Below are positions 1-40,615 of a DNA stretch of 40,615 nucleotides, piece by piece; positions within the stretch are counted from its first letter, which is position 1, and every line of letters begins with the position of its first letter. The notes beneath the pieces are model-generated. The model saw only the letters and a program-made list of their open reading frames with translations. It made no database searches and had not been told where the DNA came from. Position numbers and translations under genes: made by a program. The DNA comes from an uncultured Bacilli bacterium (GTDB lineage: Bacteria > Bacillota_I > Bacilli_A > RF39 > UBA660): the NCBI GenBank assembly GCA_944331805.1, contig CALVIS010000004.1, forward strand, positions 1-40,615. The letters are read 5' to 3'.

Positions 1-2
1 AT

Positions 3-1472
3 CAGGGAATTAGAGAAGTAGATGGGGTTAATTATTTTTTTGGAGTGACTCAGGGGAAATTGATGTTAGGTTATGGAATTATTGATTATAATGGAGAAAG
101 ATATTATGCTGATCCTGATACAGGTAAGGTTTTAAGTGGCTTTATCGATTTTAATGACAATTCTTATTTCTTTGATTCTATTAGTTTTGAGGTAGTAAAG
201 GGCTTTTTCGAATATAATGGAAATTATTATTGTTCTAATGATGAAGGCATCCTTCAAACTGGTATGGTATATACAAACAATGATTATTATTATTTCGATT
301 TAGAAAGCCACAAAGCTTTGTCGGGATTAATTGAAATAGATAATGAACTTTATTATTTTGATCCTACTACTAAAAAGCGAGCAAGTGGAGTAACTTTAAT
401 AGATGATAAGTATTACTTTTTTGGAATAAAATATGGTAAAAAGATGTATGGTTGGATAAATGATAGTGGGACATATTATTATGCAAATCCTACAACGGGT
501 GAACTTGCAACAGATTGGACTGTTGTTGATGGTAATAGATACTTCTTTGGACTTACTACTAAGAGAATGATGAAAGGTTGGGTTACTTATCCAAGCACAA
601 ATATTGTTTATTATTTGGATCCAGAAACTGGTATAGGAGTAACAGGATGGCGTGAAGTAGATGGTTATATGTATTATTTTAATGAAGATAGTACTTATGT
701 TACAGGGTATAAGACTATAGATAATCGTGATTATTATTTTTATGATAATGGTCATATGAAAAGTAATTTTGTGACTATTAATGGTGTTACGTATTATTAT
801 TTTGAAGATGGTACTAAAGCTAATGATTGGACTTATATTGCAGGCATCAAATATTTTTTTAATTCTTTAGGTGCTATGATTGGTAAAAATGTAAAAAAAG
901 TTATAGATGTTTCTGAATATCAAGGTTATATTGATTGGAATACCGTAATAAGTCAAGGTGGTGTTGATGGAGTTATTTTAAGAATAGCAGCTGGCTGTGA
1001 AGAAGAAGATGCTATGCTTGCTAGAAATATAGCTGAATTGCAAAGACTAGGGATACCATATGGAATATATATATATAGTTATGCAGAAAATTATAATGAA
1101 GGAATTTTATATGCTAATTTTACTTTAAAAATGATAAGAAAGTATAATATGAATCCGACTTTGGGTATTTTTCTTGATTTAGAAAGTAATAGTATTACAA
1201 ATTATATGGGTACTTATGAATATGAGCAGGTTACAAGAGGTTTTATGGATACAATGATTAATAATGGTTATGGTTCTATATCTAAAATATATACTTATAC
1301 ATCTCTTGCTGAAGAAAAATTAAACTCAGATTATTTACGTAATTTAATTGCTTGGATAGCTCAATATAATCATTATTGTTATTATTCTGGTAGTTATATT
1401 GGTTGGCAATATTCATCAACTGAAACTGTTCCTGGTATTTCTGGTAACGTAGATGTTAGTGTATGGTTTTAA
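3..1472 (+). CDS. Cell-wall lysozyme: aromatic wall-binding repeats plus GH25 domain (5' truncated)
   Basis: Secreted-type muramidase that should cut the MurNAc-GlcNAc bond of peptidoglycan; the N-terminus lies outside the window. The frame is open from base 3 and the residues before the first GTG (position 45) still form a wall-binding repeat (VDGVNYFFG), so that GTG is not a real start. About 290 residues consist of roughly a dozen 20-25 residue repeats rich in Gly-Trp-Tyr-Tyr-Phe, of the choline/glucan-binding type. The last ~185 residues are a GH25 domain: DVSEYQG near its start, the acidic pair in IFLDLES, and a C-terminal GWQYSS followed by VDVSVWF. The repeats suggest docking on a wall polymer, which fits the teichoic-acid-like cluster that follows. 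Confident for GH25; the ligand of the repeats is unknown. Confidence 0.9.
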   Translation, partial: QGIREVDGVNYFFGVTQGKLMLGYGIIDYNGERYYADPDTGKVLSGFIDFNDNSYFFDSISFEVVKGFFEYNGNYYCSNDEGILQTGMVYTNNDYYYFDLESHKALSGLIEIDNELYYFDPTTKKRASGVTLIDDKYYFFGIKYGKKMYGWINDSGTYYYANPTTGELATDWTVVDGNRYFFGLTTKRMMKGWVTYPSTNIVYYLDPETGIGVTGWREVDGYMYYFNEDSTYVTGYKTIDNRDYYFYDNGHMKSNFVTINGVTYYYFEDGTKANDWTYIAGIKYFFNSLGAMIGKNVKKVIDVSEYQGYIDWNTVISQGGVDGVILRIAAGCEEEDAMLARNIAELQRLGIPYGIYIYSYAENYNEGILYANFTLKMIRKYNMNPTLGIFLDLESNSITNYMGTYEYEQVTRGFMDTMINNGYGSISKIYTYTSLAEEKLNSDYLRNLIAWIAQYNHYCYYSGSYIGWQYSSTETVPGISGNVDVSVWF

Positions 1473-1496
1473 CTAAAGAAATCCTTTGCTTATAGT

Positions 1497-1525
1497 TTGT
1501 AAAGACTGTAAATATTTGATATACT
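1497..1525 (+). promoter_or_regulatory. Sigma-A-type promoter of the glycopolymer cluster
   Basis: TTGTAA (1497-1502), 17-nt spacer, TATACT (1520-1525). The expected start of transcription is near 1532, 26 nt before the ATG at 1558, with AGGAG at 1542-1546 as ribosome binding site. It separates the lysozyme from the polymer genes. Seen by eye only. Confidence 0.6.
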
Positions 1526-1557
1526 ATAGTTAAAGTTTTTTAGGAGAGTATATAAAT

Positions 1558-2874
1558 ATGAGAAAATTGAACATTACTTTTTGTAGTTTTCCAGACTTTT
1601 CTGGCAATGCTAAGGCTTTATATAATTATATGAAAAATAAGTATAAAGATAGTATGAATTATACTTGGATTGTAACTTCTGATACTTTTAAAGAAAAATT
1701 AAATCACGAAGGAATTAATGCCATAGCTTTAGGAACTAGTGACTTTAGAAAATATATAGGAAAAACGGATGTTTTTTTTACTACACATTGCAATTTGACT
1801 GGTGATAAGTCTGATAGAGCAATATATATAGAGTTATGGCATGGTATTAGCCCCAAAAAAGTTGGATTTATGATGAATAATATATCAAATGCTGATATAT
1901 CATGGTATGAGCATTTAAGTAGAACAGTTGATTATTTTATTGTTCCTTCGGAATTTTGGACAACTATTTTTTCTGCTAGATTTAATGTTGATTTAAAACA
2001 AGTTTTACCACTTGGATATCCTAAATTGGATTTTATAAAAAATAAAAATGCATTTAAAAATTTATCTGAATTAACTAATAGAAATTTATCTATTTATAAG
2101 AAGATTATATTTTATATGCCGACCTTTAGAAAAGGATGTGGTAGAGATGATAGTAAAGAAAATGCTAATAATATTTTGAACTTGCATCCTTATAATGAAG
2201 AGCAATTAGTCTCTTTTCTTGAAAAAAATAATTATTTACTGTGTGTAAAAAAACATCCTAGTGAAGAAATGCAATTTCCATCTTCTATTAAATCTAATAA
2301 TATTATTTTTATAGATAATAGTAAAGTACAAACATTGTATTTTGATGTTTATAACATATTAGATGCGGCAGATTTACTTATTACAGATTATTCATCATTA
2401 GGAATAGAGTTTTTATATTTAAATAAACCATGTATCTATTTAAATACTGATGTTGATTCTTATAATATAAGCAGGGGGATTTGTTATAATAACTATAATT
2501 TTTGGCTTACTGATGGTTTAAATACTATTGATAATTTATTAAATAAAATTAATGAATATCTTTATTGTAATAGTAAAATTTCATTAGACTTGGAAGAAAA
2601 GAGAAAATTATGGTTTGGAAATTTAAAAAATGGTGGTTGTGATAATATTTGTTCTTATTTTTTTACTGATGATGGTAAATTAAAAGTTAAACCTTATATT
2701 AATTCTAATAGACAAGTAGTTAATTTAAATAAAAAAATTGCGAAGTTAGATGAAGAAAAGAAATATTATGAAAGGCTTAGCAAACAAAGAAAAGAGGAAC
2801 TTGATTTAGTATATAATTCTAGATCTTGGCAACTATTAGAAAGATTAAGAAAAATTAAGAATCATAAGAGGTGA
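1558..2874 (+). CDS. CDP-glycerol glycerophosphotransferase family (TagB/TagF-like)
   Basis: Probable teichoic-acid primase or polymerase that moves polyol-phosphate units from a CDP-activated donor onto a lipid-linked acceptor at the inner face of the membrane. Family hallmarks are visible: ELWHGISPKKVGF near residue 95-110, LGYPKLDFI, FYMPTFRKG, VKKHPSE, and DLLITDYSSLGIEFLYLNKPCIYL-type active-site region near residues 275-300. At 438 residues it is about the size of TagB and much smaller than TagF. The last ~60 residues are charged and coiled-coil-like, ending in a YNSRSWQLLERLR segment of the kind often found at the end of glycosyltransferases. First gene of the operon; five bases separate it from the cytidylyltransferase. 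Donor (CDP-glycerol or CDP-ribitol) cannot be decided from sequence. Confidence 0.85.
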   Translation: MRKLNITFCSFPDFSGNAKALYNYMKNKYKDSMNYTWIVTSDTFKEKLNHEGINAIALGTSDFRKYIGKTDVFFTTHCNLTGDKSDRAIYIELWHGISPKKVGFMMNNISNADISWYEHLSRTVDYFIVPSEFWTTIFSARFNVDLKQVLPLGYPKLDFIKNKNAFKNLSELTNRNLSIYKKIIFYMPTFRKGCGRDDSKENANNILNLHPYNEEQLVSFLEKNNYLLCVKKHPSEEMQFPSSIKSNNIIFIDNSKVQTLYFDVYNILDAADLLITDYSSLGIEFLYLNKPCIYLNTDVDSYNISRGICYNNYNFWLTDGLNTIDNLLNKINEYLYCNSKISLDLEEKRKLWFGNLKNGGCDNICSYFFTDDGKLKVKPYINSNRQVVNLNKKIAKLDEEKKYYERLSKQRKEELDLVYNSRSWQLLERLRKIKNHKR

Positions 2875-2879
2875 TGTAA

Positions 2880-3572
2880 ATGAAGACTTTTGCTGTTATT
2901 CCAATAGCTGGTAAAGGAACAAGATTTGGTTCTGATTTGCCTAAACAATTTATTGAAGTTTATGGTAAACCTTTATTTATTTATACATTAGAAAAATTTC
3001 AAAATAATAGCGATGTAGATTATATATTAATTGCTTGTTCTAAAGATAATATGTTAACAATTAAAGAATTAATAAAAAATTATAATTTAACTAAAGTATA
3101 TAAACTAGTACAAGGTGGAGATACTCAATTAAAATCCATTATAAATTGCATAAAATCAGTTGACCATGAACTTTCTTTAGAGGATAAAATAATTGTTCAT
3201 GTTGGTAATCGTCCTAATTTAAGCGACGACCTTATTTCCAGATGTATAAAAAACTATGATGAGATAGGACCATTATCTACAGTAGTTCCTTGTATTGAAG
3301 TTATGGTTAATCTTAACGATAATAGTATTATACCGAGGGACAAAACAGTAAGAATACAAACACCACAAGTATATTCTTTTGGTGATTTAAAAAAAGTTAT
3401 CTATGATGAAAATTTGAATAATATACATGCAAATACATTATGTGACTTATTAATTTTAAATAATTACAGAGTTAATTTTATAGATGGTGAGTTAACTAAT
3501 TTTAAAATAACATATAAAGAAGACTTAGATATATTTAAAACTATTATTTCTAATAAAGATAATAAAAATTGA
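2880..3572 (+). CDS. IspD/TarI-like cytidylyltransferase with altered substrate site
   Basis: Predicted to make a CDP-activated alcohol phosphate from CTP. The nucleotide-binding start is intact: VIPIAGKGTRFG (6-17) followed by PKQF (21-24), and IPRDKTVRIQTPQVYSF matches the later conserved block. The length (230) is typical. However, the HDAVRP motif that carries a substrate-binding Asp in IspD and TarI reads HVGNRP (107-112), and the DT pair of the PVxDT block reads EV at 140-141. Its place directly behind a CDP-glycerol-type transferase suggests it supplies the CDP-polyol for that polymer rather than isoprenoid synthesis. It may use an unusual substrate or be impaired; the family is sure, the substrate is not. 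Confidence 0.8.
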   Translation: MKTFAVIPIAGKGTRFGSDLPKQFIEVYGKPLFIYTLEKFQNNSDVDYILIACSKDNMLTIKELIKNYNLTKVYKLVQGGDTQLKSIINCIKSVDHELSLEDKIIVHVGNRPNLSDDLISRCIKNYDEIGPLSTVVPCIEVMVNLNDNSIIPRDKTVRIQTPQVYSFGDLKKVIYDENLNNIHANTLCDLLILNNYRVNFIDGELTNFKITYKEDLDIFKTIISNKDNKN

Positions 3573-3597
3573 TTATTATAAATGAAAGGTAAGAATA

Positions 3598-4710
3598 ATG
3601 AAACAACGACAGTATTATAAAAGCTTTGACATTTTAAAGTTTATTTGTGCTATTGTAATAGCATGCATTTATCATTTTCAAAATGATTTTCCTAATATTA
3701 CATTATTTTCAAATATTCCTATTGTTGAACAATTATCTAAATTCGGATATATGTTAGTGGAATTATTTTTTATAATTTCTGGCTTTCTTTTTTTTATAAG
3801 TTATTTTAGTAAAATAAAAGATAAAAACTTAAATATTATATCCTTTTTTAAGAAAAGATATATTAGATTAATATTAGTAGCTGGTATTACCACTATAGTT
3901 ATGTTTGTTTTACAACAGATCTATTGTTTAATTAATAATCAATTTTGGATATGGGGAAATAATGATTTTGGAAATTTATTATTACAACTTCTTGGTATTC
4001 AATATTGGATAGAGCCAGGAATAGTTTCATTAAATAATGCAGTGTGGTATATTAGTGTATTGCTTTTTTGTTATATAATTTTCTTTTATATTTCCAAATT
4101 TGTTATTAAGAAGAAAAATATTTTTATTTTTTTAATTCCAGTATTTATTGCTTTATTAGTTCAAAAATATAACTTAAATGTTCCTCTTTTAAATTATAAT
4201 ATCACTAGGGGAGTGATCTCTTTTGGACTTGGTGTATTTATTGGCTGCTTAAACAACAATTTAAGTAATAAAGAAAATATTTCAAAAATTTCATTTGTTT
4301 TTTTGATAGTTATAGGAATGTTATGTATATTTTTAGGTAATTATTTTGTAGGTGATTTATTATTTCTATTAACATTTATTGTATACCCTTTAGTAATTTT
4401 TTTCGTTATAGGCATAGATACTAAATTGAAATTTATTAATTGTAAATTTACTAAATATTTAGGTAATCTTTCTTTTGGCATTTATGTATGGAATCTTCCA
4501 ATTCAACTTGCTACAATATTATTAAATCAAGTGTTTAATTTTGGTTTTAATTATAATTCTATTTACTTTTTTATAATTCAAGTTACAATTCATATTGTAG
4601 TTGCCATTTTGTCATATCATTTACTGGAAAAAAAATTACTTCCTTTTCTTGAAAAAAAGAATTCGAAAATTATTAATTTTTTTGCCAAATTAAACAGCAA
4701 AAGTTTTTAA
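3598..4710 (+). CDS. Acyltransferase 3 family membrane protein (OafA-like)
   Basis: Polytopic protein of 370 residues with about ten hydrophobic segments, beginning KSFDILKFICAIVIACIYHFQ. This is the family's first helix with the conserved His (IYHFQ). Members O-acetylate or otherwise acylate surface sugars across the membrane. Later helices are plain Leu/Ile/Phe-rich segments and the C-terminal segment LSYHLLEKKLLPFLEKK is typical of the family. It sits between the cytidylyltransferase and the ABC exporter, so acylation of the exported polymer is likely. The acyl group and acceptor are not visible. Confidence 0.8.
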   Translation: MKQRQYYKSFDILKFICAIVIACIYHFQNDFPNITLFSNIPIVEQLSKFGYMLVELFFIISGFLFFISYFSKIKDKNLNIISFFKKRYIRLILVAGITTIVMFVLQQIYCLINNQFWIWGNNDFGNLLLQLLGIQYWIEPGIVSLNNAVWYISVLLFCYIIFFYISKFVIKKKNIFIFLIPVFIALLVQKYNLNVPLLNYNITRGVISFGLGVFIGCLNNNLSNKENISKISFVFLIVIGMLCIFLGNYFVGDLLFLLTFIVYPLVIFFVIGIDTKLKFINCKFTKYLGNLSFGIYVWNLPIQLATILLNQVFNFGFNYNSIYFFIIQVTIHIVVAILSYHLLEKKLLPFLEKKNSKIINFFAKLNSKSF

Positions 4711-4730
4711 TTATTTAAAATATGTGTTAT

Positions 4731-4736
4731 TATAAT
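4731..4736 (+). promoter_or_regulatory. Possible internal -10 box before the exporter genes
   Basis: A perfect TATAAT lies in the short gap before the permease gene, followed by GAGGTG as ribosome binding site. No convincing -35 box stands 17 nt upstream (only AT-rich sequence), so an internal promoter is possible but weakly supported. Confidence 0.3.
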
Positions 4737-4752
4737 TGTGAGGTGTAGTTAA

Positions 4753-5565
4753 ATGACGAATATGAAAAATATTATTGCAAATTTTAAACATTATTGGTTT
4801 TTAATGACTCAATTGATATCTAGGGACTTTAAAGTTAAATATAAAAGATCTGTTTTAGGTGTTGTATGGAGTCTTTTGTATCCTATATTACTATTAACAG
4901 TAATGACCATTGTTTTCTCGCAAATGTTTAGATTTCAAGTAGAGGGAGTAAACTATATTGTTTACTTAATGACAGGTATTATTATGTGGAATTATTTTAG
5001 TGAAGCTTCTAATACAGCGATGACATCTGTTGTTTCTAATTTTTCACTTATAAATAAAGTTTATATACCAAAATATATTTTCCCAGTTGCAAAGTGTATT
5101 TTTGTTGGTATTAATTTTGTTTTAACTTTAATACCATGGCTAGCAATTATTGTGTTATCTAATTTCGGTCTTGGTCAATATCCTTGTGAATTTAATATTT
5201 ATTATTTACTTTTGCCTTATATATTTTTATGTCTATTTGTATTTACAGTGGGTGTAAGTTTATTCTTATCATGTGTATCTGTATTTTTAAGAGATGTATT
5301 TTATATCTATGGTATAGTTTTAACTATGTGGAATTATTTAACACCAGTTTTCTATAGTATTGAAATATTACCTGCTACTTTACAAACACTATTTAAATTT
5401 AATCCATTATATCAGTTTTTAACGGCTGCTAGAGAGATAGTTTTATATGGTAGAGCACCATCTGTTTTAGTGTTAGTTCTATTAGGGGTAATTGCATTAG
5501 TTACTTTAGGAATAGGAGCAATTGTATTTAAGAAAAATCAGGATAAATTTATCTACTATGTATAA
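4753..5565 (+). CDS. ABC-2 type polysaccharide/teichoic-acid exporter permease (TagG/Wzm-like)
   Basis: Membrane half of an ABC exporter that moves a lipid-linked glycopolymer across the cytoplasmic membrane. The N-terminal stretch LISRDFKVKYKRSVLGVVWS and the following PILLLTVMTIVFSQMF are the family's amphipathic lead-in and first helix. Six hydrophobic segments fit ABC2_membrane, as does SLFLSCVSVFLRDVFYIY, and the length (270) is normal. The gene for the ATPase follows after 11 bases, and the two should work as a pair. The start at 4753 is preceded by GAGGTG at good spacing. Confidence 0.9.
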   Translation: MTNMKNIIANFKHYWFLMTQLISRDFKVKYKRSVLGVVWSLLYPILLLTVMTIVFSQMFRFQVEGVNYIVYLMTGIIMWNYFSEASNTAMTSVVSNFSLINKVYIPKYIFPVAKCIFVGINFVLTLIPWLAIIVLSNFGLGQYPCEFNIYYLLLPYIFLCLFVFTVGVSLFLSCVSVFLRDVFYIYGIVLTMWNYLTPVFYSIEILPATLQTLFKFNPLYQFLTAAREIVLYGRAPSVLVLVLLGVIALVTLGIGAIVFKKNQDKFIYYV

Positions 5566-5576
5566 GGAGGAAGTTT

Positions 5577-6317
5577 ATGATTAAGTTAGAACATGTATCA
5601 ATGAAATTTAATTTAGGTATAGAAAAAGAATTTTCTATTAAACAAGCATTTGTTAATTTCTTTAGTTTTAATAAACCTAAGAAGAAAAAGGAAGAATTCT
5701 GGGCATTAAGAGATATTTCTTTTAGTGTTAAAAAAGGAGAAGTTGTTGGCTTAATTGGTAGTAATGGTGCAGGGAAATCAACATTACTAAAAGTAGTTAG
5801 TGGCGTTATGAAACCAACTAAAGGTAAAGTAACAGTAAATGGTGTTATTTCACCAATGATTGAACTTGGAGCAGGATTTGATTCTGAATTGACAGCGAGA
5901 GAAAATATTTTTCTAAACGGAGCTATCTTAGGGTATTCTAAAGAATTCCTAGAGTCTAAGTTTGAAGAAATAGTAGAATTTTCTGAGTTACGTGATTTCT
6001 TGGATGTGCCTGTTAAGAACTTTTCTTCAGGTATGACAGCTAAACTTGCCTTTTCTATTGCAACTATTGTTAATCCTGAAATTTTAATAGTAGACGAAAT
6101 TTTATCAGTAGGCGATATTAAGTTTCAAGAAAAAAGTAAGAATAAAATGCTTGAAATGATTAAAGGTGGTACAACAGTTTTATACGTATCACATTCACTT
6201 GATTCTATTAAACAGTTGTGTGATAGGGTTGTTTGGCTTGAACATGGTAAAATTGTAAAGATGGGAGATACTAAAGAAATATGTAAAGAGTATTACGATG
6301 CTCAAATGAAAAAATAG
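5577..6317 (+). CDS. ABC exporter ATPase for surface polymer (TagH/Wzt-like)
   Basis: Cytoplasmic ATPase partner of the preceding permease. Walker A is GSNGAGKST (61-69), the signature is NFSSGMTAKLAF, Walker B is ILIVDEILSVGD and the H-loop is LYVSHS. The N-terminal insert before the core, with KFNLGIEKEFSIKQAF, is typical of the TagH/Wzt/KpsT branch and not of metabolite importers. At 246 residues it lacks the long C-terminal extension of Bacillus TagH or the carbohydrate-binding domain of Wzt, so substrate selection by such a domain is not expected. It has a good GGAGG ribosome binding site. Confidence 0.9.
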   Translation: MIKLEHVSMKFNLGIEKEFSIKQAFVNFFSFNKPKKKKEEFWALRDISFSVKKGEVVGLIGSNGAGKSTLLKVVSGVMKPTKGKVTVNGVISPMIELGAGFDSELTARENIFLNGAILGYSKEFLESKFEEIVEFSELRDFLDVPVKNFSSGMTAKLAFSIATIVNPEILIVDEILSVGDIKFQEKSKNKMLEMIKGGTTVLYVSHSLDSIKQLCDRVVWLEHGKIVKMGDTKEICKEYYDAQMKK

Positions 6318-6325
6318 GAGGAGTT

Positions 6326-8119
6326 ATGCAAAAATATATACATTTAGTATGGTTTGGGGGAAAACCATATACAAAATTAACTAAGAAATGTATTAAGAGT
6401 TGGAAGAAATATCTTCCAGATTTTGAAATTATTGAATGGAATGAAAATAATGTAGATTTAAATGAATGTCCATTTATTAAAGAAGCTTATGAGAATAAAA
6501 AGTGGGCTTTTGTGGCTGATTATGTTAGGACAAAAGCTATATATGAGATGGGTGGTATTTATTTAGATACTGATATGATGATTACTAAAAATATAGATTT
6601 CTTGCTTGATAAAGAGACATTTCTTGGTGTTGAAGATTCTATGATGGTAAATGCTGCTGTTTGGGGAGCATCAAAACCTAAAACCTATTTTGCTAAAAGA
6701 ATGTTAGATTATTATAGAAGTTTAGAACATTTTGATACTTATGATTTATATCAAATATCTATTCCAAGAATAATTACAAAGATTTTGGATGAATTTGATT
6801 TTGATCCTACAAAAAATGAGATTCAAGTATTGCATAAGAATATATATGTATATCCAAGAGAGTATTTTTATCCATTATCTTTTAATTTTAAAAATAATAA
6901 GTTTACTGAGAATACTTGTATGATTCACTATTTTGATGCTACATGGATTTCTAAGTATGAACAGATAGAGATGAAAATGGTAAGGAAGTTTGGGGCTAAA
7001 AATACAGCTCGTATTTTAAAAGTATACCGTTTTACAAAAAGAAATGCTAAGCGCTGTATTAAGGCATGTTTATTTCCTGTAGTTTTATATAGAAGATATA
7101 AAAGAAAAATTAGTTCTAAATATCTTGAAAATTTAAGTAATGCTTTAGAAGATATATCTAAAATTAAAGCTGACTATTTGGTTATGCATAATCCTGAGTG
7201 GCTAGGTGTTACTAGTGCAACAATTGAACTTTTTGATAGTAGGGTTAGATGTGGTGAATTATTAAGAGATAAAGATGTTAGAAAAGTGGGAGAAGCAATT
7301 TTAGAAAGCAAAGTTAAACAAGTAGTATTTAGTGCTATGTGTATAGGTTGGAAAGAACTTGCTATATATTTAAAAGATGAAAATCCTAATATAAAAATAA
7401 AAGTATTTTGGCATGGTTCTAATTCACAAGTATCAGAGCCATACGGTTGGAAAAGAAATATTGAAATTATTGAACTTCATAAAGAAGGAATTATTGATGT
7501 TTTTGCAACTTGTAAAGAAAGTATTATTCCTTTCTATGAACATGAAGGATATAAAACAACTCTTATTTTAAATAATGTTATTTTACCTAAAAAGATTAAA
7601 GCAAATCCTCCAAAAGATATTGTTAGGATTGGTATATATGCTGCTAAGTGTGATGATTGGCGTAAAAATATGTTTGCTCAAATTGCAAGTGCTACTTTAA
7701 TTCCTAATGCTGTTATTGATATGGTACCATTAAATGCAGAAGCTAAAAAGTTTGCAAATGATTTGGGTATAAAATTAGAAGGGTTAGATAAACCTATTCC
7801 AAGAGATGAATTGCTTGAAAGAATGAGTAAAAACACAATTAATTTGTATGTTACTTACTCAGAATGTGCACCTATGTTACCAATTGAAAGCTTTGAGGTA
7901 GGTGTTCCTTGTATTTCTGGTAATAATCATCATTACTTTAAAAATACTGAATTAAAAGAGTATATCGTTTTAAACAATGAAGAAAATCCAGTTTTAATTG
8001 CTAAACAAATAAAGAAGTGTTTAGATAATAAAGATAAAGTTATGAAGTGGTATAAAGACTTTAAAAAAGAAAATGATAAGAAAAGTAAAGAAAGTGTTAA
8101 ACACTTTCTAGATATGTAG
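6326..8119 (+). CDS. Two-domain glycosyltransferase: GT32-like plus second transferase domain
   Basis: The N-terminal ~230 residues are a GT32-type sugar transferase: start YIHLVWFGGKPYTK, FVADYVRTKAIYEMGGIYLDTDMM with the DXD motif at D81/D83. A basic linker (~230-260) leads to a second domain (~265-597) that resembles a GT-B-like transferase: VVFSAMCIGWKELAIYL, KVFWHGSNSQ, and ECAPMLPIESFEVGVPCISG near the C-terminus. That second domain is clearly related to the whole of the next gene's product. The two-domain layout suggests two successive sugar additions. It follows the exporter ATPase after 8 bases. Sugars are unknown. Confidence 0.75.
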   Translation: MQKYIHLVWFGGKPYTKLTKKCIKSWKKYLPDFEIIEWNENNVDLNECPFIKEAYENKKWAFVADYVRTKAIYEMGGIYLDTDMMITKNIDFLLDKETFLGVEDSMMVNAAVWGASKPKTYFAKRMLDYYRSLEHFDTYDLYQISIPRIITKILDEFDFDPTKNEIQVLHKNIYVYPREYFYPLSFNFKNNKFTENTCMIHYFDATWISKYEQIEMKMVRKFGAKNTARILKVYRFTKRNAKRCIKACLFPVVLYRRYKRKISSKYLENLSNALEDISKIKADYLVMHNPEWLGVTSATIELFDSRVRCGELLRDKDVRKVGEAILESKVKQVVFSAMCIGWKELAIYLKDENPNIKIKVFWHGSNSQVSEPYGWKRNIEIIELHKEGIIDVFATCKESIIPFYEHEGYKTTLILNNVILPKKIKANPPKDIVRIGIYAAKCDDWRKNMFAQIASATLIPNAVIDMVPLNAEAKKFANDLGIKLEGLDKPIPRDELLERMSKNTINLYVTYSECAPMLPIESFEVGVPCISGNNHHYFKNTELKEYIVLNNEENPVLIAKQIKKCLDNKDKVMKWYKDFKKENDKKSKESVKHFLDM

Positions 8120-8139
8120 ATTAGACGGTGGTGATAGCT

Positions 8140-9078
8140 ATGAAAATAGATGATTTAAATAAACTTGTTGAAGGTTCTTATATTGTATTATTACCTGATG
8201 CTGATTATGATATAAAAGATAGTGTTGAATATACTTTTAATAATGTTATTTATTTAGATTTTGAATTAAGTGAAGAAGATGCTAACAAGATTGTTGATTT
8301 TGTTAATAATAAAGGTAGTAAGTTAATAATTTTTGATTGGTTTGAAGGTTATCGTTTAATCTTACCTTATATTAGTAAAAAAAGAGAAGTTAAATGGGTA
8401 TATAAAAATAATTTAGCAGGCTTAACAACTGGTGGTGTAAGAGCTACTTTTACTAGAATTATGGAGTTTTATGATCGTAATATAGTAAAAGAAATTGCTT
8501 GTCTTGATAAAGCAACTAGTGAAGTGTTAAAACAAGCTGGTTATAGAGCTAGTCATCTTTTGTTAGATGTTAAAACTAAATCAAGAAAAAATACTTTAGA
8601 AAAATCTATTGGTGTAATAGGTGATGATTATAATCCTAATCATAATACATATAATCAATTAAGTGCATTAAAATTAATAGATTATGATTATTGTAAAATA
8701 GTTCCTAATATGCCTGCTACAAAACATTTTATTGATTTTTTTGATATAAAAGCTAAAGAAGTTCATAGTAGAGAAGAGGCTCTTGTTGATAATGAGATTA
8801 ATTTGTATTGTAATTTTACATTTAATAATATGGAATTAATATTAAAAAGTTTAGATTTAGGTATACCTTGTTTATTAGGTAATACAGATATTTTTGATGA
8901 TTATCCAAAGTTAAAACAATATTTAGTCTTAGATAGTGATGATGATATTGGTGAGATTGCTAATAAAATTAATGGTATTAGAGAAAATAAAGATATTATA
9001 TTAAAAGAATATGCTAAGTATAGAAAAGACTATATAAAAGAGAGTAAGAAGTTAGTAAGTAATTTTTTAGAAAGGTAA
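8140..9078 (+). CDS. Glycosyltransferase-like protein, paralog of the preceding C-terminal domain
   Basis: A 312-residue cytoplasmic protein with no family I can name directly. Its second half parallels the end of the preceding protein: INLYCNFTFNNMELI, SLDLGIPCLLGN, LKQYLVLDSDDD and a KESKKLVSNFLE ending versus INLYVTYSECAPML, SFEVGVPCISGN, LKEYIVLNNEEN and KESVKHFLD. This points to a diverged duplicate of that transferase domain. The acidic/aromatic residues of the ECAPMLPIE motif are replaced here, so its activity may differ or be lost. I start it at the ATG 8140 because GGTGGTG at 8127-8133 is the ribosome binding site; the longer frame would start inside it. Confidence 0.65.
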   Translation: MKIDDLNKLVEGSYIVLLPDADYDIKDSVEYTFNNVIYLDFELSEEDANKIVDFVNNKGSKLIIFDWFEGYRLILPYISKKREVKWVYKNNLAGLTTGGVRATFTRIMEFYDRNIVKEIACLDKATSEVLKQAGYRASHLLLDVKTKSRKNTLEKSIGVIGDDYNPNHNTYNQLSALKLIDYDYCKIVPNMPATKHFIDFFDIKAKEVHSREEALVDNEINLYCNFTFNNMELILKSLDLGIPCLLGNTDIFDDYPKLKQYLVLDSDDDIGEIANKINGIRENKDIILKEYAKYRKDYIKESKKLVSNFLER

Positions 9079-9082
9079 TAGG

Positions 9083-11191
9083 ATGATGAAAAAGGACAGA
9101 ACAAGTATTATAAGTATAATAATTATTGTTTTATTGTTTGTATTGTTGTTATTAAAACAAATTGTATTTGATGCAGAAATAAACTATTTTGATTATGGAT
9201 TAAGTCTTTTGGTGACTTTAGTTTTTATTGTTTTAAATGTTAAAGTTTTAAAAAGAGAACAAAAATTTTATAAAATTGTTAATGTTGTTTTAATTCTTAA
9301 TGCTTTGTTAGCTTTACTTTTTAATTCATATAACAGTAGTGGTTTTCTTTTGCTTTATGCTTTTATTTTATTAATAACTTTTGCTTGTATGATAAAAACT
9401 AAATTAAGGTTTGAAATATCTTTAGTTGTTTCTGTATCTATTTTAATATTTAGTTTTATAGTTTTAGGTCTTTTAAATATTTTATCCTTTTCTTTCCTTT
9501 TCTTACTTATTGTATCTTTAGCACTAATTTACTATATTTATCACAATAATAATTTGTTTTTTAAAAATTTAGAAAGTATTGATAAAAAAACAATTATTAT
9601 TTTTTCAGTTTTATTTTTAATTGCAATTTTAGGAGGAGTAGGTAGATATGTTCATTCATATGATGAGTATTCATATTGGGGATATGCTGCTAAAATTGCA
9701 ATTAATGAGGATTCTTTATATGCTGTTATAAGTAATTTGGGTGCTACTAGGGCTTACCCACCTGTTTCTACAATTTGGCATTATATAGTAAGTGTGTTTA
9801 GTGGATATAGTGAACCTAATTTATATATTGGTCTTACAATATTAACATTTATTTATCTTATGCCTATTTTTATGTATATTATAAATAAAAAAAGTTTTAC
9901 AATAGTTTTATTTTTATTAGCTGCTGTATTTTTTCCATTAATATTTAATGGTTCTATTTCTTATACATTGCTATATGTTGATTTGTTATTAGGAGTACTA
10001 TGTGGATGCGCTATTATATTGGAGAATTATTGTAGGAAACATAATTTGAAAAAATGGTCTGTTATTTTAATCTTATTAATTATAACAATGTTAAAAGCAA
10101 ATGGCTTTGTTTTTGCTTTATCATTACTCCTATTATTTTATTTGAAAGAGTTATCTACTAAAAAGTTATCGATAAAAAATTTATGGAATACACTATTAAA
10201 ATATATTTTGCCAGGTGTACTTATTTTAGTATTTTTTATAGCATGGAGATTATTTGCAAGTTCATCTATTATAGAGTCTGTTGCATATGACTATTCTTTA
10301 ATGCCAGATACTTTAAAACCTGATTTATTGCCAAAATTAGAACCACAATTTATGCTTAATTTTTATAATAGTGTTCTATCATCTATTGATGAGACTATAG
10401 TTTATGCTTTTATTAATATTCCTTTATTTATTTATTTGCTTATTATTTTTTATCTTATTTATAGAGTTGATTATAAAGAAAGTAAAGTAAAAAATATTTT
10501 TTGGTTTTTATTACCCTATATAATTTCTTATGCAGTTTTCTTTTGTTTGACAGCTTTATCTTTGTTTGTAATGTTTTCTAAATATGAAGCATCAACTCTT
10601 GCTTCTTTTGGAAGATATTTAGCTCCTATTAATATAGCATTCATGATTTATATATTATATAGATTAAGTAATAGTAGAGAAGTTACAACTATTCATATTT
10701 TATCTATTTTTCTTATAGCACTAGTAGGTTTTTCTGATATTACTTATTTTCTAACTGATATAAAAGCAAGAAGAGAGACTATGCATATAAGTGAGGCAAG
10801 ACAAGGAGACTTTGCTATAATAAATGAGAGAACTAGTGAAGATTCCAAAATATTCGTTATTAATCAAAGTGATGAAAATTCTATAATGCCTTTATGGTAT
10901 GCTAGGTATTATACATATCCTAGAATTGTTAATTCTAATCCTTATGCTATAACTTGGAAGATAAAAACTCCTTCTAATGAGTGGGATTTGCAAGATTGGG
11001 GATTAACTAAAAAGGATTTTATTAATCATATAGTGGATTATGACTTTGATTATGTGTTCTTTTATAGCACAACTGATGAGTTGAATGATTTGTTTAGTAA
11101 TAACGTAGAAAATGAAAATGATTTAAAAAAATATAAATTATTTAAAGTAGAAAATAAACAACAGCATTTCTGGTTAGAACCTGTAAAATAA
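9083..11191 (+). CDS. Large polytopic membrane protein, GT-C-like
   Basis: A 702-residue protein with about 13 hydrophobic segments up to residue ~555, then a ~150-residue soluble tail. After the first helices stands YDEYSYWGYAAKIA (D194-E195), then a YPPVSTIWHYIV block. Acidic pairs in an outer loop near a helix end are typical of GT-C lipid-dependent glycosyltransferases, but here several helices precede it, which is not the classic layout. The tail (RRETMHISEARQGDF onward) should face outside. In context it may transfer a sugar from a polyprenyl-phosphate donor to the exported polymer. The function is inferred; the membrane nature is certain. Confidence 0.6.
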   Translation: MMKKDRTSIISIIIIVLLFVLLLLKQIVFDAEINYFDYGLSLLVTLVFIVLNVKVLKREQKFYKIVNVVLILNALLALLFNSYNSSGFLLLYAFILLITFACMIKTKLRFEISLVVSVSILIFSFIVLGLLNILSFSFLFLLIVSLALIYYIYHNNNLFFKNLESIDKKTIIIFSVLFLIAILGGVGRYVHSYDEYSYWGYAAKIAINEDSLYAVISNLGATRAYPPVSTIWHYIVSVFSGYSEPNLYIGLTILTFIYLMPIFMYIINKKSFTIVLFLLAAVFFPLIFNGSISYTLLYVDLLLGVLCGCAIILENYCRKHNLKKWSVILILLIITMLKANGFVFALSLLLLFYLKELSTKKLSIKNLWNTLLKYILPGVLILVFFIAWRLFASSSIIESVAYDYSLMPDTLKPDLLPKLEPQFMLNFYNSVLSSIDETIVYAFINIPLFIYLLIIFYLIYRVDYKESKVKNIFWFLLPYIISYAVFFCLTALSLFVMFSKYEASTLASFGRYLAPINIAFMIYILYRLSNSREVTTIHILSIFLIALVGFSDITYFLTDIKARRETMHISEARQGDFAIINERTSEDSKIFVINQSDENSIMPLWYARYYTYPRIVNSNPYAITWKIKTPSNEWDLQDWGLTKKDFINHIVDYDFDYVFFYSTTDELNDLFSNNVENENDLKKYKLFKVENKQQHFWLEPVK

Positions 11192-11247
11192 GTTAATTTA
11201 TAGTAGTTAAAAAATTTAGATTATTCCGGAGTGTGTGGGAGGTAAAT

Positions 11248-12783
11248 ATGAAACTTTTCAAAAAAATAAGTTATAGAAAATTTATTTTGCCAGTTATTGT
11301 AATTTTGAGTGAAATTTTTATATATTTTCAGATGATTTATAATAACAAAAATATAACTTTAAAATATCAACTTGTCTTTTTGGCTGTTTGTATTATTTCC
11401 AATATTGGTGCATTTATAATTTTTCATATGTTGAAAAAAAAACATGATTTAAGAATAGAAAAATTGTTTTTAATTATTGCTTCAATATATGGTGGTATAT
11501 ATTTAATTTTTGTACCCGCTTTTTTAGGAACTGATGAATTACCTCACTTTTTAAGACCTTATCAAATATCTGTAGGTGATATTGTTGTAGCAAATCCAGA
11601 AAAAAATGAAACAAAATTGCCTAAAGCTATTGGAGATTTTGTTGGAGAAAAAAAAGTTGCTAATCGTTATACTGAAAAATATATATTAGATGGAACTGAT
11701 TATAGTGATACTATACCTTTGTGGAATGGTGATGTTACTTCTATTGATTATTCACCACTTCCTTATGTTCCACAAATAATTGGATTTTTTCTTTCTAAAG
11801 TATTCCAATTAAGTCCTTTATTTATACTATACACAGTAAGGTTATGTAATTTCGTTACTTGGTTAGGGTTAGGTTATATAGCTTTCAAATTATTACCTGT
11901 GAAGAAAATGTTTGCTCTTGTTTTATATACTTCTCCAGCAGTATTATCTTTAGTTAGCACTTGTAGCGCTGATGCTTTTTCTTTGGGCTTATTCTTTGTG
12001 TTTATTTCATATATTTTGAATTTTATTCATAATAAAAGAGAATTTAATAGAAAAGATTTTTTGATACTTGGTTTAATTTCTCTATCTTTTTCTACATACA
12101 AAATTTTTTATGTTCTGTACGTTTTACTATTATTTTTGATTCCTAAGGAATGTTTTAAAAATAGCACAAAAAAGAAAATCGCTACTTTATTACCAATTAT
12201 TATTATATCATTTATTATAGATTTTGTTTGGTTCATGCTATCAGCGGTAGCTCATGTAGGTAATGAATCAGTTCAAAAACAGATTGAATTTATTTTAACA
12301 CATCCTTTCAAATATATTTTTATCTTTATAAATACTTTTATTGATTCAATCGTAAGTAAGTATTTTGTTAATATTACAGCTGGTAATGGAATGTGTTATG
12401 GTTTAGCAAGAATTAATCAGTTATTTATATATGCATATAGTGGTTGTTTTGTTGCTTCATACTTTTATGATAATAAGAAAGTAAAAATGGGTAAGTATAG
12501 TAAAGTCTTGATTATTCTTGTCTGTTTGGCAATTGTTGGTTTAGTTTCAACAACATTATATTTAGATTGGACAAGCTCTAGATTAGGTGTAGGAGCTCTA
12601 AAAATTGTTGGAATTCAAGTGAGATATTTTTGGCTGCTTATAATTCCTATTGCAAGTATTTTGCCTAATTGTGAAAGATGTTTAAAAAATGAAATACAAC
12701 TTATTAAGTTCACTACTATTTTAAATACAATAATATTAGTAAATACAATTAGTTCCTTATTGATAGCTGTATTTCCAAAATAA
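11248..12783 (+). CDS. DUF2142 family membrane protein
   Basis: A 511-residue protein with about 12 hydrophobic segments. After the third helix it has FLGTDELPHFLRPYQISVGD, which matches the D-E-x-x-H-x-x-R-x-Y-x-I-S pattern of DUF2142. Members occur in teichoic-acid and capsule clusters and are thought to be GT-C-like transferases, though their chemistry is not settled. I start it at ATG 11248, with GGGAGG at 11237-11242 five bases before it; the GTG further upstream overlaps that site. A terminator follows immediately, so it is the last gene of the first unit. Confidence 0.75.
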   Translation: MKLFKKISYRKFILPVIVILSEIFIYFQMIYNNKNITLKYQLVFLAVCIISNIGAFIIFHMLKKKHDLRIEKLFLIIASIYGGIYLIFVPAFLGTDELPHFLRPYQISVGDIVVANPEKNETKLPKAIGDFVGEKKVANRYTEKYILDGTDYSDTIPLWNGDVTSIDYSPLPYVPQIIGFFLSKVFQLSPLFILYTVRLCNFVTWLGLGYIAFKLLPVKKMFALVLYTSPAVLSLVSTCSADAFSLGLFFVFISYILNFIHNKREFNRKDFLILGLISLSFSTYKIFYVLYVLLLFLIPKECFKNSTKKKIATLLPIIIISFIIDFVWFMLSAVAHVGNESVQKQIEFILTHPFKYIFIFINTFIDSIVSKYFVNITAGNGMCYGLARINQLFIYAYSGCFVASYFYDNKKVKMGKYSKVLIILVCLAIVGLVSTTLYLDWTSSRLGVGALKIVGIQVRYFWLLIIPIASILPNCERCLKNEIQLIKFTTILNTIILVNTISSLLIAVFPK

Positions 12784-12795
12784 TACTAATTAATG

Positions 12796-12828
12796 AAGCA
12801 GTTTATGTTGATAATAAACTGCTTTTAT
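12796..12828 (+). terminator. Rho-independent terminator after the DUF2142 gene
   Basis: Eleven-base stem AAGCAGTTTAT (12796-12806) with ATAAACTGCTT (12814-12824), a 7-base loop and a short T-rich tail. The tail is imperfect, so read-through is possible. The loop contains the -35 box of the next promoter. Confidence 0.65.
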
Positions 12829-12836
12829 TGTATACT
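12808..12836 (+). promoter_or_regulatory. Promoter of the second glycosylation unit, nested in a terminator
   Basis: TTGATA (12808-12813), 17-nt spacer, TATACT (12831-12836). The -35 lies in the terminator loop and the spacer covers its 3' arm. Transcription would start near 12843, leaving only about 9 nt before the ATG at 12852. Confidence 0.65.
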
Positions 12837-12851
12837 TTAATTGGTGATGAT

Positions 12852-13586
12852 ATGACAAAAAAAGATAAACTTCTCTTTGTAATCCCTGCTTATAATGAAG
12901 AAGAAAATATTGGTAAGGTGCTAAAAGAAATAAAGCATGATATACCTAATGCAGATATTTTGGTTATCAATGACTGTTCTCGAGACAGAACTGTTGATAT
13001 TGTAAAAAAGAATAAGGTTAAATGTATTTCTAACATTTTTAATATGGGGTATGCTATGGCAGTTCAGACAGGAATAAAATATGCTGCTATTCATGATTAT
13101 GACTATGTAATACAATTTGATGCAGATGGACAACATATTGCTAAAGAAGCCAATAAATTGTATGAACATGCTAAAAAGAATAATTGTGATATTGTAATTG
13201 GTTCTAGGTACTTAAAAGATATGGGATATCCTTGTCCTAAGTTTAGAAGAATAGGTACTAAAATTTTTGAAAAGATTATTAAATGTTCTTGCAAGAAAAC
13301 CATTGCTGATCCATTATCAGGTTTTCAATGTTTAAATAAAAAGGTTATTAAAAGATATGCCAAGATGGGAAACTATCCTGAGTTTCCAGATGCTAATTTA
13401 GTCATTGAAATGTTACTTAGTGGCTATAAAATAGAAGAAATACCTGTTAAAATGCGCTTAAGAGAAGCAGGGGAAAGTATGCATGGTGGTATAATTAAAC
13501 CAATAAAATATATGATTAATATGTTTTATACAATATTCTTTGTATTAATAACTTTTTCTAAAAAGAAGGTGAAAGCTCATGAATAA
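12852..13586 (+). CDS. GT2 glycosyltransferase, polyprenyl-phosphate sugar synthase-like (DPM1/GtrB type)
   Basis: Cytoplasmic-face transferase predicted to load a sugar from an NDP donor onto undecaprenyl phosphate. Features in order: FVIPAYNEEENIGKVL (GT-A nucleotide-binding start), INDCSRDRT, NMGYAMAVQTGI, and the metal-binding QFDADGQH (DAD). Later comes DPLSGFQCLNKKV, and near the end EIPVKMRLREAGESMHG, which are typical of DPM1-like GT2 enzymes. There is no C-terminal pair of membrane helices as in GtrB, only one hydrophobic stretch at the end. I start at ATG 12852; the upstream TTG lies before the predicted transcription start. It overlaps the next gene by 8 bases, which indicates coupling with the DUF2304 partner. 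Confidence 0.85.
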   Translation: MTKKDKLLFVIPAYNEEENIGKVLKEIKHDIPNADILVINDCSRDRTVDIVKKNKVKCISNIFNMGYAMAVQTGIKYAAIHDYDYVIQFDADGQHIAKEANKLYEHAKKNNCDIVIGSRYLKDMGYPCPKFRRIGTKIFEKIIKCSCKKTIADPLSGFQCLNKKVIKRYAKMGNYPEFPDANLVIEMLLSGYKIEEIPVKMRLREAGESMHGGIIKPIKYMINMFYTIFFVLITFSKKKVKAHE

Positions 13587-13914
13587 TATTTATTTTATTA
13601 TAATTGCTATTTTATGTATTATCTATATAGGTAGTGTAGTTAGAAAACGCAAGTTTTCTGTTAAGGAAAGCTTCTTTTGGATGGTAGCAGCTTTTTTGAT
13701 GTTACTTTTATCAATTTTTCCATATTCAATAGATTTTATTGCTAAATTTTTTGGAGTAGAATATCCACCAACTTTGTTTTTAGTGTTCTGCATTATCTTC
13801 TTAGTATTTGTTAACTTTAGAAATAGTAAAAGAATAGCTGAACAACAAGAAAAAATTACAGAGTTAGCACAAAATGTAGCGATATTAAAGGAGAAGGAAA
13901 ATGAAGAAAAATAA
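13579..13914 (+). CDS. DUF2304 small membrane protein
   Basis: 111 residues: a first helix (~3-18), a basic turn VRKRKFSVKESFFW, two more helices (~32-48 and 62-80), then a charged coiled-coil tail. This is the DUF2304 pattern, a family that accompanies GT2 polyprenyl-phosphate transferases. It probably anchors or assists the preceding enzyme at the membrane, since the genes overlap by 8 bases. The biochemical role is unknown. Confidence 0.75.
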   Translation: MNNIYFIIIAILCIIYIGSVVRKRKFSVKESFFWMVAAFLMLLLSIFPYSIDFIAKFFGVEYPPTLFLVFCIIFLVFVNFRNSKRIAEQQEKITELAQNVAILKEKENEEK

Positions 13915-15034
13915 AAAGACTATTGCTTTTTTCAATGGTTTTTATATACCTCATTTAGGTGGTGTTGAAAGATATACTAGTAAGGTAGTAGAAATCTTGA
14001 AAAAAAAATATAATATTATAATAGTTACAACTAATGACAATAATTATAAAAGTAAAGAAATTATTGATGATATAAAAGTTTATCGTTTACCAGTATATTC
14101 ATTATGTAAAAATCGTTATCCTTTTTTACATAAGAATAGTAAATATAAAGAATTATTAGATGACTTAAACAAAGAAAAAATAGACTATATTATATGTAAC
14201 ACAAGATATTATCAAACTAGTATTTTGGGTTCAAAAGTAAGTAAAGATAAAAAATGCCCACTGTATGTTATTGATCATAGTAGTAATCATATAAGTGTAG
14301 GTAATAAGATTCTAGATTTTTTTGGGTCCATTTATGAACATCATTTAACTAAAAAAATAAAAAGATATAATCCTAAATTTTATGGTGTTTCTAAAAGATG
14401 TAATAAATGGTTGAAACATTTCGATATTAAAGCTAGTGGAGTATTTTATAATGCAATAGATGATAAAGTTTATAATGAGTTCTATCATGAAGTTAATAAT
14501 GGAGATACTATAGTATTAAGTTATATAGGAAGGATTATTAAAGAAAAAGGGGTATTAAATTTACTTGAAGCTTTTAGCGAATTAAGAAAAAAATATTCTA
14601 ATATAGAGCTTCATATAGCAGGAGATGGACCACTTTTAGATGGTTTAAAAAATAAGTATACTGATTCTAGTATTCATTTCTTAGGGAAATTAAATTATGA
14701 AGAGGTAATGAATTTATGTGTAAAAACTGATATTTTTGTTCATCCTTCAATGTATCCAGAAGGTTTGCCAACCTCTATTTTAGAAGCAGGAGTTATGAAA
14801 TGTGCTGTAGTTGCTACAGACCGAGGAGGTACAAAAGAAGTAATTAATAATAGTAATGTTGGTTTGATTGTAAAAGAAAACGTAGAAGATTTAGTTAAAA
14901 AACTTGATTTTCTTTTGAGTAATTATGATGAAATGAATAAATTAAAAGAAAATATTCATAATCGTATTATTCACAACTTTACATGGAAGCAAACCGCAAA
15001 AGCAATAGAAAAGGAGTTAGAAAATGAAAGATAA
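13901..15034 (+). CDS. GT4 family glycosyltransferase (GT-B fold)
   Basis: Soluble 377-residue transferase using an NDP-sugar. N-terminal GFYIPHLGGVERYTSKVVEIL is the acceptor-side start; the C-terminal half holds LSYIGRIIKEKGVLNLLEAF, LHIAGDGPLLDGL, IHFLGKLNYEEV, and the donor-binding HPSMYPEGLPTSILEAGVMKCAVVATDRGGTKEVI with the E-x7-E-like pattern. Length and order are standard. The gene overlaps both neighbours by about 10-14 bases and has a good AGGAG site inside the preceding gene. It probably adds one sugar of the polymer repeat. Confidence 0.9.
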   Translation: MKKNKKTIAFFNGFYIPHLGGVERYTSKVVEILKKKYNIIIVTTNDNNYKSKEIIDDIKVYRLPVYSLCKNRYPFLHKNSKYKELLDDLNKEKIDYIICNTRYYQTSILGSKVSKDKKCPLYVIDHSSNHISVGNKILDFFGSIYEHHLTKKIKRYNPKFYGVSKRCNKWLKHFDIKASGVFYNAIDDKVYNEFYHEVNNGDTIVLSYIGRIIKEKGVLNLLEAFSELRKKYSNIELHIAGDGPLLDGLKNKYTDSSIHFLGKLNYEEVMNLCVKTDIFVHPSMYPEGLPTSILEAGVMKCAVVATDRGGTKEVINNSNVGLIVKENVEDLVKKLDFLLSNYDEMNKLKENIHNRIIHNFTWKQTAKAIEKELENER

Positions 15035-16097
15035 TAATAAAGAAATAAATGTATGTATAATAGGTGGAGGAAATATTTCTAATACAAGACATATTCCTGC
15101 TTTAAGAAAGTTAGAAAATGTAAATATAGTTGGAGTAATTAGTGATGTTCAAGGAAAACTTGATTCAACATGTAAAAAACATAACATAGAGCATGGACTT
15201 TTAGTAAATGATCCTAAAAATGATATAGAAAAAGTAAAAAAATGTGAATGGTTTAAAGATGTTGATGCAGTAGTAATTGGGACACCACCACAACAACATT
15301 ACCCACTTGCAAAAATGGCATTAACTTTAAAAAAAGATGTTTTAGTAGAGAAACCTATGACTATGAATGTTGAAGAAGCTGATGAACTAATTAAACTTGC
15401 AAAGAAAAATAATTTAATTTTTAATGTCGTTCATAACTTTAATTATACAAGTGGTATGAAAAAAATTAATAAGATAATTGAAGAAAAAAAATATGGTGAG
15501 ATTGTATCTATTACTGAAGTTCAATTTACTAATAGAGATAGACGTTTACCAAGTTGGTATAATGAACTACCTTTAGGTCTTTTTTATGACGAAGCTGCTC
15601 ACTTTATTTATTTATTAAAACGTCATGGAGGAACTTTAAAAATAGAAAATGCGCATGCTATTTATAATAAGGATAAAAAAGATGCTACACCTAGAATGTT
15701 AAGTGTAGACGCAATGGCTGGTAAGGTTCCTGTTCATATGTTTTTGAATTTTAATTCTCCTGTGTGTGAGTGGAATTATGTAATTAATTTTGAAAAAAGA
15801 ATAATTAATTATGATTTATTTAGAGATATTATAGTTGACCTTCCAACAGATAATGAACATTATAGTAAAGATATTTTAAAAAATGATTTATCTAAAACAT
15901 TCCAATATTGGGGACGTTTTGTAAAAAATGGATTTAAAATGATTACAGGTAATTTGTTATATGGTCATGAAGATATTTTAGAAAAGTTTATTAAAGCAGT
16001 AAGAACTAGAGAAGTAGATGAATATATGAGTGGAGAAGCAGGAAGAAGTACAGTAGAATCAATGAATGAAATTGTAGAGAAAGCTAATAAAAGATAA
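15024..16097 (+). CDS. Gfo/Idh/MocA family NAD(P)-dependent sugar oxidoreductase
   Basis: Oxidises or reduces a sugar, probably a nucleotide sugar for the surrounding cluster. Rossmann motif GGGNISNTRHIPAL at the N-terminus, GTPPQQHYPLAKMAL, and the family's EKPMTMNVEEADELI with the catalytic-region Lys are visible. The C-terminal half forms the substrate domain (VHNFNYTSGMKKI onward). 357 residues is a normal length. It overlaps the GT4 gene by 11 bases and shares one base with the next gene, so it is tightly coupled. The sugar cannot be told from sequence. Confidence 0.88.
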   Translation: MKDNNKEINVCIIGGGNISNTRHIPALRKLENVNIVGVISDVQGKLDSTCKKHNIEHGLLVNDPKNDIEKVKKCEWFKDVDAVVIGTPPQQHYPLAKMALTLKKDVLVEKPMTMNVEEADELIKLAKKNNLIFNVVHNFNYTSGMKKINKIIEEKKYGEIVSITEVQFTNRDRRLPSWYNELPLGLFYDEAAHFIYLLKRHGGTLKIENAHAIYNKDKKDATPRMLSVDAMAGKVPVHMFLNFNSPVCEWNYVINFEKRIINYDLFRDIIVDLPTDNEHYSKDILKNDLSKTFQYWGRFVKNGFKMITGNLLYGHEDILEKFIKAVRTREVDEYMSGEAGRSTVESMNEIVEKANKR

Positions 16098-16450
16098 TGA
16101 ATTGGATTTATGTTATATTTTATGTGCTTTTTTCCGTTAGTGGTTCTACACTTTTAAAATTTGGTTCTTCTGAATCTGCTAAGGCTTTGTTTACATTACC
16201 AATTGTAAATATGCCTATTTCCCTTTTAACATTTTTAGGATTTGGCCTTTACGCCTTAAGTTTCTTCTTTTACACTGTTTTGCTTAGCAAATACGATTTA
16301 TCTATTATTTCACCATTAACAGTTGGTTTAGTATATGTTCTTTTAATGATTACAGCTTTCATATTCTTTAAAGAACAATTAACAGTTTATAAATTGATAG
16401 GTTCATCTTTAATCCTTTTAGGGATTTTGATGATAATTATAAAAAAATAA
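16097..16450 (+). CDS. Small four-helix EamA/SMR-type transporter (ArnE/F-like flippase candidate)
   Basis: 117 residues with four hydrophobic helices and short loops: SGSTLLKFGSS after helix 1, LLSKYDLSIISPLTVGLVYVL in helix 3 and FFKEQLTVYKLIGSSLILLGILMIII at the end. This fits the small DMT/SMR fold used to flip undecaprenyl-phosphate sugars. Together with the DPM1-like GT2 upstream it would complete a load-and-flip pathway for extracytoplasmic glycosylation. Its start codon shares a base with the stop of the oxidoreductase. A drug-efflux role is possible but less likely here. Confidence 0.75.
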   Translation: MNWIYVIFYVLFSVSGSTLLKFGSSESAKALFTLPIVNMPISLLTFLGFGLYALSFFFYTVLLSKYDLSIISPLTVGLVYVLLMITAFIFFKEQLTVYKLIGSSLILLGILMIIIKK

Positions 16451-16461
16451 GGGGGAAAACT

Positions 16462-17358
16462 ATGCTTGAGGTTAAACATATTACAAAATATTATGGTAAA
16501 AATAGGGCAGTTAATAATCTGTCTTTTACTGTTAAAGATGGAGAAATCTTTGGATTACTTGGTGAGAATGGTGCAGGTAAGACTACGACATTTAGAATTA
16601 TTATGGGTTTAATTGATTCTAATGAAGGAGAAGTTTTACTTGATGGTGAAAGAATTGATTATAATTTAACTGACAAAATAGGTTTTGTTACTGAAGAGAG
16701 AAGTTTACTTACTAAACTTACTGTTTTAGAACAACTTACATTTTATGGAGTATTAAAGGGTCTCGATGAGAGAACTATAGAAAAAGATATAGATAAATGG
16801 TTAAAAAAGTTTGAAATTTCTAGTTATAAGAATAGAAAGATTAAAGAATTATCTAAAGGTAATCAACAAAAGATTCAGTTTATTTCTGCTATCATCAACC
16901 ATCCTAAACTATTAATATTAGATGAGCCTTTTACAGGACTTGATCCTATTAATGTTAAGATGATGAAAGATGCTATATATGATTTACAAAAAGAAGGAAC
17001 ATCTATTATCTTTTCATCACATCAGATGGAATATATTGAAGACTTTTGTGAGAAATTAGTTATTCTTGTAAAAGGTCATCCTGTAGTAAGTGGAATGTTA
17101 AAAGATATTAAAGAAGAATTTGGTATTAAAAATATTATGTTAAGAGGAGATGATTTACCTCTTGATAAAATAAAGAAAGTAAAAGGGGTATTAGGTGTAT
17201 CTAAAGTAAGAGGAGAAATAGAAGTAAAAATAGAAGATAAAACAGTCGCTCCAAAGATATTCTCTTTAGTTAAAAACTGTAATATCACTAAGTATGATGT
17301 AGTTGAACCTACACTTAATGAAATATTTATTGCGAAAGTAGGGGGTATTCATGAATAA
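16462..17358 (+). CDS. ABC transporter ATPase, NatA/YhaQ type
   Basis: ATPase of an ABC-2 exporter. Walker A GENGAGKTT (near residue 36), signature LSKGNQQKIQF, Walker B LLILDEPFTGLDP, H-loop FSSHQM. A C-terminal ~75-residue region (VVSGMLKDIKEEFGI to the end) is the extra domain of the NatA/YhaQ branch. It has a strong GGGGG ribosome binding site and overlaps the permease by 8 bases. The substrate could be Na+, a peptide or a drug; nothing nearby decides. It begins only 11 bases after the flippase gene, so it may be read with the glycosylation genes, although its function looks unrelated. Confidence 0.88.
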   Translation: MLEVKHITKYYGKNRAVNNLSFTVKDGEIFGLLGENGAGKTTTFRIIMGLIDSNEGEVLLDGERIDYNLTDKIGFVTEERSLLTKLTVLEQLTFYGVLKGLDERTIEKDIDKWLKKFEISSYKNRKIKELSKGNQQKIQFISAIINHPKLLILDEPFTGLDPINVKMMKDAIYDLQKEGTSIIFSSHQMEYIEDFCEKLVILVKGHPVVSGMLKDIKEEFGIKNIMLRGDDLPLDKIKKVKGVLGVSKVRGEIEVKIEDKTVAPKIFSLVKNCNITKYDVVEPTLNEIFIAKVGGIHE

Positions 17359-18667
17359 GAAGTTCCTTTATCTAACTAAAGTTAGTTTAAGAAAAAAATT
17401 TAAAACTAAATGGTTTGTTATTACTAATATAATACTTGCAGTAGCGATAATTCTTCTTTTAAATATTAACTCTATTGTCTCTTTCTTTGGAGGAGATTTT
17501 GATAGTAAAACTAATATAATTGTTATAGATAATGATACTAATAGTTATTCTTTGTTTGAAAAGAATATAGAAAGTTATTCAAGCACAATAAACTCTGATG
17601 AAGAAGATGTAAAGGTTACAGTTAAAAAGAGTGAAAAAGATGTTGATGAATTGAAAGATAATCTAAAAGATGATGAGATATTAGTAGAATTAAATAGTGA
17701 TAATAAAGAATACTTGAAAGCTAAAGTTACTTCTAATAAGAAAATAGATACTGTAACTTATCAAGTATTATCTCAGAGTTTAAATTCTACTAAAACTACT
17801 ATTGGTATGGCTATTAATAATATAGATGCTACTACATTAAATAATATCTCTAGTCCTGTAACGATAGATAGAGTAGTTCTTGATGAAAGTGATAACGTAG
17901 ATGAAAATATGGGACTTATTATGAGTAGTGTCTTTCCTACAATCATTTTACCATTCTTTATGTTGACGATGGTCTTGATCCAGATGGTAGGGGGAGAAAT
18001 ATGTGAAGAGAAAACTACTCGAAGTATGGAAATAATTATATCTAATGTTTCTCCTAAACAACATTTAATGTCTAAGATACTTGCTAGTAATATCTTTGTT
18101 ATTGTCCAAGGCTTACTTTTAGTAATTTATTCTGTTATTGGCCTATTAATAAGTACAAATATGTTGAGTAGTGGAATGGCTTTACCTAGTGAAGTTACAT
18201 CTATCTTTGATAGTTTAGTAGCATCAGGTTTTGTAGAAAAATTAATCTACGTAATACCTTTAACATTAGTATTAATAGTTTTATCATTTATAGCATATTC
18301 AATAGTAGCAGGAATCCTAGCATCAATGACTGTTAATATGGAAGACTTTTCACAGTTACAAACTCCATTAGTATTCCTTTCTTTAGGAGGATATTACTTA
18401 GCGATGATGGCAGGTATGTTTAATGGCTCTTTATTAATTAGAATACTTTCATATGTACCATTCCTATCATCTTTTGTTAGTCCTAGTCTTTTTATGATGG
18501 GAGAGATAGGTTTAATTGATATAGTTATTTCTATCATAGTACTTGTTATCTTTATCTATTTAATATTACATTTTGGTATTAAAGTATATAAAGTAGGAAT
18601 ACTTAATTACTCTAATGAGAAAGTATGGAGTAAGTTCTTTAAAGCATTTAAGAGTAAAGATGTGTAG
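17351..18667 (+). CDS. ABC-2 exporter permease, NatB/YhaP type
   Basis: 438 residues: one N-terminal helix (~23-45), an extracytoplasmic domain of about 150 residues, then five to six helices from ~185 to ~415. The motif GGEICEEKTTRSMEIIISNVSPKQHLMSKIL between helices is the conserved cytoplasmic coupling loop of the NatB/YhaP family. It pairs with the preceding ATPase. A terminator follows. Confidence 0.88.
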   Translation: MNKKFLYLTKVSLRKKFKTKWFVITNIILAVAIILLLNINSIVSFFGGDFDSKTNIIVIDNDTNSYSLFEKNIESYSSTINSDEEDVKVTVKKSEKDVDELKDNLKDDEILVELNSDNKEYLKAKVTSNKKIDTVTYQVLSQSLNSTKTTIGMAINNIDATTLNNISSPVTIDRVVLDESDNVDENMGLIMSSVFPTIILPFFMLTMVLIQMVGGEICEEKTTRSMEIIISNVSPKQHLMSKILASNIFVIVQGLLLVIYSVIGLLISTNMLSSGMALPSEVTSIFDSLVASGFVEKLIYVIPLTLVLIVLSFIAYSIVAGILASMTVNMEDFSQLQTPLVFLSLGGYYLAMMAGMFNGSLLIRILSYVPFLSSFVSPSLFMMGEIGLIDIVISIIVLVIFIYLILHFGIKVYKVGILNYSNEKVWSKFFKAFKSKDV

Positions 18668-18681
18668 GTATTATGTACTCG

Positions 18682-18715
18682 AAGTTACTTCAAAGATTAG
18701 AAGTAACTTTTTTAT
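18682..18715 (+). terminator. Rho-independent terminator after the ABC exporter
   Basis: Ten-base stem AAGTTACTTC (18682-18691) / GAAGTAACTT (18700-18709), 8-base loop, followed by a run of T. Confidence 0.8.
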
Positions 18716-18730
18716 AGTTTTTAAGTAAAA

Positions 18731-18758
18731 AAGTTATTTCGTTCTCGCGAAATAACTT
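18731..18758. promoter_or_regulatory. 11-bp palindrome abutting a -35 box (operator candidate)
   Basis: Perfect inverted repeat AAGTTATTTCG / CGAAATAACTT with a 6-base spacer. The last two bases of the right arm are the first two of the TTGACA box. There is no T-run after it, so it does not look like a terminator. A repressor site or an upstream RNA hairpin are both possible. Confidence 0.5.
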
Positions 18759-18785
18759 GACAAAACCATAATATAATTTTAAAAT
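18757..18785 (+). promoter_or_regulatory. Promoter of the first DUF4143 ATPase gene
   Basis: TTGACA (18757-18762), 17-nt spacer, TAAAAT (18780-18785). The start of transcription would be near 18792, with GGTGATG before the ATG at 18805 and a leader of only ~13 nt. Confidence 0.65.
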
Positions 18786-18804
18786 AAATATAGGTGATGA
18801 AAAA

Positions 18805-19998
18805 ATGTTAAAACGGGAAGTTTATTTATCAAGAATAAGAGGCTTTTATGATTCTGATTTAGTAAAAATACTCGTTGGAATTAGAAGATGTGGCAAATCT
18901 GTAATACTTAATCAAATAGTTGATGAAATAAAAGAAAAAGGTATTGAAGATGACCATATTATATATGTTAACTTTGAACTTGTAGAATATGAAGAATTAC
19001 AGGACTATAGAAAGTTAAATAAATATATTAAAGATAATATTAAAGATGATAAAATTTATTATATATTTTTAGACGAAATACAAAGAGTTGAAAAGTTTGA
19101 AACGGTTGTAAACTCACTACGTGCATCTCTTTCTAATATAAGTATATTTATAACTGGTTCTAATAGTAAGCTTTTATCTAATGAACTTTCTACAGTTTTA
19201 TCTGGTAGATATGTTCTGTTTAATATTTATCCTTTAAGTTACAAAGAATTTACTGAACTATCATTAAAAAATCCTAGAAGTGAAGAAACATTTTGGAATT
19301 TTGTAAAATGGGGAGGACTTCCCAATAGAGTTCAGTTTACTGATGAAGTCAATATAAAAGATTATCTTCATAGTGTGTTTGATTCAATTATTTTAAGAGA
19401 TGTAGTAGAACGGTTGGGGCTTAAAGATATAGTTTTGTTTAACCTATTATTACAATATGTTGTTGATACAACAGGAAGAGAATTTTCAGCAGATAATGTT
19501 ATAAAATATTTAAAAAATGAAGGAAGGAGTATTTCTACTGAGACTTTATATATTTATTTAGATGCTTTATGTAAAGCTTTAATAATTAATAAAATTTATA
19601 GATATGATATTCATGGTAAGGCAATATTAAAAACCCTAAATAAATATTATATGACTGATTTAGGAATAGCTCAGATAAAGAATAATAACTTTGAGATAAA
19701 TAAAAGTTTTGCTATTGAGAATGTTGTATATAATGAATTATTAGAAAGAGGATATGATGTTTATATAGGAAAAACTAAAAAAGGGGAAATAGACTTTATT
19801 GCAACTAAAACAGATGAGAAGATTTATATTCAAGTCACTTATCTATTAGATAGTGAAAAAGTGATTGAAAGAGAGTTTGGAGCTTTTGAAGGATTAAATG
19901 ATGATATACCTAAATATATTCTTTCTTTAGATAAAGAAAATTTATCAAGAGATGGGATTATACATAAGAATATAATAGAATGGTTATTAGAAAAATAA
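18805..19998 (+). CDS. AAA ATPase of the AAA_14/DUF4143 family (copy 1)
   Basis: 397 residues. Walker A GIRRCGKS (25-32), Walker B IYYIFLDEIQ, sensor-like ITGSNSKLLSNELSTVLSGRY, then YPLSYKEFTEL and GGLPNRVQ typical of the family. A helical region follows and a C-terminal DUF4143 part with KYYMTDLGIAQ and NVVYNELLERGYDVYIGKTKKGEIDFI. This last part looks like a PD-(D/E)XK nuclease fold, but the strand where E-x-K is expected reads IQVTY, so nuclease activity is doubtful. The family is widespread in anaerobes and its role is unknown. It stands alone behind its own promoter and palindrome. Confidence 0.85.
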   Translation: MLKREVYLSRIRGFYDSDLVKILVGIRRCGKSVILNQIVDEIKEKGIEDDHIIYVNFELVEYEELQDYRKLNKYIKDNIKDDKIYYIFLDEIQRVEKFETVVNSLRASLSNISIFITGSNSKLLSNELSTVLSGRYVLFNIYPLSYKEFTELSLKNPRSEETFWNFVKWGGLPNRVQFTDEVNIKDYLHSVFDSIILRDVVERLGLKDIVLFNLLLQYVVDTTGREFSADNVIKYLKNEGRSISTETLYIYLDALCKALIINKIYRYDIHGKAILKTLNKYYMTDLGIAQIKNNNFEINKSFAIENVVYNELLERGYDVYIGKTKKGEIDFIATKTDEKIYIQVTYLLDSEKVIEREFGAFEGLNDDIPKYILSLDKENLSRDGIIHKNIIEWLLEK

Positions 19999-20007
19999 AA
20001 CTAACTC

Positions 20008-20036
20008 TAGACAAATAAATTAATACATGATATACT
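20008..20036 (+). promoter_or_regulatory. Promoter of the second DUF4143 ATPase gene
   Basis: TAGACA (20008-20013), 17-nt spacer, TATACT (20031-20036); expected transcription start near 20043. Confidence 0.6.
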
Positions 20037-20037
20037 G

Positions 20038-20075
20038 ATTACGAAAAATAAGCCAAAACGGCAAAAATTCGTAAT
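20038..20075 (+). promoter_or_regulatory. Hairpin in the leader directly before the ribosome binding site
   Basis: ATTACGAA (20038-20045) pairs with TTCGTAAT (20068-20075); the loop holds a small GCC/GGC inner pair. GGAGG (20076-20080) begins at the very next base after the stem. It could be an operator at the transcription start or an RNA element acting on translation. Confidence 0.45.
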
Positions 20076-20084
20076 GGAGGCAAT

Positions 20085-21326
20085 ATGGAAATAAAAAGAG
20101 ATTATTATTTAAAAAAATTAATAAGTAAAAAACATAATCATTTAATAAAAATTGTTACTGGTATAAGGAGATGTGGTAAATCTTATTTGTTAGATCCATT
20201 ATTTACTAATTATTTAAAAGATAATGGTGTTGATAATGAACATATAATTAAATTAGAACTTGATAGAGAAATAAATAGAGAATATTTAGATTCAAAAAAA
20301 TTAGATGAGTATGTTAGATCAAAAATTAAAGATAATGATATGTATTATATTATTTTAGATGAAATACAGCGTGTAGAGGGTTTTGAATTTGTTTTAAATG
20401 ATTTTCTATATGAAAAGAATATGGATGTTTATGTAACAGGGAGTAATTCTAAATTTCTATCTAGTGATATAATAACAGAATTTAGAGGTAGAGGCGATGA
20501 AATTAGAGTTTATCCTCTTTCTTTTAGTGAGTTATGTTCTGCCTATGATGGTGATATTTCTTCTGCTTGGAAAGATTATATAACATATGGAGGTCTACCA
20601 CTAGTATTTTTTATAGATACTGAAGAAGAAAAAGTTAGTTATCTTAATAATCAAAAAGATAATGTTTATCTTAACGATGTAGTTGAGAGATACAAAATTA
20701 GTAATGATAAGGAATTAAAAGAACTTGCAATAATGTTATCTTCAGGTATTGGTTCACTTACAAATCCTTTAAAATTATATAATACTTTTAAAAGCAAAAA
20801 TACAAATACTTCTATTACTGATAAAACTATATATAATTATTTAAATTATTTAGAAGATGCTTTTCTAATAGAAAAGGCTTTAAGGTATGATATAAAAGGT
20901 AAAAAATATATAGAAACACCCTATAAATACTATTTTACAGATATTGGAATCAGGAATGCTTTTATTGGTTTTAGGCAAATAGAAGAGTCACATATTATGG
21001 AAAATATAATATATATAGAACTTAAAAGAAGAGGATATAATGTAGATGTTGGGGTTGTTGAGATAAGAGAAAAAAATAATAGAAAAAAGATAGAAATAGA
21101 CTTTGTTATTAATAAAGGATATGATAGATATTATATTCAATCTGCATTAAATATTGATGATGATGAAAAAAAAGAACAAGAGTTACGGCCTCTTGTTAAT
21201 GTTGATGACTTTTTCAAAAGGATTATTATTGTTGGTAAAGATATTCCTAGGTATAAAAATGATCAAGGAATACTTATAATGGGAATTTATGATTTCTTAT
21301 TAAATGATAATAGTTTAGATTATTAA
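20085..21326 (+). CDS. AAA ATPase of the AAA_14/DUF4143 family (copy 2)
   Basis: 413 residues, same layout as the gene before it: Walker A GIRRCGKS (26-33), Walker B MYYIILDEIQRVEGF, VTGSNSKFLSSDI, YPLSFSELC, GGLPLVFF, then KYYFTDIGIRNAF and NIIYIELKRRGYNVDVGVV. The C-terminal nuclease-like strand pair is KIEIDFVIN then YYIQSALN, so again the E-x-K residues are missing. The two proteins share motifs but differ along most of their length, so this is not a recent duplication. It has its own promoter, leader hairpin and terminator. Confidence 0.85.
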   Translation: MEIKRDYYLKKLISKKHNHLIKIVTGIRRCGKSYLLDPLFTNYLKDNGVDNEHIIKLELDREINREYLDSKKLDEYVRSKIKDNDMYYIILDEIQRVEGFEFVLNDFLYEKNMDVYVTGSNSKFLSSDIITEFRGRGDEIRVYPLSFSELCSAYDGDISSAWKDYITYGGLPLVFFIDTEEEKVSYLNNQKDNVYLNDVVERYKISNDKELKELAIMLSSGIGSLTNPLKLYNTFKSKNTNTSITDKTIYNYLNYLEDAFLIEKALRYDIKGKKYIETPYKYYFTDIGIRNAFIGFRQIEESHIMENIIYIELKRRGYNVDVGVVEIREKNNRKKIEIDFVINKGYDRYYIQSALNIDDDEKKEQELRPLVNVDDFFKRIIIVGKDIPRYKNDQGILIMGIYDFLLNDNSLDY

Positions 21327-21338
21327 ATACTCTATTTG

Positions 21339-21379
21339 AAGACGAATTAAATATTTGGATATTTGTATTCGTCTTTTTC
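21339..21379 (+). terminator. Rho-independent terminator after ATPase copy 2
   Basis: AAGACGAAT (21339-21347) pairs with ATTCGTCTT (21367-21375), an inner AATAT/ATATT pair extends it, and T residues follow. The stem and the sequence after it resemble the terminator at 21908. Confidence 0.75.
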
Positions 21380-21402
21380 TTTCTAAAACTTAATTTAAGC
21401 TA

Positions 21403-21431
21403 TTGATAAAATATTAGCATTATGTTAATAT
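21403..21431 (+). promoter_or_regulatory. Promoter of the lipoprotein gene
   Basis: TTGATA (21403-21408), 17-nt spacer ending in TGT (extended -10), TAATAT (21426-21431). Transcription would start at about 21438, directly at the AAGGAGG site (21439-21445). Confidence 0.5.
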
Positions 21432-21451
21432 AAGTCACAAGGAGGTTTGGC

Positions 21452-21919
21452 ATGAATAAGGTTATTAAAAAGTTAGCTTTATATTCAACAGTAGGACTAT
21501 TGGGAACTTTTTCTTTAACAGGTTGTGGTTCTTCTTATAGTGAAAGTAAAAAAGAAGTCATTGTAGAAGAAGATAATAGTAGTAAAGATGAGCAAGTTGA
21601 AACTAAATATTTCGATGTAGGCGAACACGTTTTTTATGAGGCACTTTATGTGCCTGAGGTTCATTATAATCATACTTCTTTTATAGGAGTTAGTGGTTCC
21701 ATAAATGTTCCTACTGGTTATCATATTTTTGATATTGAAGAGCAAGGTCAATATAAATATGAGGGAAGTCATTTTTATATGGCATTTTATGTTAATGATG
21801 TTCCTATTGAAGCAGAAGGGATTTATAATGAGGAAACTGAATCGTACGATTATAGTAATCCTGGTACACCTGTATTAGAAAATACTAATGAATTAGAAGA
21901 AAATGAGAAGACGAGATAA
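21452..21919 (+). CDS. Small secreted lipoprotein of unknown function
   Basis: 155 residues with a clear lipoprotein signal: basic start MNKVIKKLALY, hydrophobic stretch, lipobox LTGC, then a Ser/Glu/Lys-rich spacer. The mature part (~45-130) looks like one small beta-rich domain (VFYEALYVPEVHYNHTSF, GYHIFDIEEQGQYKYEG, FYMAFYVNDVPIE) and an acidic tail. I do not recognise the family. It has a very good ribosome binding site and its own promoter, and its stop codon lies inside the following terminator. Confidence 0.75.
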   Translation: MNKVIKKLALYSTVGLLGTFSLTGCGSSYSESKKEVIVEEDNSSKDEQVETKYFDVGEHVFYEALYVPEVHYNHTSFIGVSGSINVPTGYHIFDIEEQGQYKYEGSHFYMAFYVNDVPIEAEGIYNEETESYDYSNPGTPVLENTNELEENEKTR

Positions 21920-21938
21920 TTTATGTATCGTCTTTTTC
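21908..21938 (+). terminator. Terminator overlapping the lipoprotein stop codon
   Basis: AAGACGA, bulged G, ATA (21908-21918) pairs with TATCGTCTT (21926-21934), followed by T residues. The left arm is coding sequence and includes part of the TAA stop. Confidence 0.7.
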
Positions 21939-21989
21939 TTTATAAAAAATTAATTCTGTGATAGACTAATAATAGAAGGATTGATGAAG

Positions 21990-22904
21990 ATGAATAGTAT
22001 TGTAATTATAGGTTGTGGTAATGTTGGTCTTGCTTATTTAAAGAACCTGTGTCAAAGTGATATGACACTTGATATAAGTTTAATTGATATAGATGAAGAG
22101 AAACTTGAAGGAGAGATACTTGATTTAGAACATTCTTTAGTCTATAGAAATAGTAATATCAATATAAAACTTGGTAATTATAGTGACTGTGATAATGCAG
22201 ATATAGTTGTAATAACTGCAGGTATTCCTCAGTCTACTAAAGATAGAATGAGTGATTTAGAGAAAGCTAATGGGATAGTAGTAAATATTACTAATAAATT
22301 AAGAGAAACTTCTTTTAATGGTATTGTATTAGTTGCCTGTAATCCATTAGATGTTATTACTGAACTTATCGCTCATTATACAGATTATTCCTATAATAAA
22401 GTAATAGGTACTGGGACAATGCTTGATACAGCAAGATTAAAGTCATTAATTAGTAAAAAGATTAAGGTAAAACCTAGTGATATAAATGCTTATGTTTTAG
22501 GAGAACATGGTAATAGTCAGTTTGTCGCTTGGAGTAATGCTAATATAGGTTTAGAAAACTTAAGCCAATATTTATCACTTGATGCTAAAGAAGAGTTAGA
22601 AGATGAAACTCGTCATATGGGTGGTGTTATAGTTAAACATAAAGGTTATACTAGTGATGGAGTAGCATCTTGTCTTTTAGAACTTACATTATGTATTCTT
22701 AAAGATTTAAAAAAAGTATATCCTGTATCTAATTACAATACAACTTATGATGTATATCTTTCTACACCTTGTATTATAGGTAAAAATGGAATAGAGAAAG
22801 TTATTAATATAAAATTAACTGATGAAGAAGAAGAAAAATTAGAGGAATCAAGTGAAGTAATTAGTGAAGCACTTGATAAAATATTACCAAAAGAATTGTA
22901 TTAG
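21990..22904 (+). CDS. L-2-hydroxyacid dehydrogenase (lactate / hydroxyisocaproate dehydrogenase family)
   Basis: NAD-dependent, interconverts a 2-oxoacid and an L-2-hydroxyacid. Rossmann motif IIGCGNVG at the start, ITAGIPQ, CNPLDVIT, VIGTGTMLDTARL with the substrate-binding Arg, and YVLGEHGNSQFVAWS with the catalytic His. The GEHGNSQFVAWS and GTGTxLDTAR wording is closer to the L-2-hydroxyisocaproate enzymes of lactobacilli than to ordinary lactate dehydrogenase (GEHGDS), and the usual QKPGETR specificity loop reads QSTKDRM. So a branched or larger substrate is possible. I chose ATG 21990, nine bases behind GAAGGA; 21984 is an alternative. Confidence 0.85.
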   Translation: MNSIVIIGCGNVGLAYLKNLCQSDMTLDISLIDIDEEKLEGEILDLEHSLVYRNSNINIKLGNYSDCDNADIVVITAGIPQSTKDRMSDLEKANGIVVNITNKLRETSFNGIVLVACNPLDVITELIAHYTDYSYNKVIGTGTMLDTARLKSLISKKIKVKPSDINAYVLGEHGNSQFVAWSNANIGLENLSQYLSLDAKEELEDETRHMGGVIVKHKGYTSDGVASCLLELTLCILKDLKKVYPVSNYNTTYDVYLSTPCIIGKNGIEKVINIKLTDEEEEKLEESSEVISEALDKILPKELY

Positions 22905-22916
22905 GAGGTATTGATT

Positions 22917-23246
22917 ATGGGTAATTATTTGTTTTTAGTAATAATATTTATATTTATGGCTATAGAAGTAGTTAGTGCTTATAAGTTTTTTAGACTAAAA
23001 AAAATTAAGTTAGGTATTTTTTCTACACTCTATTTTCTTATTACATTAATACTTACTTTAAGTTATTTTTCTAGTCGTGATGTGGTAGTAGAAAATGAAT
23101 TAGAAAGCCTTATTAATGGTCTTACCAATTTTAATCTATTTGCAATACTAGTTCTTATCCTTAATATAGGTATGATAGTAATTAGCATTATTAGTTATAT
23201 TAAAGTAATGGGATGGAGTAGGGAATTAAAAAATAACAAAAAGTAA
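22917..23246 (+). CDS. Small membrane protein, unknown
   Basis: 109 residues with three hydrophobic helices (~4-22, 34-52, 70-95) and a basic C-terminus (GWSRELKNNKK). No family recognised. AGGAGG at 22903-22908 places the start at ATG 22917, not at the upstream TTG. It is 12 bases from the dehydrogenase gene, so it is probably co-transcribed with it. Confidence 0.65.
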   Translation: MGNYLFLVIIFIFMAIEVVSAYKFFRLKKIKLGIFSTLYFLITLILTLSYFSSRDVVVENELESLINGLTNFNLFAILVLILNIGMIVISIISYIKVMGWSRELKNNKK

Positions 23247-23275
23247 TTATTCCAAGATTAGAAAGTAGTGATATT

Positions 23276-25042
23276 ATGAAATATGGTGGTAAAGCTAATT
23301 CCTTATTATATTTAGCTAGTAATAATATTTTAGTACCTAAATTTTTTATTATAAGTAAAGATGACTATATAATGTTTTTGAAAGCTAATAAAATTTATAC
23401 AACTATAAGAGATTTAAGTTTAGAAAAGAAATATCAAAGCATTAAAGAACTAATTATGAAACAGGATATAAATAAAGAATTAGAAGTCAAAATAGATAGA
23501 GAATTACCATTACTAAATGGTACTAAATTTGCAGTTAGATCTTCTTCTCTTGAGGAAGATGGAACAACTAAGTCTTATGCAGGACAATTTGAATCTTTTT
23601 TAAATGTAGATAAAGAAGATATATTTAATAATATAAAAAAATGTTGGTGTTCTCTTTATAATAATAATGTTATTGATTATAGTAGTGATTTTGATTTATA
23701 TGGTATGAATGTAATAATACAAACTATGATATTACCAGATTGTTCAGGAGTTATATTTACAATAGATCCTACTAGTGATACTAATAATTATAGTGTTGTT
23801 GAAATAGTAGAGGGATTATGTGAAAAGTTAGTTTCAGGAAAAGTTACACCTACTAAGTATTTAATTAGAAAAGAAACAAAAAAAATAGACTTTACTGAAG
23901 GGTCTATTAAGTTAAGAAATAATACAGTTAATAATATAATGGATGAAGCTTTAAAAATAGAGAAGTTATATAGTTGTCCAATGGATATAGAGTATGCAAT
24001 AAAGGATAATAAATGTTATATTCTTCAAGCTCGTCCTATAACAGCAGTTACTCCTTTACCTAAACCATTTACTTTATCTATTACGAGGCAAAAATCTATT
24101 ATAGATATAGAAATATATTATAAAGGAGAATATGAAGGAATTAAAAGACTAACTAGAAATTTATACTATTTTAAGCCTTTATTTGTTTATAATAAAATAG
24201 ATAATGTCGTAGATGTATATTATAATAATGTTGATTTAGAAGAACATCCAGGGCCTATGTATTATTACTTAGATAAAGACTATGCTAAAACAGAATCTAT
24301 GTATAATTTAGTATTAGAAGATATTAATTATTTAAATAATGTTATTGATAATAATTTATATATTGATTATAAAAAGTATATCGCAAAATTAATTGATATA
24401 TATCCATTTACTAGTTTAGGACAAATAGCAGGTAAATTTAAAAATGTAAGTCCAAGAATAAAAGAAATACTTATTGAATTTAGAGAAAAGTATGATTATA
24501 TTATTTATAAAGCTGTTGATTATATACTATTAAAAAATAAAGAGTATCATGATATAGATTTTATAACTTTAGATGAACTTATGTCTAATAAAATCCCAGA
24601 TAAAGATACTATAGAAAAAAGAAAAAAAGGCTATATTTATTATAATGGTAATTTATATACTTCTGATAATTATGATGCTTTTTTTAAAGAACATAACATC
24701 TATTTAGAAGAAGTAAATATTAATGATTTAAAAGGGCAGATAACATATCCAATAAATGATAATATTAAAGGAAAAGTATCTAAAGTATTTAATGATACTG
24801 ATTTAAGAAAATTTAAAGAAGGAGATATACTAGTAACTCCTATGACAACTCCTAAATATATGGACATTATAAAAAAAGCAAAGGCAATAATTACTGATGA
24901 AGGTGGTGTTTTATCTCATGCTGCTATAATTTCAAGAGAGTTAAAAGTTCCTTGTGTAGTAGGATGTAAGAAGGCAACTAAAGTTTTAAAAAATGGAGAT
25001 TTAATTGAAATAAATAAAAGAGGAGAAATCAAGTTATTATAA
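23276..25042 (+). CDS. PEP-synthase-like dikinase (ATP-binding plus swivelling His domain)
   Basis: 588 residues. The N-terminal ~260 are the pyruvate-phosphate-dikinase/PEP-synthase ATP-grasp part: GGKANSLLYL, FAVRSSSLEEDGTTKSYAGQFESF, CSGVIFTIDPTS, and YILQARPIT closing it. The last ~80 are the phosphohistidine domain, TDEGGVLSHAAII with His548. The C-terminal TIM barrel that binds PEP/pyruvate is absent. Domain order (ATP domain, a middle part, His domain) is that of rifampin phosphotransferase, but the middle region is only ~230 residues and not the large drug-binding part, so the total is far below the ~870 of those enzymes. The acceptor is unknown. Its 3' end overlaps the end of the convergent pilus ATPase by 6 bases. 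Confidence 0.8.
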   Translation: MKYGGKANSLLYLASNNILVPKFFIISKDDYIMFLKANKIYTTIRDLSLEKKYQSIKELIMKQDINKELEVKIDRELPLLNGTKFAVRSSSLEEDGTTKSYAGQFESFLNVDKEDIFNNIKKCWCSLYNNNVIDYSSDFDLYGMNVIIQTMILPDCSGVIFTIDPTSDTNNYSVVEIVEGLCEKLVSGKVTPTKYLIRKETKKIDFTEGSIKLRNNTVNNIMDEALKIEKLYSCPMDIEYAIKDNKCYILQARPITAVTPLPKPFTLSITRQKSIIDIEIYYKGEYEGIKRLTRNLYYFKPLFVYNKIDNVVDVYYNNVDLEEHPGPMYYYLDKDYAKTESMYNLVLEDINYLNNVIDNNLYIDYKKYIAKLIDIYPFTSLGQIAGKFKNVSPRIKEILIEFREKYDYIIYKAVDYILLKNKEYHDIDFITLDELMSNKIPDKDTIEKRKKGYIYYNGNLYTSDNYDAFFKEHNIYLEEVNINDLKGQITYPINDNIKGKVSKVFNDTDLRKFKEGDILVTPMTTPKYMDIIKKAKAIITDEGGVLSHAAIISRELKVPCVVGCKKATKVLKNGDLIEINKRGEIKLL

Positions 25043-25058
25043 AATTTCATCCTCTTTT
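25016..25058. terminator. Bidirectional terminator inside the overlapping gene ends
   Basis: AAAAGAGGAGAAAT (25016-25029) pairs with ATTTC, bulged A, TCCTCTTTT (25044-25058); loop of 14 bases contains both stop codons. T-rich tracts flank it on each strand. Confidence 0.7.
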
Positions 25059-26356
25059 TCTTTATTTTCAATTTCAATAACTTTATTTTCTGTTTCTTCG
25101 TGCTTTTTTTCAATGTTATTGTTTTCATTATATTTAATACCTCTAATTTTACAGTAAATATCTAAGTCATCATCAACATCAATTATTTTGTATATTTCAT
25201 CAAATGTTGTAGAACCATCTAATATTTTTAATAGTCCATCTTGAAGCATGGTAATAACATCTGATTTGTAGACTAATTTATTTAAATCATCCTTTTCTAA
25301 GTTTTCTTCATTTAAAGCATTTCTAATTTCATCATTAATCATTAATACCTCTTGAATAGCAATACGTCCACGATAACCTTTATTACATTTATCACATCCA
25401 TTAGGATTAGCATTATATATTTCATTAACATCTTTATTTAAAGCTAGTTTAAATACTTTTTTCTGATATGGAGTAGTTTTTTCTTTTATACGACAATGTG
25501 GACATACCATTTTGGCAAGTTTTTGAGAAATAATACCTGATAGAGCACTTGATAACAAATATCTTTCTACATTCATATCAAGTAATCTTTCAATAGTACT
25601 TAAAGAGTTATTAGTATGGATTGTAGATAATACTAAGTGTCCTGTAATAGAAGCACGAACAGCAATTTTAGCAGTTTCACTATCACGAATTTCACCAATA
25701 AGGATAACGTTTGGATCTTGTCTTAAGATAGATCTTAAAACAGTGGCAAAATCAAGTCCAATCTCACTATTAACTTGAACTTGGTTTAACCCTTCTAGGT
25801 TCATTTCTATTGGATCTTCTACAGTTATAATATTAGTTTCTTTCTTATTTAATACTTGTAGAATAGAGTAAACAGTAGTACTTTTACCACTACCAGTCGC
25901 TCCAGTTATTAGAATAATACCATTAGGTTCAGCGATCATCTTTTTTAGTTTTTTGAAGTTATCATCATTAAAGCCAAGGGATTCTATTCCTTCAAGACTT
26001 CTAGTATAGTCAAGAATACGAATAACACACTTTTCACCTTCATTAGTAGGTAGGGTAGAGACACGAGTTTCTAAGTTTATGCCTTTAATTGTTCCTTTAA
26101 TAGAACCATCTTGAGGTAGTCTACTTTCAGTAATATTCATATTAGCGATAAGTTTTATTCTCGTTATTAGGTTTCTTTCGTAAATTTTTGGTATTTCTGT
26201 ATAATCTCTTAAATCACCATCTATTCTAAACCTTACCATTAAAGAATTTTCTCTTGGATCAAAATGTATGTCGCTAGCACCATCTTTTGATGCTTTTACT
26301 ATTATATCGTCTACTACATTAACAATAGGTGTTTTTGTTAAATCATATGTTACCAA
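25037..26356 (-). CDS. Type IV pilus / type II secretion assembly ATPase (PilB/GspE family)
   Basis: Hexameric motor that powers pilin polymerisation. Motifs in order: DGASDIHFDPRENSLMVRFRIDG, Walker A GATGSGKST (about 152-160), the Asp box around NIITVEDPIE, Walker B region NVILIGEIRD, the His box GHLVLSTIHTN, and a tetracysteine zinc site (CPHC and CDKC). At ~440 residues it lacks the N-terminal T2SSE_N domain of full PilB but is longer than ComGA. A C-terminal Glu/Lys/Asn-rich tail is unusual. I choose the TTG at 26356, nine bases behind AGGGG; the TTG at 26365 touches that site directly. It is divergent from two prepilin genes; no inner-membrane PilC or prepilin peptidase is in the window. 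Confidence 0.88.
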   Translation of the reverse strand: MVTYDLTKTPIVNVVDDIIVKASKDGASDIHFDPRENSLMVRFRIDGDLRDYTEIPKIYERNLITRIKLIANMNITESRLPQDGSIKGTIKGINLETRVSTLPTNEGEKCVIRILDYTRSLEGIESLGFNDDNFKKLKKMIAEPNGIILITGATGSGKSTTVYSILQVLNKKETNIITVEDPIEMNLEGLNQVQVNSEIGLDFATVLRSILRQDPNVILIGEIRDSETAKIAVRASITGHLVLSTIHTNNSLSTIERLLDMNVERYLLSSALSGIISQKLAKMVCPHCRIKEKTTPYQKKVFKLALNKDVNEIYNANPNGCDKCNKGYRGRIAIQEVLMINDEIRNALNEENLEKDDLNKLVYKSDVITMLQDGLLKILDGSTTFDEIYKIIDVDDDLDIYCKIRGIKYNENNNIEKKHEETENKVIEIENKEKEDEIL

Positions 26357-26369
26357 AAATATCAACCCC

Positions 26370-26398
26370 TTTACTTTATCCTATTCTTTTACTATAAT
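26370..26398 (+). promoter_or_regulatory. Promoter of the prepilin genes
   Basis: TTTACT (26370-26375), 17-nt spacer, TATAAT (26393-26398); expected start near 26405. It occupies the same DNA as the reverse promoter of the pilus ATPase gene. Confidence 0.55.
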
Positions 26399-26400
26399 AT

Positions 26401-26429
26401 ATTATATAGTAATAATAACTGAATTACAA
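26401..26429 (-). promoter_or_regulatory. Promoter of the pilus ATPase gene
   Basis: On the minus strand TTGTAA (26429-26424), 17-nt spacer, TATAAT (26406-26401); expected start near 26394. The two -10 boxes are two bases apart within the inverted repeat TACTATA / TATAGTA (26390-26411). Confidence 0.6.
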
Positions 26430-26441
26430 GAGGGATAAATA

Positions 26442-28310
26442 ATGAATGGAAAAAAAATATTAAATAATACAGGTTTTATATTAGTAGAAACTTTAATAGT
26501 TGGTGTTTTTATTATGGGTATTTTTTCATTACTTTATACTAACTTTTTCCCTATAATTGGAGAGTATGAAAGATACAAAGATTATGATACTGTAGAATCT
26601 ACTTATATAGCTCATTGGGGAAGGATGATTGCATTAAAAGGGTTACCAGAATCAGTTTATACAACGGCTAGTACTGATGGTTATGTTGATATTGGAAATT
26701 GTTCTTTATATAGTGATATTAATATGCAAAATTATTGTTCTGCTTTTATAAATACTAATAATATCTCTAAAATTTATTTAACCTCATATTCTACAGTAGC
26801 TTTTAAAAATTTTGTTAATGATAATACTAGCTTTAGTAGGAGTTTTAGAGAGTATATTGCTTATTTACCTACTTATAGTAAAAATACTAGTAAAACTCCT
26901 GAGACTGGATATTACAGAGTAATTGTTGAATACGTTTCAAATAATACATATAAATATGGTAATATAGAACTATTTAATGGAGAATCAACTCCTGAAGAGG
27001 ATGATACTGTATCAGAAGTTGTATTAGATCCTGGTTCTGATGGTAATATATATGATGATGGAGAGGATACCTTTATAACTGGAGAGGATCCTAATAATTA
27101 TATTTGGTATAGTGGAAAACTTTGGAGAGCTGTATCTGTAAATAATAGTGCTAAGACTACTAAATTAGTAACACAATGGAATATAACAGCTATACCATAT
27201 AATGATGAAAGTAATATTGTTTATGATGGCAGTCATATGGAAATGTGGTTAAATGATATAAGTACAGATGGTTTTTTAGGCAATTTAAGAAACTATGAGA
27301 ATTTTATAGTAACAGATGCTGAGTGGGATGCAACAGAAGATGGGGCAGAATTAGGAAGTATAACAAGACCTTCAGGAACAAAAGTAACAGGAGCGGTAGG
27401 ATTATTAAATATATATGAGTATCAATCAAGTTATCATGGAGGAAGTTATGAGACTGGATATTTAAATAATGGACTATATTGGTGGAGTTTAACACCATAT
27501 GATACAACAAATATAAGGATTATAAATGATAGTGGAGCTGTAATAGATGATGATCAGGCTGGCTCTTATGGTGTAAGACCATCAATAAATATAAAATCTG
27601 ATATAAAAATAGTAAGTGGAGAAGGAACTGAAGATAATCCCTATAGATTAGAAGGAGATAATGATAGTAATTTAACAGGGGAAAAATTAAATACAAGAAG
27701 TAGTGGTGAATATATTCAGTTTGGAGCAGGAGAAAATAATTTGTATAGAATAGTAAGTCATGAGACTGAGGGATTAACTAAGATAGTAAGTGCTGAACCA
27801 TTAAAAGTATCGGGACAATATAAGAAATTAGCTTTAGGAAATATGAACTATTCAGCTACAACGACAATGGGATTGTTTCTTAATGGAGAATATCTAAACA
27901 ACTATTTAACAGAAGAGAATAGAAATATGATAGAAGAAAATACAACATGGTATATAGGAATGATAGACAATGGGGATAATTATAGATTAGGTAAGTATAC
28001 TGATATTAATATGACAGAATTAGTTCCAAATAGAGTAACAGTAAAAGTAGGATTATTAAGAACAGGTGAATTAATGTCAGGACAATTCGAAAGTTCTAAA
28101 ACTTTAAGAGAAGGTCCATCCTCTACTTATTGGACTTTAACTCAATACAATGCAACTACAATGCGTCGAGTTAATTATCTTGGTTATGGAAGTCATGGCT
28201 TTCATTCGGAAGCTTATGATATTCGTCCAACTTTAAATTTAAAATCTAATGTTATAATAACTGGAGGAGATGGAACAAAAAATAATCCATTTACATTAAG
28301 TTTAGAATAG
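26442..28310 (+). CDS. Large prepilin-like protein with two related C-terminal domains (DUF6273/FISUMP-like)
   Basis: 622 residues. The N-terminus is a class III/type IV prepilin signal: short basic leader, cleavage expected after Gly11 (TG|FILVE), Glu at mature position 5 (E16), then a hydrophobic helix to ~37. A pilin-like globular part runs to ~180, with an acidic linker to ~215. Two related domains follow, ~215-402 and ~413-621, each ending alike: WWSLTPYDTTNIRIIN ... YGVRPSINIKSD ... GEGTEDNPYRL and YWTLTQYNATTMRRVN ... YDIRPTLNLKSN ... GDGTKNNPFTL. Such domains occur on surface proteins of gut Bacillota. Pseudopilins are normally 120-250 residues, so this would sit as a large tip or minor subunit. 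The second half uses more A-ending codons than the first. Confidence 0.75.
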   Translation: MNGKKILNNTGFILVETLIVGVFIMGIFSLLYTNFFPIIGEYERYKDYDTVESTYIAHWGRMIALKGLPESVYTTASTDGYVDIGNCSLYSDINMQNYCSAFINTNNISKIYLTSYSTVAFKNFVNDNTSFSRSFREYIAYLPTYSKNTSKTPETGYYRVIVEYVSNNTYKYGNIELFNGESTPEEDDTVSEVVLDPGSDGNIYDDGEDTFITGEDPNNYIWYSGKLWRAVSVNNSAKTTKLVTQWNITAIPYNDESNIVYDGSHMEMWLNDISTDGFLGNLRNYENFIVTDAEWDATEDGAELGSITRPSGTKVTGAVGLLNIYEYQSSYHGGSYETGYLNNGLYWWSLTPYDTTNIRIINDSGAVIDDDQAGSYGVRPSINIKSDIKIVSGEGTEDNPYRLEGDNDSNLTGEKLNTRSSGEYIQFGAGENNLYRIVSHETEGLTKIVSAEPLKVSGQYKKLALGNMNYSATTTMGLFLNGEYLNNYLTEENRNMIEENTTWYIGMIDNGDNYRLGKYTDINMTELVPNRVTVKVGLLRTGELMSGQFESSKTLREGPSSTYWTLTQYNATTMRRVNYLGYGSHGFHSEAYDIRPTLNLKSNVIITGGDGTKNNPFTLSLE

Positions 28311-28327
28311 AGAGGAAATGTGATAAT

Positions 28328-28834
28328 ATGTTTTTGAATAAAAAAGGTATAACATCAGTTGAGCTTTTAGTTTGTTTCATAATTATTTCAACTATTGTTG
28401 TTAGTATGTATAATTTAATATTAAATTATCGTAATAGAGAACAGATAGAAGAGATAAATAATGAAGTTATATCTTTTAGTAACAATTTACAAGAAACTAT
28501 TCAATCGGATTTAATTATGGGTCATTTGGTTAGTGTTAGTAATATTAGTAATGATGGATATAGTGCTACTTTTACTTTTGATAATCCTAATAGTTATACT
28601 ACAACACTTACTATTAAACCTAATGAAGGTATTATTAGTTATAGTAAGAATGGAGATACAATTGATTATGAAATACCTGGTATTGCAGATTTAATGTTAA
28701 GTCCTGATTCAAATATTGAATATATTTCTGCATCAAATGGGTATTTAAAAATTACAATAATTTTAACTCATCCAAATTTTGAAGATGAAACTTACTCTTT
28801 TATGATAAATTGTCCAGTTAATTATGTATATTAG
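28328..28834 (+). CDS. Prepilin-like minor pilin
   Basis: 168 residues. Prepilin signal MFLNKKG|ITSVELLVCF with cleavage expected after Gly7 and Glu at mature position 5 (E12), followed by a ~20-residue helix IIISTIVVSMYNLILNY and a mostly beta-rich globular part (YSATFTFDNPNSYTTTLTIKP, GYLKITIILTHPNF). Normal size for a ComGF/GspH-like minor pilin. It lies 17 bases behind the large prepilin and its 3' end overlaps the convergent ylbJ-like gene by 4 bases. Confidence 0.75.
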   Translation: MFLNKKGITSVELLVCFIIISTIVVSMYNLILNYRNREQIEEINNEVISFSNNLQETIQSDLIMGHLVSVSNISNDGYSATFTFDNPNSYTTTLTIKPNEGIISYSKNGDTIDYEIPGIADLMLSPDSNIEYISASNGYLKITIILTHPNFEDETYSFMINCPVNYVY

Positions 28835-29742
28835 AATAAAATGTAAAGAAGTAAAGCGATAGATGTTTCTATAATTCTCCCCAAGAAGAAGTATTTATAT
28901 TCTATATCTTCTTCTTTTATATTGTTTAGAACTTGTAAGTGAACAGAAAAACTACCAAAAGTTATAAAAGTTAAGACAAGTAATCCTCTTATATAGTTAG
29001 TAGTATTAATGGTATTTACTAAACTAATACCACTAGTCATATCGAGAATACCTGTAATTATTGTCTTAAAAAATGGATTTAGGGAAAGAGTGCTTGTAAG
29101 TAGTTTACTAAAGAACATAAAGAAAGTAATGCTTCCTAACATAAATAAAAGGACTTTAATTGCATCATTTATCGCTTTAGGTAGAGCTTCTAAAAAAGAT
29201 TTGTTTTGGGGATTATTTGTTATTTTTGAAAAAACAATTTCTTTAGGTCTTAGGATAATACCAAGTATTAGGTTAGATAGTATCTGAATGATTAATATTT
29301 TATAAGCAAGAGATATGCTGTTTAAGATGAGACCACATGTTCCTAGAACAAAAAGAGGATTTGCAAAGTGGGTAAAGGTTAAGAGGTAATTTGCAGTATC
29401 TTTAGAAATGCTTTTAGTCTTTAAGCTTTCTACGATATATTTAGAACCACTAGGAAAACCTGATATGATACTAACTAAAATAATAAAAGAACTATTACCC
29501 TCGACATGAAATAATCTTTTAAATAGAGGGTTTAACTTTTTACTTATTTTAGTGGCAAGCCCTAGTTCTAAAAGAAGTGATGCTAGAACAAAGAAGGGGA
29601 AAATTGAAGGGAATAGTTTAGTTTTAAAGATATTAATACTAGTAATACCACTTTCTATAATTAGAGAAGGGTTAATAAAAATACCTAAGTAAATAAATAA
29701 TATAATAAGTACTGCTAGTAATTCTTGATATTTTCTTTTCAT
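28831..29742 (-). CDS. ylbJ: YlbJ-like membrane protein (nucleoside-recognition/Gate family)
   Basis: 303 residues with about eight hydrophobic helices. Characteristic stretches are LFPSIFPFFVLASLLLELGLA, the loop GFPSGSKYIVESLKTK, and a second half beginning ALPKAINDAIKVLLFMLGSITFFMFF. In Bacillus YlbJ is a membrane protein needed for spore cortex or heat resistance and lies near ylbL; here the ylbL/sepM-like gene is the divergent neighbour 45 bases away. Whether this organism sporulates cannot be seen. AAGGTAAT precedes the ATG. Confidence 0.75.
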   Translation of the reverse strand: MKRKYQELLAVLIILFIYLGIFINPSLIIESGITSINIFKTKLFPSIFPFFVLASLLLELGLATKISKKLNPLFKRLFHVEGNSSFIILVSIISGFPSGSKYIVESLKTKSISKDTANYLLTFTHFANPLFVLGTCGLILNSISLAYKILIIQILSNLILGIILRPKEIVFSKITNNPQNKSFLEALPKAINDAIKVLLFMLGSITFFMFFSKLLTSTLSLNPFFKTIITGILDMTSGISLVNTINTTNYIRGLLVLTFITFGSFSVHLQVLNNIKEEDIEYKYFFLGRIIETSIALLLYILF

Positions 29743-29756
29743 AATATTACCTTCTT

Positions 29757-29765
29757 TGATATAAT
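29757..29765 (+). promoter_or_regulatory. Extended -10 promoter of the sepM-like gene
   Basis: TGATATAAT, a consensus extended -10 with TATAAT at 29760-29765. No good -35 is seen. Start expected near 29772, with AAAGGA before the ATG at 29788. Confidence 0.5.
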
Positions 29766-29787
29766 TTAATAGTAAAGGACTGATGAT

Positions 29788-30810
29788 ATGCTTAATAAAG
29801 TTTATTTAAGATTAAAAAAATTTATGAAGGATTACTATAAAACTATTATATTTCTAGTGATATGTTACTTTGTATTTACATTTCCACTACCTTATTACAT
29901 ATATGCTGGAGGAGGTACTATTAATATTGATGATAGAGTAGTAATAGATGGGGATAAAGATAAGAGTAAAGGGTCCCTTAACTTTGCCTATGTAAAAGAA
30001 TTAGAAGGTAATGTGGCATCATTCATATTAGGTAATATTATTCCCGGCTATGATATCGAAAAACAAGAAGATGTAGAGTTAAATGAAGATGAGACGAGTG
30101 AAGATATTATGTTTAGAAATAAAATATACTTAGAAAATGCTAATCAAACTGCTATCATGCTAGCATATCAGAAAGCAGGAAAAGAGGTTAGGATAAAGAA
30201 TAAACACTTTTATATTATTTATTTAGAAGACAAAGAAGAAGATGGTCTAAGAGTAGGAGATGAACTTCTAAAAGTAAATGGTAAGGAAATAGAGAATGTA
30301 GAAGATTACACTAATGAGATACAGAATCATGAAGTAGGAGAGAAGATTAAGGTAACAGTTAAAAGAGATGATAAAGAAAAAGATGTAATGGCAACAGTTA
30401 AAGAAGGAGATGATTATAAAGTAACAGGTGTTTCTGTTAGTACTATTTATGAATATAAGACTAATCCAAAAGTAGAACTTAATTTTAAAGATAGTGAAGG
30501 TGGTCCTAGTGGAGGCTTGATGTTAACTCTTGCAATATATGATAAATTAACTAAAGGTGACTTAACTAATGGTTTAAAGATAGTTGGAACTGGTACTATT
30601 AGTAGTGATGGTACTGTTGGGGAGATTGGTGGTGTTAAATATAAGTTAAATGGAGCGGTAAAAGCCAAGGCTGACTTGTTTTTGGTACCTAAAGGTGATA
30701 ATTATAAAGAAGCTTTAAAAGAAAAAGAAGAACATGATTATGATATTGAGATTAAGGCGATAGGAACTTTTGATGAAGCGGTAGAGTATTTAGAATGTTT
30801 AAAAAAATAA
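29788..30810 (+). CDS. sepM: PDZ-Lon (S16) membrane protease, SepM/YlbL-like
   Basis: 340 residues. One N-terminal helix (~18-38) anchors it outside the membrane, a PDZ domain spans about 135-210 (EDGLRVGDELLKVNGKEIENVEDY), and the C-terminal ~115 residues form the Lon-type proteolytic domain. The catalytic dyad is visible: Ser241 in GGPSGG and Lys284 in GGVKYKL. In Streptococcus SepM trims a competence peptide; in Bacillus the homologue YlbL is linked to DNA-damage recovery. A possible ~40-residue insertion before the PDZ part is acidic (EDVELNEDETSED). Monocistronic by appearance. Confidence 0.85.
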   Translation: MLNKVYLRLKKFMKDYYKTIIFLVICYFVFTFPLPYYIYAGGGTINIDDRVVIDGDKDKSKGSLNFAYVKELEGNVASFILGNIIPGYDIEKQEDVELNEDETSEDIMFRNKIYLENANQTAIMLAYQKAGKEVRIKNKHFYIIYLEDKEEDGLRVGDELLKVNGKEIENVEDYTNEIQNHEVGEKIKVTVKRDDKEKDVMATVKEGDDYKVTGVSVSTIYEYKTNPKVELNFKDSEGGPSGGLMLTLAIYDKLTKGDLTNGLKIVGTGTISSDGTVGEIGGVKYKLNGAVKAKADLFLVPKGDNYKEALKEKEEHDYDIEIKAIGTFDEAVEYLECLKK

Positions 30811-30817
30811 AAACTCA

Positions 30818-30909
30818 CCGAATGAAATTGCAAAATTTAACCGAATGAAATTCTTAAAAAGTGTCCATCAAAAGTCTTAAAAAGTGTTCAATGAAATCCT
30901 TAAAAAGTG
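30818..30909. repeat. Four tandem 23-bp direct repeats upstream of an ATPase gene
   Basis: Units start at 30818, 30841, 30864 and 30887, exactly 23 bases apart. Units 1 and 2 share CCGAATGAAATT; units 2, 3 and 4 share CTTAAAAAGTG at the same phase, followed by T(C/T)CA; unit 4 keeps AATGAAAT. A decayed fifth unit reaches the -35 box. Two helical turns per unit suggests a protein-binding array on one face of the DNA. Confidence 0.8.
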
Positions 30910-30914
30910 TTCAT

Positions 30915-30943
30915 TTGTCTTGAAAAATAGTTAAAACTATGAT
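30915..30943 (+). promoter_or_regulatory. Promoter of the third DUF4143 ATPase gene
   Basis: TTGTCT (30915-30920), 17-nt spacer, TATGAT (30938-30943), directly behind the 23-bp repeats. AGGAGG at 30955-30960 serves the ATG at 30967; leader of about 17 nt. Confidence 0.5.
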
Positions 30944-30966
30944 AAGTTAGTAGCAGGAGGAATACT

Positions 30967-32247
30967 ATGAGTTTAAGAGAGAAAGATTATAAAGAAAGAT
31001 TAATAGATAAAAAAATAGACCGTTATTTAGAAACTTTTGGAGCGATTTTAATTGAAGGACCTAAATGGTGTGGCAAGACTTGGACTGCTTTAAATCATGC
31101 AGAAAGTGCAACATATGTTACAGAAACGTCTACAAAAAGACTTGCTTTAATTAATCCTAAGAATATTTTTTCAGATAAAAGACCTCAGTTGATAGATGAA
31201 TGGCAAATTGTCCCTTCTATTTGGGATTCAGTAAGACATGAATGTGATAGAGGAAAAGGGCCAGGAAATTTTATATTAACAGGTTCTACAACGTTAAAAA
31301 AAGAAATACAAGGAAAACAGGTGTACCATTCTGGAGCTGGTAGAATTGCAAGACTTAAAATGGAAACAATGAGTCTTTATGAATCTCTTGATTCAAGTGG
31401 TGTTGTTTCTATAACTGATATGTTAGAGAATAAGAATATTAATAAGAACACTGGAGAAGTAAAAATTAGAGAACTTGCTACTCTCTTGATAAGAGGAGGA
31501 TGGCCAGAAAGTTTAAAAGTAAAAAAAGAAAATTATCCTTTAATACCAAAGAGTTATATTGACTCAATATTAAATGTAGAACTAGATGAAGAAGAAAAAG
31601 TAAGGGATAAGAATAAAATGAGTATGTTATTAAAATCTTTAGCAAGAAATGAATCTACAATAGTAAGTAATAAAACTATTATAAAAGATATTGAGGAATA
31701 TGAGTCTGGTAATGATATATTATCTAGTAGAACTACACTTTTAGATTATTTAGATTTTCTTGAAAGGTTGCATTTAATTGAAAATCAAGAGTCATATAGT
31801 TCTAATTATCGTTCTCCTGAAAGAGTAGGTAAGTCAGTGAAAAGACATTTTGTTGATCCCTCTCTTGCTTGTTCTCTTTTAAATCTTAATGTTGATAAAT
31901 TAATAGGTGATTTAAATACATTTGGCTTTCTTTTTGAAGCTCTCGTTGAAAGAGATTTAAGAATTTATATGGATTACTTAGATGGAAAAATATATCATTT
32001 TAGAGATAATGTAACAGGTTTAGAAGTAGATACAATATTAGAGTTCGAAGATGGAGAATATGCTGCCGTTGAAATAAAACTAGGTTATAATGAAGTTGAT
32101 GATGCTATTAAAAATTTAAAAGAATTTTATAATAATATGGTAAAGAAACCTAAATTTATGTGTGTTATAGTTGGTGTTTTGGAAGCTGCTTATAAAGACC
32201 CTGATACTTCTATTTATGTAGTACCAATAACAGCTTTAAAACCATAG
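30967..32247 (+). CDS. AAA ATPase of the AAA_14/DUF4143 family (copy 3, nuclease-like motif kept)
   Basis: 426 residues. Walker A GPKWCGKT (31-38), Walker B PQLIDEWQ with the family's DEWQ, sensor-like FILTGSTT, RIARLKMETMSLYES, IRGGWPESL, and the DUF4143 part with KRHFVDPSLACSLL and GFLFEALVERDLRIYM. The C-terminus reads TGLEVDTILEF then YAAVEIKLG, which keeps the D...E-x-K arrangement of PD-(D/E)XK nucleases, unlike the other two copies. It belongs to a different branch from the pair at 18805 and 20085. The gene is preceded by 23-bp repeats and followed after 13 bases by the phosphatase gene. Confidence 0.85.
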   Translation: MSLREKDYKERLIDKKIDRYLETFGAILIEGPKWCGKTWTALNHAESATYVTETSTKRLALINPKNIFSDKRPQLIDEWQIVPSIWDSVRHECDRGKGPGNFILTGSTTLKKEIQGKQVYHSGAGRIARLKMETMSLYESLDSSGVVSITDMLENKNINKNTGEVKIRELATLLIRGGWPESLKVKKENYPLIPKSYIDSILNVELDEEEKVRDKNKMSMLLKSLARNESTIVSNKTIIKDIEEYESGNDILSSRTTLLDYLDFLERLHLIENQESYSSNYRSPERVGKSVKRHFVDPSLACSLLNLNVDKLIGDLNTFGFLFEALVERDLRIYMDYLDGKIYHFRDNVTGLEVDTILEFEDGEYAAVEIKLGYNEVDDAIKNLKEFYNNMVKKPKFMCVIVGVLEAAYKDPDTSIYVVPITALKP

Positions 32248-32260
32248 ATAAGGAGGCAAT

Positions 32261-33043
32261 ATGGAAGAATATTTAATTTTTGCTAAAGGTATAGCTTATA
32301 AAGCAAAAGAGATAATGTTAAAATATTTTAATAATAGTGGTAGTAGTTATAAAAGTGATAATACTATTGTTACTAAAGCTGATAAAGAAATAAATGATTA
32401 TTTAATAAAGAAAGTTAAAGAAGTATATAAAAATCATTCTGTTGATGGAGAAGAGAATAGTTTTGGCAAAAGTAATTATGTTTGGGTATGCGACCCAATA
32501 GATGGTACAGCTATGTATGCAAGAGGCATTCCTATATCTGTATTTTCCCTTGCATTAGTTGTTGATGGTATTCCTTTATTGGGAGTAGTATATGATCCTT
32601 TCTTAGATGATTTTTATTATGCTATTAAAGGTAATGGTGCTTATAAAAATGATAAATCTATAAATGTTAATAATATATGTTTAGATGATAAAGAAAGTAT
32701 AATACATTATGATAGTCACCCAAGTTTTGAATATGATTTAATTGATATACTAAAAGAATTGTCCAAAAAAACATATTGTGTTTCTGTAGGTAGTATTATA
32801 AAAGCAGGAGTATTAGTTGCTGATGGTAAATTTAATTTAGCACTATATCCTGGTACTAAAAATAAAAATTGTGATATAGCAGCGATTAAAGTAATAGTAG
32901 AGGAAGCAGGAGGAAAAGTAACAGATTTATATGGAAGGGATCAAAGATATGATACAGACATAAATGGGGCAGTTATTAGCAATGGAATTAATCATGATGA
33001 AATAATAGATTTGCTTTCTAAGATAGACATAAAAAAGAGATAA
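32261..33043 (+). CDS. Inositol monophosphatase / CysQ family phosphatase
   Basis: 260 residues. Metal-binding motifs in order: DGEEN (~65), WVCDPIDGTAMYARGIP (DPIDGT, ~80-95) and CDIAAIKVIVEEAGGKVTDLYG near 205-225, where the usual WD reads CD. Magnesium-dependent hydrolysis of a small phosphate monoester (inositol phosphate, fructose bisphosphate or 3'-phosphoadenosine phosphate) is expected; the substrate cannot be decided. Good ribosome site AGGAGG. Confidence 0.85.
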   Translation: MEEYLIFAKGIAYKAKEIMLKYFNNSGSSYKSDNTIVTKADKEINDYLIKKVKEVYKNHSVDGEENSFGKSNYVWVCDPIDGTAMYARGIPISVFSLALVVDGIPLLGVVYDPFLDDFYYAIKGNGAYKNDKSINVNNICLDDKESIIHYDSHPSFEYDLIDILKELSKKTYCVSVGSIIKAGVLVADGKFNLALYPGTKNKNCDIAAIKVIVEEAGGKVTDLYGRDQRYDTDINGAVISNGINHDEIIDLLSKIDIKKR

Positions 33044-33063
33044 GTTATTTTGCTTATCTCTTT
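33034..33063. terminator. Bidirectional terminator shared by convergent genes
   Basis: AAAGAGATAAG (33034-33044) pairs with CTTATCTCTTT (33053-33063), 8-base loop. It contains the stop codon of the phosphatase gene and touches the stop of the convergent LCP gene; an A-run on the left acts as T-run for the minus strand. Confidence 0.7.
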
Positions 33064-35110
33064 ATTCTGTTAAATCATTACCAATTTCTTCATTGGACTC
33101 ACTTCCTGAATCTTCAGAACCACTACTGCCAGAACTGCCACCGGTGTTACCATTTTCACCTGAACCATTTTCAGAATTACCACCACTTGGAGGAACAATA
33201 GGAACTTCACTATCAGAATCTTCTTTAGTATCATCAGTAGGTGGGGTATAAGTAGGTTCATCTTCAGTTTCAGTAGAACTACTTCCTCCAGATAATGTTA
33301 ATACAACACTACCACTTATTAAATCAAGTCTTTTATTAGCAGGATAACTTTGATTAACTACATAGCCTCCTGCATTAGGATTACTAAAACTGATTTTAAT
33401 TCCATGAGCATTGGCATAACTTTGGGCTGCTGCCTCACTATCACCAGTAAAATCAGGTAATAAATCATAAGTAAATGCTGTTTTGTAAGGACCAGTTCCT
33501 GTTACAGTTTTCTCATAATCTTCATCATTGATAGAGAAGGAGAACTCTTTAATCATGTCAGGCTCTTTCTCACCAAGATTTATTTTCATTGCCTTTATAA
33601 TATCATCACGACTCTTAGTATTTGGAACATAATCCCATAAAACCATTCTACTTCTCTCATCATAAATCATTTGACCAGTACCATCTAAATATAATTGTTC
33701 AATGTTAATAAGGTCAGCATCATCTTTTTGTAAGGCGTTACTCATTATATCTTTAGCAATGTCATAGAAAGATAAAATTTGTTGTTCTGTAAAGTTAGTA
33801 TCAAGATTATTGGTAATAGTATTTAAAACATCCATAACTTGATTAATACTTTTCATATCTTTAACTTTATTTAATATACCTTGAATTACTAATTGTTGAT
33901 TTAATCCTCTGTCTAAGTCTCCTGCAGCAAGTTGTTTTCTGTTTCTTGCAAGGACTAGGGCTTGTTCACCATTTAATGTTTGAACTCCTGCATTTATACA
34001 AACTTGTCCTTCACGGTTAGAGTTATCTGTACATAAATCTTGAGGAACATCAACGGTAATACCTCCTAGAGTATCAACTAAACTAACTAAACCTTTAAAA
34101 TTAATCTTAGCATAATAATCAATTGTAACATCAAAATAATTTTCAATCGTATCCATCATACAGTCAGTACCGTAAGCAGCGGCATGAGTTATTTTATTTT
34201 CAGGAGTACCACTCCAACAAGCGATAGGAACATAACTATCTCTTGGAATACTTAACATAGTTGCATTTAAAGTATTAGGATTGAATGTAACTAGTATTAG
34301 ACTATCACCATTGGCAACAGTATTTTTAGATAAACCTTCTTCGGCAGAGTCAACTCCCATTAGAAGAATTGTAAATGGTTCTGTTACAGATTTACCTTTA
34401 GATGAACTTCTGTTACTAGTACTTGCTTTTTTCATCTTTTTCTCTTGTGTTAAGATTATTCTTGTATCATCTTTAATGTTCTCATATGTTTCCATACTTG
34501 TAAACATAGATGGATAATCAGTTGGAACAAAGATTGAATCTACTTCACCAGCATATAAATCAGCCATGGCTGTAAAGTAATCATCATATTTTACTATTTC
34601 ATTGTCATCTTTTAGATTGTTTTCTTTAATAACTTCATTAGGAATAATATTTCCTTCTGGTGATGTTTTATCAGAAAGTATTCCAATAGTGTTATCTTTT
34701 AAGTCCTTTACATCTTCTATTTCACTACTACTTGCAACTATTAGGCTACTAGAATAAGTGACTGTCTCTCTATTAATACTAGATAAAGTTCCATAAGCAT
34801 ACATTATTAAGCCACTAATCGCACAGTTTATAAGTAAATAGAGTATTAAAAAGAAGGTAAGAAGCCTTGCTTTTTTTTCTTTGTGTTTTCTTTTAGACCT
34901 GACTTTGAAAATTATAACTAAGTCTAAGACAACAAATACTCCTATAACGATATATCTAATTGCTTCTTCAACTGGTCCTAATAATAGGATGTTATAAATA
35001 GCGAATAGATTAGTCAGTATTACAAGGATACTAAGTATCGCTAGCCATAATCTACATTTTTTCTTTTTCTTATCTTTTTTTTCTTCAGTTTTCTCTTTAT
35101 TCTTTCTCAT
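33062..35110 (-). CDS. LytR-CpsA-Psr (LCP) family wall-polymer transferase with extra domains
   Basis: 682 residues. Basic N-terminus, three membrane helices (~21-45, 52-70, 83-106), then an extracytoplasmic segment (~115-225) resembling a periplasmic solute-binding fold (VKDLKDNTIGILSDKTS, YFTAMADLYAGEVDSIFVP). The LCP core (~246-460) has SIPRDSYVPI, LGGITVDVP and LARNRKQLAAGDLDRGLNQQ with the Arg/Asp residues that hold the polyprenyl-pyrophosphate substrate. A PASTA-like domain (~551-607) and a Ser/Gly/Glu-rich tail follow. LCP enzymes attach teichoic acid or capsule to peptidoglycan, fitting the polymer cluster at the window's left. GGAGGT stands before the ATG at 35110. Confidence 0.88.
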   Translation of the reverse strand: MRKNKEKTEEKKDKKKKKCRLWLAILSILVILTNLFAIYNILLLGPVEEAIRYIVIGVFVVLDLVIIFKVRSKRKHKEKKARLLTFFLILYLLINCAISGLIMYAYGTLSSINRETVTYSSSLIVASSSEIEDVKDLKDNTIGILSDKTSPEGNIIPNEVIKENNLKDDNEIVKYDDYFTAMADLYAGEVDSIFVPTDYPSMFTSMETYENIKDDTRIILTQEKKMKKASTSNRSSSKGKSVTEPFTILLMGVDSAEEGLSKNTVANGDSLILVTFNPNTLNATMLSIPRDSYVPIACWSGTPENKITHAAAYGTDCMMDTIENYFDVTIDYYAKINFKGLVSLVDTLGGITVDVPQDLCTDNSNREGQVCINAGVQTLNGEQALVLARNRKQLAAGDLDRGLNQQLVIQGILNKVKDMKSINQVMDVLNTITNNLDTNFTEQQILSFYDIAKDIMSNALQKDDADLINIEQLYLDGTGQMIYDERSRMVLWDYVPNTKSRDDIIKAMKINLGEKEPDMIKEFSFSINDEDYEKTVTGTGPYKTAFTYDLLPDFTGDSEAAAQSYANAHGIKISFSNPNAGGYVVNQSYPANKRLDLISGSVVLTLSGGSSSTETEDEPTYTPPTDDTKEDSDSEVPIVPPSGGNSENGSGENGNTGGSSGSSGSEDSGSESNEEIGNDLTE

Positions 35111-35149
35111 CGAATGACCTCCACGTTAAACATAAAACTATACCCTATC

Positions 35150-35178
35150 ATTATAGACTATATTTTAACTCATTTCAA
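35150..35178 (-). promoter_or_regulatory. Promoter of the LCP gene
   Basis: On the minus strand TTGAAA (35178-35173), 17-nt spacer, TATAAT (35155-35150). Transcription would start near 35143, some 33 nt before the ATG. Confidence 0.65.
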
Positions 35179-35250
35179 CCACTGTACTTTTGTTTGTATT
35201 GTAAAGTTGACGTTTAATTGTAGCTTTTTAGAGAAATTTGTCTAATATTC

Positions 35251-35259
35251 TGTTATAAT
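35251..35259 (+). promoter_or_regulatory. Extended -10 promoter of the glucosaminidase operon
   Basis: TGTTATAAT with TATAAT at 35254-35259; no clear -35. Start near 35266, about 23 nt before the ATG at 35289. Confidence 0.5.
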
Positions 35260-35288
35260 GTAGTTAGAAGGATAGGAGTTGGTAGTAT

Positions 35289-37109
35289 ATGAAGAAGTTA
35301 ATTAGTATTTTACTCATCTTTGTTATGCTTTTTACTTTTATTCCTAATGTTAATGCAGAAAGTTATATAGTGCTAAATACTAATAAATATTTTAGAGAAG
35401 AACCAGGAGGAGATTTAATTACTAGTGTTACTGATGGTGTTTTAGTAGCAGGTACGAAAGTAGATTTAATTAGTAAAGATGGAGAGAGTGGCTATGGCTG
35501 TAAAAATCCTTGGTATAAGGTTAGTTATAATGGAATAGATGGTTATATTTGTTCAAGTGACCAAGCCGTTATAGATGTTGCAGATGTAGACCTTAATGGA
35601 GACTTTGAAAAAGAGATGATTAGTAAGGGTTTTACAGAGAGTTATTTACCTTATTTAAAGGCTCTACATGAAAAACATCCTAATTGGGTTTTTACTCCTG
35701 TTGCTACTAACCTTGATTTTAATACTGCTGTTACTAATGAGAGTTATGGTGAGATTAGTTTAGTAGATGGAACTGATGAGAGCTTAAGAAGTAAAGAGTG
35801 GCCTTATTATCAAAATGGGGTGTTTAGGCAGATAGAACCTGGTTGGTATGTAGCTAGTAGAGATACAGTATCTTATTATTTAGATCCAAGAAATTTCTTA
35901 CAAGAAGAATATATCTTTATGTTTGAGAACTTGAAATATAATTCATCTATTCAAACAGAGGATGCTGTAAGAGGAGTTACTAATGGAACATTCCTAAATA
36001 CTTCTGAATATTTAAATATCTTAATGAAAACTGCTAGAACTTATAATGTTAGTCCTGTATATCTTGCTAGTAGGATTAGGCAAGAAAAAGGTACTACTGA
36101 TAGTATTTCAACTACAGGTGGCTCTTTTACCTTTAGTGTTGATAATAACTGTTTAAATAATTTAGGATATGCAAGTAATCCTGATAGTTGGAATGCCCTT
36201 AATTCTTGTGGTAGTGGTAGAACATACAGTGGTATTTATAATTACTTTAATATTGGAGCATATTCATCTTATCAGTCTCCTCAGATTAGAGGTTTGATAT
36301 GGGCAAATGGAGGATATGATGCTTCAGTTACTACTTATTTAAGACCATGGAATAGTAAAGAAAGAGCGATTATGGGAGGAACTGAGTATATCGCTAGTAA
36401 ATATATAGATGCTAACCAAAATACTTTATATTATCAAAAATTTAATGTATCACCTGATGCTGTTTATCCTACTTATACACATCAGTATATGACTAATATA
36501 AGAGCTCATTCCCAAGAAGCTTATAGTACTTATAAAAGTTATAGAGATAACAATTTATTAAATAACAGTTATGAGTTTTTAATACCTGTTTATAATAATA
36601 TGCCTAATGATAATGAAGTGATACTTCCAGATGATGAAGATAAAGAAGAGGAAATTGTTACTACTCCTAGTATTGATATAAATACAGGAGTTGTAGGAGC
36701 AGGTTTTAAGATAGATGGTGATGTTATTTCTAATATTTCCTTTAATACAAGTGTTGATACAATTAATAGTAAGTTAAGTAGTGTTAATGCTGATTTAAAA
36801 GTTACTAGTTATTTAGATAGATATGGAAATAAAGCTAGTGGTAATGTTGGAACAGGAGATACTTTAGTTATTAGTAATGGTTCTACTACTAAGTCTTATA
36901 AAGTTGTTATTTATGGAGATAATAATGGCGATGGTAAGGTTAGTGTTGTTGATTTATTAAGAGTACAAAAATATATTTTAGGAAGTAGTAGTTTGTCTAC
37001 TTATGACTTAAAAGCTAGTGATACTAATAGGGATGGTAAGATCGATGTTGTTGACTTACTAAGAGTTCAAAAACAAATACTTGGAAACAATGTAATAGAA
37101 CAGGGATGA
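35289..37109 (+). CDS. Secreted SH3-like / glucosaminidase protein with C-terminal type I dockerin
   Basis: 606 residues. Signal peptide (1-24, ending NVNA), SH3-like wall-binding domain (~25-100, YFREEPGGDLI to GYICSSD), then a glucosaminidase domain (~110-440) with SRIRQEKGT holding the likely catalytic Glu266, TYSGIYNYFNIGAYSS and a C-terminal YMTNIRAHSQEAYS. A small Ig-like module (~460-540) precedes a dockerin (544-606) with two calcium loops, DNNGDGKVSVVD and DTNRDGKIDVVD, each followed by LLRVQK and ILG. Predicted to cut the glycan strand of peptidoglycan while held by a cohesin; the next gene encodes a cohesin-like protein six bases away. Confidence 0.88.
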   Translation: MKKLISILLIFVMLFTFIPNVNAESYIVLNTNKYFREEPGGDLITSVTDGVLVAGTKVDLISKDGESGYGCKNPWYKVSYNGIDGYICSSDQAVIDVADVDLNGDFEKEMISKGFTESYLPYLKALHEKHPNWVFTPVATNLDFNTAVTNESYGEISLVDGTDESLRSKEWPYYQNGVFRQIEPGWYVASRDTVSYYLDPRNFLQEEYIFMFENLKYNSSIQTEDAVRGVTNGTFLNTSEYLNILMKTARTYNVSPVYLASRIRQEKGTTDSISTTGGSFTFSVDNNCLNNLGYASNPDSWNALNSCGSGRTYSGIYNYFNIGAYSSYQSPQIRGLIWANGGYDASVTTYLRPWNSKERAIMGGTEYIASKYIDANQNTLYYQKFNVSPDAVYPTYTHQYMTNIRAHSQEAYSTYKSYRDNNLLNNSYEFLIPVYNNMPNDNEVILPDDEDKEEEIVTTPSIDINTGVVGAGFKIDGDVISNISFNTSVDTINSKLSSVNADLKVTSYLDRYGNKASGNVGTGDTLVISNGSTTKSYKVVIYGDNNGDGKVSVVDLLRVQKYILGSSSLSTYDLKASDTNRDGKIDVVDLLRVQKQILGNNVIEQG

Positions 37110-37115
37110 TGCTTT

Positions 37116-38441
37116 ATGAAAAAAATATTATTTATATTAGGACTTAGTTTCCTTTTCTTTTGCCCGCATGTTGTTGATGCTGCTTCAATCTCAGTGGCAG
37201 GAACAACTGCAACAGGAACAGTTGGAGGCAATATTACAGTAGGTGTTACTATAAGTGAAAGTAGTGGTTTAGGAAGTTGGGAATATAGCCTAGATTATGA
37301 TAGTAATAAATTACAACTATTAAGTGGTAATACTCATGTCGTTGGTTATGTCGATGGCGAGGGTCAAACTAGTCAAAGTTATACTTATACTTTTAGAGTT
37401 AAAGGTACTGGTTCTACTACTATATCTGTAGTAAATACCTCTATCGCTTCATGGGATGAAGTAGTTACTAGTCCAACTGATAGTACAACTATTAATTTAA
37501 TTAGTAGACAAGAAGTAGAGAAAAATTATAGTAGTGATAACAATCTTGCTAGTCTTGAAGTAGAAGGTCTTACTTTAAGTCCAGAGTTTAATAAAAATAC
37601 AACAAGTTATACAGTGGAAGCAGAAGCTGGAACTACAAGTGTTACTGTTAATGCTAAGGCAAGTGATAGTAAAGCTAGTATAACTGGTACAGGAGAAATA
37701 GAAGTTCATGAGGGTGCTAATACTATAAATGTAGTTGTAGAAGCAGAAAATGGTTCTACTAAAACTTATACAATAGTTGTTAATGTTAAAGAAAAAGATC
37801 CTATTAATGTAAAAGTTAATAAAGATAACTTAAGTGTCGTTAGAAAAACTGATGAGTTAAAAGACTTAATTAAAGATTATTATGTAGATACAACAGTTAA
37901 AATTAATGATGAAGAAGTACCTGCTTATAAAATAGAAGCCTTAGACATTACTTTAGTCGCTTTAAAAGATGAGAAAGGTAATATTAAATTTTATATCTAT
38001 GATGATGGAGATTATACTTTATATCAAGAATTAGGTAGTGATTTACTTACTATTCATCTTTTAGATAATGGTAAAATACCTTCTAATTATAAAAAATATA
38101 CTGTTACAATAGATGGGGAAGAATATACAGTTTATAAATTAAATAAAAAGTCTAAATACTATTTAGTTTATGGTGAGAATGTTGAAACAGGTAAAAAAGG
38201 ACTATATTTATATGATAGTGTTGATAAGACGATACAAAGATATTATACTGAAGAAGTAGATAGTCTAAAAGATGAGTTAAGAATTAATTCTTATATAATA
38301 GTTGGTCTTACATGTTTAATCGTTTTATTATTAATAATTTTCTTAATAGCATTACATACTAAGAGTAGTGATAAAAGAAGAAAGAGAAAAGAAATTAAAA
38401 AGAGATTAAAACAAGAGAAAAATGATTTCTTAAAAGATTAG
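37116..38441 (+). CDS. Membrane-anchored cohesin-like and cadherin-like surface protein
   Basis: 441 residues. Signal peptide (1-22), a cohesin-type beta-sandwich (~23-135: VGGNITVGVTISESSGLGSWEYSLDYDSNKLQLLSG, then TYTFRVKGTGSTTISV), and a cadherin-like Ig module (~145-225: LASLEVEGLTLSPEFNKNTTSYTVEA to KTYTIVVNVKEKD). A lysine-rich extracytoplasmic region follows, then one membrane helix (~392-412) and a basic cytoplasmic tail. The helix would fix it to the membrane with the cohesin outside. It sits directly behind the dockerin-bearing hydrolase, so it is the natural receptor. The cohesin call rests on pattern (Gly-Ser-Trp-Glu-Tyr-Ser-Leu, SGNxHVVGY) and not on a search. Confidence 0.75.
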   Translation: MKKILFILGLSFLFFCPHVVDAASISVAGTTATGTVGGNITVGVTISESSGLGSWEYSLDYDSNKLQLLSGNTHVVGYVDGEGQTSQSYTYTFRVKGTGSTTISVVNTSIASWDEVVTSPTDSTTINLISRQEVEKNYSSDNNLASLEVEGLTLSPEFNKNTTSYTVEAEAGTTSVTVNAKASDSKASITGTGEIEVHEGANTINVVVEAENGSTKTYTIVVNVKEKDPINVKVNKDNLSVVRKTDELKDLIKDYYVDTTVKINDEEVPAYKIEALDITLVALKDEKGNIKFYIYDDGDYTLYQELGSDLLTIHLLDNGKIPSNYKKYTVTIDGEEYTVYKLNKKSKYYLVYGENVETGKKGLYLYDSVDKTIQRYYTEEVDSLKDELRINSYIIVGLTCLIVLLLIIFLIALHTKSSDKRRKRKEIKKRLKQEKNDFLKD

Positions 38442-38451
38442 GAGTGTAATT

Positions 38452-39090
38452 ATGGAAGTTAAACATCATAGTAAAAAGTTAGGTATCATGATACTTATTG
38501 GTTTTTTATTAATTGTTATAGGAATTATATCTTATATTATTATTAATTATAATAGTGATCAAGCTGAAGTTAAAAAGAGAATGGAAGCGGTTAGAGATTC
38601 TTATGAGACTTTTAAAACTGATGTAGAAGCTTTTAATAGTATTAGAGATGATATTTATACTAATGTTTTTACAGATGATATGTATTATCAAACACTAAAA
38701 GATAATGATGCTAGTTTTAAAGAGTTATATAAAAGTTATAGTGAAAGTCTAGATAAAATTGATAAAGATTACAGTGGAGTAAAAGATAAATGTATTAATG
38801 TTTTACATCCTGAAGCAGATGTTAATAATAAGTGTGAAGCGATTGTTTCTTCTTATGAAGAAGTTGTTAATACTTATATAAGTGATGTTAATAATTATAA
38901 TAATTTAATCACTTCTTATAATAAATGGTTAAGTGATACTAATAGTAGTGATGTTAAGTTAGAGGAGATAAAGTTAGATAGAGATTATTTAGATATAAAT
39001 GGTGATAGAGAGTATAATGGTAAAAAAGATGTAGAACAAGAAATAAGTGATGAAAAAGAGGATAATACAGGAGTGGTACCTGATGAATAA
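38452..39090 (+). CDS. One-helix membrane protein with coiled-coil ectodomain, unknown
   Basis: 212 residues: short basic start, one membrane helix (~11-33), then a helical, charged ectodomain (~35-165) with heptad-like spacing and two Cys (in DKCINVL and NKCEAIV) that could form a disulfide. An acidic disordered tail ends it. Family not recognised. It is the third gene of the operon and overlaps the next by 8 bases, so it probably belongs to the same surface complex. Confidence 0.65.
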   Translation: MEVKHHSKKLGIMILIGFLLIVIGIISYIIINYNSDQAEVKKRMEAVRDSYETFKTDVEAFNSIRDDIYTNVFTDDMYYQTLKDNDASFKELYKSYSESLDKIDKDYSGVKDKCINVLHPEADVNNKCEAIVSSYEEVVNTYISDVNNYNNLITSYNKWLSDTNSSDVKLEEIKLDRDYLDINGDREYNGKKDVEQEISDEKEDNTGVVPDE

Positions 39091-40168
39091 GAATGACTTA
39101 GATAAGACAATTCTAATGCCTAGTATTCTTGATGAAATAAAAAAAGAAAAAAGAAAAGATAAGAAATTAGTTACAAAAATAATAATTGCGCTATTTATAA
39201 TAGGCAGTTCTCTTTCTTTATTTCTTTTTTATGGTCCCATAGATGGTTTTAGAAATTTTTGGATAACTTCAGCGATGACTTCTATGTCTCATCAATACTT
39301 GGCTACTTGGTTTTATAATGATGATGTTATTAATGAAGTACTATCTAATAATCATATAATTGAAGTTGATGAAAATACTAATCCTGATTTAATTAATTTT
39401 AAAGATTATGATTCTGATGCTAAGATTTATAAAAATGAATATGAAAAACAAATATTAACAAAGGACCCAGGTAACGATTTATATAAAGTTATTGAAGTTA
39501 GTGGTAGTGGTTATCAAGGTTATTTAGTAGCGATATATGATCCATCACGTGTTTCTATTGCGACAACTGCTTATCTTGGTAAAAGAGGAGAAGCGATTAC
39601 AACGGTTGCAAAGAGGGAAAATGCTATAGTTGCTATTAATGCCGGAGGTTTTTATGATCCTGACTGGAATAGTAATGGGGCTCTACCTCATGGAACCGTT
39701 ATAAAAGATGGAGAAATTGTTAGTGATTATGAAGATGCCCAGATGGGTGGAGGCTTTGTTGGTTTTACTAAAGATGATAAACTAGTACTTGGTAAAATGA
39801 CAGCGGAAGAAGCAATTGCTATGGGAATAAGGGATGCTATTGAGTTTGGACCTTTCTTAATCGTAAATGGTAAGAGTAGTTTTGTTAAAGGTAATGGTGG
39901 TTGGGGTATTGCTCCTCGTACTGCTATTGGCCAAAGAGAAGATGGTATAGTCTTATTCTTAGTAATTAATGGACGTCTTGCTACATCTATTGGTGCAGAT
40001 ATGGGGGACTTAACAGAGATAATGGAAAACTATGGTGCTGTTAATGCTGCTAATATGGATGGAGGTAGCTCTAGTGCTTTAGTTATCAATAATGAGATTA
40101 TCAATACACCAGTTGCCGGTGGTGAAAATGGTTTAAGAGATATACCAACATTTTGGATAGTTAAGTAA
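39083..40168 (+). CDS. Phosphodiester glycosidase family protein (NAGPA type), membrane-anchored
   Basis: 361 residues with one N-terminal helix (~31-52) and an extracytoplasmic domain (~115-361). The NAGPA/phosphodiester-glycosidase pattern is clear: AIVAINAGGFYDPDWNSNG, FGPFLIVNGK, APRTAIGQREDGIVLFLVINGR, and NAANMDGGSSSALVINN with the conserved DGG-S-S. Family members cleave sugar phosphodiesters; in Gram-positives they are linked to exopolysaccharide or teichoic-acid turnover. I start at ATG 39083 behind AGGAG (39069-39073); a longer frame would run far into the preceding gene. Confidence 0.85.
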   Translation: MNKNDLDKTILMPSILDEIKKEKRKDKKLVTKIIIALFIIGSSLSLFLFYGPIDGFRNFWITSAMTSMSHQYLATWFYNDDVINEVLSNNHIIEVDENTNPDLINFKDYDSDAKIYKNEYEKQILTKDPGNDLYKVIEVSGSGYQGYLVAIYDPSRVSIATTAYLGKRGEAITTVAKRENAIVAINAGGFYDPDWNSNGALPHGTVIKDGEIVSDYEDAQMGGGFVGFTKDDKLVLGKMTAEEAIAMGIRDAIEFGPFLIVNGKSSFVKGNGGWGIAPRTAIGQREDGIVLFLVINGRLATSIGADMGDLTEIMENYGAVNAANMDGGSSSALVINNEIINTPVAGGENGLRDIPTFWIVK

Positions 40169-40182
40169 ATTAACTATTCTTT
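40157..40182 (+). terminator. AT-rich hairpin at the end of the surface operon
   Basis: ATAGTTAA (40157-40164) pairs with TTAACTAT (40170-40177), followed by TCTTT. It includes the stop codon. Weak stem, so termination may be partial and the tRNA just behind may be co-transcribed. Confidence 0.4.
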
Positions 40183-40184
40183 AT

Positions 40185-40271
40185 GCAGGAATGGCGGAAT
40201 AGGTAGACGCACTACTTTGAGGGGGTAGTGATTAATTAATCGTGCGAGTTCGAGTCTCGTTTCCTGCACCA
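40185..40271 (+). tRNA. tRNA-Leu (anticodon GAG)
   Basis: 87 nt with encoded CCA. Acceptor GCAGGAA / TTCCTGC, D-arm 40194-40210, anticodon stem CTACT / GGTAG around the loop TTGAGGG (40217-40223, anticodon GAG 40219-40221), a long variable arm typical of leucine tRNAs, T-loop TTCGAGT, and A as discriminator. Confidence 0.95.
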
Positions 40272-40340
40272 ATTTAGGAATTTATTATAACTTTTAAGCT
40301 TTATTATATATATTGATATTAGTGGAGAAAGCAATAAGTT

Positions 40341-40370
40341 GCCGAAAAGTGCCCGAATGGAATGAAAATT
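40341..40370. repeat. Fragment resembling the 23-bp repeats of the ATPase at 30967
   Basis: GCCGAAAAGTGCCCGAATGG followed by AATGAAAATT. It repeats, in compressed order, the words AAAAGTG-CC, CCGAATG and AATGAAA of the array at 30818-30909. No ATPase gene follows within the window. Confidence 0.5.
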
Positions 40371-40400
40371 AATCAAATTGTTGTATAATTTTTGTAATTC

Positions 40401-40409
40401 TGGTATATT
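40401..40409 (+). promoter_or_regulatory. Extended -10 promoter of the candidate small RNA
   Basis: TGGTATATT, with TATATT at 40404-40409; start expected near 40416. No strong -35 box is visible. Confidence 0.45.
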
Positions 40410-40415
40410 ATAAGT

Positions 40416-40481
40416 GTGAATGGCGATGGTGTATCTTCGGATCCCATCTAAGCAAGTCGGATGCGTCTGACTTGCTTTTTT
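40416..40481 (+). ncRNA. Candidate structured small RNA of about 65 nt
   Basis: Between an extended -10 promoter and a strong terminator lies a compact, comparatively GC-rich stretch with no reading frame. Hairpin 1 (40425-40448) pairs GATGG with CCATC and ATC with GAT around a TTCG tetraloop; hairpin 2 is the terminator. This may be a free small RNA or a leader that ends early. I recognise no known family. Confidence 0.5.
40450..40481 (+). terminator. Strong rho-independent terminator of the small RNA
   Basis: Twelve-pair stem AAGCAAGTCGGA (40450-40461) / TCTGACTTGCTT (40466-40477) with one G-U pair, loop TGCG, then six T from 40476. Confidence 0.85.
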
Positions 40482-40615
40482 GAACTTTCTATTTGAAAAT
40501 AAAAAAGTAATATATTAACGGACTATTATATGGTAAAATAATATTAGACCTGTTCGGCAAGCTCAATTATAAATTTTGATTATATAAACAACAAATTATT
40601 CTTAACCTTTTTTCA
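40482..40615. other. AT-rich end of the window without a recognisable gene
   Basis: No open frame with a ribosome binding site is seen on either strand. TGGTAAAAT at 40531-40539 could be an extended -10 for a gene or RNA starting beyond the window. Confidence 0.4.

Follow-up and report, generated by a model that had tools for sequence, protein, structure and literature searches.

The window (the whole stretch of 40,615 nucleotides that was analyzed) encodes on its forward strand, at positions 26442 to 28310, a 622-amino-acid protein that is best read as a modular minor pilin. Its lectin-like head, probably placed at the tip of the pilus, would be a copy from a pool of cassettes that are targeted by diversity-generating retroelements (DGRs), and such cassettes would have been captured repeatedly. 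We give this reading a probability of about 0.7. Somewhat less firmly, we also favor the view that a type IV pilin of "Candidatus Onthousia" is a living DGR target, in which the cassette was captured repeatedly and both of its variable loops have been rewritten in some species. No report of a DGR-targeted type IV pilin was found in the literature searched.

A type IV prepilin fused to a tandem DUF6273 cassette

The open reading frame is intact and begins with ATG, closely preceded by AGAGGG, a plausible ribosome-binding site. Its parts and its two neighbors, each with the evidence for it, are as follows; a slash marks the prepilin cleavage site here and below.

25037 to 26365, minus strand: PilB/GspE-type assembly ATPase without the N-terminal domain, divergent from the pilin (T2SSE, E value of 7.8e-122)
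26442 to 26474, plus strand: class III (prepilin) leader MNGKKILNNTG (sequence; kept in orthologs; peptidase on contig C31)
26475 to 26981, plus strand: pilin module, residues 12 to 180, a long N-terminal helix and a globular head (cassette-free orthologs; AF2)
26982 to 27092, plus strand: linker, residues 181 to 217, the fusion junction, which varies among fused species (comparison of fused and unfused orthologs)
27093 to 27641, plus strand: cassette domain 1, DUF6273, residues 218 to 400 (Pfam PF19789; alignment)
27495 to 27578, plus strand: domain 1 loop at the DGR variable-region position, PYDTTNIRIINDSGAVIDDDQAGSYGVR (codon alignment with paralogs and template repeats)
27702 to 28307, plus strand: cassette domain 2, DUF6273, with a C-type-lectin-like fold, residues 421 to 622 (VIA-align; second Pfam stretch)
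28140 to 28226, plus strand: domain 2 loop at the DGR variable-region position, TQYNATTMRRVNYLGYGSHGFHSEAYDIR (codon alignment with paralogs and template repeats)
28328 to 28834, plus strand: second prepilin, 168 residues, G/ITSVELL, weakly ComGE-like (conserved downstream neighbor of the fused pilin)

The N-terminus is a perfect match to a type IV prepilin site, G11/F12...E16, with glutamate at +5 (MNGKKILNNTG/FILVE, positions 26442 to 26490). The orthologs keep this site, and the AF2 model (58 rows) shows a single N-terminal helix at residues 11 to 45 and a pLDDT that is mostly above 90 for residues ~50 to 180. The prepilin signal G/FILVE that an earlier, sequence-only reading had reported is therefore genuine, and cleavage after G11 by the prepilin peptidase would be expected. 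The Pfam N_methyl model gave no score on this N-terminus, and comparison of the pilin-module model with known structures yielded, amid unrelated rows, a pseudopilus chain (9a1f_T) that matched weakly, with a Z score of 3.7. The same reading had called the size of the protein exceptional for a minor pilin, and this view had to be given up. Modular pilins form a class already recognized in the literature, with more than 1,200 proteins in 264 architectures (PMC8179133). The window protein fits their published description, and its size thus has precedents; LamG, LRR, or glycine-rich modules are also found on relatives of the pilin in the family. All of the genomes compared are MAGs, and the assembly to which the window belongs is 69% complete. 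A one-off assembly artifact was considered as the source of the fusion and dropped, as the fusion is present in six species in unbroken frames, one of them on a 23-kb contig of a MAG.

The Pfam family DUF6273 (PF19789) scored 35.2 bits on the protein against a gathering cutoff of 23.5. The two domains are ~25% identical to each other and have in common the pattern W-x-LT ... RP ... N-x-K-S ... G-x-GT-x-x-NP, and the earlier claim of two related C-terminal domains stands on these three observations. A chance pairing is excluded because dozens of genes in the genus carry the same pair. Of the two domains for which structure prediction had been proposed, one gave a model that could be compared with known structures. 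Domain 2, modeled with a pLDDT of only ~60, has a C-type-lectin-like fold; its best match by VIA-align was 9qa6 (Z score of 11.7 over 181 residues), and it also matched many chains with the C-type-lectin fold at Z scores of 4 to 6, among them Lcl, Bd2740, LLT1, LOX-1, CD94, and CD23 (Z scores of 4.3 to 5.7). Domain 1, modeled alone with AF2, reached a pLDDT of 46, and this model was set aside. A Foldseek search of the full model against the PDB gave 9qa6 as the sole significant match, while the pantothenate synthetases that made up the bulk of the remaining matches were taken as noise, and a sequence search of the PDB with the domain profile gave no match. We count the proposal of a pair of surface-binding modules as supported, and we infer that the pair binds a ligand.

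The pilin is conserved in the genus and its cassette is not

The comparison set consisted of 35 congener genomes of "Candidatus Onthousia," Bacilli that are uncultured gut bacteria. An orthologous pilin with conservation of the N-terminal 180 residues was found in 34 of these. The cassette is absent from the pilin in 28 congeners, nearly all of which have minor pilins of 180 to 190 amino acids, and it is fused to the pilin in six scattered species, namely, that of the window's genome and those represented by genomes G012, G028, G001, G007, and G027. The cassette-free orthologs occupy the same locus as the fused pilin, and the pilin module stands alone there. In the loci read, the order PilB, pilin, second pilin, Gate protein was constant.

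Homologs of the pilin across the wider family are for the most part short, with some of them joined to LamG/ConA-like lectin, BspA-type LRR, DUF6273, or glycine-rich (ALK/LTK-type) modules, and the pilin is thus a recurrent platform for modules. Two loci from other genera of the family (L240:48-2610 and L239:725-3499) each encode two consecutive pilins, both with large modules. The modules at these loci are of the glycine-rich ALK/LTK type, and the second pilin of L240 carries DUF6273.

The cassette belongs to a dispersed family on many anchors

The window's genome contains five further genes with the same tandem pair, located on TasA/camelysin-like or similar anchors. Among the congeners, ~45 genes that could be parsed share the cassette, which starts near "YDDGVDTFITGEDPNNYIWYSGKLW" and follows at least five kinds of N-terminus. 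The prepilin N-terminus was found only in the pilin-locus genes among these. Across the family the scaffold is conserved, and the segment from W-x-LTPY to G-V-R-P is hypervariable in both domains.

A stretch of ~340 bp in the G007 pilin cassette, within which loop 1 lies, matches a second cassette of that genome without any difference, and its flanks are 65 to 85% identical. To judge from this alignment, part of the G007 pilin cassette has recently been gene converted, and the cassettes therefore also exchange by recombination.

Three further loci bear on the family. In G012, a dispersed tandem-DUF6273 gene (L176:7729-9642) lies beside PilB, on the side opposite from the fused pilin, and it is possible that it was a local source for capture. 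A cassette gene of G022 (L199:1913-3502) encodes a signal peptide and ends, beyond the cassette and a Pro-rich linker, in a C-terminal membrane segment, which suggests that its product is anchored at the surface in a different mode. An open frame of ~611 amino acids on contig C27 of the window's genome was considered as a complete member of the family and rejected, since the large C27 open reading frame that was aligned lacks such domains and is part of a Tad-like locus.

Repeated capture or a single ancient fusion

In a tree of PilB and the pilin, the species carrying the fusion were scattered, requiring six changes, and their union in one clade was rejected (AU test, P = 0.016). The pilin cassettes likewise did not form one clade in a cassette tree with the loops masked (AU test, P = 0.015). 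On these topologies, the cassette has apparently been captured repeatedly by the pilin. A single ancient fusion that was then lost many times is an unlikely alternative, though one with an appreciable chance of being correct. It could account for the linker that is common to G007 and G028, and the species tree, in which few branches are well supported, leaves it some room. However, the two AU tests reject one clade both for the carriers and for the cassettes (P about 0.015), the linkers otherwise differ between the fused species, and gene conversion can also replace cassettes.

The assembly machine is short and ComG-like

The genes recovered describe a short, ComG-like machine consisting of PilB, PilC, a prepilin peptidase, and a second prepilin, with ComEC present and PilT not found, as had been guessed from the window sequence alone. 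The alignment of PilB to the GspE profile begins at profile position 106. PilC and the prepilin peptidase (PilD), which the earlier reading had proposed to seek elsewhere in the genome, are encoded by adjacent genes on contig C31, and the peptidase has intact motifs (two CxxC pairs, the conserved Asp, and GGGD). A search of six genomes found, above the cutoff, only one PilB-like and one Tad-type (CpaF-like) ATPase, and hence no PilT. ComEC was present in all seven genomes tested, and a search for PilM gave only weak, mostly subthreshold matches. The two pilins of the window show weak similarity to the ComGD/ComGE profiles, and because their scores are far below the curated cutoffs, we have not filed them as ComGD/ComGE. 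Identity with the competence minor pilin ComGD was rejected in this way, with profile NF040982 scoring 13.7 bits on the window pilin (18.1 bits on an unfused ortholog) against a cutoff of 70.

It could be argued that this is a DNA-uptake (Com) pilus and that the modules bind DNA or merely alter uptake, with no host or bacterial ligand. ComEC, the weak ComGD/ComGE similarity, the ComGA-like PilB, and the failure to find PilT all agree with such a role. However, C-type-lectin-like modules of the DGR type are binders of protein or glycan elsewhere, LamG/ConA-lectin or LRR modules are found on relatives of the pilin, and the pilin of most species manages without a cassette, so that we regard this explanation as improbable.

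The same small genome holds a second filament system, a Tad-like pilus locus on contig C27 (L034:13546-17296) that by inspection encodes a SAF-type protein, a CpaF-like ATPase, and TadB/TadC-like proteins. Contig C32 (L027:3711-5801) encodes an oversized prepilin of 696 amino acids with the motif GFTMVELL, an N_methyl score above the cutoff, and weak Ig-like matches; this is a second modular pilin in the window's genome.

The cassette family is the target of a retroelement in the genus

Two DGR cassettes are present in the window's genome, on contigs C17 and C10, and the mismatches between template and target are adenine-only. The C17 DGR (L032:5255-9170) is complete, with a reverse transcriptase (RT), an accessory open reading frame, and a template near position 7080. 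This template differs from its targets on C17 and C7 (L026:2537-4150) by 10 and 14 mismatches per 60 bp, all at template A, and relatives of the target proteins with the same scaffold are encoded on C22, C32, and C36. In the C10 DGR (L033:3992-8618), a bAvd gene is clearly present, and the C-terminal domain of the target is FGE-sulfatase-like. Neither the C17 nor the C10 template matches the window's cassettes, and no direct match to the window loops was found.

A third class of DGR, found in the congeners, comprises a 316-amino-acid RT, two small accessory open reading frames of 112/114 amino acids, the template SSSNVRNVNNNGNTNNNSPSNANGAR, and an adjacent tandem-DUF6273 target. A query with this template was matched in 26 of the 35 genomes, the weaker matches listed being variable regions. 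A variable-region pattern that was fixed only at mostly nonadenine positions was matched in 27 of the 35, and the reversed control was matched in none. By these sequence criteria, the cassette family is the target of a resident DGR in the genus. Neither an RT of this third class nor a matching template was found in the 69%-complete assembly of the window's genome.

An adenine signature on pilin-borne loops

Both loops of the G007 pilin fit the variable-region pattern with zero mismatches. Compared with each other, the loops of domains 1 and 2 differ at 12 of 25 template-A sites and at 1 of 47 other sites (P = 3.5e-6), with a template that was taken from G012 as the best fitting of ~20, a choice which for the window gives a P value of 0.17. 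The two domains are 0.81 identical in the loop versus 0.52 in the remainder, their third codon positions agree at 30 of 34 sites in the loop and at 64 of 144 outside it, and the G+C content of the loop is 0.54 to 0.57, against 0.26 in the pilin part of the same gene. The same template procedure gave strong signals for most of the dispersed cassettes, which serve as positive controls. The comparison of the two domains left out G000_C6 and G011_C12, in which the domain 2 motif was missed or cut by the contig end, and loops of unequal length. A matching template of its own was not found in the 87%-complete G007 assembly, and the sole template of the class found there (C12) has a deletion and fits the pilin loops less well. 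The G007 pilin loops carry the adenine-specific DGR signature, and the pilus of at least one species may then be able to vary its binding.

In the G028 pilin, the loops are homogenized (0.75 versus 0.51), with more non-A changes and a weak adenine signature. Neither adenine bias nor loop homogenization was found in the pilins of G001, G012, G027, and the window. The two window loops differ from each other at 16 of 27 template-A sites and at 20 of 45 other sites, which is no significant adenine bias, and comparison with ~20 congener templates also revealed none. Other cassettes of the window's genome likewise differ from the templates at many non-A sites.

The window pilin could itself be an active DGR target if the RT and the template lay in the unassembled third of the genome. 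It belongs to the same cassette family, the RT and template are common in the congeners, the assembly is 69% complete, and one of the two other DGRs in the genome has adenine-only variable regions in two proteins. However, no template fits either window loop without numerous non-A mismatches (27 and 19 of 45 sites with the best template), and the two loops have not been homogenized with each other; we consider an active target here decidedly unlikely. In the window species, the binding head is most likely fixed or evolving ordinarily, the DGR having been lost or not assembled.

A proposed rewritable binding head on a pilus

In the reading that we prefer, that of a modular minor pilin with a captured cassette, the prepilin would be cleaved after G11 and then built into a filament by PilB and PilC. 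Because of its bulk, the fused pilin would probably be a tip or near-tip subunit of a short Com-like or type IV filament, where the two C-type-lectin-like modules may form an adhesin head with both loops binding a protein or glycan ligand. The head would not be native to the pilin but copied from a cassette that recurs across the genomes of the genus on many membrane anchors and is exchanged by recombination. Repeated capture would place a rewritable binding site on the pilus, and retrohoming into the loops may be current. It is very improbable that the N-terminus serves as a mere membrane anchor and that this is a common type of surface protein, comparable to the paralogs on TasA/camelysin-like anchors, since plain anchors on the paralogous cassettes and the lack of an N_methyl score are outweighed by the perfect G/FxxxE site, the prepilin peptidase and PilC in the genome, the fixed place between PilB and the second prepilin across the genus, and the confident model of the pilin module. 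The sequence-only reading had itself raised a widespread domain pair together with a plain N-terminal anchor as an objection; the domain pair did prove common on other surface proteins of the genus, but the N-terminus is not a plain anchor.

Modular pilins have been described in Streptococcus sanguinis, in which PilB carries a vWA module and PilC a ConA-like lectin module (PMC8179133, PMC9934059). The window pilin resembles these in its class III leader, its pilin module, the bulky non-type IV pilus module past a short linker, its monoderm host, and its probable role as a tip adhesin. It is unlike them in that its module, a tandem DUF6273/C-type-lectin-like cassette, comes from a family that is dispersed and DGR targeted, and in that only some species of the genus have the fusion. 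DUF6273 is known as a DGR target with a C-type-lectin fold in phages, as in tentaclins and Faecalibacterium prophage targets (PMC10743442, PMC11792537). The cassettes of "Candidatus Onthousia" share the fold, the variable region near the C-terminus, and, in family members, adenine-specific variation, whereas their genes are apparently cellular and have tandem domains, two variable regions, and a junction to a prepilin, and the window copy is without the adenine signature.

As cited in PMC12632263, Macadangdang et al. (2024) described a DGR that diversifies the tip pilins of Bacteroides type V pili; within the scope of that citation, the likeness is that a DGR acts on a pilus tip subunit, and the difference is that those pilins are lipoprotein derived and unrelated to prepilin-peptidase-dependent pilins. 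A passage of PMC6642488 that cites earlier work mentions "putative pilin structures" among DUF1566 DGR targets. The best structural match of domain 2 is the N-terminal DUF6273 domain of the Thomasclavelia ramosa IgA peptidase (PDB 9qa6; PMC12402451), which is a secreted protease and no pilin. The ComG minor pilins (ComGD/ComGE) are small, have a ComGA/ComGB-type machine, and show weak profile similarity, but the window pilin scores far below their cutoffs and ComGD is without an extra module.

Two known ideas, the grafting of modules onto pilins and the hypervariation of lectin-like domains by retroelements, meet here in a single cellular system. If the system is active, directed mutation could alter the binding head of a contact filament, and this head could pass between the pilus and the other anchors at the surface. 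The genus provides a natural series, from no fusion through fusion with a fresh signature to fusion with old loops, along which the capture, use, and decay of a binding head can be traced in small-genome gut bacteria.

Elsewhere in the window, at 18805 to 21326 and 30967 to 32247, are three genes that by appearance resemble AAA ATPase/DUF4143-type proteins, which often occur in many copies in such genomes.
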